Assembly: GCF_001880325.1 (NCBI RefSeq) | Contig: NZ_CP016312.1 | Coordinates: 248,001 to 312,000, forward strand | From: Thermus brockianus | Lineage (GTDB): Bacteria > Deinococcota > Deinococci > Deinococcales > Thermaceae | Length of the DNA: 64,000 nt | Reading direction: 5' to 3' | In this document: piece after piece, positions 1 to 64,000 of the stretch | Position numbering within the stretch: the stretch's first letter is position 1 | Layout: every line of letters begins with the position of its first letter | Notes under the pieces: generated by a model | Told to the model about the DNA's origin: nothing | Databases searched by the model: none | Seen by the model: the letters and a program-made list of their open reading frames with translations, nothing else | Translations under genes and position numbers: made by a program

Positions 1-816
1 ATCCAGGACCTGCGGCAGATTCTCACCCAGCGCCTCAAGGAGTCCGAGCGCAACCGCATCTACAACGAGTACAAGGACAAGGAGGGCCAGGTGCTCACGG
101 GGGTGGTGACCCGGGTGGACAACCGGGGCAACGTCTTCGTGGAGCTGGGCCGGGGCGAAGCCTATTTGCCCAAGAGCGAGCAGATTCCCACGGAGAGGTA
201 CTACCCTGGGCAACGCCTCAAGGTTTACCTGAAGAAGGTGGACCGCTCCGCCAAGGGGCCTTCCCTCATCGTGAGCCGGGCCCACGAGAAACTTCTGGAA
301 CACATCCTCAAACAGGAGGTCCCGGAGATCGCCGAGGGCATCGTGGAGATTAAGGCCATCGCCCGGGAGCCTGGCCGCCGGAGCAAGGTGGCGGTGATGA
401 GCCATAACCCCAACGTGGACCCCATCGGGGCCTGCATCGGCCACAAGGGCCAGCGCATCCAGGCGGTCTCGGCGGAGCTGGGCCGGGAGAAGGTGGACAT
501 CATCCTGTGGTCCAAGGACCCCAAGGAGTTCATCCGCAACGCCCTCTCCCCCGCCCAGGTGGGCTCCATTGAGCTGGACCCGGAAACGAGGAAGGCCCGG
601 GTGAAGGTGACCAAGGACCAGCACTCCCTGGCCATCGGCACCGGGGGACAGAACGTGCGCCTGGCCTCCAAGCTCACGGGGTACGACATTCACTTTGAGG
701 AGGCGGAGATTGCCGACCTGGACGAGGCCATCCGCCGGGCCGCCGAGGAGGAAGCGGGCGCGCCTACCCGGGCCCGGGAGGAGTTTGAAAAGCTCTTCAA
801 GGACCTTTCCGAGTGA
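1..816 (+). CDS. nusA: Transcription termination/antitermination factor NusA (5' partial)
   Basis: The reading frame is open from base 1, so the true start lies upstream. The visible part has an S1-type RNA-binding domain (about residues 30-95, VLTGVVTRVDNRGNVFVEL) followed by two KH domains; the second carries the GxxG-like GTGGQNVRLAS. NusA binds RNA polymerase and nascent RNA and modulates pausing, termination and antitermination. There is no C-terminal acidic repeat region, which fits the short non-enterobacterial form. The stop overlaps the ylxR start, giving the common nusA-ylxR-infB order. Confidence 0.96.
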   Translation: MQDLRQILTQRLKESERNRIYNEYKDKEGQVLTGVVTRVDNRGNVFVELGRGEAYLPKSEQIPTERYYPGQRLKVYLKKVDRSAKGPSLIVSRAHEKLLEHILKQEVPEIAEGIVEIKAIAREPGRRSKVAVMSHNPNVDPIGACIGHKGQRIQAVSAELGREKVDIILWSKDPKEFIRNALSPAQVGSIELDPETRKARVKVTKDQHSLAIGTGGQNVRLASKLTGYDIHFEEAEIADLDEAIRRAAEEEAGAPTRAREEFEKLFKDLSE

Positions 817-1091
817 TGCGGCACGTCCCCTTACGCATGTGCGTGGCCTGCCGCAGAAGGCGGCCTAAGGGGGAGCTTTTGCGCATCCTCATGACCCCCG
901 AGGGGTTCCGGCTGGACCCCACGGGCAAGCTTCCGGGCCGGGGGGCTTACGTCTGCCCCGACAACCCGGACTGCTGGGCGGAAAAGAAGCTGAGACGCTT
1001 CGCTGGGGCCCGGGCCAAGGCGCTTTCCGAGGCCCTTTGGGCCCATTTAGGAGGTAAAGATGGCCAAAGTACGCATCTACCAGCTGGCTAA
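816..1091 (+). CDS. ylxR: YlxR/RnpM family RNA-binding protein
   Basis: A 91-aa basic protein with the YlxR signature RMCVACRRRRPKGELLRI near the N-terminus and a GRGAYVCP segment. The family binds RNA, and the B. subtilis member has been described as an RNase P modulator. ATG at 816 overlaps the nusA stop (a GTG at 813 is also possible). The 3' end overlaps infB by 32 bases, so translation is probably coupled. Confidence 0.9.
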   Translation: MRHVPLRMCVACRRRRPKGELLRILMTPEGFRLDPTGKLPGRGAYVCPDNPDCWAEKKLRRFAGARAKALSEALWAHLGGKDGQSTHLPAG

Positions 1092-2775
1092 AGAGCTGGG
1101 CATGGAAAACGAGGAGCTTTTGGAGCTCCTGGACCAGATGGGGGTTCCCTATAAGTCCCACGCCTCTACCCTTTCCGAAGAGGACGCCGAGGCGGTGCGG
1201 GAGCTCGTGCGGGAGCAACGGGGGCTTCAAGAGAAGCTGGCGGAGGAAGAGCGCAGGAAGAGCCTCCCCCGGCGCCCCCCCGTGGTGGTCATCATGGGCC
1301 ACGTGGACCACGGGAAGACCACCCTCTTGGACTACCTGCGCAAAAGCCGCATCGCCGAGAAGGAGGCGGGGGGGATCACCCAGCACGTGGGGGCCTTTGA
1401 GGTCAAGACCCCCCAGGGTACCGTGGTCTTCATTGACACCCCGGGCCACGAGGCCTTCACCACCATCCGCCAGCGGGGCGCCAAGGTGGCGGACATCGCC
1501 ATCATCGTCATCGCCGCCGACGACGGGGTCATGCCCCAGACCGAGGAGGCCATCGCCCACGCCAAGGCCGCTGGGGCGAAGATGATCTTCGCCCTGAACA
1601 AGATGGACCTGCCCCAGGCCGACCCCGAGAAGGTGAAGCGGCAACTCATGGAACGGGGCTTCGTCCCGGAGGAGTACGGCGGGGACGCCATCATCATTCC
1701 CATCAGCGCCAAGACGGGGCAAGGGGTACAGGACCTTTTGGAGATGATCCTTCTCATCGCCGAGCTGGAGGACTACCGGGCCGACCCCAACGCCGAACCC
1801 CGTGGGGTGATCCTGGAGTCCAGGTTGGACAAGCAGGCGGGGATCATCGCCAACATGCTGGTGCAGGAAGGCACCTTCCGGGTGGGGGACTACGTGGTGG
1901 CCGGGGAGGTCTTTGGGCGCATCCGGGCCATGATGGACGCCGACGGCAACCAGCGCAAGGAGGCGGGCCCGGGGAGCGCCGTGCAGGTCTTGGGCTTCCA
2001 GGAACTACCCCACGCCGGGGATGTGGTGGAGTGGGTCCCGGACCTCGAGGCCGCCAAGGAGATCGCCGAGGAACGGAAAGAGGAGCGCCGGGCCCGGGAA
2101 GAAGCGGAAAAGGAGCGCCGCCCCAGGACCATGGCCGACCTCCTCCGGGCCTTGCAGGAGGAGGGCAGGAAGGAGGTCAACCTCATCCTGCGGGCCGACA
2201 CCCAAGGCTCCTTGGAAGCCATCCAGCACATCCTGGCCAAGGAGAGCACCGAGGACGTGAAGATCAACGTTCTCCTCGCCCAGGTAGGTGCCCCCACGGA
2301 GTCGGACGTCCTCTTGGCCCAGACGGCGGGGGCCGCCATCCTGGCCTTCGGGGTGAACCCGCCGGGCTCGGTGAAGAAGGCGGCGGAGCAAAAGGGCGTC
2401 CTCCTCAAGACCTTCCGCATCATCTACGACCTCATTGACGAGGTGCGGGCCATGGTCAAGGGGCAGAAGGAGCCCCAGTACAAGGAAGAGATCCTGGGCC
2501 GAGCCGAGGTGCGGGCCGTCTTCCGCCTGCCCACCGGCAAACAGGTGGCGGGGTGCATGGTGACCCAAGGCAAAATCCCCCGCAACGCCGAGATCCGGGT
2601 CCTGCGCAAGGGGCAGGAGATTTGGAAAGGCCGCATCGCCAGCCTCAAGCGCTTCAAGGAGGACGTGCGGGAAGTGGCCCAGGGGTACGAGTGTGGGATT
2701 GGCCTCGAGGGCTTTGACGACTTCCAAGAAGGGGATATTCTAGAGGCTTTCCAGATGGTGGAGGTGCCCGCCTAA
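1060..2775 (+). CDS. infB: Translation initiation factor IF-2
   Basis: 571 aa, the compact Thermus-size IF-2. An IF2N domain (about residues 1-55) precedes the G domain with G1 GHVDHGKT (residues 80-87), G3 DTPGHE and G4 NKMD. Domains II, III and the fMet-tRNA-binding C-terminal beta-barrel follow. It delivers initiator tRNA to the 30S subunit. An AGGAGG-like site (TTAGGAGGTAAAG) lies inside ylxR just before the ATG. Confidence 0.98.
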   Translation: MAKVRIYQLAKELGMENEELLELLDQMGVPYKSHASTLSEEDAEAVRELVREQRGLQEKLAEEERRKSLPRRPPVVVIMGHVDHGKTTLLDYLRKSRIAEKEAGGITQHVGAFEVKTPQGTVVFIDTPGHEAFTTIRQRGAKVADIAIIVIAADDGVMPQTEEAIAHAKAAGAKMIFALNKMDLPQADPEKVKRQLMERGFVPEEYGGDAIIIPISAKTGQGVQDLLEMILLIAELEDYRADPNAEPRGVILESRLDKQAGIIANMLVQEGTFRVGDYVVAGEVFGRIRAMMDADGNQRKEAGPGSAVQVLGFQELPHAGDVVEWVPDLEAAKEIAEERKEERRAREEAEKERRPRTMADLLRALQEEGRKEVNLILRADTQGSLEAIQHILAKESTEDVKINVLLAQVGAPTESDVLLAQTAGAAILAFGVNPPGSVKKAAEQKGVLLKTFRIIYDLIDEVRAMVKGQKEPQYKEEILGRAEVRAVFRLPTGKQVAGCMVTQGKIPRNAEIRVLRKGQEIWKGRIASLKRFKEDVREVAQGYECGIGLEGFDDFQEGDILEAFQMVEVPA

Positions 2776-2778
2776 GCC

Positions 2779-3066
2779 ATGCGGGGCCTAAGGCTCCTGG
2801 CTGCCCTAAGCCTCCTCCTGCCGGGGTTCGCCCTCTCCCCTTCCCCGGGCAAGGGGGAGGTGGGGCTTTTGGCCAAAGGCCCCATCCCCGTGCTGAAGGA
2901 AGACCGGGGCGGGGGCGTTGCACCGCCCCTTTGGGGGAACGTAAGCCGGCCCACCCCGCCCCGCGCACCCCGGCCTAGGGGCAACCCCTTCCCTGCCGTA
3001 AGGAAGGCCCTGCCCCAACCCGGCCTTTACTTGCTCTATAGGAAGCTCCAGTTGGAGGGCGGCTAG
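2779..3066 (+). CDS. Small predicted exported protein of unknown function
   Basis: 95 aa, starting 3 nt after infB. The N-terminus (MRGLRLLAALSLLLPGFALS) looks like a signal peptide; the rest is Pro/Gly/Arg-rich and ends LYLLYRKLQLEGG. I do not recognise a family. It sits between infB and secDF and is probably cotranscribed with infB. A 9-bp stem hairpin follows it at 3081-3110. The coding call rests mainly on the signal-like N-terminus and tight spacing. Confidence 0.55.
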   Translation: MRGLRLLAALSLLLPGFALSPSPGKGEVGLLAKGPIPVLKEDRGGGVAPPLWGNVSRPTPPRAPRPRGNPFPAVRKALPQPGLYLLYRKLQLEGG

Positions 3067-3080
3067 GCCCCTTCCCCGCC

Positions 3081-3110
3081 CTTGGCGCCTTACGGGAAGG
3101 GGGCGCCAAG
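3081..3110 (+). terminator. Hairpin between the infB operon and secDF
   Basis: A perfect 9-bp inverted repeat (CTTGGCGCC / GGCGCCAAG) with a 12-nt loop, 15 nt after the stop at 3066. No U-tract follows, so it may be a weak terminator, a processing site or part of the secDF leader. Confidence 0.4.
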
Positions 3111-3173
3111 GTTGGGGGTCCTGTGGGCCTTCCCCCGGCTAAAGGCGTGTGGCTTTATCCCGAAGGAGCGACC

Positions 3174-5381
3174 ATGAACCGCAAGCTACTGCAAGGACTC
3201 TTCCTCCTATCCCTCTTCCTCCTTTCCCTTTTGTTTGTCTGGAAACCTTGGGCACCGAGCGAGCCCAAGATCAAGCTGGGCCTGGACCTCAAAGGGGGGT
3301 TGCGCATCGTCCTGGAAGCGGACGTGGAAAACCCCACCCCCGACGACCTGGAAAAGGCCCGCACCGTCCTGGAAAACCGCATCAACGCCCTGGGGGTGGC
3401 GGAACCCCTGATTCAACTCCAGGGCCAAAAGCGCATTGTGGTGGAGCTTCCTGGGCTCTCCCAGACGGACCAGGACCGGGCGCTCAAGCTTATTGGCCAG
3501 CGGGCGGTGCTGGAGTTCCGCATCCTTAAGGAAGGGGCCACCGGCACCACCGTGGCCCAGATCAACCAGGCCCTTAGGGAAAACCCGCGGCTCAAGCGGG
3601 AAGAGCTGGAAAAGGACCTCATCAAGCCCGAGGACCTAGGCCCACCCCTCCTCACCGGGGCGGACCTGGCGGACGCCCGGGCGGTCTTTGACCAGTTCGG
3701 CCGCCCCCAAGTGGCCCTCACCTTCACCCCGGAAGGGGCCAAAAAGTTTGAGGAGGTGACCCGGGCCAACGTGGGCAAGCAGCTCGCCATCGTCCTGGAC
3801 GGCAAGGTCTACACCGCCCCCGTAATCCGCCAAGCCATCACCGGAGGGCAGGCGGTCATTGAGGGCCTTTCGGGCCTGGAGGAGGCCAGCGAGATTGCCC
3901 TGGTCCTGCGTTCAGGGGCCCTGCCCGTGCCCCTTAAGGTGGCGGAGATCCGGGCCATCGGCCCCACCTTGGGCCAAGACGCCATCCAGGCGGGCATCCG
4001 CTCGGCCTTAATCGGAACGCTCGCCATCTTCCTCCTCATCTTTGCCTACTACGGGGCTAGCCTCGGCCTGGTAGCCTCCTTAGGCCTCCTCTACACCTCC
4101 GCCCTTATCCTCGGCCTCCTCTCGGGGCTCGGGGCCACCCTAACCCTCCCGGGCATCGCCGGCCTCGTCCTCACCCTGGGGGCGGCGGTGGACGGGAACG
4201 TCCTCTCCTTTGAGCGCATCAAGGAGGAGCTCAGGGCCGGGAAAAGGTTCCGCCAGGCCATCCCCGAAGGCTTCAAGCACTCCACCCTCACCATCCTGGA
4301 CGTGAACGCCGCCCACCTCCTGGCGGCGGCGGCCCTTTACCAGTACGCCACGGGGCCCGTGCGGGGCTTCGCCGTGGTCCTGGCCATCGGGGTGGTGGCG
4401 AGCGTCTTCTCCAACCTGGTCTTTAGCCGCTACCTGCTGGAGCGCCTGGCAGAGCGGCGGGAAGTCCGCCCCCCCATGTGGCTCGTGGACCCCCGCTTCA
4501 ACTTCATGGGCCCCGCCCGGTACATCACCGCGGCCACCTTGCTCCTTTCGGTCCTGGCGGCGGGGGTGGTCTTCACCAAGGGCTTCAACTACTCCATTGA
4601 CTTCACGGGAGGCACCGCCTACACCCTGCGCACCGCCCCCGAAACCAGCGTGGACACCCTGAGGCGCTTCCTGGAGGAAAAGGGCTTCCCCGCCAAAGAA
4701 GCGGTCATCACCGAGGTGCAGGCCCCCGTGGCGGACCACAAGGAGTTTTCCGTCAAGCTCCCCCCCCTCCCCGACGAGAAGCGCTTGGAACTAGAGAGGC
4801 TCCTTGCGGCGGAGCTCAAGGCCACGGTCCTCACCTCGGAGACCGTGGGCCCGGCCATCGGCTCGGAGCTACGCCGGAATGCGGTCATGGCGGTGTTGGT
4901 GGGCCTCGGGCTCATCCTCATCTACGTGGCCTTCCGCTTTGACTGGACCTTTGGGGTGGCGAGCGTGCTGGCCGTGGCCCACGACGTGGCCATCGTGGCG
5001 GGGATGTATAGCCTTTTGAACCTGGAGTTCTCCATCCCCACCATCGCCGCCCTCCTTACCGTGGTGGGCTACTCCATCAACGACTCCATCGTGGTGTCCG
5101 ACCGGATTCGGGAAAACCAAAAGCTACTCCGAGGCGTGCCCTACGCCGAGCTGGTGAACCGCTCCATCAACCAGACCCTGTCCCGCACCCTCATGACGAG
5201 CCTCACCACCCTCCTCCCCATCCTGGCCCTCCTCTTCTTGGGAGGAAGCGTCTTGCGGGACTTCGCCCTCGCCATCTTCGTGGGCATCTTCGTGGGCACC
5301 TATAGCTCCATCTACGTGGTGAGCGCCCTGGTGGTGTTCTGGAAGAACCTTCGGCAGAAACAAGCGAGAAGGGCGGCTTAG
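3174..5381 (+). CDS. secDF: Protein translocase SecDF (fused SecD-SecF)
   Basis: 735 aa from the ATG at 3174, chosen because AAGGAG lies 6-11 nt upstream; this matches the known length of Thermus SecDF. One N-terminal TM segment, the large periplasmic P1 head, then five SecD TM helices containing the AAVDGNV proton-path aspartate, followed by the SecF half with its own small periplasmic domain (FTGGTAYTLR) and five TMs. It uses proton-motive force to pull preproteins through SecYEG. A strong terminator follows. Confidence 0.98.
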   Translation: MNRKLLQGLFLLSLFLLSLLFVWKPWAPSEPKIKLGLDLKGGLRIVLEADVENPTPDDLEKARTVLENRINALGVAEPLIQLQGQKRIVVELPGLSQTDQDRALKLIGQRAVLEFRILKEGATGTTVAQINQALRENPRLKREELEKDLIKPEDLGPPLLTGADLADARAVFDQFGRPQVALTFTPEGAKKFEEVTRANVGKQLAIVLDGKVYTAPVIRQAITGGQAVIEGLSGLEEASEIALVLRSGALPVPLKVAEIRAIGPTLGQDAIQAGIRSALIGTLAIFLLIFAYYGASLGLVASLGLLYTSALILGLLSGLGATLTLPGIAGLVLTLGAAVDGNVLSFERIKEELRAGKRFRQAIPEGFKHSTLTILDVNAAHLLAAAALYQYATGPVRGFAVVLAIGVVASVFSNLVFSRYLLERLAERREVRPPMWLVDPRFNFMGPARYITAATLLLSVLAAGVVFTKGFNYSIDFTGGTAYTLRTAPETSVDTLRRFLEEKGFPAKEAVITEVQAPVADHKEFSVKLPPLPDEKRLELERLLAAELKATVLTSETVGPAIGSELRRNAVMAVLVGLGLILIYVAFRFDWTFGVASVLAVAHDVAIVAGMYSLLNLEFSIPTIAALLTVVGYSINDSIVVSDRIRENQKLLRGVPYAELVNRSINQTLSRTLMTSLTTLLPILALLFLGGSVLRDFALAIFVGIFVGTYSSIYVVSALVVFWKNLRQKQARRAA

Positions 5382-5395
5382 GCTTCCCACTCCTC

Positions 5396-5426
5396 CCCGG
5401 GCCCCTGGCGGGCCCGGGTTCTTTTT
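5396..5426 (+). terminator. Rho-independent terminator of secDF
   Basis: Perfect 9-bp stem CCCGGGCCC / GGGCCCGGG with loop CTGGC, followed by TTCTTTTT, 15 nt after the secDF stop. Confidence 0.9.
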
Positions 5427-5650
5427 GGGGAAAAGATGGGGATGGGGAAGCAGGACTAGGTGGTAGCGTGGTCTACACGGACTGGGCCATAGCCCCTCCA
5501 AGCGCCAAGGCAGACAAGAGCGGTGCAAAATGGAAAAACACTCCGGAGAACACGGCTCTATTGCCCTCCAGGGCCTCCTCGAGGCCCTTTCCGCTTCCCC
5601 GGGTGCGGGAGGCCTACCTGAGCCTTTAGGATGGCACGTGGAGGCAAGGG
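5427..5650. other. Intergenic region before bdhA
   Basis: 224 bases between the secDF terminator and the next gene. It contains an 8-bp hairpin (AGGGCCTC / GAGGCCCT, 5570-5588) and a possible 42-codon frame (5530-5658) without recognisable similarity. A GGAGG-type ribosome binding site for the downstream gene is at its end. Confidence 0.5.
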
Positions 5651-6406
5651 ATGGGTAGCTTTGCAGGCAAGACGGTCCTCGTCACCGGCGCCGCCAGCGG
5701 CATCGGGCGCGCCATCGCCCAGGCCTTTGCCCAGGAAGGGGCCAAGGTCCTGGTCCAGGACGTGCAGGACGCAAGCGCCTTGGCTCAGGAGCTGGGCGGG
5801 GTCTATCTCCAGGCCGACCTGGCCGATCCCCAACAGGTGGCCGCCCTAGGCCAGGAGGCAGCCCGCTTGGGCACCGACATCCTGGTGAACAACGCCGGCT
5901 TCCAGCACATAGACCCCGTGGAGGCCTTCCCCCTGGCCACCTGGCAACGGATGCTCCAGGTGATGCTCACCGCCCCCTTCCAGCTCATCCAGGCCCTCCT
6001 CCCCGGCATGAAGGAACGGGGGTTTGGCCGCATCCTCAACATCGCCAGCGTTCACGGCCTGGTGGCAAGCCCCTACAAAGCCGCCTACATCGCCGCCAAG
6101 CACGGGCTCATCGGCCTCACCAAAACGGTGGCCTTGGAAGCCGGGCCCTATGGCGTCACGGTGAACGCCATCGCCCCGGCTTACGTGCGCACCCCCTTGG
6201 TGGAAAACCAGGTGGCCGACCAGGCAGGGACCTTGGGCATCCCGGAGGAGGAGGTTTTGGAGAAGGTCTTCCTGGCCCAGGCCGCCATCAAGCGCCTCAT
6301 TGAACCGGAGGAAGTGGCGGCCTTGGCCCTCTACCTGGCCTCGGGGAAGGCGGGGGCCATCACGGGGGCGGTCTTCCCCATTGACCTAGGCTGGACCGCC
6401 CGCTAG
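5651..6406 (+). CDS. bdhA: D-3-hydroxybutyrate dehydrogenase-like SDR
   Basis: 251 aa short-chain dehydrogenase. Rossmann motif TGAASGIG (residues 13-20), NNAG, catalytic Ser in NIASVHG, and Y-x3-K (YIAAK). The [14 protein letters not shown] segment after the active site is typical of 3-hydroxybutyrate dehydrogenases, which interconvert 3-hydroxybutyrate and acetoacetate with NAD. The exact substrate is inferred. Its TAG shares the palindrome CTAG with the stop of the convergent serine dehydratase gene. Confidence 0.82.
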
Positions 6407-7260
6407 CGGGCTTTCTTTAAGGCCTCCTCCGCCAGCTTGCGCCCCGTGGGGGTATCGGCCAGGCCGCCCAGGCCCGTTTCCTTGAGCTCCAAAGGGAGCA
6501 GGCGGCCAATCCCCGCCATGGCCAAGACCACCTCGTCGGGCGGGATGACGCTCCTTATCCCCGCCAGGGCCATGGAAGCGGCGCTCACGGCGTGTACGGC
6601 GTAGAAACCATTCCGCATCACGCAGGGCACCTCCACGAACCCCCCCACGGGGTCGCAGACGAGGCCGAGGGTGTTCTGGAGCGCAAGGGCGGCGGCGTGG
6701 GCCGAGGCCTCGGGGCTTCCCCCAAGGAGTTCCGTCACGGCGGCGGCGGCCATGGCCGCCGAGGCGCCGATCTCCGCCTGGCAGCCGCCGCTCGCCCCGG
6801 CAATGTGGATGACCCGGTTGATCATCTTGGCCACCCCGGCCGCCAGGACCAAGGGCATGAGGAGCTTCTCGTCGGGAATGCCCAGGTGGTCCGCCACCCC
6901 CAAAAGGGCTCCGGGAAGGGTGCCGGCGCTGCCCGCCGTGGGGGCAGCCACGATGCGCCCCATGCGGGCGTTCTCCTCGTTCACCGCCATGGCGTAGGCC
7001 TGGACCCGCTTCAAAAGGGGGTCCTTTAAGGGGTCCTCCGCCTCCCAAAGGGTCTTGGCGTTTTTCCCCACCATCCCGGCCACGCTGGGGGCGTCCGAGG
7101 CGAGCCCCCGGCGGATGGAGTCCCGCATGACGCTAAGGCGCTCCGCCAGCTTGGCCAAAATGGCCTCGGCGGCTACGCCCGTTTCCTCCACTTCCTCCTT
7201 GAGCACGTGTTCCGAAGCCCGGCCGGAAAGCTCCGCCAGGCGGTTCAGCGTTAGGGCCAT
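6403..7260 (-). CDS. sdaAA: L-serine dehydratase, alpha subunit
   Basis: 285 aa. Glycine-rich core with [14 protein letters not shown] and Cys residues in [15 protein letters not shown] and VPCVMRNG that ligand the oxygen-labile [4Fe-4S] cluster in this family. It deaminates serine to pyruvate and ammonia. The beta subunit is encoded far away (33342-34004). The ATG at 7260 is 6 nt from TATACT on the same strand, implying a leaderless mRNA, which is why the longer upstream frame is rejected. Confidence 0.93.
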
Positions 7261-7266
7261 ACGCTC

Positions 7267-7274
7267 AGTATAGT
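7267..7274. promoter_or_regulatory. Overlapping divergent -10 boxes (sdaAA / response regulator)
   Basis: AGTATAGT reads TATACT on the minus strand (7272-7267, 6 nt before the sdaAA ATG) and TATAGT on the plus strand (7269-7274, 11 nt before the regulator GTG). -35 boxes are weak. The two promoters share four bases, so both polymerases cannot occupy the site together. Confidence 0.65.
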
Positions 7275-7285
7275 CTTTAGGAAAG

Positions 7286-7863
7286 GTGCGGCTCCTCATC
7301 GCCGACGACCACCCCCTTTTCCGCCTGGGCCTGAGGGCGGGCCTCGAGGCCCTGGGCCTCCAGGTGGTGGCCGAGGCCCAGGACGGGCCGGAGGCCTTGG
7401 CCAAAACCCTGGCCCTAAACCCGGATGCGGTGCTTTTGGACCTTAAGCTCCCCGGCTTGGACGGGCTAGAGGTGGTGCGGCGCCTCAGGGAAAAGGGCTA
7501 CCGGGGGCTATTGGCTCTCCTCACCACCTACCAGGAGCCCGCTTTGGTCCAGGAGGCCTGGCTGGCGGGAGCCGACGCCTACTTCTCCAAGGAGCTTTCC
7601 GCCCCCGAGCTGAAACACCGCCTCCTCAAGGTGGCGCGGGGCGAGGACAAGCTAACCCCCCCCGACCTTCCCCCCTCACGCCCCGGGAACGGGAGGTGCT
7701 CCACCTCCTGGCCCGGGGGCTCTCCGTGAAGGAGATGGCCCGCCTCCTCCACCTCTCCCCTGACACGGTCAAAGACCACCTGGAAAGCCTCTACGGCAAG
7801 CTCTTGGCCAAAAACCGGGTAGAGGCGTTGGAGCGGGCCCGGTCCCTGGGCTTTTTAAAGTGA
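7286..7863 (+). pseudogene. NarL/LuxR-type response regulator, split by a frameshift
   Basis: The first frame (7286 to about 7660) encodes a receiver domain: acidic DD near residue 7, phosphoacceptor Asp in [11 protein letters not shown], and Lys in YFSKE. The second frame, displaced by -1, encodes the LuxR-type HTH (LTPREREVLHLLARG ... SVKEMARLLHLSPDTVKDHL) and ends at TGA 7861-7863. Joining needs one extra base in the C8 run (7656-7663) or C6 run (7670-7675). No kinase is adjacent. It could be a sequencing error, a real mutation or slippage; the repaired protein would be about 192 aa. Confidence 0.85.
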
Positions 7864-7865
7864 AA

Positions 7866-7886
7866 GGGGGCGGCCAAGCCGCCCCC
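7866..7886 (-). terminator. Terminator of the rplS operon
   Basis: Perfect 9-bp stem GGGGGCGGC / GCCGCCCCC with a 3-nt loop. On the minus strand it is followed by TTTCACTTT. It lies between convergent genes. Confidence 0.75.
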
Positions 7887-7902
7887 CTGGACAGCAAACC
7901 CC

Positions 7903-8343
7903 TTACTCCTGGGCCTCGCCCTGGCCCTCGGTGGCCTGGGCCGCTTCCTTGGCGGCCTTGGCCCGCTCCTGGTCCTGGCCGATGCGCTTGCGGTCGGCCC
8001 GGAGCTTGCGGCGGATCTCCCTTTCGGAAAGCGCCCGGATAAAGTAGAGCTTGGCCCGCCGGGCCCGGCCCCGCTGCACGATCTCCACCTTGTCAATCAG
8101 GGGGGAGTTCATGGGGAAGATGCGCTCCACCCCCACCCCATAGCTCACCTTGCGCACCGTGAAGCTGGAGTTGTACCCGTTCCGCTTAACCTTGATGACG
8201 ATGCCCTCAAAGTTCTGGATGCGGGTGCGGTTGCCTTCCTTCACCCGGTAGGCCACCCGCACGGTATCGCCCGGCCGGAACTCGGGCAGGTCGGTGCGGG
8301 TGTAGCGGGACTCCACCACCTTAAGAAGCGCTCCTCGGTTCAT
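7903..8343 (-). CDS. rplS: 50S ribosomal protein L19
   Basis: 146 aa; contains FRPGDTVRV, the highly conserved [21 protein letters not shown] block, and a charged C-terminal tail rich in Lys, Glu and Gln. Last gene of the ffh-rpsP-khpA-rimM-trmD-rplS operon. A 7-bp hairpin (8365-8381) in the trmD-rplS spacer may be a leader element. Confidence 0.97.
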
Positions 8344-8364
8344 GCTCAGCCTCCCGTCCCAGAG

Positions 8365-8381
8365 GAACCCTCCAAGGGTTC
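8365..8381 (-). promoter_or_regulatory. Hairpin in the rplS leader
   Basis: GAACCCT / AGGGTTC with a 3-nt loop in the 57-base spacer between trmD and rplS. It has no U-tract, so it is a leader or processing structure rather than a terminator. Confidence 0.4.
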
Positions 8382-8400
8382 GTGGGCAACAGCCTCTAGT

Positions 8401-9120
8401 CTATTCCTCCCGGTCCAGTTCCGCAAGCCAGGCGGCCTCGAGGGCCCCCAGCCTCGCCTGCCGCAAGAGCTCAGGCCTGAGGAGGAGGGTGCGCTTTAAG
8501 GCCTCCCGCCGGCGCCACCTTTCCACCTCCTGATGGTGGCCGGAAAGGAGCACCTCGGGCACCCTTAGCCCCCGGAACTCGGGGGGGCGGGTGTACTGGG
8601 GGAAGTCCAAAAGCCCCCGCACGAAGGAGTCCTCCCGGTGGCTCTCCGGGTCGCCGATGACCCCCGGAAGGAGGCGGGCCGTGGCCTCCAGCACCGCCAA
8701 GGCCGCCACCTCCCCCCCCATGAGGACATAGTCCCCGATGGAGAGCGTCCGGGTGACAAAAGCCTCCACCCGGGCGTCAAACCCCTCGTAGCGGCCCGAG
8801 AGGAGGACCAGGTGGGACTTAAGCGCCAGCTCCTCCGCCACCTCCTGGGTAAAGGGCTCCCCCGCCGGGGTGAGGAGGATGACCTCGTCCGCGGGCAAGA
8901 CGGATTGAATGGCGGCCACGGCCACGTCGGGCCGGATCACCATCCCCGCCCCGCCCCCATAGGGGGTATCGTCCACGCTCCGGTGGCGCCCCAGGCCAAA
9001 GGCCCGGAGGTCCACCACCTCCACCGATAGGAGGCCCCGGGCCCGCGCCTTACCGATGAGGGACTCCTCCAGCCAAGGGGCAAGGAGCCCGGGAAAAAGG
9101 GTGATGAGGGTGTAGCGCAC
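8401..9120 (-). CDS. trmD: tRNA (guanine37-N1)-methyltransferase
   Basis: 239 aa from GTG at 9120, one base after the rimM stop. SPOUT-class knot motifs are visible: [28 protein letters not shown] and [18 protein letters not shown]. It makes m1G37 in tRNAs, which prevents +1 frameshifting on proline codons. Longer upstream starts are rejected because they lie within rimM. Confidence 0.96.
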
Positions 9121-9121
9121 G

Positions 9122-9610
9122 CTAATCAAAGAGGCCGGGGATGGGTTCCACGAAAATCCCTTCCGCCTCCACCCGGACATAGGGGGCCTGCAGGGGGATG
9201 AGCCGCTCCGTCCGGTCCCTCAACCGCTCCCCCACCCCCCGCACCACCAAGACATCCTGGGCCCCGGCGTCCAGGATGTCCACCACCTCCCCCACCTGCT
9301 TCCCTTCCACGAAAACGGGGAGGCCCATGAGGGCGAAGTAGTAGTACTGGCCTTCCTCCAAGGGAGGGAGGTCTTCCACCTGGGCGTAGACCCTGAGGCC
9401 CACCAAGGCCTCCGCCAGCTCCCGCGTGGTGACCCCCGCCAGGTGGACCACCACCTCCCCGGCCACCTGGTAGAGGTCCTCCACCGCCCGCCAACCGTGC
9501 CCCTCCACGTAGACCCGTTCCAGGTGGGCCACCACCGGCTCCCCCCGGAACTTTAGCCCTCCCTGAAGGGCGTAGGGCGCACCAAAGCGACCGATCTCCA
9601 CCAGGCGCAT
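9122..9610 (-). CDS. rimM: 16S rRNA processing protein RimM
   Basis: 162 aa; N-terminal RimM barrel ([18 protein letters not shown]) followed by a PRC-barrel domain ([12 protein letters not shown]...[17 protein letters not shown]). It assists assembly of the 30S head through S19. TAAACT lies 6 nt before the ATG, overlapping the khpA stop, so an internal leaderless promoter is possible. Confidence 0.95.
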
Positions 9611-9619
9611 ACCCCTAGT

Positions 9620-9838
9620 TTAGCGCACCTCCACCCCCACCTTGCGCTTGGCGTAGGCCCGCACCAGGGTACGGATGGCCTCAATCACCCGGCCCTGTTT
9701 GCCGATAAGCCGCCCCTTGTCCTCCTGCGCCACCTCCACCAGGTAGACGAGGCCCTCCCGGGTACGCCGCTCTTGGACCCGCACCGCCTCGGGGTGGTCC
9801 ACCACGCTCCGCGCCAGGTACTCCACCAGGTCCTTCAT
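9620..9838 (-). CDS. khpA: KH-domain RNA-binding protein KhpA
   Basis: 72 aa single KH domain with the GKQGR loop (LIGKQGRVIEAIRTLVRAYAK). Such proteins, often partnered by KhpB, bind RNA broadly. Position between rpsP and rimM is conserved across many bacteria. Confidence 0.9.
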   Translation of the reverse strand: MKDLVEYLARSVVDHPEAVRVQERRTREGLVYLVEVAQEDKGRLIGKQGRVIEAIRTLVRAYAKRKVGVEVR

Positions 9839-9852
9839 GGCTCCATGATAAA

Positions 9853-9872
9853 GGGCGGGGAACCCCCCGCCC
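9853..9872 (-). terminator. Intra-operon terminator/attenuator after rpsP
   Basis: On the minus strand GGGCGGGG / CCCCGCCC with a 4-nt loop is followed by TTTAT, in the 51-base gap between rpsP and khpA. It would reduce readthrough from rpsP to the downstream modification genes. Confidence 0.65.
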
Positions 9873-9889
9873 TCTCGGTAGGGCCTACC

Positions 9890-10144
9890 CTATGCTTCCT
9901 GCCGGAAAACCCCCGCTTGGCGCAGGAGGCGGCGGGCGGTGTCCGTGGGCTGCGCCCCCACGGAAAGCCAGTACTTGGCCCGCTCCACGTCCACCTTGAG
10001 CCAGTCCGGGGTGGTCTTGCGGGGGTCGTAGTAGCCGATCTTCTCAATGTACGCCCCGTCCCGCTTCCTGCGGCTATCGGTGACCACGATGCGGTAATGC
10101 GGGTTGTGCTTGGAGCCAAACCGGGAAAGCCTGATCTTGACCAT
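9890..10144 (-). CDS. rpsP: 30S ribosomal protein S16
   Basis: 84 aa; starts [21 protein letters not shown], the S16 signature, and continues with [13 protein letters not shown]. Seven bases separate it from ffh upstream. Confidence 0.97.
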
Positions 10145-10151
10145 GCTTCGC

Positions 10152-11456
10152 TTACCTCCTGAACATTCCCATGAGTCCCCGGCCTTTCCGCTTTTCCAGG
10201 GACTTCATCAGGGCCTTGGTTTCCTCAAAGGACTTGATGAAGCGGTTCACCTCCTGGACGGTGGTGCCGCTTCCTTTGGCGATGCGCTTGCGCCTGGAGC
10301 CATTCAGGATGCGGGGGTCCTTGCGCTCCTCCGGGGTCATGGAGAGGACGATGGCCTCCAAGCGCTTGATGGCCTTCTCGTCCACCTGGACCCCCGGAGG
10401 GAGGGCCTTCCCCACACCGGGAAGCATGCCAAGAATCTCGGAGAAGGAGCCCAAGCGCCTAAGGTTTTGCAGTTGCTTGAGGAAGTCCTCCAGGGTGAGG
10501 TCCTTGGCGGACTTGGGGGCTTCCGCCTCGAGGCCCGCCTGCCGCACCTTTTCCGCCAGGGTGGCCACGTCCCCCATGCCCAGGATGCGGCTCGCCAGGC
10601 GGTCCGGGTAGAAGGGCTCGAGGCCTTCCGGCCGCTCGGAAACCCCGGCGAAGTAGATGGGCTTCCCCGTCACGTGCCTCGCCGAAAGGGCCGCCCCGCC
10701 CCGGGCATCCCCGTCCAGCTTGGTGAGGACGAGCCCCGTGACCCCGATGCGCTCGTCAAAGGTCTTGGCCACCCCCAGGGCCTCCTGGCCGGTCATGGCG
10801 TCCAGAACCAGGAGGACCTCATCCGGGCGCATGGCCTCCTTGAGGCGGAATAGCTCCGCCATCAGGGGCTCGTCAATCTGCAAGCGGCCGGCGGTGTCCA
10901 CCAGGACCAGGTCCCGGGCCTCCAAGCGGGCCTTTTCCTCCACCCGGCGGCGGATGGACTCGGGGGACTCCCCGTCCATCACCTCCAGGACCGGGACGCC
11001 CACCTTCTCGCCCAAAAGCCGCAGTTGCTCCCGGGCGGCGGGGCGCTGGGTGTCGGCGGCCACCAGGAGGGGGCGGCGCCCCTTGCCCTTGTAGTAGAGG
11101 GCCAGCTTGGCGGCGGTGGTGGTTTTGCCCGAACCCTGAAGGCCCACCAGGAACCAAAGGTTCTTGTCCTTGAGGACAGGGAGTTTGGCCTCACCCCCCA
11201 AGGCCTCCTTCAGGGCCTCGTACACCGTGGCCAGGATCACCTCCGCCGGGGTGAGGCTTTCCAGAACCCGCTGGCCCAGGGCCTTCTCCCGGACCATCTC
11301 CACGAAGCTCCGGGCCACCTCCAGGTTGACGTCGGCGTCCATGAGGGCCCGGCGGATCTCCCGCAGGGTGGACTTGAGGTCCTCCTCCGTGATCCGGCCC
11401 CGGCCCCGCAGCCGGTCTATGGCTTCTTGCAGTCGCGCCGCTAGCTGGGCAAACAT
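10152..11456 (-). CDS. ffh: Signal recognition particle protein Ffh
   Basis: 434 aa from the ATG at 11456 ([20 protein letters not shown]). NG GTPase domain with P-loop [16 protein letters not shown] and [10 protein letters not shown], then a Met-rich M domain ending GLMGMFRR that binds 4.5S RNA and signal sequences. The start is chosen because the preceding in-frame residues contain the promoter. Confidence 0.97.
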
Positions 11457-11483
11457 GGCGTGGCGGCCCCCAGGCCGGGCTCC

Positions 11484-11513
11484 AGGATAGGCCATGCCCC
11501 TTGAGCGTGTCAA
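11484..11513 (-). promoter_or_regulatory. Promoter of the ffh-rplS operon
   Basis: TTGACA (11513-11508), 18-bp spacer, TATCCT (11489-11484), all on the minus strand, about 28 bases before the ffh start. Confidence 0.75.
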
Positions 11514-11546
11514 CCTCAATTTTTCCTACATTTCTAGCGGGCTAGG

Positions 11547-11575
11547 TTGACGGGGCAAAGGCCAGGGAATACCCT
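11547..11575 (+). promoter_or_regulatory. Promoter of mgtE
   Basis: TTGACG (11547-11552), 17-bp spacer, TACCCT (11570-11575). It gives a leader of about 80 nt before mgtE, containing the hairpin at 11617-11646. Confidence 0.65.
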
Positions 11576-11616
11576 GGAAAAGGTTATGTTAGGGCCCTTG
11601 CCCTCGAGTCGTTGGC

Positions 11617-11646
11617 GCTGAGGGCCGCCCACGGGCGGCCTTCAGC
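11617..11646 (+). promoter_or_regulatory. 14-bp hairpin in the mgtE leader
   Basis: GCTGAGGGCCGCCC pairs with GGGCGGCCTTCAGC (one G-U pair), loop only AC. It ends just before the AAGGAGG ribosome binding site (11651-11657), so it could influence mgtE translation. No match to the known M-box core was noticed. Confidence 0.55.
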
Positions 11647-11663
11647 CGGAAAGGAGGCCGCCT

Positions 11664-13013
11664 GTGGAAACCACCCTTTCCCCCCTGCTCCAAGCCCTGG
11701 AAGAGGGCGATACCCTGAAGCTCAAAAGCCTCCTGGAGGAGGTCCACCCCCAGGACCTCTTGGCCCTTTGGGACGAGCTAAAGGGCGAGCACCGCTACGT
11801 CCTCCTTACCCTTTTGCCCAAGGACAAAGCGGCGGAGGTCTTCTCCAACCTCCCCCCAGAAACCCAGGCGGAGTACCTCAAAACCCTCCCTCCCTGGCGC
11901 ACCCGGGAGCTTTTGGAAGAGCTTTCGCTAGACGACCTGGCCGACGCCCTCCAGGCGGTGGAGGAGGAGGACCCCGAGCTTTACCGCAAGCTGGTGGAGG
12001 CGCTAGACCCCAAGACCCGGGCCGAGGTGGAGGAGCTCACCCAGTACGAGGAGGACGAGGCGGGCGGCCTCATGACCCCCGAGTACGTGGCGGTGCGGGA
12101 GGGGATGACGGTGGAGGAGGTCCTCCGCTTCCTGCGCCGGGCGGCGCCCGATGCCGAAACCATCTACTACCTCTATGTGGTGGACGAGGCGGGCCGGCTT
12201 AAAGGGGTGCTCTCCCTAAGGGACCTCATCGTGACCGACCCCAAGACCCGGGTCCGGGAGATCATGAACCCCAAGGTGGTCCACGTGCGCACGGACACCG
12301 ACCAGGAGGAGGTAGCCCGCCTCATGGCCGACTACGACTTCACCGTCCTGCCCGTGGTGGACGAGGAAGGGCACCTGGTGGGTATCGTCACGGTGGACGA
12401 CGTCCTGGACGTATTGGAAGAGGAAGCCACGGAGGACATCCACAAGCTCGCCGCCGTGGACGTGCCCGACCTCGTCTACAGCCAAGCCTCCCCCATCACC
12501 CTCTGGCTCGCCCGGGTGCGCTGGCTCGTCATCCTCATCCTCACGGGGATGGTGACGAGCTCCATCCTCCAGGGCTTTGAAAGCCTCCTGGAGGCGGTGA
12601 CCGCCCTGGCCTTTTACGTGCCCGTGCTCCTGGGAACCGGGGGAAACACCGGCAACCAGTCCGCCACCCTCATCATCCGCGCCCTGGCCACCCGGGACCT
12701 GGACCTCAAGGACTGGCGGAAGGTCCTCTTCAAGGAAAGCCTGGTGGGAAGCCTTTTGGGCCTCACCCTGGCGGTTCTGCTCCTGGGCAAGGTGGTGCTG
12801 GACGGGCACGCCGCCTTGGCCCCGGTGGTGGGCCTCGCCCTCTTTTCCCTGGTGCTTTTCGCCAACCTGGTGGGGGCCATGCTCCCCGTGGTCCTGAGGC
12901 GGCTTGGGGTGGACCCTGCCCTGGTCTCCAACCCCCTGGTGGCCACCCTTTCGGACATCTCCGGGCTCCTCATCTACCTCTCCGTGGCCCGGCTCCTCCT
13001 AGACCTGGCATGA
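11664..13013 (+). CDS. mgtE: Magnesium channel/transporter MgtE
   Basis: 449 aa, the size of the structurally known Thermus MgtE. Acidic superhelical N domain (about 1-130), two CBS domains (about 135-255), then five TM helices containing the pore motif PVLLGTGGNTGNQSATL. Cytosolic Mg2+ binding to the N and CBS domains closes the pore. GTG start preceded by AAGGAGG. The stop overlaps the next gene (ATGA). Confidence 0.97.
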   Translation: METTLSPLLQALEEGDTLKLKSLLEEVHPQDLLALWDELKGEHRYVLLTLLPKDKAAEVFSNLPPETQAEYLKTLPPWRTRELLEELSLDDLADALQAVEEEDPELYRKLVEALDPKTRAEVEELTQYEEDEAGGLMTPEYVAVREGMTVEEVLRFLRRAAPDAETIYYLYVVDEAGRLKGVLSLRDLIVTDPKTRVREIMNPKVVHVRTDTDQEEVARLMADYDFTVLPVVDEEGHLVGIVTVDDVLDVLEEEATEDIHKLAAVDVPDLVYSQASPITLWLARVRWLVILILTGMVTSSILQGFESLLEAVTALAFYVPVLLGTGGNTGNQSATLIIRALATRDLDLKDWRKVLFKESLVGSLLGLTLAVLLLGKVVLDGHAALAPVVGLALFSLVLFANLVGAMLPVVLRRLGVDPALVSNPLVATLSDISGLLIYLSVARLLLDLA

Positions 13014-13402
13014 AGCGGCTGCGCATCGTGGTGGAGTGGTCCAAGGGAAGCCCCCTGCGCTACGCCTTTAAGGGGGGAAGGCTGGTCCCCGTGGGCGAGG
13101 ACGCCCCGGCCCCGGTGAACTACGGCCTCATCCCCGGCCTCCTCAACCCCGCCGACGGGGAGGAGGTGGACGCCTGCTACCTGGGCCCGCCCCTACCCCC
13201 GGGCACCGAGGTGGAAGGGTTCCTAGTGGGCATGGTGGCCCTTTCGGACGGGGACCATAAGCTTGTCCTTTCGCCTGGCCTAAAGCCCCTGGACCAAGAG
13301 ACCCTCGCCCCCCTCCTCGCCTGGTTTGCCCCCGAGCGCAACCCCACCCTCCTCGGCCCCGAGGAAGCCTGGACCTGGCTCAGGGGGCTTTCGGAAGGAT
13401 GA
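13010..13402 (+). CDS. Inorganic pyrophosphatase-like protein
   Basis: 130 aa, shorter than family I pyrophosphatases (about 175). It retains NYGLIPG, DGEEVDA (in place of DGDPxD) and SDGDHKLV, matching the metal-binding Asp/Lys positions apart from one Asp to Glu change. Overlap with mgtE by ATGA suggests cotranscription; pyrophosphatases need Mg2+. Hydrolysis of PPi is inferred. The 3' end overlaps convergent queA by 23 bases. Confidence 0.7.
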   Translation: MKRLRIVVEWSKGSPLRYAFKGGRLVPVGEDAPAPVNYGLIPGLLNPADGEEVDACYLGPPLPPGTEVEGFLVGMVALSDGDHKLVLSPGLKPLDQETLAPLLAWFAPERNPTLLGPEEAWTWLRGLSEG

Positions 13403-14429
13403 GCATGGCGTCCCCCAAGGAGTAGAACCGGTAGCCCTCGGCCACCGCCAGGCGGTAGGCCGCAAGGGTCCTTTCCCGCCCCAAAAAGGCGGCCACCAGC
13501 ATGAGGAGGGTGGAACGGGGCAGGTGGAAGTTGGTGAAGAGGGCGTCTATGGCCCGGAAGGTGTAGGGGGGGCGGATGAAGAGCCGGGTTTCTCCCTCCC
13601 CCGGCACCACCCCTTCCCCTTCCCGGAAGGCGCTTTCCAAGGCCCGCACCACCGTGGTGCCCACCGCCACCACCCGCCGCCCCTCGGCCCTGGCGCGGTT
13701 CACCGCCAGGGCCGTCGCCTCGGGGATCTCAAAGGGCTCGGCGTGCATCTCGTGCTTCTCCACATCCCCCTTGACGGGGCGGAAGGTGCCGGGACCCACG
13801 TGAAGGGTGAGGAAGCGTAGCTCCACGCCCATGGCCTCCAGGCGGGCCAGAAGCTCCGGGGTAAAGTGGAGCCCGGCGGTGGGGGCGGCCACGGACCCCG
13901 GGCGCTTGGCGTACACGGTCTGGTAGCGCTCCAAGGGGATCTGGGCCTTGATGTAGGGGGGAAGGGGCACCTCCCCCACCGCCTGCAGGTGGGCGGAAAG
14001 GTCCCCCTGGAAGCGGAGAAGCCGCACCCCATCGGGCTCCACCCCCACCACCTCGGCCTCCAAGCCCTCCACGGGCCTTAGGTCCTTGGGGGAAAGGAGG
14101 CGGAGCCTTGTGCCCACGGGCGCCCTTCGGGCGGGGCCCAGAAGGGCTTCCCAAAGGCCTGGGGCCTTCTCCCGCACCAAAAGGACCTCCACCCGTCCCC
14201 CCGTGGGCTTCTGGGCCAGGAGGCGGGCGGGGATCACCTTGCTCTCGTTGAAGACCAGGACGTCCCCGGGGCGCAGGAACTCCGGAAGGTCCCGCACCTG
14301 CCGGTGCTCCACCCGGAAAGGGCCTTCCCGGTAGACCACCATCATCCGGGCGGCGTCCCGGGGCTCGGCCCCCGCTTGGGCGATCTGCTCGGGGGGCAGG
14401 TGGTAATCGTAAAGGTCCAGCTCCGTCAT
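13380..14429 (-). CDS. queA: SAM:tRNA ribosyltransferase-isomerase
   Basis: 349 aa. Contains DVLVFNESKVIPARL, the AAPTAGLHFT motif and LHVGPGTFRPV near the middle, and NFHLPRSTLLMLVAAF near the C-terminus. It transfers ribosyl from SAM to 7-aminomethyl-7-deazaguanine in tRNA to make epoxyqueuosine. ATGA overlap with the NYN gene upstream. Confidence 0.97.
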   Translation of the reverse strand: MTELDLYDYHLPPEQIAQAGAEPRDAARMMVVYREGPFRVEHRQVRDLPEFLRPGDVLVFNESKVIPARLLAQKPTGGRVEVLLVREKAPGLWEALLGPARRAPVGTRLRLLSPKDLRPVEGLEAEVVGVEPDGVRLLRFQGDLSAHLQAVGEVPLPPYIKAQIPLERYQTVYAKRPGSVAAPTAGLHFTPELLARLEAMGVELRFLTLHVGPGTFRPVKGDVEKHEMHAEPFEIPEATALAVNRARAEGRRVVAVGTTVVRALESAFREGEGVVPGEGETRLFIRPPYTFRAIDALFTNFHLPRSTLLMLVAAFLGRERTLAAYRLAVAEGYRFYSLGDAMLILPKAP

Positions 14430-14962
14430 CCGGCGTTCCTGGGCTCCATGAAGGGATTGGGGATGTCCGGGAGGTGGACGAAGCGGTCCACGGCGTCAAT
14501 GAGCTTCTGGGCCGTGGTTTCGCGGAAGGCGATGACCTCCACCCGGATGCCCCGTTCCATGAGGACCTCGAGGATCTCCACAAAGTCCCCGTCCCCGCTC
14601 CCCAGCACCACCACGTCCAGGTAGGGCATGAGCCGCACCATGTCGGCGGCGATGCCCATGTCCCAGTTTCCCTCGTAGATGGGCTTACCGCCCTCCCCAA
14701 GCTCCTTCACCGTGAGGTACATCCGCCGCACCCGATAGCCAATGGTGGAAAGTTTATAAATAAAGGGCCAAGCGGAGGTGTCCCCCTCCTTTTCCACCAC
14801 GTAGGCCGTGGCCCGCACCAAGCGCCTTCCCCCCACGGCGAAGCGGAGGAGGCTTTCAAAGTTCACGTTCCGCTCGTAGTAGTCCCGGGCAGAGTGGTAA
14901 AGGTTTTGGGTGTCCACGAAAACGCCGACCCGTTGCTCGGGATAGTGGCCCAGGGGCTCCAT
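14426..14962 (-). CDS. NYN/PIN-fold nuclease-like protein (LabA/DUF88 type)
   Basis: 178 aa from ATG 14962. NYN-domain signature: GVFVDTQNLYHSARD (first Asp), a central Asp in WDMGIAADM, and VVLGSGDGDF with the last acidic residues, the arrangement of the metal-binding site in NYN ribonucleases. RNA substrate unknown. TATGAT lies 7 nt before this ATG, supporting a leaderless start; in-frame ATGs at 14971 and 14974 overlap the -10 box. Confidence 0.85.
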   Translation of the reverse strand: MEPLGHYPEQRVGVFVDTQNLYHSARDYYERNVNFESLLRFAVGGRRLVRATAYVVEKEGDTSAWPFIYKLSTIGYRVRRMYLTVKELGEGGKPIYEGNWDMGIAADMVRLMPYLDVVVLGSGDGDFVEILEVLMERGIRVEVIAFRETTAQKLIDAVDRFVHLPDIPNPFMEPRNAG

Positions 14963-14976
14963 CGCCCCCATCATAC

Positions 14977-17549
14977 CTAGCCGGCGTTCCTAAGCCCCGC
15001 CGCCACCCCCAGGAGGGAAAGGAGCAACGCCCGCCGCACCCCCTCGTCCTCCCGCCCCCCTGGGGCCCGGTAGCGGGCAAGGAGCTCCACCTGCACGAAG
15101 TTGATGGGGTCCACGTAGGGGTTCCTGAGGGCGATCTGGCGCTCCAGGGTCTTTTGGTTGTGGAGGAGGGGGGCTTCAAAGATAGCCTCCAAAAGGGCCA
15201 CCGTCCTGCGGTACTCCTCCGCCAGGTGGTGGTAGAAGCCCTGGAGCCCTTCGGGGACCAGCTTGAGGTAACGCTCGGCGATGCCCAGATCCGCTTTGGC
15301 CAAGGCCATGGCGGCGCTTTCCAAGGTGGTGGCGAAAAAGGGCCACTCCCGGTACATCTCCCTGAGGAGGGGCATGGGCAGGCCTTCCAGGGCGGAAAGC
15401 CCGTACCACCCCGGCAGGAGGAGGCGCACCTGGGTCCAGGCCATGACCCAGGGGATGGCCCTTAGGTCCCGGATATCCCGCACCCGGCCGTGGCGGTAGA
15501 CGGGGCGGCTGGCGATGGGGAGTTCGCCGATCTCGCGAATGGGGGTAAAAGCTTCAAAGAAGGGGAAAAATCCCTCTTGGGAAAGGAGGGCCCGGTAGCG
15601 GGCCATGCTCCTCTCCCCGGCCTCCCCTAGCGCCTCGCGCCAATGGGCCTTGGGCTCCACCCCATCCCCCAGGGCGGCCTGGGCGAAGTGGTACAGGAGT
15701 TGCTCCAGGTGGCGCACGGCCAGGTCGGGGTGGGCGTACCGGTCCGCCAAGGCCTCCCCCTGCTCCGTGAGGCGCAGGCGGTGGCCCACGCTCTTGGGGG
15801 GGAGGCCGGCGATGGCCCGCCCCGCCGGCCCCCCACCCCGGGCGGTGGAGGTACCCCGCCCGTGGAAGAAGAAGACGGGGATACCCTGGGCTTCCCCCAC
15901 GGCGTGGAGGGCCTCCTGGGCCTGGTAAAGGGCCAGGTTGGCCATGAGGAATCCCGCATCCTTGTTGGAATCGGAGTAGCCGATCATCACCTCCACCCCG
16001 CCCCTTCCCTGGGCGTGGGCCCGGAAGACGGGGTTGGCCAAGAGGCGCCTTAGGACCTCGGGCGCCCGCTCCAGGTCCTCCAGGGTCTCAAAGAGGGGGA
16101 CCACGTCAAAGGGGAGGGGCTTCCCCGGACGGTAGAGCCCCACCTCCCGGGCCAGGAGGAAGACGGCGAGGAGGTCGGCGGGGTGGTGGGTCATGGAGAC
16201 CACGTGGGCCCCCTTGTCCCCCCAGGCCCGAAGGGCCCCCAGGGCCACCCGGAGCGCCTCCCCCTGCGGCACCTCCCCAACGGGCAGAAGGGGGCGGGCG
16301 GTCTTGAGCTCTTCCGTGAGGAGGGCTTCCTTTTCCTCCGGGGAGAGGGCCAGGAAGTCCGGGTGAACCCCGCCCAAGCGGAGAAGCTCTGCGGCAGCCT
16401 CCAGGAGCTTTCCGGATTCCTCCCTCAGGTCCAAGGGGGCAAGCTCCAGGCCGAAAGCGGAAAGCCGCGCCTCCAGAGGCCGCAGAAAGGCCTGCGCCAC
16501 CTGGGCAAGCCCCACCCCCTCGAGGCCCTTTTCCGCCACCTTCAAAGCCCGGGCCAGCCCTTCGGTGGAAAGGGCCTCCCCTTCCAAGGCCCGGTAAAGG
16601 GCGGCGAAGTAGCGGCGGTAAGGCTCCCCGGGAAAGCGCTCCACCCCTTCCCCCCCTCCCGCACCTCCTTGGGCACGGGGATACGGGCCTCGGAAAGGGA
16701 GAGGTCCCGCACCAAGGCTTCCAACTCCTCTAGGTACCGCCCCTTGGCCACCTCCCGGGCGTAGCGGCCGGCAAAGGCGGTGACCTCGGGGGTGACGTAG
16801 GGGTTCCCGTCCCGGTCCCCGCCCATCCAGCTGCGGAAGCGCACGGGGCTTCTGAGGTGGGGGCGCTTGCCGTAGACCCGTTCCAGGGCGGCCTCGAGGC
16901 CCTCCACCACCTTGGGGATGGCCCGCCACAGGGTGGTGGGGAGGTAGTAAAGCCCTCCCTTGATCTCGTCCTCCACGCTGGGCCGCGCCTTGCGCACCTC
17001 CTCCGTGGCGTAGAGGAGGACAACCCGGGCCAAAAGGCGCTCCCGGTCCCCCCCTTCCAATTCCTCCTGAAGCCTTTCCAAGTGGTGCCGGAGGGTGCGG
17101 CGCCGGGTCTCCGTGGGATGGGCGGTGAAGGTGAGGAGGAGCGCTAACCGGTTCAGATGGGCCTCGGCCTCCTCCAGGGAGAGGCCCCGCTCCTTCAGGG
17201 CCTTGGCCAGGGCCAAAAAGCCCTCGGGCCTGGGGTTTTCCAGGGTTTCCCCCTCCGTCCTGAGACGGTTCACCCGCACCCGGTGGCGCTCCTCCGCCAG
17301 GTTCACCAGGTGGAAGTAGTGGGTGAAGGCCCGCACCAGCGCTTCCATCTCCTCCACGGGCATGCGCTCCACCCGTTGGGAAAGGACCTCGGCCGCCGCC
17401 CCGTCCCCTTGGCGCCTCGCCTTGGAAAGGAGGCGCACCTCCTCCACCAAGGCGAAGAAGCGCTCCCCGGAGACCTTCCTTATCGCCTCCCCAAGGAGGC
17501 GGCCCAAGAGGTCCACCTCGGCCTTTAGGGCCTCAAAGGGGTCGCTCAC
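14977..17549 (-). pseudogene. ppc: Phosphoenolpyruvate carboxylase, split by a frameshift
   Basis: The 5' frame (17549 to about 16650) has FTAHPTET and [10 protein letters not shown]; the 3' frame (about 16650 to 14977) has [28 protein letters not shown] and the typical C-terminus GLRNAG. One extra base in the C7 run 16650-16656 (G7 on the coding strand) would join them as ...[18 protein letters not shown]..., about 857 aa. All catalytic motifs are intact on either side, so homopolymer sequencing error is likely. GTG start at 17549 overlaps the stop of the upstream gene. Makes oxaloacetate from PEP and bicarbonate. Confidence 0.92.
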
Positions 17550-18304
17550 GGCTCCTCCCACACGTAAGGGCTAATGGAACCGGGCTTGCCGCCCTCCAAG
17601 ACGAGCTCCGTGGCGTGGAGGCGCGCCTTGCCTTGGGCAGCCCGGAAAGGCTGGGGGCGGCCGGTGAGGAAGCGGGCCAGGAAGGTCTCCACCTCCCCCC
17701 CGATGATGGACTGGTAGGTGCCGGTCATGCCCACATCGGTCTGGTAAAGGGTTCCCTTGGGAAGCCGCATGGCGTCCAAGGTGGGGACGTGGGTATGGGT
17801 GCCCAGGACGGCGGAAACCCGCCCGTCCAGGTAGTGGGCCAGGGCCATCTTCTCGCTGGTGGCCTCGGCATGCACCTCCACAAGGACGTAGTCCGCCTTC
17901 TCCTCCCGCAAAAGGGCATCCAGCGTGCGGAAAGGGTCGTCCAGGGGGTCCATGAAGACCCGGCCCATGACCTGAACGAAGAGGAGGCTTTCCCCGTTCA
18001 CGTCAAGCCGCCACCAGCCCCGCCCTGGGGTGCCTGGGGGGTAGTTAAGGGCCCGCACCACGGGCTCCCTTTCCAAAAGCTCGTACACCTCCTTGTGGTC
18101 CCAGGCGTGGTTTCCCAAGGAAACGAGGTCTACCCCCGCCTCCCGCAACAGGCGGTAGGAGCGCTTGTCCAGGCCCTTTCCCTTGGCAGCGTTTTCCCCG
18201 TTGGCGATGACCAGGTCGTACCGGTGGCGGATATCGGGCAGGTGGAGGCTCACCGCCCGCAGGCCCGGTTCCGCCATCACGTCCCCGATGAACAAAACCC
18301 GCAT
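17546..18304 (-). CDS. ymdB: YmdB-family metallophosphoesterase
   Basis: 252 aa calcineurin-like fold: GDVM near residue 7, [26 protein letters not shown] and GTHTHVPT form the two-metal site. Family members (TIGR00282) have 2',3'-cyclic nucleotide phosphodiesterase activity. TATAAT lies exactly 6 nt before the ATG, so the mRNA is probably leaderless. It is cotranscribed with ppc (GTGA overlap). Confidence 0.9.
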
Positions 18305-18327
18305 GGGGGCATTATATGGCCCCCATG
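18302..18327 (-). promoter_or_regulatory. ymdB-ppc promoter inside an inverted repeat
   Basis: TATAAT (18316-18311, minus strand) is followed by six bases and the ymdB ATG. The box is framed by a perfect 9-bp inverted repeat, CATGGGGGC (18302-18310) and GCCCCCATG (18319-18327), which could be an operator. Confidence 0.7.
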
Positions 18328-18340
18328 GGCGTTTCTGGGG

Positions 18341-18842
18341 TTACCCCACCTTTATGTACGCGTACCCTTTGGCCTGAAGCTCCCCCAACGCCCCCACCCC
18401 CGAGGGCACCCACTTTAAAAACTCATTGGGGCGGAGTTTGTCCTTGGGAATATTGTTGCGGGTAAAGGTGATCTCGCAAAGGTAGTATTCCACCCCCAGT
18501 GGGGCCAACTGCTTCACCCGGGAAAAGATCGCTTCCCGATCGTACTGGGCATTGGCCCAAGGGGTGCCCTCCAAATCTTTGAGGAAGAACTGCACCCCCG
18601 CACCGTGGGCTACCACCAGGATCTTCACCTTGAAAGGATCGTTATCGTACACGGACAGACGGTTGCTGATGTTGGTGAGCATCTGGTTAAAGCGGTTAGG
18701 GTCGCCAAAGTCGGCGTGGTAGACCACGGAGATGGGGGCTTCCTTTAAAGTCCTTATATTCCACCCGTTCGTTGGCCTGAGCCCGCAGCAAGGCTCCGGC
18801 ACCCACGAGCGCCCCAAGCCGAAGCAAGAACCGTCTATCCAT
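18341..18842 (-). pseudogene. Exported DsrE/DsrF-like protein, frameshifted near the N-terminus
   Basis: ATG 18842 opens a twin-arginine-like signal, MDRRFLLRLGALVGAGAL, then ANERVEYKDFK. About 100 bases in, the frame is lost; the next frame continues EAPISVVYHADFGDPNRFNQML...VEYYLCEITFTRNNIP to TGA/TAG at 18341. Removing one G of the pair at 18742-18743 restores one frame of 166 aa. The body resembles DsrE-like (DUF1791-type) sulfur-relay folds; function unknown. Confidence 0.72.
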
Positions 18843-18850
18843 GACGATAA

Positions 18851-18901
18851 CTCCCCCTTTCGGATAGGGGGAGATTAACCCTCTTGGCCTCCCGGCGTCA
18901 A
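18851..18901 (-). promoter_or_regulatory. Promoter and leader hairpin of the DsrE-like gene
   Basis: Minus strand: TTGACG (18901-18896), 17-bp spacer, TTAATC (18878-18873), then a 7-bp hairpin CTCCCCC / GGGGGAG (18873-18851) right before the start region. Confidence 0.6.
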
Positions 18902-18905
18902 GGGG

Positions 18906-19139
18906 TCAGGCGGCGCTTCGCTTTTGCAGGAAGTAGACCACGGCGTAGCCGATCCCCGCCAGAATCAAAAGGGGAATGGCGTAAAGGAGAAGGGTCCAGA
19001 TGAGCCCTGAAAGGGCCAACAGGACTTTGCCCAAGAAGGAGAAGACCCACCCCCCCACCCAGAGGGCGAGGAGAACCCCCACCACCACCAAAAGGCCCAA
19101 AACCACCCACTCCAGGATGTCCCGTAGGTTCCGCTCCAT
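18906..19139 (-). CDS. Small membrane protein, two predicted TM helices
   Basis: 77 aa from ATG 19139. Two long hydrophobic segments (WVVLGLLVVVGVLLALW and LIWTLLLYAIPLLILAGIGYAVVYF) and a basic end (QKRSAA). No family recognised. TATGCT lies 6 nt before the ATG; the divergent recO promoter overlaps it. Confidence 0.7.
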   Translation of the reverse strand: MERNLRDILEWVVLGLLVVVGVLLALWVGGWVFSFLGKVLLALSGLIWTLLLYAIPLLILAGIGYAVVYFLQKRSAA

Positions 19140-19145
19140 GCCCCC

Positions 19146-19155
19146 AGCATACACT
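19146..19155. promoter_or_regulatory. Overlapping divergent leaderless promoters (membrane protein / recO)
   Basis: TATGCT on the minus strand (19151-19146) and TACACT on the plus strand (19150-19155) overlap by two bases. Each is followed by exactly six bases and then a start codon (ATG 19139; GTG 19162). Confidence 0.7.
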
Positions 19156-19161
19156 GGAAAG

Positions 19162-19826
19162 GTGGAGCGCTACCGCCTGGAAGAGGGCGTGGTGGTGGGG
19201 CGCAAGGCCCTGCCCCAGGGGGACCTCCTCCTCCGCTTCGTCACGCCCAGGGGAAGCCTCGAGGCCATCGCCAAAAAGGGCCTCAGGCCCACGGGGCGCT
19301 CGGGGCGGCTTTCCCTCTTCCACCACGTCCGCTTCCAGGTCTACGCCAAGAAGGAGGGCCTCCCCACCCTGACCCAGGCGGAGCTTTTGGGCAAGCTCTT
19401 TGGCCTGGAGGCGCCCCAGCGCTACCTTTACGCCTGTTTCCTCGCCGAACTGGCCTACCGCCTGGCCTCTCCGGAAGTGGCCCCCAAGCTTTTCCCCATC
19501 TTCGTTTCCGGCCTACGGGGCATCGCCAAGCACCAAAACCCCCTTCTGCCCCTGGTCTGGGCCGGGTGGCGGGTGGTGAAGGCGGGGGGGCTTGCCCCCA
19601 ACCTCATGGGACCGGGGCTATTCCTCAAGGAGGGGCGGCTCGCCGACGAGGGGGTGTACCTAGGGGAAAAGGGCGTGGAGGCCCTTAGGGCCATCCTCCA
19701 CCTCCCCGGGGGGGAAGCCCTCCCCTACCTAGAGGACGCCCCCTAGAGAGGCTTCTCCTGGCCCTGAAACGCCACGGGGAGGAGGCCCTTGGCCCCCTCC
19801 AAAGCGGCGCCACCCTGGCCCTATAG
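19162..19826 (+). pseudogene. recO: DNA repair protein RecO, frameshifted near the C-terminus
   Basis: GTG 19162 opens an N-terminal OB fold (MERYRLEEGVVVGRKALPQGDLLLRF...) followed by the helical domain. The frame stops at TAG 19744-19746, but shifting by one base continues LERLLLALKRHGEEALGPLQSGATLAL to TAG 19824-19826. One extra C in the C5 run 19739-19743 restores a protein of about 221 aa. The truncated form (194 aa) could still fold. RecO loads RecA onto SSB-coated DNA with RecR. The repaired end overlaps convergent greA by 6 bases. Confidence 0.85.
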
Positions 19827-20291
19827 GGGCTTGATCTCCAGGATGGTGTACACCTGGGCGCCCTTTTTGCCCCGGATCTCCACCACGTCCCCCACCTTTT
19901 TGCCCATGAGGGCCTGGCCCAGGGGGGACTCGTCGGAGATCTTGCCGCTAAAGATGTCCGCCTCGTGGCTCCCCACGATGGCCAGCGAAAGCCTTTCCCC
20001 CGCCTCGGTTTCCAGCTCCACCTGGCAACCTAGGGCCACCTGGTCGTAGGAGCCGTTCCCCTCCACCACCACCGCCCGCGCCAAGAGGTCCTCCAGCTGG
20101 GCGATGCGGGCCTCGTTCTGCCACATGGCCCGGCGGGCCTCGTCGTACCCGGCGTTCTCCCTAAGGTCCCCCTCCTCGAGGGCCTGCTCAAAATCGGCGG
20201 AAATCTCCTGCCGCTTGGTGGTCTTCAGGTGGTGTAGCTCCTCCTGAAGGCGCCTGTAACCTTCGGGAGTGAGGTAAACCGGCTTCTTCAT
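19821..20291 (-). CDS. greA: Transcription elongation factor GreA
   Basis: 156 aa from ATG 20291, chosen because GGAGGG lies 6 nt upstream. N-terminal coiled coil with the acidic-tip segment EEGDLRENAGYDEAR, which carries the Asp and Glu needed for stimulating RNA cleavage, then the FKBP-like C-terminal domain. It rescues backtracked RNA polymerase. The acidic tip argues for GreA rather than the inhibitor Gfh1. Confidence 0.93.
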   Translation of the reverse strand: MKKPVYLTPEGYRRLQEELHHLKTTKRQEISADFEQALEEGDLRENAGYDEARRAMWQNEARIAQLEDLLARAVVVEGNGSYDQVALGCQVELETEAGERLSLAIVGSHEADIFSGKISDESPLGQALMGKKVGDVVEIRGKKGAQVYTILEIKPL

Positions 20292-20303
20292 GCGCATCCC
20301 TCC

Positions 20304-20339
20304 GGGTAAAAAGGGCACCAGCCCAAGGCCTTGGGCTGG
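20304..20339 (-). terminator. Terminator of pabBA-pabC
   Basis: A perfect 22-bp palindrome, CCAGCCCAAGG / CCTTGGGCTGG (20318-20339), followed on the minus strand by TGCCCTTTTTA. It separates pabC from greA. Confidence 0.8.
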
Positions 20340-20347
20340 CGGTACCG

Positions 20348-21088
20348 CTATTTAGTATAGCAGGCGGGGAGGAAAGCCTCCACAAGGGGCAAGAGGGCGT
20401 CCTCCGGCTTTCCTGCGGGCAAGAGCCCCACCCCGCTCCCCGCAAGGAGCAGGGTACCCGCGAGCTCCCCGGGGCGCAGGTAGGCCCGCGCCACCCTTAG
20501 GCCCAGCTCCTTGGCCTTCCTGGCCACCTCCTCCCGGGTGATGCCCTCGAGGCCCCCTTCCAGCACGTACAGCGTGCCTTCGCGGAAAAGGAGGGGGCTT
20601 GTGCGGCTCCCGTCCACCACGTGCCCCCAGGCGTCCAGGAGGAGGCCCTCAAAGCCCCCCCGGGCCTCCGCCCAGCCCTGGGCCAGGCGGTAAGGCAGGT
20701 AGTTCCCCGTCTTGTAGCGGGCGAGGTCGGGGTGGACGCGGTAGGGGGTGAGGACCGCCCTCACCCCTTCCCGGTACAGGCTTAGGGGCAAAGGGGTGTA
20801 GGGCCGCGCCTCGGCAAGCCGAACCCCCGGCCCCAGGGTGAGGCGCACCCGGAGGCAGGGCGCTTGGGGAAAGGCCGCAAGGAGCTTCTCCACGTCCTCT
20901 AAGAAGGCCCTATCCCCCGGGTAGGTAAGCCCCAAGGCCGAGGCGTGGCGGTGGAGGCGGGAGAGGTGCGCCTCCAGCCACAGGGGCACACCCCCCTCCA
21001 CCCGCAGGGTGGTGAAGACGCTCGCCCCGTGGTAGAAGAAGGCCTCGGGCAAGGGAGCGGTGAAGGGCTCGCCGTTTAGCAGCCTCAT
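20348..21088 (-). CDS. pabC: Aminodeoxychorismate lyase
   Basis: 246 aa fold-IV PLP enzyme. FYHGASVFTTLR near the N-terminus, YKTGNYLPYRLA containing the PLP lysine, and GLEGITREEV. Its start overlaps the stop of the PabB-PabA fusion (ATGA), so it most likely converts aminodeoxychorismate to p-aminobenzoate and pyruvate for folate synthesis. A branched-chain aminotransferase role is less likely in this context. Confidence 0.88.
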   Translation of the reverse strand: MRLLNGEPFTAPLPEAFFYHGASVFTTLRVEGGVPLWLEAHLSRLHRHASALGLTYPGDRAFLEDVEKLLAAFPQAPCLRVRLTLGPGVRLAEARPYTPLPLSLYREGVRAVLTPYRVHPDLARYKTGNYLPYRLAQGWAEARGGFEGLLLDAWGHVVDGSRTSPLLFREGTLYVLEGGLEGITREEVARKAKELGLRVARAYLRPGELAGTLLLAGSGVGLLPAGKPEDALLPLVEAFLPACYTK

Positions 21089-22935
21089 TTCACCTCCAAA
21101 AAGCGCGCCAAAAGCTCCATCCCCCAAGGGGAGAGGATGCTTTCCGGATGGAACTGGACGCCATAGGCCTTCCTCCCGTCCCAAAGGGCCATGGGCACCC
21201 CGTCTTCCGTCCAGGCGAGGAGGCGAAGACGCGGGGGAAGGCGCCTTAAGGCCAAGGAGTGGTAGCGGGCGAAGGGCAAGGGGTTGGGAAACCCCTGCAA
21301 AAGGGCCTCCCCAGCGTGGAAGACGGCGTGGGCTTCCCCGTGCACCGGAGCCTCCCGGTAAAGCTCCGCCCCCAGGACCACCCCCAGGGCCTGGTGGCCG
21401 AGGCAGATCCCCAGGAAGGGAATACCCTCCGCCAAGGCCTTTTCCGTCCACGCCAGGACCTGGCCCGCCGTGTAGGGGTCCTTGGGCCCCGGGCCCACCA
21501 CCAGGTGGGTGAAGCCGGCAAGGCTTGGGGCCTCCTCCTGGTCCACCACGTGGACCTCCGCCCCCAGGGCAGAGAGGTAGTCCACCAGGTTGTAGCTAAA
21601 GGAATCCCGGTTCTCCAAAAAGAGCACCCGGGCCCGAAGCCGCCGGGGCGGAAGGGGAGGGCTCCAGGCGGCCTGGGGCCTGGGGGGCTTGGGGGCTTTC
21701 CCAGGCTTCCCCCGCTCCAGGGCCAGGAGAAGGCTTTGCGCCTTATGGAGGGTTTCCTCGTACTCCCTTTCGGGGTCCGAGGCGATGACGATCCCCGCCC
21801 CGGCGGAAAAGAGGACCTCCTCCCCCACCCTCTGGAAGGAGCGGATGAGGATGTTGAAATCCGCCCCCCGGCCGGAGACGTAGCCCAGGCTTCCCGTGTA
21901 GGCCCCCCGGGGCACGGGTTCCAGTTCCCGGATGGCCTCCATCACCGTGCCCTTGGGGGCCCCGGTGATGGTGCCCCCGGGGAAGAGGCTTCGGAAGACC
22001 TCCCCTAGGGGGGCGCGGGTGTACCCCTCCACCTCGGAAACCAGGTGCATCACGTGGGCGTAGCGCTCCACGGTGAAGAGCTCCCGCACCCTCACCGTCC
22101 CGGGCAGGGCCACCCGGGCCAGGTCGTTGCGCAGGAGGTCCACCAGCATGGCGTGCTCCGCCCGCTCCTTGGGCGAGGCCAAGAGCTCCGCCTCCAAGGC
22201 CAGGTCCTCCTCCTCCGTCCTTCCCCTGGGCCGCGTGCCGGCGATGGGCCGGGCGCGGAGGCGGCTTCCCACCTTCTGGAAAAGCCTTTCGGGGCTTCCG
22301 GAGACCACGGCCCACCCCTCCCCCTCCAGAAGGCCCATGAAAGGGGAAGGGTTGAGGGCCCGGAGCCGGGCATAGAGCAGGAGGGGATCCACGGGGCCCA
22401 AGAGGCGGAAGCGGTGGGAGAGATTCACCTGGTAGACCACCCCGGCCCGGATCCTCTCCTGCACCTCCGCCACCCCCCTCAGGAAAGCCACCTTGGGGAA
22501 GTCCGAGACCAGGGGGTAAGGGGGCAGGGGAGGCGGGGTGTAGGGAGAGGGCCGCAAGGGGAACGAGGGGCGCTCCACGAGCCGCCCCTCCAGGAGGGCG
22601 TACCCCTCCGGGTAGTAGAAGAAGGCCGCCTCGGGAAGGCCAGGCAAGGGCGCATGGGCGGGTAACCCCAGGTGGCGGGCGAACTCGTAGGCGAAAAAGC
22701 CCATCCAAGCGGGGAAAAACCCCTTCCCCAAACCCCTTTCCAGGTAGCGGAAGAGGTCCAAAGCCTCCCCCACCCGCTTCCCGTCCAGGTAGAGCCGGCC
22801 TTCCAGGACCTCGAGGCGGTGCCGGGGCCTTACACCCAGGAGGGAAAGGCGGGCGAAAGGGGTGCGGGGCCCCAAGGATTCCAAAAGGGCAGGCCTTAGG
22901 CCCAAGGCCCGGGCGGCGTGGTAAAGGCCGAGCAC
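21085..22935 (-). CDS. Aminodeoxychorismate synthase, PabB-PabA fusion
   Basis: 616 aa from GTG 22935. Residues to about 410 form a chorismate-binding PabB domain (PIAGTRPRG, ERAEHAMLVDLLRNDLARV, FPGGTITGAPK). A Pro-rich linker leads to a class I glutamine amidotransferase domain with the nucleophile in GICLGHQALGV and the His-Glu pair in VQFHPES. Together they make 4-amino-4-deoxychorismate. TrpE-TrpG fusions look similar, but the coupled pabC favours folate. The start is set by TATACT 7 nt upstream. Confidence 0.88.
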   Translation of the reverse strand: MLGLYHAARALGLRPALLESLGPRTPFARLSLLGVRPRHRLEVLEGRLYLDGKRVGEALDLFRYLERGLGKGFFPAWMGFFAYEFARHLGLPAHAPLPGLPEAAFFYYPEGYALLEGRLVERPSFPLRPSPYTPPPLPPYPLVSDFPKVAFLRGVAEVQERIRAGVVYQVNLSHRFRLLGPVDPLLLYARLRALNPSPFMGLLEGEGWAVVSGSPERLFQKVGSRLRARPIAGTRPRGRTEEEDLALEAELLASPKERAEHAMLVDLLRNDLARVALPGTVRVRELFTVERYAHVMHLVSEVEGYTRAPLGEVFRSLFPGGTITGAPKGTVMEAIRELEPVPRGAYTGSLGYVSGRGADFNILIRSFQRVGEEVLFSAGAGIVIASDPEREYEETLHKAQSLLLALERGKPGKAPKPPRPQAAWSPPLPPRRLRARVLFLENRDSFSYNLVDYLSALGAEVHVVDQEEAPSLAGFTHLVVGPGPKDPYTAGQVLAWTEKALAEGIPFLGICLGHQALGVVLGAELYREAPVHGEAHAVFHAGEALLQGFPNPLPFARYHSLALRRLPPRLRLLAWTEDGVPMALWDGRKAYGVQFHPESILSPWGMELLARFLEVK

Positions 22936-22942
22936 GGCCCCG

Positions 22943-22950
22943 AGTATACT
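22943..22950. promoter_or_regulatory. Palindromic shared -10 box (pabBA / Uma2-like gene)
   Basis: AGTATACT reads TATACT on both strands. It lies 7 nt before GTG 22935 (minus) and 7 nt before ATG 22958 (plus), so the same eight bases serve two divergent leaderless genes. Confidence 0.75.
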
Positions 22951-22957
22951 CAAGGAG

Positions 22958-23479
22958 ATGGTCAAACACCGCTTCACGCTAGAGGCGTACCACAAAGCCT
23001 ACGAGGCGGGGGCGCTTCCCGAACGGGTGGAACTTCTGGAGGGGGAGGTTTACGCCGTGTCGCCCATGGGGAAAAAGCACATCCGTTACCTCATTCACCT
23101 GACCAAGGTCTTCAGCGAAACCTTCGGCGAGGAAGCCTTGGTGGTTTCCCAGATACCCCTGCAACTCTCCGAGGTGTCGGAACCCGAACCCGATCTCCTG
23201 CTCCTGATGCCCCCCGAAGACCGCTACGACCGCCGCCCCCCTACTGCCAAGGATGCCCTCTTGGTGGTGGAAATCGCCGACACCACCTTGGTCCAAGACC
23301 GCACCCTGAAGCTTCCCCTCTACCAGAAGGCAGGGGTACCGGAGATCTGGATCGTGAACCTGGTGGAGGAGGTCCTGGAGGTCTTCGCCTTCCCCCATTA
23401 CCTGGAAGAGCGCTACGCCAAAGGGGAAAGGGTGGCCCCCAAGGCCTTCCCCAAGAGGCCCCTCGCCTGGTGGGTCTAG
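22958..23479 (+). CDS. Uma2-family (DUF820) putative endonuclease
   Basis: 173 aa restriction-endonuclease-like fold: RVELLEGEVYAVSPMGKKH, then EPEPDLLLL (acidic catalytic position) and LLVVEIADTTLVQDRTLKLPLY with the E-I-x(n)-K-like site, and the C-terminal GVPEIWIVNL. Uma2 genes are multicopy in Thermus, cyanobacteria and Deinococcus; their biological role is unsettled. Confidence 0.85.
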   Translation: MVKHRFTLEAYHKAYEAGALPERVELLEGEVYAVSPMGKKHIRYLIHLTKVFSETFGEEALVVSQIPLQLSEVSEPEPDLLLLMPPEDRYDRRPPTAKDALLVVEIADTTLVQDRTLKLPLYQKAGVPEIWIVNLVEEVLEVFAFPHYLEERYAKGERVAPKAFPKRPLAWWV

Positions 23480-24309
23480 CCCCGCACCGCCCGCAAGGGT
23501 AGCCCCTCCTCCCTAGCCCAAGCCTCCCAAGCCCCAGCGGGCCCCCCGGCAAAAAAGTCCAAAAGCCGCCTGTAGGCGGGGTTTTCCGGAGAAGTGGGGG
23601 TAAAGGCGGCCCCAAGAAGTTCCGGAAGCCCTGCCCTTTCGCAAAAGCGCGCCCAAAGATGGGGCTCCAGGGCGGCCAGGGCCACCTCTCCCCCTTGGGC
23701 GGGGTAGACCCCGTAGCAGAGGACCGAGCCGTCCAGAAAGGGAATGGGAGGGTAGGCAATCGCCCGCACCGCCTCGGAGAGGACCACCTCCCACACCCCG
23801 CCCCCGAGGAGAAGCCCCTTAAGGGCGGCGAGGGCCAAGGCGTAGGCCCCGGCCAGGTCGGCGAACTGGAAGGCCCGCCAGGGAAACCGGCCCAAAAGCC
23901 CCGCCTCCGCCAGGTAGGTGAGGTCGTGCCCGGGGTCATCCCCTTGGGGGTAGCCGCGAAGTCGGGCGTAGACCAGGCGCGGGTTCCGCCCTAGGAGCAC
24001 CTCCGGGCCCAGGCCGAGCCGCTCCATCACCCCGGGGCGGTTGGACTCCAGAAGGATGGCCGCCTCCTCCAAGAGGGCGAGGAGGGCCTCCCGCCCCTCC
24101 TTGGTTTTCAGGTCCAGGAGAAGCACCTCTTTCCCCTCGTTCAGGAAGCGGTAGGCCTCGGGGGCCAGGGCCCGCAAGGGGTCGCCCCCCGGGGGCTCCA
24201 CCTTGACCACGGGGAAGCCCAAGCCCAGAAGGAGCTTCCCCGCCAAAGGCCCCGGCAGGAGGCGGGTGAGGTCCAGGACCTTACCGGGGGGCCATGCGCA
24301 AGGCGCCAT
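23476..24309 (-). CDS. Short class III (CaiB/BaiF-type) CoA-transferase-like protein
   Basis: 277 aa against about 350-400 for the family. The N-terminus [36 protein letters not shown] is typical, as is [14 protein letters not shown]...[16 protein letters not shown] (residues about 60-110, including a region near the catalytic Asp). The C-terminal part is condensed. It overlaps the preceding dehydrogenase gene by 29 bases. It may act on acyl-CoAs, perhaps as a 2-methylacyl-CoA racemase; this is inferred. Confidence 0.75.
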
Positions 24310-25009
24310 CCAGCCGGACCACCTCCCCATTGAGCATGGGGTTTTCCAGGATGTGGAGGACGAGGAGGGCGTACTCCTCCGGGCGGCCCAGGCGCCTCGG
24401 AAAGGGCACCTGCGCCGCCAAGGAGGCCTTGGCCTTTTCGGGAAGGCCCTGAAGCAGGGGGGTGTCAAAGAGGCCCGGGGCGATGGTCACCACCCGGATG
24501 CCCCATTCGGCGAGTTCCCGGGCAGCGGGCAAGGTGAGGGCCACCACGCCCCCCTTGCTGGCGGCGTAGGCCGCCTGGCCGATCTGCCCCTCGTAGGCGG
24601 CCACGCTGGCGGTGTTCACGATGACGCCCCGCTGCCCTTCCCCGTCGGGCGGGTTTTCCCGCATGGCCCAGGCCGCGAGGCGCAGGACGTTGAAGGTGCC
24701 CACGAGGTTCACCTCCACCACCTTCCGAAAGGCCTCGAGGTCATGGGGCCCCTCCCGGCCCAGGATCTTCTGGGCTAGCCCGATGCCCGCGGCGTTCACC
24801 ACGGCGAAAAGGGGCCCGGCTTCCTCCGCCAAGGCCACCGCCCTCGCCACGTCCGCCGCCTCCCTCACATCCCCCTCCACGTAGGGGAGGTCCTCCTCCC
24901 CCCGCTTGAGGTCCAGGACCACCACCCGGTAGCCCCTGGCCTTCAGGGCCAAGGCGGCGGCCCGCCCAAGCCCCGAGGCCCCACCCGTCACCAAAGCGCT
25001 CCGCTCCAT
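24281..25009 (-). CDS. Type II 3-hydroxyacyl-CoA dehydrogenase (SDR)
   Basis: 242 aa. [14 protein letters not shown], Ser in [11 protein letters not shown] and Y-x3-K (YAASK); the pattern [24 protein letters not shown] matches HSD17B10-type dehydrogenases. Oxidises 3-hydroxyacyl-CoA to 3-ketoacyl-CoA with NAD. It lies between thiolase and CoA-transferase genes in a beta-oxidation operon. Confidence 0.88.
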
Positions 25010-25018
25010 ACCCGCCCC

Positions 25019-26173
25019 CTAAAGCCTCTGGATCACCGTGGCCGTGGCCTGGCCGTGGCCGATGCACATCACCTGGAGGCCAAGCTCCCCGTCCCGCCTC
25101 TCCAGCTCGTGGAGGAGCTTGGTCATGAGGATGGCCCCCGTGGCCCCCAAGGGGTGGCCCAGGGCGATGGCCCCCCCGTTGGGGTTCACCCTTTCGGGGT
25201 CCGGGTTGAACTCCTTTAGGAAGGCCAGGACCACGCTGGCGAAGGCCTCGTTCACCTCTATCACGTCCAGGTCGTGGATGGAAAGCCCCGCCCGCTCCAG
25301 GGCCTTCCGGGTGGCGGGGAGGATCTCCAGGAGTTGCAGGGTGGGGTCCCCCGCCACCACCACCCGGGCGAGGAAGCGGGCCCGGGGCCTTAGGCCCAAG
25401 GCCAGGGCCCTTTCCTTCTCCCCAAGGAGGATGGCCGCCGCCCCGTCGGAGATCTGGCTGCTGTTGCCGGCGGTGATGAGGCCGTCCTCGAGGAAGGCGG
25501 GCTTAAGGGCCAAGAGCTTCTCCAGGCTGGTGTCTTTGCGGATGCCCTCGTCCCGGTCTAGGAGAAAGGGTTTCCCCTCGGCGTCCAGGGCCTGGAGGGG
25601 GACCATCTGGCCCAAGAAGTACCCTTCCTCCGTGGCCCTTTGCGCCCGGCGGTGGGAAAGGAGGCTCCACGCATCCAGGTCCCGCCGGGAAAACCCGTAA
25701 AGCCGGGCGATGCGCTCGGCGCTTTCCCCTTGGTGGATGAGCGGGTACTTTTGGAAAAGGGCGGGGTTGAGCGTGTGGAACCCGCCCCCGATGTCCGAGA
25801 ACATGGGGGCCCGGGTCATGCTCTCCACCCCGCCGGCGATGGCGAAGTCCATGTCCCCAGCGGCGATGGCCTGGGCGGCGAAGTGCACCGCCTGCTGGCT
25901 TGAGCCGCACATGCGGTTGAGGGTCACCGCCGGCACCTCCTTGGGCAGGCGGGAAAGGAGGACCCCAAGCCGGCCCACGTTGGCCCCCTGCTCCCCCGCC
26001 TGGGTCACGCAGCCCGTGACCACGTCCTCCACCCGGGCGGGGTCCAGGCCGCTCCGGTCCAGAAGGGCGTCCAGGACCTTGGCGTAAAGGGCGTCGGGCC
26101 GCCACTCCCTAAGGGCCCCGTTCCGCTTGCCGATGGGGGTGCGCACCGCCTCCAAAATCACCGCCTCCCTCAT
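25019..26173 (-). CDS. Acetyl-CoA acyltransferase (thiolase)
   Basis: 384 aa. Nucleophilic Cys in [13 protein letters not shown] (about residue 88), His in [15 protein letters not shown], and the second Cys in [10 protein letters not shown]. The last motif reads CIGHGQ rather than the usual CxGGGQ. Cleaves 3-ketoacyl-CoA. ATGA overlap with the acyl-CoA dehydrogenase upstream. Confidence 0.93.
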
Positions 26174-27276
26174 GCCCGCCTCCTCAGGAGCTCCCTCAGG
26201 ACGATGAGCCTCTGGATCTCCGAGGTTCCCTCGTAGATCTGGAGGACCTTGGCGTCCCGGTAGAGCTTGGCCACCGGGTACTCCTCGCTGTAGCCGTTCC
26301 CACCGAACACCTGGACCGCCTCCACCACCCCCCGCTGGGCGGCGTCGGCGGCGAAGGCCTTGGCCACGGCCGCCTCCAGGGCATTTTCCTCCCCCATTTC
26401 CGCCCGTCGGGCCGCCTTTTCCACGAGGAGGCGGGCGGCCTCGAGGTCCATGTACATCTCCGCCAGCTTGAACCCCACCCCCTCGTGCTCCACCAAGGGC
26501 TTGCCAAAGGCCTCCCGCAACGCGGCGTAACCCAAGGCCTCGTCCAGAGCCCGCCAAAGGAGCCCCGCCGCCAAACCCGCCACCATGGGCCGGGAGCGGT
26601 TGAAGACCCGCATGGCCAGCCGAAAGCCTTCCCGGGCTATCAGGGCCTCCTCTGGTACATAGACCCCGTCCAGGTACACCTCCGCCGCCACCGAAGCCCT
26701 CTGCCCCAGTTTGGGAAGGGGCGGGCCCACCTCCACCCCCCTTTCCCGCTCCACCAGGAAGGCGGCGATCCCCTCCCGGCCCTCCCCCAGCTTGGCGAAG
26801 ACCACAAAAAAGGCGGCCTCCGGGGCGTGGCTAATCCAGGTCTTGCGCCCCCAAAGGCGGAACCCCCCCGCCACCCCCTCGGCCCGGGTACGGATGGCGG
26901 CCACATCCGACCCCGCATGGGGTTCGGTGAGGGCGTAGGCGCCCACCTCCTCCCGTAGCCGGGGGACAAAGGCCCGGGCGTAGGCGCTTCCCGATAGCAA
27001 GAGGACGTCCGCCACCAGGTTGTTCAAGAGAAGGGCGGCGGCAAGCCCCGTACAGGCGTAACCCAGCTCCTCCGCCACCCCCGCCAAGGCCAAGGGGCCA
27101 AGCCCCGCCCCGCCCAGCTCCTCCGGGGCCACGAGAAGGGGAAACCCCAAAGCCGCCGCCTCCCGAAAAAGGGGCCACGGAAAACGGGCTTCCCGGTCGT
27201 AGCGGACCGCCTCGGGCAGAAGCCTCTCCCGGGCAAAGCGCCGGGCGAGCTGGCGTACCGAGGTTTCCGGGCTCAA
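26170..27276 (-). CDS. Acyl-CoA dehydrogenase
   Basis: 368 aa flavoprotein: [12 protein letters not shown] (FAD/substrate region), [28 protein letters not shown] and the catalytic Glu in [12 protein letters not shown]. First step of beta-oxidation. TTG start, supported by AGGAGG 6 nt upstream and a promoter just beyond. Confidence 0.92.
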
Positions 27277-27293
27277 GGGAACCTCCTGCGCAA

Positions 27294-27330
27294 AGTTTAC
27301 CGGGTCAAAATGGCCCGGGCAAGGCTTGCC
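27294..27330 (-). promoter_or_regulatory. Promoter and operator-like repeat of the fatty-acid operon
   Basis: Minus strand TTGCCC (27322-27317), 17-bp spacer, TAAACT (27299-27294). The inverted repeat GGCAAG-G-CTTGCC (27318-27330) covers the -35 box and may bind a repressor. Confidence 0.6.
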
Positions 27331-27944
27331 TTAAAAACACCACAGGTATAAACACTCACCCTGAGCAAGCGAGGCTTCGTACGCCGCGAACCTAGCCCCA
27401 AAGAGGTCCTGGCCCATTCCCTCCGCCTGGCCCAAGCCGTGGCACCCCCCACCGGCAAACGGGGTAAACCCTGGCGCAAATCCTACCGCCTTGGGGAAGA
27501 GGTAAGGGGGCGCAAGGGCATAGCTCATCCTGGCCCTAGGACGACGGAATCAGAGGCGGAGGCGCTTATGGTCTGGGGGGAAACGTGGCGTCGGAATACG
27601 CACCCAACGCCTTGTTGGGAGCGGGGGTGTTGCAGCGGATTCGTCCTTCTGGGGGATATTTTGGCGGCAGCGGGTTCTGAGGGGGAGGGGCATCGGAGGC
27701 GGTGGCGGAGCTCATGCTTCATCCTCAAATGCGTGGGGGTGGGGAGGTGCGGAACGAGTCGCGGGCGTGGGGTCAGTGGGCAAAGGTGTACCGGTTGCGT
27801 GGGGGGTATATAGGGAAGCGCAATCCGCACACGGCCTTGATGCGGACCCTTTTGGAGCTCATTCCCCATGGGCTCAGGGGTCTCCTCTCCCTCCTGCCTC
27901 CACCGTCGGGGTACTAGGCGATTTTTTAGGCAAGCCCCAAAGCA
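27331..27944. other. Non-conserved stretch with decayed frames
   Basis: About 600 bases between the fad promoter and the IS4-type element. A plus-strand frame at about 27360-27536 reads LSKRGFVRREPSPKEVLAHSLRLAQA...WRKSYRLGEEV and looks like a basic-protein remnant with no start. A second frame (27540-27917) reads GGNVASEYAPNALLGAGVLQRI... with an internal TGA. Neither is recognised, and codon use differs from the core genes. Confidence 0.5.
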
Positions 27945-27963
27945 GGGCTTTACCCAAAACTCC
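27945..27963. repeat. Left terminal inverted repeat of the IS
   Basis: Pairs with 29236-29254 with 3 mismatches. The transposase stop codon (27950-27952) lies inside it. Confidence 0.7.
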
Positions 27964-29177
27964 TTCCTCGCCCTCCCTTAGCCTGCTTCAAGAGTTCTTG
28001 GGTGACTTCATAGTTGAGCAGGCGAACCAGGCCCCTCAGGAGCAGGTACGGACCATCCCTCTCGCTGGGCAGCCCCAGCTTGCCCCCGAGCTGCAAAAGA
28101 AACCCCTTGAACGGATCCCCCAACCGCTCAACTTCCCAAAGGAACACCGCCAGCCCCAGCAAAACCGCCACCACCTTCCGGATCCGGGCAAGCCCCCGCA
28201 CCTGGAAGGTCTCAAGCCCCAGCCCCGTCTTCAAAAGCCGGAAGAACCGCTCCACCTCCCACCGCCTGCGGTACGCCTCCACCACCTGCGCCGCCTCCTC
28301 CCTCCCCCTCACCGGCAAGCTGGTCAGTAGCCACCACTCCCCACGCCGCCCCAGGGCTGGCACCCGGCAGACCACCAGGTGGAGCCGCCTCCCCTCCACC
28401 TCCACCTCCCTCCATCCGAAGTGGAGCCGCACCCGCTGGTACCTGCCCCCTACCCTCAGCTCCACCTCCTCCCCACAGGGAAGGGCCAGGGAAGAAGCCA
28501 CCTTCGCCAGAGAACCCCCCTCCCCAAGCTTCCGGTCCCGGTAGACCCGCACCACGAACTCCTCCCCCAGGGCCAGCACCTGCCCAAACACCTTCCGGTC
28601 GTCAAACCCCCGGTCCGCCACATACACCAGCCTCCTGCCCACGCCCCCCAATCGCTCCCGGGCCGCCTCAATGGCTCCCTCCACCTCCTTGGGCAGGCTG
28701 GCAAACCCCCTCTCCCCGTAGGCCACCAGGTGGGCGTACCCCAGGGCCAGCCGCCCCGCGGGGTCCAACCCCAGGGCGGTGAGGAGCTCGTACCCGGGCC
28801 GCCTATCCTTCCCCACCCGGGCTATCCCCTCCAGGGCCCGGGCATAGGGCTTGGCCACCGGGCTCAGGTCCAGGAGGACCAGAACCTCCTCACCCTCCAG
28901 GGCAGTCGCGCTCTCCTGATAGACCCGGTCAAGGAGGGCTTCTGCCTCCACCCGTGGGTTGGACAGGAAGCGGTAAAGGGCTTTGGCCTGGTGGAAGCGG
29001 TTCTGGAGGGGAGAAGGGAGCGAGGCCACCATCTCGCTCACCCGGGCTGAGCCTGCGGCCAAGGCGCCCCGCACCACCTCTTCAAACCGTCGGTGGAGGC
29101 GCTTATCGGGGGAAAACGCTCGCAAAACGGCCCGTGAACTCCTGGAGCCTGGCCTCGGCCACCTTGAGCATGTCCAT
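27950..29177 (-). CDS. IS4-family DDE transposase with a +1 frameshift
   Basis: ATG 29177 begins MDMLKVAEARLQEFTGRFASVF and then meets TTC CCC CGA TAA; a +1 shift on the C5 run (29108-29112) continues PDKRLHRRFEEVV... to TAA 27950, 408 aa in all. DDE residues: Asp in LLDLSPVAKP, Asp in VADRGFDDRKVF, and the YRRRWEVERFFRLLKTGLGLE block with the catalytic Glu (Y-x2-R-x3-E-x6-K). The stop directly after the slip site fits programmed +1 frameshifting, but decay or a base-call error is also possible. Confidence 0.82.
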
Positions 29178-29235
29178 GGATCACCCCCGGTACCAGATAC
29201 GGGCTGCGCCCGCAAGGGGAGATTTACCACGAAAC

Positions 29236-29254
29236 GGAGATGTGGGTAAAGTCC
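29236..29254. repeat. Right terminal inverted repeat of the IS
   Basis: GGAGATGTGGGTAAAGTCC; complementary to the left end at 16 of 19 positions. It is 59 bases upstream of the transposase ATG. Confidence 0.7.
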
Positions 29255-29265
29255 TCCCAAAGAAC

Positions 29266-29294
29266 TTGACAAACAACCCACCGAGGCGTATTAT
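29266..29294 (+). promoter_or_regulatory. Strong consensus promoter just outside the IS
   Basis: TTGACA (29266-29271), 17-bp spacer, TATTAT (29289-29294). It reads into the methyltransferase remnant and the SnoaL-like gene, starting 12 bases beyond the IS end. Confidence 0.8.
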
Positions 29295-29312
29295 GCCTTC
29301 AAGAGGCAGACC

Positions 29313-29812
29313 GATGTGAAAGGCAACGATTCGCGGTCAACTCTGGGGGGCCCGTGCTCAGGACTGGGCTACCTACGCGGGGTGGGTGTGCTTGCCGCTG
29401 TTGGGCGCAGCTTTGGATGCCGCACGGGTAACCAGAGGCATACGCCTAGTCGATGCCGGGTGCGGCGCGGGACTGCTGTCGGTCCTGGCGAGCCTTCGCA
29501 GTACGCAGGTGAGCGCCCTCTAGGCCGCACCGCGGCTTGTGACGATCGTACGGCAGCGGTTGCCCGGGGCCGATGTCCAAGGAGGATCTGGAGGAGTTCC
29601 CCTTCGCCAACGCCTGCTTCAACACCGTCGTGGCTGTCAACAGCGTCTTTTACGCAGCGGATAGGGCGACCGCCATGCGCAGGCGCGTGCGTGTTACCCG
29701 GCGTAGCAGGCGGTCGTCACGGCCTGGAGGCCACTCGAGAAGTGCGAATTCTTACTGAACGGTGTGCCTAATTCACGGAAAAGGAGAAGCCAATGTTCGA
29801 TGCAATTGACGA
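29313..29812 (+). pseudogene. Decayed class I SAM-dependent methyltransferase
   Basis: Pieces of one protein lie in different frames: IRGQLWGARAQDWATYAGW and LVDAGCGAGLLSVLASL (SAM motif I), then TAG 29521 where an Asp is expected, AAPRLVTIVRQRLPGADV, a frame change near 29580, DLEEFPFANACFNTVVAVNSVFYAADRATAM, another change near 29710, and TAWRPLEKCEF. The last 100 or so residues of the family are missing. Codon use is unlike the core genes. Confidence 0.8.
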
Positions 29813-30212
29813 AGTAACACAGGTCGTTCACGCATTCGCGGAATGCTGGAACCGGCATGACATGAACGCATTTGCCGAGCTGTTTGCACCAGATGCGGAG
29901 TTCGTCAATGTGGTGGGCCTCTGGTGGAAAGGAAGAGATGAAATCAAGAAGGCCCATGAGTTCACGCACGCAACTATGTTCAAGAACAGCCGGTTGACTA
30001 TCGAGAACGTGTCGGTCCGGTTCCCTCAGGAGGACATCGCCATTGCCAGAGTGCGCTGGGTCCTCGAGGGTCACGTTTCCCCTGAGGGAGCGCCACTTCC
30101 CGCACGCAACGGAATCCTTCTCAACGTGCTTTGTCGCACCCCTGGAGGATGGGTGATCATCGATTCACAGAACACAGATATCGTCGAGGGCGCACTCTCT
30201 CGTCCTCAATGA
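29793..30212 (+). CDS. SnoaL/NTF2-fold protein (SgcJ/EcaC-like, DUF4440 type)
   Basis: 139 aa, intact: AFAECWNRHDMNAFAELFAPDAEFVNVVGLWWKG is the hallmark N-terminus of NTF2-like SgcJ/EcaC proteins; GEFTH-type helix and GGWVIIDSQNTDIV complete the cone fold. Such proteins bind small hydrophobic ligands or act as isomerases or hydrolases; no substrate can be assigned. AAAAGGAGAAG precedes the ATG. Codon use is less GC-skewed than neighbours, so it was probably acquired. An attC-like site follows 34 bases downstream. Confidence 0.85.
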   Translation: MFDAIDEVTQVVHAFAECWNRHDMNAFAELFAPDAEFVNVVGLWWKGRDEIKKAHEFTHATMFKNSRLTIENVSVRFPQEDIAIARVRWVLEGHVSPEGAPLPARNGILLNVLCRTPGGWVIIDSQNTDIVEGALSRPQ

Positions 30213-30245
30213 GGGGCAAGGCATCGCTTTGGATCGGGGCCTGGC

Positions 30246-30314
30246 TCCCAACCCCTCCATCGAGAGGGCAGTTTGCAAGACGCCGTAAGCTGCCGCTCAT
30301 GTCAAACGTTGGGC
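30246..30314 (+). other. Integron attC-like recombination site
   Basis: R'' TCCCAAC (30246-30252) pairs with R' GTTGGGC (30308-30314) at 6 of 7 positions. A 5/6-nt unpaired spacer follows, then L'' CAT(C)GAG (30258-30264) pairs with L' CTCATG (30296-30301) with one extrahelical base, then GGCAG (30267-30271) pairs with CTGCC (30290-30294), closed by a loop of about 18 nt. Size (69 bp), order and orientation after the SnoaL gene fit an attC cassette site. R'' departs from RYYYAAC only at its first base. Confidence 0.75.
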
Positions 30315-30341
30315 GGCTTGACTAACCGGTGGCCTGCGAGC

Positions 30342-30360
30342 CCCATCACTTCTACATCAG
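30342..30360 (+). repeat. Short tandem repeat ACATCAGGT
   Basis: ACATCAGGT is followed at once by ACATCAGG in the accessory stretch between the attC-like site and lepA. It lies in a short frame reading TSGTSGVELWIATHVEDVSFEGEG, unrecognised. Confidence 0.5.
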
Positions 30361-30415
30361 GTACATCAGGAGTTGAGCTTTGGATTGCTACACATGTTGA
30401 AGACGTTTCGTTTGA

Positions 30416-30488
30416 AGGGGAAGGGCGACGCCGGGAGGAGTTCGCGTTATAGGGGTGTTCAGAACGTTTTCGGGGACACCCTTCCCCT
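30416..30488. repeat. Nested inverted repeats
   Basis: Outer arms AGGGGAAGGG (30416-30425) and CCCTTCCCCT (30479-30488) are perfectly complementary; inner arms GGGTGT (30453-30458) and ACACCC (30476-30481) form a second hairpin. Possibly an IS end or a structured RNA; no gene is associated. Confidence 0.55.
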
Positions 30489-30499
30489 GAAGCCAGATC

Positions 30500-30525
30500 G
30501 GGCTTGCCTTGTACAAGGCAAGCCC
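30500..30525. promoter_or_regulatory. Perfect 26-bp palindrome upstream of lepA
   Basis: GGGCTTGCCTTGT followed by its exact complement, no loop. It ends 8 bases before a TTGACT (30534-30539) that could be the lepA -35 box, so it may be an operator. Confidence 0.65.
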
Positions 30526-30560
30526 AGCCTGGCTTGACTTTGCCCCGCCTACCCCGGACG

Positions 30561-32384
30561 ATGGAAAGGATGGTAAGCCGCATCCGCAACTTCTCCATCA
30601 TCGCCCACGTGGACCACGGGAAGTCCACCCTGGCCGACCGCATCCTGCAGATGACCCACGCCGTGAGCGAGCGGGAGATGCGGGAGCAGTTTCTGGACTC
30701 CTTAGAGCTAGAGAGGGAGCGGGGCATCACCATCAAGGCCAGCGCGGTGCGGGTCAACTACCAGGCCAAGGACGGGCAGACCTACATCTTCCACCTCATT
30801 GACACCCCGGGGCACGTGGACTTCACCTACGAGGTGTCCCGGGCCTTGGCGGCGGTGGAGGGGGTGCTCCTGGTGGTGGACGCAAGTCAGGGGGTAGAGG
30901 CCCAGACCATCGCCAACTTCTACCTGGCCCTGGAGCACAACCACGTGATCATCCCGGTCATCAACAAGATTGACCTGCCCAACGCCCGGCCCCTGGAGGT
31001 GGCCCTGGAGGTGGAGGAGGTCCTGGGCATCCCCGCCGACGAGGCCATCTTCGCCTCGGGCAAGACGGGGGAGGGCGTGGAGGAGATTCTCGAGGCCATC
31101 GTGAAGCGCATCCCCCCACCCCAAGGGGACCCCGAAGCCCCCCTCAAGGCCCTCATCTTTGACTCCCTTTACGACGCCTACCAAGGCGTCATCCCTTACC
31201 TCAGGGTCTTTGAGGGTACGGTGCGCCCCGGAGATAGGATCCGCATCTTCTCCACGGGGAAGGAGTTCGTGGTGGACAAGGTGGGCATCTTCACCCCGCA
31301 AGGCCTCGTGCCCACGGAAAGCCTCTCCGTGGGGGAAGTGGGCTGGCTCACCGCCGCCATCCGGGACATCCACGACGTCCAGGTGGGGGACACCATCACC
31401 CTGGCCCACCGGCCCACCCCCACCCCCTACCCCGGGTTCCGCCCCGCCAAGCCCGTGGTCTTCGCCGGGCTTTACCCGGTGGATTCCGGGGACTACAACA
31501 AGCTAAGGGACGCCCTGGAGAAGCTTAAGCTCAACGACGCCGCCCTCTCCTTTGAGCCGGAGACCTCCACCGCCCTGGGCTTTGGCTTCCGCTGCGGTTT
31601 CTTGGGCCTCCTCCACGCCGAGATTGTCCAGGAGAGGCTTGAGCGGGAGTTCGGCCTAGAACTCATCGCCACCGCCCCCAGCGTGGTCTACAAGGTGCGG
31701 CTCAAAAGCGGGGAGGAAACGGAAATCCACAACCCCGCCGACCTCCCCGACCCCACCAAGATAGAGGAGATCTTCGAGCCGTACGTGAAGCTCACCATCT
31801 TCACCCCGGAGGAATACGTGGGGAGCATCATGCAGCTCGTACAGGAAAAGCGGGGGCGCCTCCTGAGCATGAACTACCTGCCCGGGGCCCAGAAGCGGGT
31901 GGAACTGGTCTACGAGGCCCCCTTCGCCGAAATCCTCTACGATTTCCACGACCGCCTAAAAAGCCTCTCCCGGGGCTACGCCTCCATGGACTACGAGCAG
32001 GCGGGCTACCAACCGGGGGACCTGGTAAAGGTGAACGTGCTGGTCCACGGGGAGGTGGTGGACGCCCTCACCTTCATCGCCCACCGGGAAAAGGCCTACA
32101 GCATGGCCCGGGCCATCGTGGACAAGCTGGCCGAAGTGATCCCAAGGCAACTCTTTGAGGTGCCCATCCAGGCGGCCATCGGGGGCAAGATCATCGCCCG
32201 GGCCACGGTGAAGGCCCTCAGAAAGGACGTTTTGGCCAAGTGCTACGGCGGGGACGTGACCCGGAAGAAGAAGCTTTTGGAGAAGCAGAAGGAAGGGAAG
32301 AAGCGGTTAAAGGCCATCGGCAAGGTGGAGGTGCCGCAGGAGGCCTTCCTGGCGGTGCTTTCGGCGGGAAAGGATGAGCCTTAG
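30561..32384 (+). CDS. lepA: Elongation factor 4 (LepA)
   Basis: 607 aa from ATG 30561 (ATG 30570 is also possible; GGAAAGG lies between). GTPase motifs [17 protein letters not shown] and NKIDLP; the LepA-specific C-terminal domain has [22 protein letters not shown]. Back-translocates or remodels ribosomes. Overlaps the kinase gene by 11 bases. Confidence 0.97.
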
Positions 32385-33345
32385 GGCTAGGCTTGCCCTG
32401 GTCATCGGCCTCCTGGCCTTCCTGCCCAACCTGGTCCTGGCCCTCACCCTGGGCCTCCTGGGGGAGGGCCCGTGGCTTCCCCTCTTGCTTTGGCTCGCCT
32501 TCTTGGCCTTGGTTTCGGCGGGGGTGGGCTACTTTTTGGCGCAAGGGCTCTTACGGCCCCTGGAGGAGCTCACCCGGGCCCTGGCCTACCTCTCCCTCAA
32601 GGGGGAGCTGAAGGGGCTTCACCTCCCCGCCCCCAAAGAACCCCCGCCGGGGGAGATCGCCCTCTTGCGCGCCCGTTTCACGGAGCTCTTGGAGCGCCTC
32701 AGCGAGCTCCTGGAGGCCCGAGAGGCCTTCTACGCCGCCTTGGCCCATGACCTGAAGACGCCCCTCATCTCCGCCATCCGCGCCCTGGAGTACCTGGAGA
32801 AGGCGGACGATCTCGGCAAGGAAGGGCGGCTTGCCCTCCTAGGAAACCTTAAGGAAGAGCTTTCCCGCGCCTACCGCCTCGTGGAAAACCTCCTCGCCCT
32901 CTCCCGCCTCGAGGCCCGCCCACCCCAGAAGGAAACCTTGAACCTGCGGGCCCTGGCGGAAGACCTCCTTTTGCGCTACCAGGAGGAGGCGCAAAAGCGG
33001 GGTCTACGCCTGAACGTGGACGGGGCAGGGCTTGGCCGGGGGGAAAGGCTCCTTTTGGAGCGCGCCCTGGCCAACCTCCTGGAAAACGCCCTGCGCCACG
33101 CCAAAACCCGCGTCCAGGTGCGGGTGGGAGAAAACACCCTCGCCGTGGAGGACGATGGGCCTGGCCTGCCCCTCCCCCTGGAGGTCCTGGCCAAACCCTT
33201 CCGCCAAGGCCCAGGCCACCGGGGAAGCTCGGGCCTAGGCCTCTACACCGCCCAAAGGGTGGCCGAAGCCCACGGGGGCAGGCTCAAGGCGGAAAGGAGC
33301 GGCCTTGGGGGTGCCTGCCTACGCCTGGAGCTTCCCAAGGGCTAG
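32374..33345 (+). CDS. Orphan sensor histidine kinase
   Basis: 323 aa. Two N-terminal TM helices (about 7-27 and 35-56) with almost no periplasmic loop, a HAMP-like linker, H-box [12 protein letters not shown] with the phosphorylated His, N-box [10 protein letters not shown]1 VEDDGPGLP and G2 [13 protein letters not shown]. The absence of an extracellular domain suggests it senses within the membrane or cytoplasm. No response regulator is adjacent; translation is coupled to lepA. Confidence 0.9.
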
Positions 33346-34004
33346 TCCATCACCGGGGGAATCTGCCGCACCCAGAGGATGTAGGAGAGGTAGGCCAGGT
33401 ACTCCAGGGGCTTGTCCGAAAGGGGCCGGTCCATCTCCAGGCTCATCATGGCCTCGCCGCCCCGTTTCTTGCGGCTCACGGTGAGGTGGGCGATGTTCAC
33501 CTCATCGTCCGCCAGGACGCGGGCCACCCGGGCCACCACCCCCGGGGTGTCCACGTTGCGGATCACCAGGGTAGGGGCGCTCCCCGTGATGCGCACCTCA
33601 AACCCGTCCAGGTCAAAGATGCGCACGAGCCCCCCGCCCAGGGAGCTTCCCGTCACCACGAGCCGCTCCCTTTCCCCTTCCAGGACCATGCGGACGGTGT
33701 TGGGGTGGACGTCCCCAAGCTCCACCTCCTTGAACACCACCTCCACCCCTTCCGCCTCCGCCAGGGCCAGGCTTTCCTTAAGCCGCTCATCGTCCGGCCG
33801 CAAGCCCAAAACCCCCGCCGTCAGGGCCAGATGGGTGCCGTGCCCCTTTCCCGTCTTGGCGAAGGAACCGTGGAGGCCGAACTCCACCCGCCTGGGCTTC
33901 TCCCCCAGGAGGTGGCGGGCAAGGAGGGCCAAGCGGCAGGCCCCCGCCGTGTGGCTAGAGGAAGGCCCCACCATCACCGGCCCGATCATGTCCAATAGAC
34001 CCAT
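33342..34004 (-). CDS. sdaAB: L-serine dehydratase, beta subunit (with ACT domain)
   Basis: 220 aa. GPVMVGPSSSHTAGACRLA is the beta-subunit signature; a C-terminal ACT domain begins at about residue 145 (PTLVIRNVDTPGVVARVARVLADDEVNIAHLTV). Partner of sdaAA at 6403-7260. ATG 34004 lies 6 nt from TATTCT. The 3' end overlaps the kinase gene by 4 bases. Confidence 0.93.
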   Translation of the reverse strand: MGLLDMIGPVMVGPSSSHTAGACRLALLARHLLGEKPRRVEFGLHGSFAKTGKGHGTHLALTAGVLGLRPDDERLKESLALAEAEGVEVVFKEVELGDVHPNTVRMVLEGERERLVVTGSSLGGGLVRIFDLDGFEVRITGSAPTLVIRNVDTPGVVARVARVLADDEVNIAHLTVSRKKRGGEAMMSLEMDRPLSDKPLEYLAYLSYILWVRQIPPVMD

Positions 34005-34009
34005 GCCTG

Positions 34010-34016
34010 TAGAATA
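34010..34016. promoter_or_regulatory. Overlapping divergent leaderless promoters (sdaAB / membrane protein)
   Basis: TATTCT on the minus strand (34016-34011) and TAGAAT on the plus strand (34010-34015) overlap by five bases. Both are followed by exactly six bases and a start codon (ATG 34004; ATG 34022). Confidence 0.75.
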
Positions 34017-34021
34017 ACGCC

Positions 34022-35938
34022 ATGCGCCTTCGCTTGGCGGCTTTGGCCTTTCTTTTGCCTTGGGCCCTGGCCCAAAGCCTCCTGGTCCCCCCCGAGGCCC
34101 CCGTGGGACAACCCCTGACCCTGGAAGGGCGGGACCTGCCCGAAGGGCGCTTCCCCCTGGAGGTGGAAGGCCCCCAAGGGACAAAGGCCCAAGAGGTGGC
34201 GGTGCAAGGGGGGAGCTTCCGCCTAACCCTCACCCCGGAAGCCCCGGGGGAGTACCGGGTGCGCCTCGTCCTGCCCTCCGGGGCCTTGGAGGGGCGCTTC
34301 CTGGCCCAGGGCCAACCCACCCCCACCCTCACGGAAGAGGGCCTACGCCTGCCCTGGGGGCTTCTCGCCCTGCCGAAGGGCCCATGGCTTGGCCCCTTGG
34401 TGCAAGGGGAAAGGGTGTACCTGGCCCAGGGGCTTTTGGTCCTGGAGGCGAGCCTAAAGGAGCCCGGGGTGCGCTACCACTACGCGCCCGCCAAGGTGGT
34501 GGCCTTACGGCCTGGCCCCGAGGCCCTTTTGGAGGGGGAGAGGGTCTTGCCCATCCCCTTTCCGCCCCTTCCCTTTGAGGGGAGCGAGGAGGACCTGAAG
34601 GCGCTTGCCCCTCTCCTCCAGGCCCTAATGCCCCCTAAGCCCTGGCCCTACTTCGCCTACTGGGCCCTGGACCCCGAAAACCTGGGCCCCGAGGACCTCG
34701 AGGCCTACCGCCAAGACCTCCTCGCCCGGGGGCACCGCCCCGAGCTCCCCTACGCCTTTCCCCCCGTCTTGGCCATGGCGGAGGCGGCGAGGCGCCTGGA
34801 GGGTAAGGAACCGGAAACAGCCCGCCTCCTCACGGACACCCTCCTCCGCACAAGCCCCCTCTTCCCGGGCTCCCTCGCCTTTTTCCAGGAGCGGGCGGAG
34901 GCCCTAGAGGCCCAAGGCCTCCCCGCCCAGGCCCTACGCCTTAGGGTGGCGTTGGAAACCCTGAAGGCCTGGTCGCCGCCCAACCTGGAGGGGCTTTCCC
35001 TGGCGCTCGCCGTCCTGGCCGTGGCCTATCTGGCCCTTCTCCTCTACCTCGTCCTCTTCTACCTCCCTCCCCAACTTCGGGACCTGCGCAACCTGGGCGG
35101 CTTCCTCGGCGGGTTTTTCCGGCACCCCCTCCTGCGCTTAAGGCACCTTTCCCTGGCCTATGCCAGCTTTGGGGAAAGGCTCCTTGCCCTCCTCCTCCTC
35201 CTCGCCCTAGGGGCCGCCACCCTCCTCCACGGCCTGGACCAACAGGCCCGGAAGGCCCTCTTCGCTCCCCCGCTGGACCGGGGCTCCCTGCGCACCCAGG
35301 CCGCTTTGGATTGGCTCCGCTCCCTTCCCCCCACCCCGGAAACCCAAGCCCTTCTGGGCTACGCCCTCCTGCCCGAGGCGCCCCAGGAGGCCAAGGGGCT
35401 CCTAGAAGGAAGCGGCCTGCCCTTCGCCCTGGCCCTCACGGGGGAGGAGAAGGCCTTGGCCGAGGCCTACCGGAAAGCCCCCCTCGAGGGCCCCCTCCGC
35501 ACCGCTTTGGGCCTGGGCACCGACCCCTGGGGAGCCAGGGAAGCGGGGCCCAGCGCCCGCACCCTTTACCTCGCCCTCTTGCGGCTAGGGTGGGGCCAGT
35601 TTTGGGAGGATCCCTGGCGCACCTTTTTGGCCCTGCCCCTTCCCCTACCCGAGCGGGCCCGCCCCTGGGCCTTCCTGGGCTACTTTGCCCTTCTCTTCTA
35701 CCACCTTCTCGCCTTCCTCCTTCCCCGGCGCAAGGGTACCGTACCCCCCACCTACGCCCTCCTCGTCCGCCTTTTCGTGCCGGGGAGTCTCGGCTTCGCC
35801 GCAGGGCTTGGCGTCCTCCTCCTCTTCCTCGCCGCTTGGGGCTTGGTGCGCCTTGGACAAGGGGAGGGCCCTGGGCTTCTCCTTGCGGCCTACGCCCTGC
35901 ACCTTTTGGGGTTAGCCTTAAGCCTGAGGAGGCCATGA
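34022..35938 (+). CDS. Large predicted membrane protein of unknown function
   Basis: 638 aa. Signal peptide (MRLRLAALAFLLPWALAQS), an Ig-like extracytoplasmic segment (about 20-100), a long globular region to about residue 325, then about six TM helices (near 330, 390, 560, 590, 620) with intervening loops including a helical repeat-like stretch (ETQALLGYALLPEAPQEAKGLL). No family recognised. It overlaps the aldolase gene by ATGA. Confidence 0.8.
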   Translation: MRLRLAALAFLLPWALAQSLLVPPEAPVGQPLTLEGRDLPEGRFPLEVEGPQGTKAQEVAVQGGSFRLTLTPEAPGEYRVRLVLPSGALEGRFLAQGQPTPTLTEEGLRLPWGLLALPKGPWLGPLVQGERVYLAQGLLVLEASLKEPGVRYHYAPAKVVALRPGPEALLEGERVLPIPFPPLPFEGSEEDLKALAPLLQALMPPKPWPYFAYWALDPENLGPEDLEAYRQDLLARGHRPELPYAFPPVLAMAEAARRLEGKEPETARLLTDTLLRTSPLFPGSLAFFQERAEALEAQGLPAQALRLRVALETLKAWSPPNLEGLSLALAVLAVAYLALLLYLVLFYLPPQLRDLRNLGGFLGGFFRHPLLRLRHLSLAYASFGERLLALLLLLALGAATLLHGLDQQARKALFAPPLDRGSLRTQAALDWLRSLPPTPETQALLGYALLPEAPQEAKGLLEGSGLPFALALTGEEKALAEAYRKAPLEGPLRTALGLGTDPWGAREAGPSARTLYLALLRLGWGQFWEDPWRTFLALPLPLPERARPWAFLGYFALLFYHLLAFLLPRRKGTVPPTYALLVRLFVPGSLGFAAGLGVLLLFLAAWGLVRLGQGEGPGLLLAAYALHLLGLALSLRRP

Positions 35939-36789
35939 TGATCCTGCCCTCCATCCCTACCCCCTTTGACACGAAGGGAAGGCTAGACCTGGAGGCCTTC
36001 CGCACCCTGGCCGAGGCCCTGGAACCCCTGGTGGACGGGCTTCTCATCTACGGCTCCAACGGGGAAGGGGTCCACCTGACCCCCGAGGAGCGGGGCCAAG
36101 GCCTCCGGGCCCTCCGCCCCAGGAAGCCCTTCCTGGTAGGCCTCATGGAGGAGACCCTACCCCAGGCGGAAAGGGCCCTGGAGGAGGCCCAGGAGGTGGG
36201 GGCCATGGCCCTTTTGGCCACCCCTCCCCGCTACTACCACGGAAGCCTTGGGGAAGGCCTTTCCCGGTACTACGAAGCCCTGGCGGAGAGGATGCCCCTT
36301 TTCCTCTACCACGTGCCCCAAAACACCAAGGTGGACCTCCCCCTCTCCGCCGTGGAGGCCCTGGCCCGGCATCCCCGGATCCTGGGCATCAAGGACTCTA
36401 GCGGCGACCTCTCCCGCCTCGCCTTCTACCAAGCCAAGCTCCCGGGCTTCCGCGTCTTCACCGGGCACGCCCCCACCTTCCTCGGGGCCTTGGCCCTGGG
36501 GGCGGAAGGGGGCATCCTGGCCGCCGCCAACCTGGCCCCCAGAGCCTACAAAGCCCTCCTCCACCACTTCCGCCAAGGCGAGTTCGCCCAGGCCGAGGCG
36601 CTCCAAAAGAAGCTTTTCCCCCTGGGGGATCTCCTCGCCAAGGGGGGCGTGCCCCTCTTGAAGCAGGCCCTACGGCACCTGGGCCTCCCCGCCGGCTACC
36701 CTAGGCCCCCCTACCCGGCGGAAAGCCCCCTTTGGGGAAGCTTCCTGCCCGTTTTGGAAAGGCTTAAGGAGGAAGGATGGCTCTTATAA
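35935..36789 (+). CDS. DapA-family (dihydrodipicolinate synthase/KDG aldolase-like) protein
   Basis: 284 aa TIM barrel. SNGEGVHLTPEER corresponds to GTTGE, YHVPQNT holds the active-site Tyr, and GIKDSSGD has the Schiff-base Lys. The family includes DHDPS, N-acetylneuraminate lyase and 2-keto-3-deoxygluconate aldolase; the substrate cannot be told here. ATG 35935 overlaps the previous stop; the 3' end overlaps the lipoprotein gene by 13 bases. Confidence 0.85.
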   Translation: MMILPSIPTPFDTKGRLDLEAFRTLAEALEPLVDGLLIYGSNGEGVHLTPEERGQGLRALRPRKPFLVGLMEETLPQAERALEEAQEVGAMALLATPPRYYHGSLGEGLSRYYEALAERMPLFLYHVPQNTKVDLPLSAVEALARHPRILGIKDSSGDLSRLAFYQAKLPGFRVFTGHAPTFLGALALGAEGGILAAANLAPRAYKALLHHFRQGEFAQAEALQKKLFPLGDLLAKGGVPLLKQALRHLGLPAGYPRPPYPAESPLWGSFLPVLERLKEEGWLL

Positions 36790-37439
36790 GGTTTTTTCCA
36801 GCCCTTATCCTTTTCCTCGCCGCATGCGCCCCAAGGCCTGCTCCTCCAGAGGCCACCCTGCTCGGGGCGGACCTCCTGGGCCTGGAGCTCAGCCCCGAGC
36901 CCACCTTGGTCCTGGGCCTAAGGGTGGCCTTCCAGAACCCGAACCCCTTCCCCCTGCCCCTGGCCGCCTTCGGCACGAGGCTTCGGGTGGGGGAGGTGGC
37001 GGTTCCGGTGGAGGTAAACCTGCCCCCGGGGAGGAGGGAGGAAACCCTCACCGTGCGCCTCACCCCCCGCCAGGCCTTGGCCACGGGGCGGGCCCTCCTT
37101 TCCCGGGAAGGGGTGGAGGTGGTTTTGGAGGGGAGCACCCTGGGGCAAAACCTTACCTTCTTCCGCACCCGCCTGGCCTTCCCCTTAGAGCCCGTACGGG
37201 TGCGGCGGGCCGGGGTGAACGTTTTCCTGGAAAACCCCAACCCCCTGCCCCTTCGGGTGGAGGGGCGGCTCGTCCTCTTGGGACAGAGCTTCCGGGTGGA
37301 GGCGGACCTTCCCGCCCGGGGAGAGGGGCGGCTTCAGGTGGTGGGCTTCCGCCCCGGGCTGGAAAGGGGTACGGCCCGGCTGGAACTGACCCTCCAGGTG
37401 CCGGGCTTCCTCCAGACCAGCTTGGTGCTTTCCCTCTAG
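36777..37439 (+). CDS. LEA14/WHy-type lipoprotein
   Basis: 220 aa. Lipoprotein signal MALIRFFPALILFLAAC with Cys at residue 17. Two related beta modules, each beginning with N-P-N-P (VAFQNPNPFPLPL near 50 and VFLENPNPLPLRVEG near 145), the signature of LEA-2/WHy domains linked to desiccation or stress protection. Likely anchored at the envelope. Stop shared with convergent cdd (CTAG). Confidence 0.85.
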   Translation: MALIRFFPALILFLAACAPRPAPPEATLLGADLLGLELSPEPTLVLGLRVAFQNPNPFPLPLAAFGTRLRVGEVAVPVEVNLPPGRREETLTVRLTPRQALATGRALLSREGVEVVLEGSTLGQNLTFFRTRLAFPLEPVRVRRAGVNVFLENPNPLPLRVEGRLVLLGQSFRVEADLPARGEGRLQVVGFRPGLERGTARLELTLQVPGFLQTSLVLSL

Positions 37440-37804
37440 AGGCGGAAGGCCAGGGGTAAGAGCTCGCCCAGGGTCTTCTCCACGTAGCCCTCGGGGCCGT
37501 GGAGGAGAACTGGGGTTTGTGGGGTGCCGAACTCCATGAGCACCTGCCGGCACCCCCCGCACGGAGGAATGGGGCCCTTGGGGCTATAGACGTGCACCCG
37601 GTCTATGCGCCGTTTCCCCGCCAGGACCATGGCCGCCACCGCGTTCCGCTCGGCGCACTGGGAAAGGGGGAAGCTGGCGTTTTCCACGTTCACCCCTAGG
37701 AACACTTCCCCTTCCGCCTCCACCAAGGCCACCACGGGAAAGCCCGAGTAGGGGGCGTAGGCCCGGACCACGTGCGCCTCCAAAAGCCGCCTAACCCCCT
37801 CCAT
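37436..37804 (-). CDS. cdd: Cytidine deaminase
   Basis: 122 aa. Zinc site CAERNAVAAM (His/Cys-Ala-Glu) and PPCGGCRQVL, plus APYSGFPV and GVNVENASF. Deaminates cytidine and deoxycytidine for pyrimidine salvage. Overlaps the CorC-type gene by 14 bases. Confidence 0.95.
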   Translation of the reverse strand: MEGVRRLLEAHVVRAYAPYSGFPVVALVEAEGEVFLGVNVENASFPLSQCAERNAVAAMVLAGKRRIDRVHVYSPKGPIPPCGGCRQVLMEFGTPQTPVLLHGPEGYVEKTLGELLPLAFRL

Positions 37805-39116
37805 GCTCCACCAGCCTTTCCACCCGCACCCGCTCGATCCGCCTCTGGTCAGCGCTTTCCACCACGAAGCGGAAGCCCTGCCACTCCACGCTCTCCCCCA
37901 CCCCGGGGATGCGGCCAAACTGCTCGTAGAGGAAGCCGGAAAGCGTATCGTACTCCCCCTCGGGAAGCTCCACCCCCAAGGCCTCGGAAACCTCGTCCAC
38001 GGGGGTCTGGGCCTGGATGGAGTAGGAGCCGTCGGGCAGGCGGCGGATGGGGGCGTCCTCGGGCTCGTCGGTTTCGTCGTAGATCTCGCCCACGATCTCC
38101 TCCATCACGTCCTCCAGGGTGACGAGCCCCGCCGTGCCCCCGAACTCGTCCACCACGATGGCCAGGTGCACCTTGCGGCGGCGGAGCTCCCTAAGAAGGG
38201 TCCAGGCGTCCATGTTCTCCGGTACGAAGTAGGGAGGGTGGGCGATGGAGGCCACGGTCCTCGCCTTCAGGTCCTCCTCGCAGTAGTAGTCCAAGAGGTC
38301 CTTGGCGTAGGCCACCCCCACGATGTGGTCCACGCTTTCCCGGTAGACGGGAATGCGGCTATACCGGTGCTCGCGGAATAGGTGGAGGAGGTCTTCCAGG
38401 GTGGCCTCCGCCTCAATGGCCACCATCTCCACCCGGGGGGTCATGATCTCCCGCACCGGGGTTTCCTCCAGCTCCAGGATGGAGTGGATCATTTCCTCCT
38501 CCTGGGCCTCTATGGTCCCCGACTCCTCCGCCCCCGCCAGGATCAGCCGAAGCTCCTCCTCCGAGACCAAAGGGGTGTTCCGGGGCTCGAGGCCCAGGAG
38601 CCGCAAAATGGCCCCCGAAACCCAGCTAAAGAACCGCCCCAGGGGGTAGAAGACCACGGAAAGGACGTAGATGGGCCAGGCCGCCACCCCGGCCAAGGCC
38701 TCCGCATGGTGCACGGCGATGGACTTGGGGGTGATTTCGCCAAAAAAGAGGATCAAGAAGGTCATCACCCCGGTGGCGAGCCCCACCCCCAAGGAGCCAA
38801 AGGCCTGGGTGGCCAGGTCCGTCACCAAGGCGGTGGCGGCGATGTTCACCAGGTTGTTCCCCACCAGGATGGTGGTGAGGAAGCGGGTGATGTCGCGGGC
38901 GAGGAGGGTAAAGGGGCCCCCTTTGGCCTCCGCCAGCTCCTTGAGCTTCCAAGGGTAAAGGGCGGTGAAAGCGGTCTCGCTCGCCGAGAAGAAAGCGGAA
39001 AGCCCGAGCAGAAGGACCAAAAGAAAAAGGTCCCCGGGGGTTGGGGCTTGCGCTTGCGCCAGGGCTAGGGAACCGAAGGGAAGGAAGAAGAGCCACCGAC
39101 TGGGAGGTCTGTCCAT
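37791..39116 (-). CDS. HlyC/CorC-family transporter (DUF21-CBS)
   Basis: 441 aa from ATG 39116, preceded by AGGTGAT. Possible signal, DUF21 membrane domain with three or four TMs (LVLLLGLSAFFSASETAFTAL ... FGEITPKSIAVHHAE), two CBS domains (IMTPRVEMVAI, VHLAIVVDEFGGTAGLVTLEDVMEEIVGEI) and a CorC_HlyC C-terminal domain. Relatives export Mg2+ or Co2+. TACAAT at 39135-39130 is a likely -10 box. Confidence 0.9.
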   Translation of the reverse strand: MDRPPSRWLFFLPFGSLALAQAQAPTPGDLFLLVLLLGLSAFFSASETAFTALYPWKLKELAEAKGGPFTLLARDITRFLTTILVGNNLVNIAATALVTDLATQAFGSLGVGLATGVMTFLILFFGEITPKSIAVHHAEALAGVAAWPIYVLSVVFYPLGRFFSWVSGAILRLLGLEPRNTPLVSEEELRLILAGAEESGTIEAQEEEMIHSILELEETPVREIMTPRVEMVAIEAEATLEDLLHLFREHRYSRIPVYRESVDHIVGVAYAKDLLDYYCEEDLKARTVASIAHPPYFVPENMDAWTLLRELRRRKVHLAIVVDEFGGTAGLVTLEDVMEEIVGEIYDETDEPEDAPIRRLPDGSYSIQAQTPVDEVSEALGVELPEGEYDTLSGFLYEQFGRIPGVGESVEWQGFRFVVESADQRRIERVRVERLVEHGGG

Positions 39117-39180
39117 ATCACCTGGGCCCATTGTACACCATGGGGGAGTGTAGCCCCTCTTGCCTTTTTTAATTGACAGC

Positions 39181-39201
39181 CCTTTATAGTTGAAGGGTAT
39201 G
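39181..39201 (+). promoter_or_regulatory. marR operator/promoter
   Basis: TATAGT (39185-39190) lies 8 nt before the marR ATG, within the inverted repeat CCCTT-N8-AAGGG (39180-39197). A TTGACA sits at 39173-39178. The arrangement suits autoregulation by the encoded MarR protein. Confidence 0.55.
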
Positions 39202-39633
39202 AACGGTCCTCCGGCACCCCTGGTGGAGGAACTCTCCCAACTGGGCTACGCCCTGATGCGCCTCCTCTTTTCCCGGGCCAAGGAGGTTTTCGCCCAGGAA
39301 GGGCTTTCCCTCCTGCAGGCGGAGGTACTCCGCCTGGTCAAGGAGGGGGTACGCCTTCCCTCCCGCTTGGCGGAGCACTTGGAGATCCTCCCCTCCCAGG
39401 TTTCCCACCTCCTCACTTCCCTGGAGGAGACGGGCCTCCTCCGACGGCATCCCGACCCTTTGGACCGGAGGCGGGTCCAGCTAGAGCTCACCCCGGAAGG
39501 GGAAGCGGTGGCCCTGCGGCTCAAGGAGGCCTGGCTCCGCGTCTTCGGCCAAACCCTGGCCCGGCTAAGCCCGGAAGAGCTCGGCGCTTTCCGAGCGCTC
39601 CTTACCAAGCTCACGGAGGTGGAACGTGGCTAG
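39199..39633 (+). CDS. MarR-family transcriptional regulator
   Basis: 144 aa winged helix: RLPSRLAEHLEILPSQVSHLLTSLEETGLLRR, and the wing DPLDRRRVQLELTPEG. First gene of an efflux operon that it probably represses. ATG 39199 chosen over an upstream TTG; overlaps the next gene by 8 bases. Confidence 0.9.
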   Translation: MNGPPAPLVEELSQLGYALMRLLFSRAKEVFAQEGLSLLQAEVLRLVKEGVRLPSRLAEHLEILPSQVSHLLTSLEETGLLRRHPDPLDRRRVQLELTPEGEAVALRLKEAWLRVFGQTLARLSPEELGAFRALLTKLTEVERG

Positions 39634-40894
39634 GCTATGGGCGCTTGCCCTTTTTCTGGTCCCCACCCTGGCCCAAGGGGCCTTAAGCCCCCTCAAGGAC
39701 CACCCCCTAAAGCGGCAGGCCGAGGCCTACCTCCTGGCGGCGGCCAAGGCCCTCGAGGCCCAAAGCGCCCCCGTCGCCCTAAGCCTCCAGGGGAACTACG
39801 CCCGCCTAGGCTACGAGTGCACGCCCCAGGCCCTTTGCGCAAGCCTTCCCGAGGACGCCAAGGCCCTCACCCTGGCCCTGGTCCTCACCCCCTTCCCCTT
39901 TGGCGAGGCCGCCGACGGGCTTGCGCGGGCGGAGATCGGCCTCCGGCGGGCGGAACTCGCCTACCGCAAGACCCTCACCGCCCTCCAAGCCCAGGCGGTG
40001 GCCGCCTACGGCCGCTACCAGGAGGCCCTTTTGGGGGTGCGGCTTGCGGAGAAGGGCGTAGCCCTCGCCCAGCTCGCCCTGGAGGCCACCAGGAAGCGCC
40101 AAGGGAGCCCCAAGGACCTGAGGGAGGCGGAGCTCGCCCTAAAGGAGGCGCAAAACCGCCTGGCGGAGGCGGAGCTTGGCCTAAAGCTGGCGGAGGAGGC
40201 GGCGGCGGGGCTTGTGGACCTGAAAGCCCCTCTCCCCGAAATCCCCCTCCCCCAAGGCACCACGCCCTTGGGCCTCGAAGAGGCCCGGCTGGCCCTGGCC
40301 GAGGCGCAGATCGGGGAAAGGGCGGCCTGGCGCAACCTCCTCCCCACCCTCCAAGGGAGCCTTAGCCTTTACCCCTCGGGGAACGACACCCTTTCCCTAA
40401 GCCTCTCCAGCAAGGACCTGAGGCCCACCCTGGCCTATACCCGCCAGGACCCTGCCCGCCCCCCCACCACCCTCCCAGGGGCCGGCCAGTACCGGACCAC
40501 GGAGGAGCTTAGGCTTTCCCTCTCCCTCACCCTCTCCCCGGGCCTCCTCGCCGGCTACGAGGCGGCCAAGGCCCAGGTGCGGGGGGCGGAGGAGGCGCTA
40601 AGGGCGGCGGAGATCCAGACCCACCTGGAAAAGGCCCGTCTGGAAAACGCCCTGAAGAGCGCCGAGGCCAGCCTGGCCCTCGCCCGCCTTCGCCGGGAGG
40701 CGGCGCAAAAGGCCTTGGAAGAGGTGCAAGCACGGCTCGCCCTAGGCCTGGAAAGCCCCTTGGGCGTCCTGCAGGCGGAGCTCAACCTGCTCCAGGCGGA
40801 GCTCAACCTGCTCCAAGCGGAGAACAACCTGCGGAACCGGCGTATGGAGCTTTACCAGTTTTACGGGGAAATCCTACCGGAGGTAGCGCGATGA
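39626..40894 (+). CDS. TolC-type outer membrane efflux protein
   Basis: 422 aa with signal peptide MARLWALALFLVPTLAQG. Long alanine/leucine-rich coiled-coil helices with two internally similar halves (RAEIGLRRAELAYRKTLTALQAQ; AEIQTHLEKARLENALKSAEASLALARLRREA) typical of TolC/OMF channels. GTG start. Outer-membrane part of the RND pump. ATGA overlap with the next gene. Confidence 0.85.
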   Translation: MARLWALALFLVPTLAQGALSPLKDHPLKRQAEAYLLAAAKALEAQSAPVALSLQGNYARLGYECTPQALCASLPEDAKALTLALVLTPFPFGEAADGLARAEIGLRRAELAYRKTLTALQAQAVAAYGRYQEALLGVRLAEKGVALAQLALEATRKRQGSPKDLREAELALKEAQNRLAEAELGLKLAEEAAAGLVDLKAPLPEIPLPQGTTPLGLEEARLALAEAQIGERAAWRNLLPTLQGSLSLYPSGNDTLSLSLSSKDLRPTLAYTRQDPARPPTTLPGAGQYRTTEELRLSLSLTLSPGLLAGYEAAKAQVRGAEEALRAAEIQTHLEKARLENALKSAEASLALARLRREAAQKALEEVQARLALGLESPLGVLQAELNLLQAELNLLQAENNLRNRRMELYQFYGEILPEVAR

Positions 40895-41856
40895 AGAGGC
40901 TTCTTTGGACCCTGACCCTGTTGGTTCCCGCCCTGGCCCAGCCCCTCCCGGAGGCCCTCAAGAAGGCCCCGGAGGTGGCGGCGGTGGTCACGGCCCGGCT
41001 GGAATACGAGATGCGGCAAAAGGACCTCAGCCGCACCCTGCAAGACCCCTTGCGCACCCCCCTGGCCGAGCTGCAGGCCCGCCAGGCGGAGGCCCTGGCC
41101 AAGGCCAGGCTGGAAAGGGCGTTGGCCCAAGCGGAAAGCGACATCGTCTCCGCCTACGCCCAGGCACGGGAGGCAAGCCTCCAGGTGGCCCTGGCGGCCA
41201 AGGCCCTGGAGGTGGCGGAACTCGGGCTAAGGGCGGCGGAGGTGCGGGTCAAGGGCGGCGGGGCCACGAGCCTGGACCTCCTGGAGGCGCAAAACCGCGT
41301 CCTCGAGGCCCGTAAGAACCTGGAAGCCGCCAAGCGCGGGGAGGAAAGCGCCCTGGCTGCCTTGGCTAACCTGGTGGGTTCTTGGAAACCCGAGGCGGTG
41401 GCCGAGCTTCCCCCCTTGCCGCAGAAAAGCCTGGTGGAGGAACTCCTTCAGGCCCATGCGGACCTCCTGAACCTGAGGCAGTCCCTAGCGCTTCTCCGCT
41501 TCCAACGGGGGCTTCTGGACGAGAGCTTCACGCCCCGGAAGGACATGGAGGCCCTGGAGGACCAGGCGAAAACCCTGGAGGAAAACCTCCACAACCTGGA
41601 GCGTTCCCTCCGGGTGGGCCTCGAGGCCCGCTTCGGCCAGCTCTCCCCCCTTCTCCAAGGGGTAAGAACGGCGGAGGAGGCCTACCGGGCGGCCAACGAG
41701 CGTTACCAGGCGGAGGAAAAGCGCTTCCAAGCGGGCCTCACCAGCCGCTTAGGCCTCCTGCAACAGGAGCTTGCCCTCCTCCAGGCGGCCCTTTCCCTGG
41801 AACAGGCCAAGCACGCCTACCTGAAGGCCTACTACGGCCTTCTGGCCTCGAGGTGA
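40891..41856 (+). CDS. Second, shorter TolC-like protein
   Basis: 321 aa, signal peptide MKRLLWTLTLLVPALAQ, then coiled-coil segments (RAAEVRVKGGGATSLDLLEAQNRVLEARKNLEAAKRGEESALAALANLVG is the TolC repeat type). It is about 100 aa shorter than its neighbour. The two may form a mixed channel, or the second may have another periplasmic role. Confidence 0.8.
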   Translation: MKRLLWTLTLLVPALAQPLPEALKKAPEVAAVVTARLEYEMRQKDLSRTLQDPLRTPLAELQARQAEALAKARLERALAQAESDIVSAYAQAREASLQVALAAKALEVAELGLRAAEVRVKGGGATSLDLLEAQNRVLEARKNLEAAKRGEESALAALANLVGSWKPEAVAELPPLPQKSLVEELLQAHADLLNLRQSLALLRFQRGLLDESFTPRKDMEALEDQAKTLEENLHNLERSLRVGLEARFGQLSPLLQGVRTAEEAYRAANERYQAEEKRFQAGLTSRLGLLQQELALLQAALSLEQAKHAYLKAYYGLLASR

Positions 41857-41858
41857 GC

Positions 41859-43040
41859 ATGAAGCGCCTTTGGCTCCTCCTTCCCCTCCTCCTCGCCGCC
41901 TGCGCTCCCAAGAAGGCCGAGGCCCCCGCCCCCGAGGCCCCAAGCCCCTTGCGGGTGGAGGTGCGGGCGGTGGCGGCCATGCGCGGGGTCCTGGAACGGG
42001 AGAGCAAGGCCTCTGCCACCTTGCAGGCGGAGCGGGACAGCCTGGTGGCCGCCGGGGCCTCGGGACGGGTGGTCCGGACCTTGCCGGCGGGAAGCCAGGT
42101 GCAGGCCGGGGAAGGCGTGGTCTTCCTGGACCCCGCCCCCTTCCAGGAGGCCCTGGAGGCGGCGAGGCTCAACCTCAAGCAGGCCGAGGCCAACCTGGAA
42201 AGGGCCAGGAACCAGCTTGCGGGGAACCGCAAGGCCCTCGCCGCCCAGCTCCAGGCGGCGGAAACCCAGCTCCAGGCAGCTAGGCGCCGCTACGAGGAGG
42301 GCAAAGCCCTTTTGGAGGCCGGTGCCCTGGCCCCCTTGGACCTAAAGGCCCTGGAGGCCAACCTCCACCAGGCGGAAAGCGCCTACGAGAACGCCAGGGA
42401 GGCCCTGGCCCGTTTGGAGCGGGCCGAGGACATCCGCCTCCTGGAGCTCCAGGTGGAGGCGGCCAGGCTCCAGGTGCGCCAAGCGGAGCGGAACCTTAAG
42501 GAGAGCGTGGTCCGGGCCCCCTTCGCCGGGGAGGTGGTAGAGGTCTTCGTGAAGGAAGGCGAGTTCTTGGGGGTGGGAAGCCGCGCCTTCCGCCTGGCCA
42601 CCACGGACCGGCTCCTCGCCCGGCTTTACCTGCCCCCGGAAAAGGCCCAGGCCCTAACCCCAGAAACCCCCTTCACCTTGCGGCAAAACGGCAAGGAAAC
42701 CCCGGCAGCCCTCCTGCGGAAAACGGACCTGCCGGGCCAGACCCGGCTGGTGGAGGTGGTGCTTAAGCCCCAAGACCCCCTCCTTCCCGGCCCCGCCGAG
42801 GTGCGCTACCGGGAACGGGTGGCGGAAGGCATCCTCCTCCCCGCAGGGGCGGTGCGGGCCGAGGGAGGGCAGGGGGTGGTGTACCTCCTGGAGGGCGGAA
42901 GGGCGAGGAGGCAGCCGGTGCGCCTGGTGGCCCAGGAGGGGAACAGGGCGGTGGTGGAGGGCCTTCCCGAGGGCGCTAAGGTCATCTACCCCGTGCCCGA
43001 AGGGCTTAGGGACGGGGACACCGTGGAGGTGGTGCCGTGA
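41859..43040 (+). CDS. RND efflux periplasmic adaptor (membrane fusion protein)
   Basis: 393 aa lipoprotein: MKRLWLLLPLLLAACAPKK with Cys at residue 15. Lipoyl half-motifs (LVAAGASGRVVRTLPAGSQVQAGEGVVFLD and VVRAPFAGEVVEVFVKEGEFLG) flank an alpha-helical hairpin; beta-barrel and membrane-proximal domains follow. Links the RND pump to the TolC channel. GTGA overlap with the pump gene. Confidence 0.93.
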   Translation: MKRLWLLLPLLLAACAPKKAEAPAPEAPSPLRVEVRAVAAMRGVLERESKASATLQAERDSLVAAGASGRVVRTLPAGSQVQAGEGVVFLDPAPFQEALEAARLNLKQAEANLERARNQLAGNRKALAAQLQAAETQLQAARRRYEEGKALLEAGALAPLDLKALEANLHQAESAYENAREALARLERAEDIRLLELQVEAARLQVRQAERNLKESVVRAPFAGEVVEVFVKEGEFLGVGSRAFRLATTDRLLARLYLPPEKAQALTPETPFTLRQNGKETPAALLRKTDLPGQTRLVEVVLKPQDPLLPGPAEVRYRERVAEGILLPAGAVRAEGGQGVVYLLEGGRARRQPVRLVAQEGNRAVVEGLPEGAKVIYPVPEGLRDGDTVEVVP

Positions 43041-46000
43041 GGGAAAACCCCTTGGTGGCCTTCTTCGTGGAGCGCTTCGTCTTCGCCACGGCCATCTTCG
43101 TGGGGCTCGTGCTGGTGGGGCTCCTTTTGGGGCTAGGCCTTGGGGTGGAGCTCCTTCCCCGCTTCAGCGTGCCGGTGGTAGCGGTGTCCACCAGCTACCC
43201 CGGGGCCGGCCCCGAGGAGGTGGCGGAGCAGGTATCCAAGCCCCTGGAGGACGCCCTTTCCACCCTGAGTGGGGTGGACACCATCGGTTCCAGCTCCACG
43301 GAAGGGTTTAGCCTGGTCTTCGTCCAGTTCCAGCAAGGGGTGGACGTGGACCGGGCAGCGGTGGAGGTGAGCCAAAAGGTGGCCGCCGCCCGGGGGCAAC
43401 TCCCCCGGGACGCCTCCGCCCCCGTGGTGCAGAAGTTTGACCCTTCGGCGAGCCCCATCCTCTACATCGCCCTCGAGGCCCCCGGGGAGGACCTCTCCCA
43501 GGTCCTCCGCTACGCCGAGCGCACCCTGAAGCCCAAGCTCCAGCTGGTCCAAGGGGTGGCGGACATCCGCCTCACCGGGGCCCCAAAGCGGGCCGTCCGC
43601 GTCTACCTGGACCCCGACCGCCTCCAGGCCTTGGGCGTCTCCCCCCTCCAGGTGGTCCAAGCCCTCTCCCAGTCGGCCCTCAACCTCCCCTTGGGAAGCC
43701 TCACGGAAGGGGAGAGGCGCCTCGTCTATACCCTAAGGAACACCCCCGCCACGGCGGAGGAGGTGGCCAACCTCCTCCTGGACGCCAACCGGGGCCTACG
43801 GGTGAAGGACGTGGCCCGGGTGGCGGAGGAGAGCGAAAGCCCCACCACCCTAAACCGCCTAAACGGACGCCCCGCCGTCCTCCTCGCCGTGGTGAAAACC
43901 CCCGACGCCAACGCCGTGGCCGTGGCGGACGGCGTTAGGAAGGCCCTTCAGGAAATCCCCTTGCCCAAGGGGTACCGGGCGGAAATCGCCCTGGACACCA
44001 CCCGCTTCATCCGGGCGGCGGTGCAGGACACGGTGCGGGAAGCCTTCTTGGCCGCCTTGGCCGTGTCCTTGGTGGTCCTCGTCTTCTTGGGGAAGCTCAA
44101 CTCCGTCTTCTCCGTGATCCTCGCCATCCCCATCACCCTTTCGGGGGCCATCCTCCTCTACGGGGTCTTGGGCTTCACCTACAACCTCATCAGCCTCCTG
44201 GCCCTGACCGTGGCGGTGGGCATCGTGGTGGACGATTCCATCGTGGTGGCGGAGAACATTGACCGCTACCGCAGGATGGGCTATGGCCTGAAGGAAGCGG
44301 TGCTCAAGGGGGCGAGCGAGGTGAGCGTGGCCGTGGCCGCCGCTACCCTAAGCCTCCTCGCTGTCTTCCTCCCCATCAGCTTCCTCCCCGGGATCATCGG
44401 CCAGATCTTCCAGCAGTTCGGCCTGGGCATGGCGGCGGCCATCGCCGTGAGCTGGCTGGAAGCCCTCCTCTTCCTCACCGTGCGCCTGGCCTACTTCCCC
44501 GACCCCGACCCCCCGAGCGTAAAGGAAGCCCTCTTGGCCCTAAGGCGCTTCCCCTCGGACCTGCGCTTTGCCTACCGTAGGGGCTACCGGGGCCCCACGG
44601 GGCTCCTTCTGGGCCTCCTTTCCGCCTTTCTCCTTTACCGGCAAGGGCTTCCTTACCTCCTTCTCCTCCCCCTTTACCCGGCCCTTCTGGCCCTCCTACG
44701 CTACCTCGGCCGCCTCTTCTTGGACCTGGCGGGGGCCATGGCCCGAAGCCTCCACACCGCCGCCGAAAGCGGCCTAGAGCGCCTCACGGAGGCCTACGCC
44801 CAAAGCCTAAAGGGCGCCCTGGCCCGCCCCGGCCTGGTCCTGGGGATAGCCGCCTTGGCCTTCTTCTCCATCTTCCCCATCCTGCCCCGCATCCCCTTCA
44901 ACTTCACCCCCCGCTCGGACACCGGGGTCCTCACCGCCACCCTCCTCCTCCCCAAGGACACCCCCCTCCCCATATCCGACCGGGCGGCCCGGACCCTGGA
45001 GGCTTACTTTCTCGCCCATCCCGCCGTGAGCCGCGTGGTGACCACCGTGGGGGCGAGCGCCACCGGGGGAGCCCAGGTGGGGGACCCCTCCCGGGTGCAG
45101 CTCCAGATCGTCCTCAAGCCCAAGGGGGAGCGGGAGGACATCTTCGCCCTCACGGAGGCTTTCAACCGCGAGGGCAAGGCCCTCCTAAAAGACTTTCCCG
45201 GGGCCGACCTCCGGGTCTTGGCCCAGACGGGGCCCGAGGCGGGGGATGCCGACCTCCAGTTCTTCCTGGTGAGCCCAGACCGGAAACTCCTGGAGGAGCG
45301 CACCGGGGCCATCGTGGACCTCATCGCCGAAAAACCTTACGTGCTGAACGTGAAGAGCACCCTCGAGGCCACCCAACGGGAACGGGTCTTCGTCCCCGAT
45401 CCCGCCAGGCTTTCCGGCACCGGCCTCACCCCCCAGGACGTGGCCCAGGCCTTAAGGCTTTACCTCTCGGGCACCCAGGCGGCCACGGCCCGCCGGGGCG
45501 GGGAGGAGTTCCCCATCGTGGTCCAGGCCGATCCCTTGCGCCTGGGCAAGGAAGGTGACCTCCTTTCCCTGCCCATCTACGCCCCCAACCTTCAGGCCTT
45601 CCTGCCCCTTTCCAGTCTGGGCAGTTTCCAAGAACGTCCCGGCCCCACCCTTATCTCCCGCCGCAACCAAGCCTACGCCGCCGGAATCAACATCAACCTC
45701 CGCCCCGACGCCCCAGGAAGCTTCCAGATCCAGCAGGAACTCACCCAAGAGTTCCAGGAGAAGGGGCTTTTGGGGGACGGGGTGGAGCTTGTGGCCACGG
45801 GCCTTGGGAGCTTCACCGGGGAGCTCGCCCGCCTGGCCCCCCTGGCCTTCCTCCTGGCCCTGGTCCTCAACTACCTGGTCATCGCCAGCCAGTTCAACGC
45901 CTGGCGCTACCCCCTTTACCTCCTCCTCCCCGTACCCCTCGCCCTGGTGGGGGCTTTTTGGCTCACCTACCTCCTGGGCACGGGCCTGGACGTGATCAGC

Positions 46001-46336
46001 GTGCTGGGGGTGGTGATGCTCATCGGCCTCGTGACCAAAAACGCCATCCTCCTCCTGGACTTCGCCGTGAAGCGCATGCGGGAAATGCCCCTGAAAGAGG
46101 CCCTGGTGGAGGCGGCCCGGCTAAGGCTCAGGCCCATCCTCATGACCACCCTCACCGTGCTCATCATCAGCCTTCCCCTCCTTTTGGGCACCGGAGAGGG
46201 GGCGGAGTACCGGAGGCCTTTGGGGGTCATCATCCTGGGCGGGCTCCTCTCCTCCACCCTCCTCACCCTCTTCGTGGTGCCCGCCGCCTTCTATACCTTT
46301 GAGGGCAGAAGGGCCAAAGCCCCCGTCCTGAGGTGA
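43037..46336 (+). CDS. RND multidrug efflux transporter (AcrB/HAE1 type)
   Basis: 1099 aa, 12 predicted TMs in two repeats with large periplasmic loops. Conserved: STSYPGAGPEEVAEQVSKPLE, NSVFSVILAIPITLSGAILL, GIVVDDSIVVAENIDRYR (proton-relay Asp pair), and in the second half GLVTKNAILLLDFA and RLRPILMTTLTVLI. Proton-driven export of drugs or lipophilic compounds. Last gene of the MarR operon. Confidence 0.96.
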   Translation: MRENPLVAFFVERFVFATAIFVGLVLVGLLLGLGLGVELLPRFSVPVVAVSTSYPGAGPEEVAEQVSKPLEDALSTLSGVDTIGSSSTEGFSLVFVQFQQGVDVDRAAVEVSQKVAAARGQLPRDASAPVVQKFDPSASPILYIALEAPGEDLSQVLRYAERTLKPKLQLVQGVADIRLTGAPKRAVRVYLDPDRLQALGVSPLQVVQALSQSALNLPLGSLTEGERRLVYTLRNTPATAEEVANLLLDANRGLRVKDVARVAEESESPTTLNRLNGRPAVLLAVVKTPDANAVAVADGVRKALQEIPLPKGYRAEIALDTTRFIRAAVQDTVREAFLAALAVSLVVLVFLGKLNSVFSVILAIPITLSGAILLYGVLGFTYNLISLLALTVAVGIVVDDSIVVAENIDRYRRMGYGLKEAVLKGASEVSVAVAAATLSLLAVFLPISFLPGIIGQIFQQFGLGMAAAIAVSWLEALLFLTVRLAYFPDPDPPSVKEALLALRRFPSDLRFAYRRGYRGPTGLLLGLLSAFLLYRQGLPYLLLLPLYPALLALLRYLGRLFLDLAGAMARSLHTAAESGLERLTEAYAQSLKGALARPGLVLGIAALAFFSIFPILPRIPFNFTPRSDTGVLTATLLLPKDTPLPISDRAARTLEAYFLAHPAVSRVVTTVGASATGGAQVGDPSRVQLQIVLKPKGEREDIFALTEAFNREGKALLKDFPGADLRVLAQTGPEAGDADLQFFLVSPDRKLLEERTGAIVDLIAEKPYVLNVKSTLEATQRERVFVPDPARLSGTGLTPQDVAQALRLYLSGTQAATARRGGEEFPIVVQADPLRLGKEGDLLSLPIYAPNLQAFLPLSSLGSFQERPGPTLISRRNQAYAAGININLRPDAPGSFQIQQELTQEFQEKGLLGDGVELVATGLGSFTGELARLAPLAFLLALVLNYLVIASQFNAWRYPLYLLLPVPLALVGAFWLTYLLGTGLDVISVLGVVMLIGLVTKNAILLLDFAVKRMREMPLKEALVEAARLRLRPILMTTLTVLIISLPLLLGTGEGAEYRRPLGVIILGGLLSSTLLTLFVVPAAFYTFEGRRAKAPVLR

Positions 46337-46339
46337 AGC

Positions 46340-47092
46340 GTGGACGCCCGTAAGCTCCTCCTCCTTTTCCTCCTCGCCGCCACCCTCCTGGCCCTGGGGG
46401 TTGTGGGGGTGAGCTTCTACTTTTTGAGGCCCCTTAAGGCCGAGCCCTGGGTGGAAGGGGCCCTAAAGGGCACGGGCCTGGAGGTGAGGGAAGCCTCCTA
46501 TGGCCTGGAGCTCTCTCCCAAGAACCCGAAGGCCCTCTTCGCCTTCTACCCCGGGGCCCGGGTGGAGCCCTTGGCCTACGCCCCGGTACTGGCCCCCGTG
46601 GCCCAGGCGGGGTACCAGGTGGTCCTCCTAAAGGTTCCCTCGGGCATCGCCCTTCTGGCCAAAGAGGAAGCCCTGAAGGCCAAGGCCGCCCACCCGAACC
46701 TCCCCCTGGTGGTGGGGGGGCATAGCCTGGGCGGGGTGGCGGCGGCGGACCTGGCCGCCCGGGAGAAGCTCCCCCTGATCCTCTTCGCCAGCTACCCCGA
46801 AGGGGACCTTTCCCGGGAAACCTTCCCCACCCTGGCCCTTTACGGCACGGAAGATGGCCTCCTTCCCCGAGAAGAAGCCCGGGAGAAGGCGAAACGGCTT
46901 CCCCGAAACGCCCGCATCGCCTTCATCCCTGGGCTCAACCATGCGGGCTTCGGCGCCTACGGCCCGCAAAAGGGCGACCGCCCGGCCCAAAGGCCCCGGG
47001 AAGAGCTTTGGCAAGAGGTCCAAGAGGAGGTGCTCCTCTTCCTGGAAAGCCTAGGCTGGGACACCCCTCCCCCACCCCAAGCACTACGCTAA
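46340..47092 (+). CDS. Membrane-anchored alpha/beta hydrolase
   Basis: 250 aa. One N-terminal TM helix (LLLLFLLAATLLALGVVGVSFYFL), then an alpha/beta hydrolase core with nucleophile GGHSLGG, Asp in YGTEDGLLP and His in GLNHAGFG. Substrate unknown. GTG start 3 nt after the RND gene, so probably in the same transcript. Confidence 0.8.
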   Translation: MDARKLLLLFLLAATLLALGVVGVSFYFLRPLKAEPWVEGALKGTGLEVREASYGLELSPKNPKALFAFYPGARVEPLAYAPVLAPVAQAGYQVVLLKVPSGIALLAKEEALKAKAAHPNLPLVVGGHSLGGVAAADLAAREKLPLILFASYPEGDLSRETFPTLALYGTEDGLLPREEAREKAKRLPRNARIAFIPGLNHAGFGAYGPQKGDRPAQRPREELWQEVQEEVLLFLESLGWDTPPPPQALR

Positions 47093-47096
47093 GGCT

Positions 47097-47450
47097 ATGG
47101 AGCGCACCCACGAAAAGGTGTTGCAAGCGATGCGGGACAATCTGGGCGAGGGCCTCCCCGAGGCCATTCCCCTCTTGGCGGAGAAGGCCCCGGGGCTTCT
47201 TCTGGAGCACGGCCGCAGCTGGACCTTTGCCATGCCGGAAAAGGGAGCCCTGGACGAGAAAACCCGCACCCTTATCCTTCTCGGCATCGCCCTGGCCACG
47301 GGCGCTCCCTCCTGCGTGAAGGCCATGGCCCACCGGGCCAAGCGCCTTGGCGTTTCCAAGGAGGAGCTCTTGGAAACCTTAAAAATCGCCCGTCAGGCCC
47401 AGGCCAACGCGGTCTTAGGACACGCCACGCCCCTTTTGGAGGTGTTATAG
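47097..47450 (+). CDS. Carboxymuconolactone decarboxylase (CMD/AhpD-like) family protein
   Basis: 117 aa helical. LDEKTRTLILLGIALATGAPSCVKAMAHRAKRLGVSKEELLETLKIA matches the CMD core. It has a single Cys followed by His rather than the CxxC of AhpD, so a peroxidase-reductase role is doubtful. TACGCT lies 6 nt before the ATG, inside the end of the hydrolase gene, so it may have its own leaderless promoter. Confidence 0.85.
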   Translation: MERTHEKVLQAMRDNLGEGLPEAIPLLAEKAPGLLLEHGRSWTFAMPEKGALDEKTRTLILLGIALATGAPSCVKAMAHRAKRLGVSKEELLETLKIARQAQANAVLGHATPLLEVL

Positions 47451-47551
47451 TGGGGAAAGCCGGGGCGGGCGCCCCCCCTCGGACACACTTCCCCCCACAA
47501 ACCGAGGTTTCGTAGGCCCTTTGCCCCATGGGGGAAGGGAAAGGAGTCCGC
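47444..47551 (+). promoter_or_regulatory. acnA leader region
   Basis: TATAGT (47444-47449) at the end of the upstream gene is a candidate -10 box. The leader holds a GGGGCG/CGCCCC hairpin (about 47463-47476), AAACC-GA-GGTTT (about 47500) and AAAGGAG before the ATG. Confidence 0.45.
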
Positions 47552-50257
<2,706 letters not shown>

Positions 50258-50268
50258 GGAAAAAGGCA

Positions 50269-50300
50269 CCCCGGGGGGGCTTCCCCCCGGGGTTTTCCTT
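50269..50300. terminator. Bidirectional terminator between acnA and the ATPase operon
   Basis: Stem CCCCGGGGGG / CCCCCCGGGG (50269-50292) with a 4-nt loop. TTTTCCTT follows on the plus strand; GCCTTTTT follows on the minus strand. Confidence 0.9.
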
Positions 50301-50303
50301 GGT

Positions 50304-50975
50304 TTAGAGGCCCGCCCCGATCTCCAACTGGGGGTTCGGCCGGGTGCCCTCGGCCTCCGCCTCCCGCGCTTCGATCTTGCCCTTGATGCGCTTGAGGCGG
50401 AAGGTGTCCTCCCGCTCCCGCTGCTCCAATACCTGCTGGATGAAGCGGATCTGGGAGCGGATGCCGGGGATCACCACCTGCTCCAGGGCGTTCACCCGCC
50501 GCGTGGTCTTCTTGATCTCCTCGCCGATCTTCTTGAGGCGGGTTTCCGTGTTGGCCACCTGGACCAAGGCTTCGGCGTAGCGGCGGAAGGCGCGGGCGGC
50601 CTCGAGGGTATAAGCGGGCGTGCCCACGGGGGAAAGCACCGCCTTATCGGAAAAGGTGGCCTTGAGCCTGGGCACCTTGCTCCCCCAGACGTTTTCCACC
50701 TCCGCCTCCACGTCCTCCAGGGGCGGGACCCCAAGGCTTGCGGCGGCCACGCTTTCGGGCCCGTCAAAGGCCTGGGCCAGGAGGAGGGCGGAGTAGGCCT
50801 CTTGGGCCGCCTGGTTCAGGGCCTTCCGGGCCTCCAAGGCCTCCCGCACCAGGCCGAAGAACTCCGCCACCAAGGCGTCCCTCTTCTTCTTGAGGAGGTC
50901 CACCCCCTTCTGCGCCAGACGGAGCTGCCCCCGCCTTTGCAGAAGGTTCATCCGGGTGGGGCTGACCTGGCTCAT
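50304..50975 (-). CDS. atpD: V/A-type ATP synthase subunit D
   Basis: 223 aa. Central-shaft subunit: long N- and C-terminal helices (SPTRMNLLQRRGQLRLAQKGVDLLKKKRDAL near the start; RVNALEQVVIPGIRSQIRFIQQVLEQREREDTFRLKRIKGK near 150-200) typical of the coiled-coil rotor stalk. Last gene of the operon, 9 bases after atpB. Confidence 0.96.
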   Translation of the reverse strand: MSQVSPTRMNLLQRRGQLRLAQKGVDLLKKKRDALVAEFFGLVREALEARKALNQAAQEAYSALLLAQAFDGPESVAAASLGVPPLEDVEAEVENVWGSKVPRLKATFSDKAVLSPVGTPAYTLEAARAFRRYAEALVQVANTETRLKKIGEEIKKTTRRVNALEQVVIPGIRSQIRFIQQVLEQREREDTFRLKRIKGKIEAREAEAEGTRPNPQLEIGAGL

Positions 50976-50984
50976 GCCGCCTCC

Positions 50985-52421
50985 TTAGTCCAGGGCCTGC
51001 GGCGCGCCCCAGATCTCCTCCAGCTTCTGCCCGTAGTACTTGCCGATGTGGTCCTTGGAGATGCGCTTGAGCTCGCCCTGGGGCAGCATGGAGAGGAGGG
51101 CCCAGGCGATCTGGAGGCTCTCCTCAATGGAGCGGTTCTGCTGCCCCTGGTTGATGAAGTGCTTCTCAAAGGCGTCGGCGAACTGCAGGTAGCGGCGGTC
51201 GTTTTCCGTGAGGGCGTCCTCGCCGATGATGGCCACCAGCTTGCGGATGTCCACGCCGTTGGCGTAGGCGGAGTAGAGCTGGTCGGACACCTGCTTGTGG
51301 TCCTCCCGGGTCTTGCCCTTGCCCACCCCGTTGTTCATGAGGCGGGAAAGGGAGGGCAGGGGGTCAATGGGCGGGTAGATGCCCTTGCGGTGGAGCTCCC
51401 GGGAAAGCTGGATCTGCCCCTCGGTGATGTAGCCCGTGAGGTCGGGGATGGGGTGGGTCCGGTCGTCGTCGGGCATGGAGAGGATGGGGATCTGGGTCAC
51501 GCTCCCCTTCTTCCCCACCACCACCCCGGCCCGCTCGTAGATGGTGGCCAGGTCGGTGTACATGTAGCCGGGGTACCCGCGGCGCCCGGGAATCTCCTCG
51601 CGGCTCGCCCCAATCTCCCGCAGGGCCTCGCAGTAGTTGGTCATGTCCGTGAGGATGACCAGCACGTGGTAGTCGTGCTCAAAGGCCAGGTACTCCGCCA
51701 CGGTGAGGGCCATGCGGGGGGTGAGGATGCGCTCAATGGTGGGGTCGTCCGCCTTGTTGAGGAAGAGGACGGAGCGGCTTAGGGCCCCGGTGCGCTCAAA
51801 CTCCTGGATGAAGTAGGAGAGCTCCCGCTGGGTGATGCCCATGGCGGCGAAGACCACGGCGAAGGGCTCCTCCTTCTCCCCTTCCCCGGAGAGGTCGGGG
51901 CGCACCGTGGCCTGCCGGGCAATCTGGGCGGCGATCTCGTTGGCGGGGAGGCCCGAGCCGGAGAAGATGGGAAGCTTCTGCCCCCGCACCAGGGTGTTCA
52001 TCACGTCAATGGTGGAGATACCGGTCTGGATGAACTCCTCGGGCTTCCTGCGGGCCACGGGGTTCAGGGGAAGGCCCACGATGGGAAGCCGCTTCTCCGG
52101 GGTGATGGGGGGCAGGCCGTCAATGGGCTTGCCGATGCCGTTGAAGCGGCGGCCCAGCATCTCTTTGGAAACCCCGAGCCGGGCCACGTCCTCCACCAGG
52201 CTCACCGTGGTGGTGGCCAGGTCCAGCCCCGTGGTTTCCTCAAACACCTGGATGACGGCGTACTCCTCGGAGACCTCAATCACCTGCCCGCCGCGCACCC
52301 GGCCCGAGCCGTCCTTGATGTCCACGATGGCGCCGTAGGCCAGGTCCTTGGCGTTTTCCACGAAGAGCAGGGGACCGGAGATGTAGGTGACGCCGGTGTA
52401 CTCCTTCTTCAAGAGGTCCAT
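50985..52421 (-). CDS. atpB: V/A-type ATP synthase subunit B
   Basis: 478 aa non-catalytic nucleotide-binding-fold subunit. [16 protein letters not shown] at the start; the P-loop is degenerate ([15 protein letters not shown]), while [20 protein letters not shown] and [20 protein letters not shown] are conserved. Forms the A3B3 ring with subunit A. Confidence 0.97.
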
Positions 52422-52430
52422 CTTCCCTCC

Positions 52431-54167
<1,737 letters not shown>

Positions 54168-54179
54168 CTTCCCTCCATC

Positions 54180-54500
54180 CTACAACTTGATGTCAAAGCC
54201 GATGGTGCGCCGCACCAACTCGCGCATGTAGCCTTCCACGTCGGGGTTTTGGAAGGCCTCCTTCAGGCCCGCCATGGAGAGGAGGACGGGAAGGTCCTTC
54301 CCCCGCATGAGGCGCTCCACCGCCTTCTCCGGCTCGGGCAAAAGCCCCTGGTCCACGGCCACCAGGGCATACCCCCCTTGGCCCACCAACTTTTCCAAAA
54401 GGGCCTTGGCCTCCTCCGGGCTCTGGGCGGCGTAGGCCTCGAGGCCCGCCAAGCGAAAGCCCTGGGCGGACTCGGGATCGGCGATCACGGCGATCCTCAT
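54180..54500 (-). CDS. atpF: V/A-type ATP synthase subunit F
   Basis: 106 aa Rossmann-like fold: MRIAVIADPESAQGFRLAGLEAY then YALVAVDQGLLP. Binds the shaft and regulates ATPase. Start overlaps the atpC stop (ATGA). Confidence 0.93.
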   Translation of the reverse strand: MRIAVIADPESAQGFRLAGLEAYAAQSPEEAKALLEKLVGQGGYALVAVDQGLLPEPEKAVERLMRGKDLPVLLSMAGLKEAFQNPDVEGYMRELVRRTIGFDIKL

Positions 54501-55468
54501 GCGCAGGCCACCTCCTCCTCCACCTGGGCCCGGGGCAGGCCGAAGTAGGCCCGCCGGGCCAAAAGCCTAAGCCGCATGGCCTCCCACTCCCGCTCCTTCA
54601 CGTAGGCGAGGACCAGCCCCGCCCCCAAGGGGTCGGAAGCCCCCTTCCGCGCCTCCTTCAGGAGGACGCACCTTAGGCGCTTTTCCAGCTCCTTCAGGTC
54701 CCGCACCCCGGCCAAGGGGGCGAAGGGGGTACCGGATAGCTCGTCCAAGACGGCGTAGTCCCCCTCCAAAAGCCGGGCGAAGCGCACCCGGTCCACGAAC
54801 CGCCCTCCCCGGACGAAAAGCCCCTCAGGGGATACCCCCTGCCCCTGGAGTTTGAAGGCGGTGCGCAGGTTCTCGGCGTCCACCTCCAGGGCCAGGTAGT
54901 CCCGCAAGAAGGGGGCCTCGAGGGCCTTGGCCGCCTTGGCCACGTCCTCAAAGAAGCGCTTGGCCAAAAGGGCCTCCACCCGGGTAAGCTCCTGGGTTTC
55001 CCTAAGGACCGCCCGCAGGGCCCGGGCCAAGGGGTGGCCGGGAACGGAGAGGACCTGGGCCATGCCCGGGAGATCCTGCGCCTCGTAGGCCTGGCGCCAA
55101 AGGGGTTCCTTGAGGGTCCCCGGCAGGAGGAGGACCTCCTCAAAGGAGCGGCCCGTGGCCTTGGCCCTTAGGATGGCCTGCAGGTTGGTCAGGTCGTTGC
55201 GCAGAAGGAGGAGGCGCACCGCCTCGCGGGCCTCCCCGGTGACGAGGCCCGGCAGGTCCCCCACGAGCCGGGCCAGGGTACGCCCCACCGCCCGGTCCAC
55301 GTCGGGAAGGCCCTGCCCCGCAAGCTCCGCCCCGTAGACGCTTTCCGAAAGGAGGCGGAGGAACTCGGGGTAGGCCAGGTCCAAGGCCTCCTGGAAGAAG
55401 CTCTCCTTCAGGAGGCTTTGCCGCCTGGCCCGCACCCGGGCGTTTAGGTAGGCGAAGTCATCCGCCAT
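54497..55468 (-). CDS. atpC: V/A-type ATP synthase subunit C
   Basis: 323 aa, helical funnel-shaped protein that joins the shaft to the L ring (YLNARVRARRQSLL, YLALEVDAENLRTAFKLQ repeats). Only 3 bases separate it from atpE. Confidence 0.94.
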   Translation of the reverse strand: MADDFAYLNARVRARRQSLLKESFFQEALDLAYPEFLRLLSESVYGAELAGQGLPDVDRAVGRTLARLVGDLPGLVTGEAREAVRLLLLRNDLTNLQAILRAKATGRSFEEVLLLPGTLKEPLWRQAYEAQDLPGMAQVLSVPGHPLARALRAVLRETQELTRVEALLAKRFFEDVAKAAKALEAPFLRDYLALEVDAENLRTAFKLQGQGVSPEGLFVRGGRFVDRVRFARLLEGDYAVLDELSGTPFAPLAGVRDLKELEKRLRCVLLKEARKGASDPLGAGLVLAYVKEREWEAMRLRLLARRAYFGLPRAQVEEEVACA

Positions 55469-55471
55469 GGC

Positions 55472-56038
55472 CTAGCCCCAAAGCACCGCGGCCACCTTGG
55501 CGGAAAGGGCGTCCCACGCCCGCTCCAGGCGGCCCTCTAAAGTATTTTCCACCTGGGTCTTGCCCTCTTTCCCCAGGGCCCGCACCCCAAGCCGCAGGGC
55601 GGGGTCGGCCACCAGCTCCAAGCCCCTTTCCCGGGCCAAGGGCTCCAGGTGGGGCAGGTTCTCCGGGTGGGAGGCCAGGCCCTTGGGCTCGGGCAGGGCG
55701 GCAAGGGCCTCCAGGGCGAGCTTCCTCAGCGCCTCCGGCCACTCGGGCTTTTCCGGCAGGGCCGCCAAGGCCTCCCGCACCCTGGCCCGCACCGCCTCCA
55801 GCACCTCCCCCTTGGCCTCGGCGCGGGCGGTGGCCAAAAGGAGCTCCCCAGCGCTTTCCGCCCGGCGCAGGGCGGCTTGGTACTGGGCCTCGAGGGCCCG
55901 CTTCCTCGCGGCCAAAAGGGCCTCGGCCTTGGCCTCCGCCTCCTTGCGCAAGCCCTCAGCCTTGGCCTTGGCCTCGTCCAGAAGGGCGCGGATCTCCGCC
56001 TCCACCTCCTGGCTCAAAATCGCTTCCAGTTTAGACAT
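55472..56038 (-). CDS. atpE: V/A-type ATP synthase subunit E
   Basis: 188 aa. Long Ala/Glu/Lys coiled coil (residues about 1-75) followed by a globular C-terminal head; peripheral stator stalk partner of subunit G. Confidence 0.94.
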   Translation of the reverse strand: MSKLEAILSQEVEAEIRALLDEAKAKAEGLRKEAEAKAEALLAARKRALEAQYQAALRRAESAGELLLATARAEAKGEVLEAVRARVREALAALPEKPEWPEALRKLALEALAALPEPKGLASHPENLPHLEPLARERGLELVADPALRLGVRALGKEGKTQVENTLEGRLERAWDALSAKVAAVLWG

Positions 56039-56056
56039 CTCCCCTCCTTGGGAAAA

Positions 56057-56082
56057 GGCCCTGCCCCAGAGGGGGCAGGGCC
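56057..56082 (-). terminator. Intra-operon terminator after the c-ring gene
   Basis: On the minus strand GGCCCTGCCCC / GGGGCAGGGCC (perfect 11-bp stem, loop CTCT) is followed by TTTT, in the 55-base gap between atpL and atpE. It would let atpL be made in excess over downstream subunits. Confidence 0.8.
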
Positions 56083-56093
56083 CAAGAAGCCCC

Positions 56094-56393
56094 TTAGAGC
56101 TTGCCGTTCAGGATGAAGGCGATGAGGAGGCCGAAGATCACCAGGGTCTCGGGCAGGAGCAGGAAGATGAGGGCGGTACCGAAGTTACCCCGGTCCTCGG
56201 CGATGGCCCCCACGCCGGCGGCCCCGATGCGGGCCTGGGCCACGCCCGTGCCCAAGGCGGCTAGGCCCACGGCGAGCCCCATGCCCACGGCGATGAGGCC
56301 CCGGTCCAAGCCCCCGGAGGCCGCCGCCTCCTCCGCCGCCAAAGCCAACGCGCCGAACACCGCTACCAGAACCAGAACGAGAAGCTTCTTCAT
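56094..56393 (-). CDS. atpL: V/A-type ATP synthase proteolipid (subunit L / c-ring)
   Basis: 99 aa with a cleavable-looking signal (MKKLLVLVLVAVFGALALA) and two TM helices; the ion-binding Glu is in LLPETLVIFGLL. Rings of this subunit carry protons through the membrane with subunit I. Confidence 0.96.
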   Translation of the reverse strand: MKKLLVLVLVAVFGALALAAEEAAASGGLDRGLIAVGMGLAVGLAALGTGVAQARIGAAGVGAIAEDRGNFGTALIFLLLPETLVIFGLLIAFILNGKL

Positions 56394-56406
56394 CCTTACC
56401 CTCCCT

Positions 56407-58365
56407 TTACTGCGTCTCGCGGACGCTTTTGAACGGCCGGTATGGCCTGCCGTTCTCCTCGTAGAAACCGAACTTGGTGAAGAACTCCACCCAGATCAAA
56501 CGGATGGGCTGGAGCATGTGGCCCAGGGTGGTGAGGAGGAGGATGAGGAGGTGCAAGACGCCCGCCACCACGATGCCCAAAAGCGCCCCCAAGAGGCCCA
56601 TCCGCTCCGCCATGGCAAAGCCCACGTCCGTGAGCAGGCCCGCCAGGATACCGCCTGCGGCCCCCACGGCGTAGATACGGATGTGGGAGAGGATGTGCCC
56701 CGCCTGGGTGAAGATCTCCGGGATCATGAGCCAGATGCGGCTCATGAGGACCGCCAACAGGAAGACGCCAAAGCCTAGGTACATGAGGCCCGCAAGCCAC
56801 CCCGCCTGCAGGTTCCCAAGGTACGAGGCGGCCAAGGCCAGGATGCCCACGAGCCCGCCCAGATACCCCACCCCTTCCCAGAAGTGGGCCATGTGGCGGT
56901 GCTTGAGCCCCAGGTAGGCCCGGAGGATGAGCCCAAAGAAGACCATGACCACGCCGAAGGCCACGGAGAGGAGGATGAGGAGGTTGGCGGTCTTGGCGGT
57001 GTCAATGCGGGGAATGAGGATGGGGATGAGGCCCGGGTGCTCCGGGGTGCCGAAGACCCCTAGGTGCTCTAGGAAGGTGCCGAAGAACTCCCCGTAGACG
57101 ATACCCCAGAGCACCGTCCAGAAGACCATCCAGTTGAGGATGTAGACGAGCTTGGCGATCACCTGGGGCTTGAGCTTGAGGGCGAAGAGGTCAATGACCA
57201 AGGGCTCGTTCCGCTTCACGAAGCCGGAAAGCCAGCGCCCCAGGAGGAGGAAGAGGAGGGCGTAGCCGATGTCCCCCACGATCATCCCGAACCAGAAGGG
57301 GAAGAAGATGGGGACCACCGGGGTGGGGTCAAGGGAGCCGTACTTGGGCGTGTTCAGGAAGCTCACCAAGAGCTCAAAGGGCTTGACCCAAGGGGGGTTG
57401 TCCAAGGCCACGGGGATGCGGTCCGCCTCGTGGTGCTCGTCCACCGGTTCAAAGGCGTAGACCACCCCCTCCTTGTGCCGGGCCAGGGCCTCCTCCACCT
57501 TGGGCTTGGCCTTCACCGGCACGTAGCCCAAAAGGGCGAAGCCGAAACGGCCCGAGGCCAACTCCTCCAGGGCCTTCAGCCGGGCCACCTCGTCCTTGGC
57601 CCGGGTCCAGAGGCTTTGCAGGGTGGAGGTGGCCTCCTTGGCCAGCTTGGCCAGGGCCTGGCGCACCTCGGAAAGCTCCCTAGGGGCCGCCTCCGCCCGC
57701 TCCTTAAGCCTGCGGGCCGCCTGGGAAAGGGGAAGCTCCCCATAGGCCCCGGGCAGGCGGAGCTCGGCGAGGCCGGCGCGGGAAAGGGCAGCCTTGGCCG
57801 CCTCCAGGTCCCGGCGGTGGACCACAAGAAGGGCGGCAAGCCCCCTGGCGTAGGGCTCGCTGGCCAGGAGGAAGCGGTCTTCCAAGGCCTTTTGGAGCGC
57901 CTCCTCCACCAGGGGCAACTCCTTTTCCGTGAGGAGGAAGGGGACCACCCGGAGGAAGGGGCTTTGGTCCAGACCCTGGGCCAGGCCGGCGAGCTTCTCC
58001 AAAGGCTCCAGGTAAGCCTGGGCCAGGGAAAGCTCCTCCTCAAGCTCCTGCTTCTGCCGGGAAAGCCCCTCGGCGTGGCCCTGGATGGGGGCAAGGGCCT
58101 TCTCCGCCGCCTCGAGGCCCTCCGGGAAGGGCCGGGAAGGCGCCACCTCCTGGCCCAGGAGGGTCAGGGTGTGCTCAGCCCCCGCCGCCACCCCCTCCCA
58201 GCGCCTCAGTTCTTCCCTTTCCTCGGGGGAGAGCTTGTACTCGGCAAGCTCCGCCACCCTTAGGGTTTCCAGGTGCACCACCCCCGCCTGTTGCAGGCTA
58301 TGGAGAAGCTCCTTGGCCCGGCCTTTTGGGCCCGCCAGGACCAGCTTCTCCATGGGGGCGATCAC
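56407..58365 (-). CDS. atpI: V/A-type ATP synthase subunit I (a-subunit homologue)
   Basis: 652 aa. Large cytoplasmic N-terminal half (to about 320) with coiled coils that hold the EG stalks, then eight TM helices containing the proton-path Arg region (LSHIRIYAVGAAGGILAGL). ATGA overlap with the G-subunit gene. Confidence 0.96.
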   Translation of the reverse strand: MIAPMEKLVLAGPKGRAKELLHSLQQAGVVHLETLRVAELAEYKLSPEEREELRRWEGVAAGAEHTLTLLGQEVAPSRPFPEGLEAAEKALAPIQGHAEGLSRQKQELEEELSLAQAYLEPLEKLAGLAQGLDQSPFLRVVPFLLTEKELPLVEEALQKALEDRFLLASEPYARGLAALLVVHRRDLEAAKAALSRAGLAELRLPGAYGELPLSQAARRLKERAEAAPRELSEVRQALAKLAKEATSTLQSLWTRAKDEVARLKALEELASGRFGFALLGYVPVKAKPKVEEALARHKEGVVYAFEPVDEHHEADRIPVALDNPPWVKPFELLVSFLNTPKYGSLDPTPVVPIFFPFWFGMIVGDIGYALLFLLLGRWLSGFVKRNEPLVIDLFALKLKPQVIAKLVYILNWMVFWTVLWGIVYGEFFGTFLEHLGVFGTPEHPGLIPILIPRIDTAKTANLLILLSVAFGVVMVFFGLILRAYLGLKHRHMAHFWEGVGYLGGLVGILALAASYLGNLQAGWLAGLMYLGFGVFLLAVLMSRIWLMIPEIFTQAGHILSHIRIYAVGAAGGILAGLLTDVGFAMAERMGLLGALLGIVVAGVLHLLILLLTTLGHMLQPIRLIWVEFFTKFGFYEENGRPYRPFKSVRETQ

Positions 58366-58676
58366 GGCAAGACCTCCTTGAGCACCAGGCCCACCGCCTC
58401 CTCCAGGCGGGCCATGCCCTTTTCCTTCACCGCCTGGGCCTCGGCCTCCGCGCGCTTGCGGTACTGGGCCAGGAGGGCTTCGGTTTCCCTGGCTTCCTTC
58501 GCCTTGTACTCCGCCTCCAGGGCCTTGCCCTTGGCCTCGGCCTCCTCCAGGAGGGCCTTGGCCTCGGCCTCCGCCCGCTTCAGGAGGTCCTCCGCCTCCT
58601 TCTTGGCGGCCTCGAGGCGGGCAAGGAGCTCCTTCTCCTTCTCCGCTAGGGTCTTGATAAGTCCCAGGCCTCCCAT
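58362..58676 (-). CDS. atpG: V/A-type ATP synthase subunit G
   Basis: 104 aa, nearly all coiled coil (EKELLARLEAAKKEAEDLLKRAEAEAKALLEEAEAKGKAL). Peripheral stalk. First gene of the operon; AAGGAGGGGCG before the ATG. Confidence 0.92.
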   Translation of the reverse strand: MGGLGLIKTLAEKEKELLARLEAAKKEAEDLLKRAEAEAKALLEEAEAKGKALEAEYKAKEARETEALLAQYRKRAEAEAQAVKEKGMARLEEAVGLVLKEVLP

Positions 58677-58721
58677 CGCCCCTCCTTATGTGAAAAGATG
58701 CGCAAACTGCGCCCGCCGGTC

Positions 58722-58750
58722 ATGATACCGGCCACCGGGGCAAGCGTCAA
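58722..58750 (-). promoter_or_regulatory. Promoter of the V/A-ATPase operon
   Basis: Minus strand TTGACG (58750-58745), 17-bp spacer, TATCAT (58727-58722), about 45 bases upstream of the atpG ATG. Confidence 0.8.
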
Positions 58751-58765
58751 CCAACCCCGCCTAAG

Positions 58766-58771
58766 TATACT
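58766..58771 (+). promoter_or_regulatory. -10 box of the rRNA methyltransferase gene
   Basis: TATACT, six bases before the GTG start at 58778, implying a leaderless transcript divergent from the ATPase operon. Confidence 0.65.
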
Positions 58772-58777
58772 GAAGCG

Positions 58778-59923
58778 GTGAGGATTCTCGTCAACGAACG
58801 GGGGGCCGCCCGCCTCCTTGCCCGCCACCTATGGGTCTTCCGCCGCGATGTGGTCTCGGGCCCCGACACGCCGGGGCTTTACCCCGTGTACTGGGGCAAG
58901 CGCTTTCTAGCCCTGGCCCTCTACAACCCCCAAAGCGACCTCACGGTGCGGGCCTTCCGCTTCCGGCCCGCCCTGGACCCGGTGGAAGCCCTCCTGGAGA
59001 ACCTGGACCGCGCCTTACACCGCCGCCTACCCCACCTGGAACGGGAGCCCGAAGGGGGCTTCCGCCTGGCCCACGCCGAGGGGGACTTCCTCCCCGGGCT
59101 CGTGGTGGACTACTACGCCGGCCACGCCGTGGTCCAGGCCACGGCCCACGCCTGGGAAGGCCTCCTGCCCGAGGTGGCGGAAAGGCTTAAGCCTTTGGTC
59201 CAAAGCGTCCTCGCCAAAAACGACGCCAAAAGCCGTGAGCTGGAGGGGCTTCCCCTCTATGTCCGCCCCCTTTTGGGGGAGGTGCCCAAGCAGGTGGCGG
59301 TGCGGGAAGGGAAGGTGCGCTACCTGGTGGACCTCCTGGAAGGGCAGAAGACGGGGGCCTATCTGGACCAGCGGGATAACCGCATCCTTATGGAAGGCTT
59401 TCAGGGGGAGAGGGCCTTAGACGTCTTCAGCTACGCCGGAAGCTTCGGCCTACACCTGGCCCTCGGCTTCAAGGAGGTCATCAGCGTGGACACCTCGGCG
59501 GAGGCCCTCAAGCGGGCCGAGGAAAACGCCCGCTTAAACGGCCTCACCCTCCAAACGGTGGAGGCCAACGCCTTTGACTACTTAAGGAACCTGGAGAAGG
59601 CGGGGGAGCGGTTTGACCTCATCGTCCTGGACCCTCCCGCCTTCGCCAAGGGGAAGAAGGACCTGGAACGGGCCTACCGGGCCTACAAGGAGGTGAACCT
59701 CAGGGCCATCAAGCTCCTCAAGGAGGAGGGAATCCTGGCCACGGCGAGCTGTAGCCACCACCTCACCGAACCCCTCTTCTACGAGATGCTCCGGGAGGCC
59801 GCCCAGGACGCCCACCGCACCCTCCGCGTCTTGGAGCGGCGGGGCCAAGGTTTTGACCACCCTGTCCTCCTCACCCATCCGGAGACCCACTACCTGAAGT
59901 TCGCCCTTTTAGAAGTTCTCTGA
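58778..59923 (+). CDS. 23S rRNA m5C methyltransferase, RlmI/RlmO family
   Basis: 381 aa. N-terminal PUA-like domain, [10 protein letters not shown], then a Rossmann methyltransferase: [37 protein letters not shown] (SAM), [11 protein letters not shown] (motif IV) and the nucleophile region TASCSHH. In Thermus the corresponding enzyme modifies 23S rRNA C1942. The exact target is inferred from the family. Confidence 0.88.
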
Positions 59924-60290
59924 AGCGCTCCCCCCAAGCCTCGGGCTCGGGAAGGGGTAAGGGGAGGTTCTCCCCGTCCTCCAAGAGGAGGAAAAGGGCC
60001 CTTCTGGCCCGGGCCAAAGGCCCCCCCGGCCAAAGGCCTACCTCCACCCCCACCACCCGCGCCCAGGGCACGGTCCGGGCCGGGCCCAAGGGGGGCCTCA
60101 GGACCAGGCGCCCGGGGTAAAGGGAAACCCGCCACCCCAGGCGGAGGCGCCACCAAGGGTAGAGGAGGACCCAGAGCCACGCGGGGGCCTCCCCCAAGGC
60201 GAAGGCCCCCGCCAAAAGGCCCACCCCGCCGTAAAAGGCCAGGGGGGAAAGCTCGGCGAAGGAGGCCTCCCAAAGGGGCCTTTCCCGCAC
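59871..60290 (-). CDS. Small membrane protein with a PH-like domain
   Basis: 139 aa. Two adjacent TM segments ([31 protein letters not shown]) then a beta-rich region ([32 protein letters not shown]) like bacterial PH (bPH) domains. GTG start 3 nt after the oxidoreductase stop, so cotranscribed. The 3' end overlaps the convergent rRNA methyltransferase by 53 bases. Confidence 0.65.
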
Positions 60291-60293
60291 GGG

Positions 60294-62006
60294 CTACCCC
60301 TCCCCGTGGAGCCTGGCGTAAAGGGGGGCGAGGTCCTCCGGGCGGAAGCGGGCGGTGTAGTTCTTGGGGGTCACCGGCTCCTCATAGAAGAAGGCGGGCA
60401 GGCGGTCGTCCTCGTGGGTGAAGCCCGCCTGATGGTTGAAGCGGTGCTCCAGCCTTAAGACCCCTTCCCCGAGCGCCTGCCAGAAGGCGGGGGTAAGGTG
60501 CGTGCCCAAGGCGGCGTTGATGCTCTCCACGATGAAGGCCACCTGCTTGTTGGTGACGCTCCCCCCGAAGACGCAAAGCCCCAGGCTGTCGTTGGCGGCG
60601 GCGTTCACCTGGGCCTGGTAGCTGGCCTCGAGGATCTCCTCGGGCTTCATGGCCCGGGTTTCCAGACGGGGGGCGTTCCCCGCCGTGTGGTCCGCCCCCT
60701 GGGCGGTGACCATCATGGTGATGCCCGTGGCCTCCACCACCCTGGGGTCGTAGGCGCTGATGGCCTGGCGCTTGATGACGGGGATGCGCGTTACCCCCAA
60801 AGCCTCCCCGAGCCGCGCCGTGCCCTGGGCCAGGAGGCGTGCCTCCTCGCTTGGCGCGTAAAGGGATTTGAGCTTGGCCTCCATGAAGGCGTAGTCCCCC
60901 CAGTCCGCCAGGCCCTTTTCCATGTAGAGGGCGAGGCTTGCCCCCGTTTCAATGGTGTCAATCCCCAGGTCGTTGGCCAGGCGGTTAAGCCTCGCCAGCT
61001 GGTCCGGGTCGGAAAGGCCGCAGTTGGTACCGAGGAGGCCGATGGTCTCGTACTCCAGGGGGGAGACCACCTCTTCCCCCTTTTCGTCCACGATGACGTT
61101 GGAGCACTGGATCACGCACCCCGGCATGCAGGCGTGGGTGTGCTTACCCCCCCGGGCCCTGTTGAGGGGGGCGATGTACTGCCCGCCCATGCGGAAGGCC
61201 TCCGGGGGGCTCATCTGGCCTTGGCGGAAGTTGCGCACGGGAAGCCCCCCAAAGGCGTTCTGGAAGTCCGCCATGCCCATGGTGCCGATGGCGTTGTAAA
61301 ACTGCATGACCAAGGGGTCTTCCCGGAGGAGCTTGGCGTAGCGGCGCACCCCTTCCAGGACCTTGGGCTTGTCCCAGACCTCCACCTTCCCCGGCACCTC
61401 CACCACGATGGCCTTGACCCGCTTGGCCCCCATGACCGCCCCCACCCCGCCCCGGGCGGCGAGGCGGGAGGGCCTCCCGTCTATATCGGAAAAGGCGATG
61501 CCGGAAAGGAGCCCCAGGTACTCCCCCACGGGCCCCAGGAGGGCGAAGGCGATCCTCTCGCCGTAGGCGGCGAAAAGCCTCCTCGCCGCCTCAAAGTTCC
61601 CCAGGCCCAAAAGCCCCTCCGCCGGGTCAAAGAAGACCTCCCCCTCCTTGGTAAGGCGCACCACCACCCACTCGGGGCTTTGCCCTTCCAGGACCAGGTG
61701 GGCCACCTTGAGCTGCCCCAGGGCGTAGCCGAAGGTGCCGCCCCCGTTGGCCTCCTTGATGCCCAGGGTGAGGGGGCTACGGGTGCCCACGCTGGTGCGG
61801 TTAGCGTTGGAAAACCCCGTGCCCGCCAGGGGGCCGATGGCGAAGACTAAGGGGTTTTCCGGGGAAAGGGGGTCAAAGCGGTAGGCTTCCCTTTCCCACA
61901 GGAGCTTCGCCGTGCGGTAGCGCCCGCCCCAGGCCACCTCTTCTGAGGGAACCCCCTCCCAGCGGGCCTTCTTCGCCGACAGGTCCAGGTAGAGCGACCG
62001 CCACAT
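60294..62006 (-). CDS. aor: Aldehyde:ferredoxin oxidoreductase (tungstopterin family)
   Basis: 570 aa. N-terminal tungstopterin-binding beta domain (residues about 1-200), cluster ligands CMPGCVIQC (C-x3-C-x3-C) near 275 and Cys in DSLGLCVFG near 470, and the second cofactor motif IDTIETG. Oxidises aldehydes with ferredoxin in archaea and anaerobes. The first Cys spacing differs by one residue from the C-x2-C-x3-C of the Pyrococcus enzyme. Start ATG 62006 preceded by GGAGGG. Confidence 0.9.
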   Translation of the reverse strand: MWRSLYLDLSAKKARWEGVPSEEVAWGGRYRTAKLLWEREAYRFDPLSPENPLVFAIGPLAGTGFSNANRTSVGTRSPLTLGIKEANGGGTFGYALGQLKVAHLVLEGQSPEWVVVRLTKEGEVFFDPAEGLLGLGNFEAARRLFAAYGERIAFALLGPVGEYLGLLSGIAFSDIDGRPSRLAARGGVGAVMGAKRVKAIVVEVPGKVEVWDKPKVLEGVRRYAKLLREDPLVMQFYNAIGTMGMADFQNAFGGLPVRNFRQGQMSPPEAFRMGGQYIAPLNRARGGKHTHACMPGCVIQCSNVIVDEKGEEVVSPLEYETIGLLGTNCGLSDPDQLARLNRLANDLGIDTIETGASLALYMEKGLADWGDYAFMEAKLKSLYAPSEEARLLAQGTARLGEALGVTRIPVIKRQAISAYDPRVVEATGITMMVTAQGADHTAGNAPRLETRAMKPEEILEASYQAQVNAAANDSLGLCVFGGSVTNKQVAFIVESINAALGTHLTPAFWQALGEGVLRLEHRFNHQAGFTHEDDRLPAFFYEEPVTPKNYTARFRPEDLAPLYARLHGEG

Positions 62007-62120
62007 ACTGCCCTCCGTCCCTAAGGCGAGTCTACACGTCTGGACCCATACCCCGCCCAAGCCCTCCCCACGTTTGCGTGCCCCTACTTCCTTATCCCGC
62101 GTAAGGAGTAGGCTAGAGGG

Positions 62121-62330
62121 GTGGAGAAGGACCTCCTAGACCTCCTCGGCCAGCACCTGGTGTGGCGCATCGGCCGCGCCGAGGAGGAGGACGTGCTCGT
62201 GGTACGGGTGGGCCTGGCCTCGGCCACACCCCGCTTTCGCGAGCTTCCCAGGCTCCTCAACGTTCCGGACACCGAGGTGGCCCGCCTGTTCAAGGAGGGC
62301 CGGGTGCGGGTGGAGTGGGTGGAGGGATGA
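62121..62330 (+). CDS. Conserved small protein, function unknown
   Basis: 69 aa from GTG 62121; TAGGCT lies exactly 6 nt upstream. Mixed alpha/beta, ends RVEWVEG. Divergent from the aldehyde oxidoreductase and overlapping the next gene (ATGA). No family recognised. Confidence 0.65.
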   Translation: MEKDLLDLLGQHLVWRIGRAEEEDVLVVRVGLASATPRFRELPRLLNVPDTEVARLFKEGRVRVEWVEG

Positions 62331-62698
62331 AGGCCAGGCTTCGCCTACACCTAAACGGCGCCCCGCCCCAGGGGCTTCCCCTCGAGGTCCACTTCCAGGG
62401 CCCAGAGCTCCGCGGGGTACTGCGCCAGGAAAACCCCGTGCTGGGCGAACTGGTCCTCCCCTTCGCCTCGAGGGTGGAGGGCGACCGCCTCCTGGCCCTG
62501 CCCCTGGCTCCCCCCTCCCTCCGGGTGGAGGGCTTGGTCCGCCGGGCCCAAGAGGGATGGGAGCTGGAGCTAGAGCTCACCCTGGTCCTGCCGGAGGGGA
62601 AAAGCTGGGGCGAACGGGCCTTCGCCAAAATTCTGGAAGCCCTCTTCCACCGCCACCTGGAACGCACCCTTTCCGGCCAAGCCGTTTCTCCGGTATAG
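62327..62698 (+). CDS. Protein of unknown function
   Basis: 123 aa, beta-rich, amphipathic (LRLHLNGAPPQGLPLEVHFQGPELRGVL; GWELELELTLVLPEGKSWGERAFAKILEALF). No TM or signal. Cotranscribed with the 69-aa gene; family not recognised. Confidence 0.65.
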   Translation: MKARLRLHLNGAPPQGLPLEVHFQGPELRGVLRQENPVLGELVLPFASRVEGDRLLALPLAPPSLRVEGLVRRAQEGWELELELTLVLPEGKSWGERAFAKILEALFHRHLERTLSGQAVSPV

Positions 62699-62719
62699 TG
62701 CCCTCTAAAGGAGGTGCCT

Positions 62720-63394
62720 ATGCTGGAAATCCGGTACCTGGGCCACTCGGCGGTCTGGCTTTCCGACGGCAAAACCAAGGTCATCATAGACCCCTTCCTC
62801 ACGGGCAACCCCCTGGCGGCGGCCTCTGTGGCCGAGGTCCAGGCCGACCTTATCCTGATAACCCACGCCCACGGGGACCACTTTGGGGACGCCGTGGCCC
62901 TTTCCAAGAAGGGGGGTGTGGTGGTCTCCACCTTTGAGATCGCCACCTACGCCGAAAAGCACGGGGCCAAGAGCATCCCCATGAACATCGGCGGCACCTA
63001 CCGCTTTGAAGGCGGCTGGCTCAAGTGGACCCCCGCCTGGCACTCCTCCAGCTTCCCCGACGGCACCTACGGGGGAATGCCCATGGGGGTCATCCTGGAG
63101 CTTGGGGGCAAGCGCATCTACCACGCCGGGGACACCGCCCTCTTCTCGGACATGCGCCTCCTGGGCGAGGTGGGCCTGGACCTGGCCTTTTTGCCCATCG
63201 GGGACCACTTCACCATGGGGCCCGAGGACGCCCTGAAGGCCCTGGACCTCCTTAAACCCAAGAAGGTGGTGCCCATCCACTACAACACCTTCCCCCCCAT
63301 CCGGCAAGACGGGGAAGCCTTCGCCCAAAAGGCCAGGGAGCGGGGCGTGGAGGGGCACGCCCTGAAGCCGGGAGGGGTCTTGGTCCTTGAATAG
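62720..63394 (+). CDS. UPF0173 metal-dependent hydrolase
   Basis: 224 aa metallo-beta-lactamase fold: THAHGDHFGD metal motif, AWHSS, HAGDTALFSDM and PIHYNTFPPI. Orthologues occur in most Thermus and Firmicutes; substrate unknown. AAAGGAGGTG precedes ATG 62720; TATAGT just upstream (62694-62699) may be its -10 box. Confidence 0.9.
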   Translation: MLEIRYLGHSAVWLSDGKTKVIIDPFLTGNPLAAASVAEVQADLILITHAHGDHFGDAVALSKKGGVVVSTFEIATYAEKHGAKSIPMNIGGTYRFEGGWLKWTPAWHSSSFPDGTYGGMPMGVILELGGKRIYHAGDTALFSDMRLLGEVGLDLAFLPIGDHFTMGPEDALKALDLLKPKKVVPIHYNTFPPIRQDGEAFAQKARERGVEGHALKPGGVLVLE

Positions 63395-64000
63395 CCTGAA
63401 GCGCAAGGACTTTCGCCTGCTCATGCTCCTGGGCCTGGGCCAGACGGCCCAGGTCTACCTGGCGGAGGCCCCCGGCCTGGGGAAGGTGGCCCTGAAGCTC
63501 CCCAAGAAGGAGGTGCGCCAGGACCCCAGGCTTTCGGAGCGCTTCGCCCGGGAGGTGACCCTTGCCCTCTCCCTCAAGCACCCCCACCTGGTGCGGGGCC
63601 TGGCCGGGGTGCCCTTGGGGGAGGAGGCCTTCTTGGCCCTGGAGTACCTGGAAGGGGGCACCTTGGAGGAACGCCTCCACCGAGGGCCCTTGCCCCGGGA
63701 AGAGGCGGTGAAGGCGCTTTTGGAGGTGGGGGAGGCCCTTTTGTACCTGCACGAGAAGGGCTTTTTGCACCAAGACGTGAAGCCTTCCAATGTCTTCGTA
63801 GACGGGGAGCACTACAAGCTGGGCGACCTGGGCACCCTGCGCCCCTTGGAGGACCCGAGCCCCGAGTACGCCGGAAGCCCCCACTACCTAGCCCCCGAGC
63901 TCTTCCTGGGTGGCCGGCCCAGCCCCAAGAGCGAGGCCTACGCCTTCGGCGTCATGGCCTACGAGCTCCTCACCGGCCGGCGCCCCTTCAAGGGGGAGAC
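63387..64000 (+). CDS. Ser/Thr protein kinase (3' partial)
   Basis: TTG 63387 overlaps the previous stop. The first 204 residues include a glycine loop (LGLGQTAQVYLA), VALKLPK with the ATP Lys, EREV-type Glu (FAREVTLAL), catalytic loop HQDVKPSNVF, DLG in place of DFG, and SPHYLAPELFLGG. Continues beyond the window, so any C-terminal sensor or TM domain is unseen. Confidence 0.9.
   Translation, partial: MNSLKRKDFRLLMLLGLGQTAQVYLAEAPGLGKVALKLPKKEVRQDPRLSERFAREVTLALSLKHPHLVRGLAGVPLGEEAFLALEYLEGGTLEERLHRGPLPREEAVKALLEVGEALLYLHEKGFLHQDVKPSNVFVDGEHYKLGDLGTLRPLEDPSPEYAGSPHYLAPELFLGGRPSPKSEAYAFGVMAYELLTGRRPFKGE

Follow-up and report, generated by a model that had tools for sequence, protein, structure and literature searches.

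A degenerate attC site behind an SgcJ/SnoaL-type gene in Thermus brockianus, very probably the stranded remnant of an integron cassette

The integron integrase (IntI) excises or inserts a cassette by binding the bottom strand of its attC site, in folded form, and cutting it at G^TT of the GTTGGGC box. Single attC sites and clusters of attC sites that occur without an integron integrase are classified by IntegronFinder as SALIN and CALIN, respectively (PMC12690207, PMC9024848), a SALIN being defined as a single attC lacking an integrase (PMC12690207). The locus described here, from a 64,000-nucleotide stretch of the T. brockianus chromosome (the window), fits the SALIN definition, with one attC and no IntI in the genome. 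It is a known class of element in an unusual host, Thermus. The features of the locus, with the evidence on which each was called, are as follows.

27322-30530, no strand assigned: accessory insert between an acyl-CoA dehydrogenase gene and lepA (flanks directly adjacent in Thermus G020)
27950-29281, minus strand: IS4-type transposase ORF of a Thermus insertion sequence (near-identical plasmid copies)
29316-29770, plus strand: class I SAM methyltransferase pseudogene (frameshifts and in-frame stops; cut near residue 177 of 290, at the start of the cassette)
29762-29792, plus strand: what is left of the 5' leader of the cassette, including its ribosome-binding site AAGGAG (comparison with the Thermoflexus locus L012)
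29793-30212, plus strand: SgcJ/EcaC-type NTF2-like (SnoaL/DUF4440) gene, 139 aa, intact ORF (TIGR02246, Pfam, GC3)
30246-30314, plus strand: attC site, degenerate, 69 nt (geometry and covariance model)
30246-30252, plus strand: R'' box TCCCAAC (attC register)
30253-30257, plus strand: R''-L'' spacer CCCTC, 5 nt (attC register)
from 30258, plus strand: L'', with an extrahelical C at 30261 (attC register)
to 30301, plus strand: end of L', followed at 30302-30307 by the L'-R' spacer TCAAAC, 6 nt (attC register)
30308-30314, plus strand: R' box GTTGGGC (attC register)
30315-30489, plus strand: foreign tail past R' (begins GGCTTG, as does the next cassette in L015)

The letters of the site are TCCCAAC-CCCTC-CAT(C)GAGAGGGCAG...CTGCCGCTCATG-TCAAAC-GTTGGGC. 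R' matches GTTRRRY perfectly, six of the seven positions of R'' fit RYYYAAC, and the two boxes pair at six of seven positions; the L arm is made up of 3 bp, one extrahelical C, and five pairs out of seven. This register is that of 40 true or candidate array attCs that we collected beside integrase genes. The preliminary description had listed these parts in order (R boxes, spacers of 5 and 6 nt, L boxes, and a single extrahelical base), and the sequence confirms the list. It had also placed the site 34 bases behind the gene and in the same orientation; the orientation stands, and the measured distance from the TGA of the SgcJ/SnoaL gene (30210-30212) is 33 nt. A strict geometric scan of both strands of the window returned this site as its one match, where an order-3 Markov model predicts 0.03, a figure that is somewhat optimistic because the site was already known when the thresholds were set. 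The structure is single-copy in the genome. A cruder scoring of R and L boxes was rejected as a discriminator, since it rated 3013-3117 equal to the site and did not set the site apart from random hairpins; 3013-3117 has no covariance-model support as an attC.

We built an attC covariance model (R1) from 24 array sites located beside IntI genes in a proteobacterial order and in Thermaceae, leaving out the site in the window and every attC that belongs to its gene family. With filters off, the top match of R1 in the window is 30246-30314 (19.5 bits, E = 0.019), well over the runner-up (12.4 bits); verified array attCs score 22-56 bits. At default filters R1 missed the site, both in the window and in the genome-wide search. 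Scaled to the 2.4-Mb genome, 19.5 bits corresponds to an E-value of approximately 0.7, or about one such chance match. Thus, the covariance check speaks for the site within the window, and genome-wide the score on its own is marginal, that is, suggestive but not decisive. The genome-wide search scored 150 of the approximately 1,660 candidates in the T. brockianus genome (G000), and the Thermus attC counts given here are lower bounds. Rfam, searched at gathering thresholds, gave no match.

Folded as DNA, the bottom strand exceeds every one of 200 shuffled versions in stability (z = -3.9), but the full attC fold is not the one of minimum energy and is predicted to be worse by approximately 7 kcal/mol. 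Real sites, that of the Thermoflexus relative L012 among them, likewise score poorly in attC-fold prediction; the pfold values for the L064 and L035 sites were set aside, as the automatic constraint was out of register there. For an 89-nt stretch of the top strand, DNA folding yielded z = -0.7, and the attC fold did not appear. Because the predicted attC fold lies this far above its competitor and the genome has no IntI, we conclude that the attC would be inactive in T. brockianus, with the gene still readable.

The SgcJ/EcaC-type protein scores 84.9 bits against TIGR02246 (cut-off 34) and belongs to Pfam DUF4440/SnoaL, and the GC3 of its gene is 0.62, compared with 0.89 for lepA. Seven relatives with 73-86 per cent protein identity were found in genome contigs of Nevskia, two Thermoflexus species, an Acidiferrobacteraceae bacterium, and other MAGs. 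An attC follows the stop codon by 24-34 nt in five of them (L010, 55 bits; L014, 38; L015, 31; L012, 25; L011, 16.8), and the gene lacks a downstream attC in the other two (L013 and L016; Rubrivivax with none, Comamonas with an upstream site only). Two of the relatives have an IntI on the contig that carries the gene. The array of the Nevskia MAG begins at an intact IntI and has the SnoaL gene as its fourth cassette; that of Thermoflexus tengchongensis has it in first place, next to an IntI interrupted by one in-frame stop. The suggestion that the Thermus gene is of cassette type is supported by homologues that occupy integron arrays with an attC at a like offset. The Thermus attC itself does not align with the attCs of the closest gene relatives. 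Compared with its nearest relatives, the protein has dN of approximately 0.09-0.11 and dS of approximately 1.1; taken from sequence comparison, these values show selection on the SgcJ/SnoaL family, most of which would predate its arrival in Thermus. The case for an integron origin, marginal by covariance score alone, is decided by the gene 33 nt upstream: the locus has a gene followed by an attC, both in the same orientation, and the gene family is known from integron arrays. The reading of the site as an attC of integron origin is thus supported by its geometry, by its covariance score within the window, and, above all, by the array homologues.

The absence of an integrase, observed earlier within the window, extends to the whole genome. 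The best tyrosine recombinase of T. brockianus scores 50.6 bits against TIGR02249 (cut-off 265), only distant ones are present, and no IntI over the cut-off was found in T. brockianus or any other Thermus genome searched. An IntI over the cut-off is present in seven of 111 Deinococcota genomes, six of these being Thermaceae and none belonging to the genus Thermus, and attC sites occur in four of the five Thermaceae genera searched. Integrons are thus present in close relatives of Thermus but, within our sample, not in Thermus. At ten loci (L024-L029, L035, and L038-L040) from non-Thermus genera, g4 and g2 of the Thermaceae and g7 of the same order, an IntI over the curated cut-off is accompanied by a nearby attC; the papers found do not describe these integrons. 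Another Thermus genome has a canonical solitary attC of 52 bits (G019:C13:17160-17231; L064 1501-1572), 9 nt past the stop codon of a gene for a BsuBI/PstI-type restriction endonuclease and with an IS4/5-type transposase downstream; that genome has no IntI over the cut-off. In a third Thermus, a decayed attC-like site (G009:C1:249762-249828; L065 1501-1567; 19.1 bits, E = 0.9) lies downstream of another SnoaL-type gene and may be a further cassette remnant. Our literature search, which covered only a minority of subscription papers, found no report of an attC in Thermus or Meiothermus. The 'super-integron' of T. parvatiensis (2017) was rejected as a precedent, being a prophage-like region with attL/attR rather than attC (PMC5529391).

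In Thermus G020, a match to 25827-27321 is followed, after 9 nt, by a match to 30531 onward, and 27322-30530 is therefore an insert. None of the other 26 Thermus genomes searched has the SgcJ/SnoaL gene, and we looked for 30246-30314 as ordinary lepA-upstream sequence in other Thermus and found that it is not. Plasmids of T. parvatiensis and T. aquaticus carry copies of 27950-29266, a part of the insert, with 99.6-100 per cent identity. A near-consensus sigma-70 promoter (TTGACA-17-TATTAT) is predicted at 29266-29294, on the edge of the IS element and pointing toward the pseudogene and the cassette gene. Relative to L012, the first approximately 18 nt of the cassette, TTGGGC included, are gone; the leader is recognizable from about 29762, and methyltransferase homology ends within approximately 10 nt of its start. 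There is no GTTRRRY between 29400 and 30308 and no TTRRRY boundary at the 5' end. The other half of the methyltransferase was not found downstream of the attC, where the sequence past R' gave no identification beyond its GGCTTG start.

Further repeats were observed in and around the insert. An 18-nt imperfect inverted repeat at 30416-30488 (AGGGGAAGGGCGACGCCG / CGGGGACACCCTTCCCCT) resembles the ends of an IS or MITE, and other Thermus give short matches to it only. Immediately before lepA, 30490-30535 is a palindrome with a perfect centre and 23-nt arms; AGGCAAGCCC, a related repeat, is found at 27927-27936. The two flank the insert and are possibly a footprint of its entry.

We consider it very probable that the site is the genuine but decayed attC of an SgcJ/SnoaL cassette, and that a piece of an integron array was acquired horizontally and is now a stranded SALIN with an intact gene. 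This piece would have come from another, probably hot-spring, bacterium, most likely by natural transformation, and would have settled between the acyl-CoA dehydrogenase gene and lepA, beside the IS4-type element. The 5' boundary of the cassette would then have been lost through rearrangement against the methyltransferase pseudogene. Because the genome has no IntI, the cassette would be stranded there, its gene intact and potentially expressed. The attC reading of the preliminary description is supported, with two qualifications: the covariance score is marginal by itself, and what remains is a truncated piece, not an intact mobile cassette.

An alternative with a similar starting point is that an integrase inserted a single cassette into the methyltransferase gene at a secondary (non-attI) site. 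The abrupt end of methyltransferase homology some 10 nt from the cassette leader is what such an event would leave, but a clean insertion predicts a TTRRRY at the 5' junction and the 3' half of the split gene past the attC. Both are missing, and the sequence past R' instead opens like another cassette, with GGCTTG. We reject the version in which the insertion split the methyltransferase and left its 3' half downstream, and regard secondary-site insertion in general as unlikely. The anatomy appears to fit an array fragment that was transferred and subsequently rearranged better than it fits the clean insertion of a single cassette.

The hairpin might also owe nothing to integrons. If the gene alone had been acquired horizontally, the hairpin would be a chance attC-like inverted repeat, a reading consistent with the marginal genome-wide score, the weak predicted attC pairing, and the two relatives that have no attC behind the gene. 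It would leave to coincidence both the exact register of R boxes, spacers, L arm, and extrahelical base, with its low Markov expectation in the window, and the location of the site at the very offset that the attC has in five relatives, and we judge it very unlikely. Two further readings of the hairpin, as an intrinsic terminator for the SnoaL gene and as a dispersed repeat of the REP or MITE kind, are extremely unlikely: the hairpin does lie just past the stop codon and could form a GC-rich stem, but no T-run follows it, no terminator was called in the region, and the genome has a single copy.

The decayed attC and its cassette thus look like a stranded trace of gene exchange between distant phyla. 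They document that material from integron cassettes occurs in Thermus, for which our search found no integron integrase, and tie to this genus a cassette family common to thermophilic Chloroflexota and Proteobacteria. It is possible, though not our expectation, that Thermus repeatedly imports single cassettes from the integrons of co-resident hot-spring bacteria, through natural competence and IS-assisted recombination and never owning an integrase; this tentative reading is prompted by three cases, namely, the T. brockianus locus, the 52-bit attC of G019, and the SnoaL-associated site of G009. If it is true, a genus that lies beyond the usual range of integrons draws on their cassette pools. 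Hot springs are a tractable setting for the question of how far cassettes travel without an integrase.

Compared with known systems, the locus is neither a complete integron, as IntI over the cut-off is absent, nor an intact mobile cassette, as the 5' boundary TTRRRY is gone. The integrons of other Thermaceae (genera g4 and g2) share with it the host's family and the presence of attC sites, but they are complete or partial integrons with IntI, and no copy of the SnoaL gene was found in them. Nevskia sp. HOG36 (JADGHB010000046.1) and Candidatus Thermoflexus tengchongensis (JAEVEX010000031.1) share the gene family, with 83-86 per cent protein identity, and, like Thermus, have an attC approximately 30 nt past the stop; in contrast to the Thermus locus, their genes lie in arrays that adjoin IntI, and their attCs cannot be aligned with its own. 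The locus is most like SALIN and CALIN elements, having a single attC behind a cassette-type gene, in the correct orientation and in a genome without IntI, and it differs from them in its Thermus host, its weak attC, and the lost 5' boundary of its cassette.
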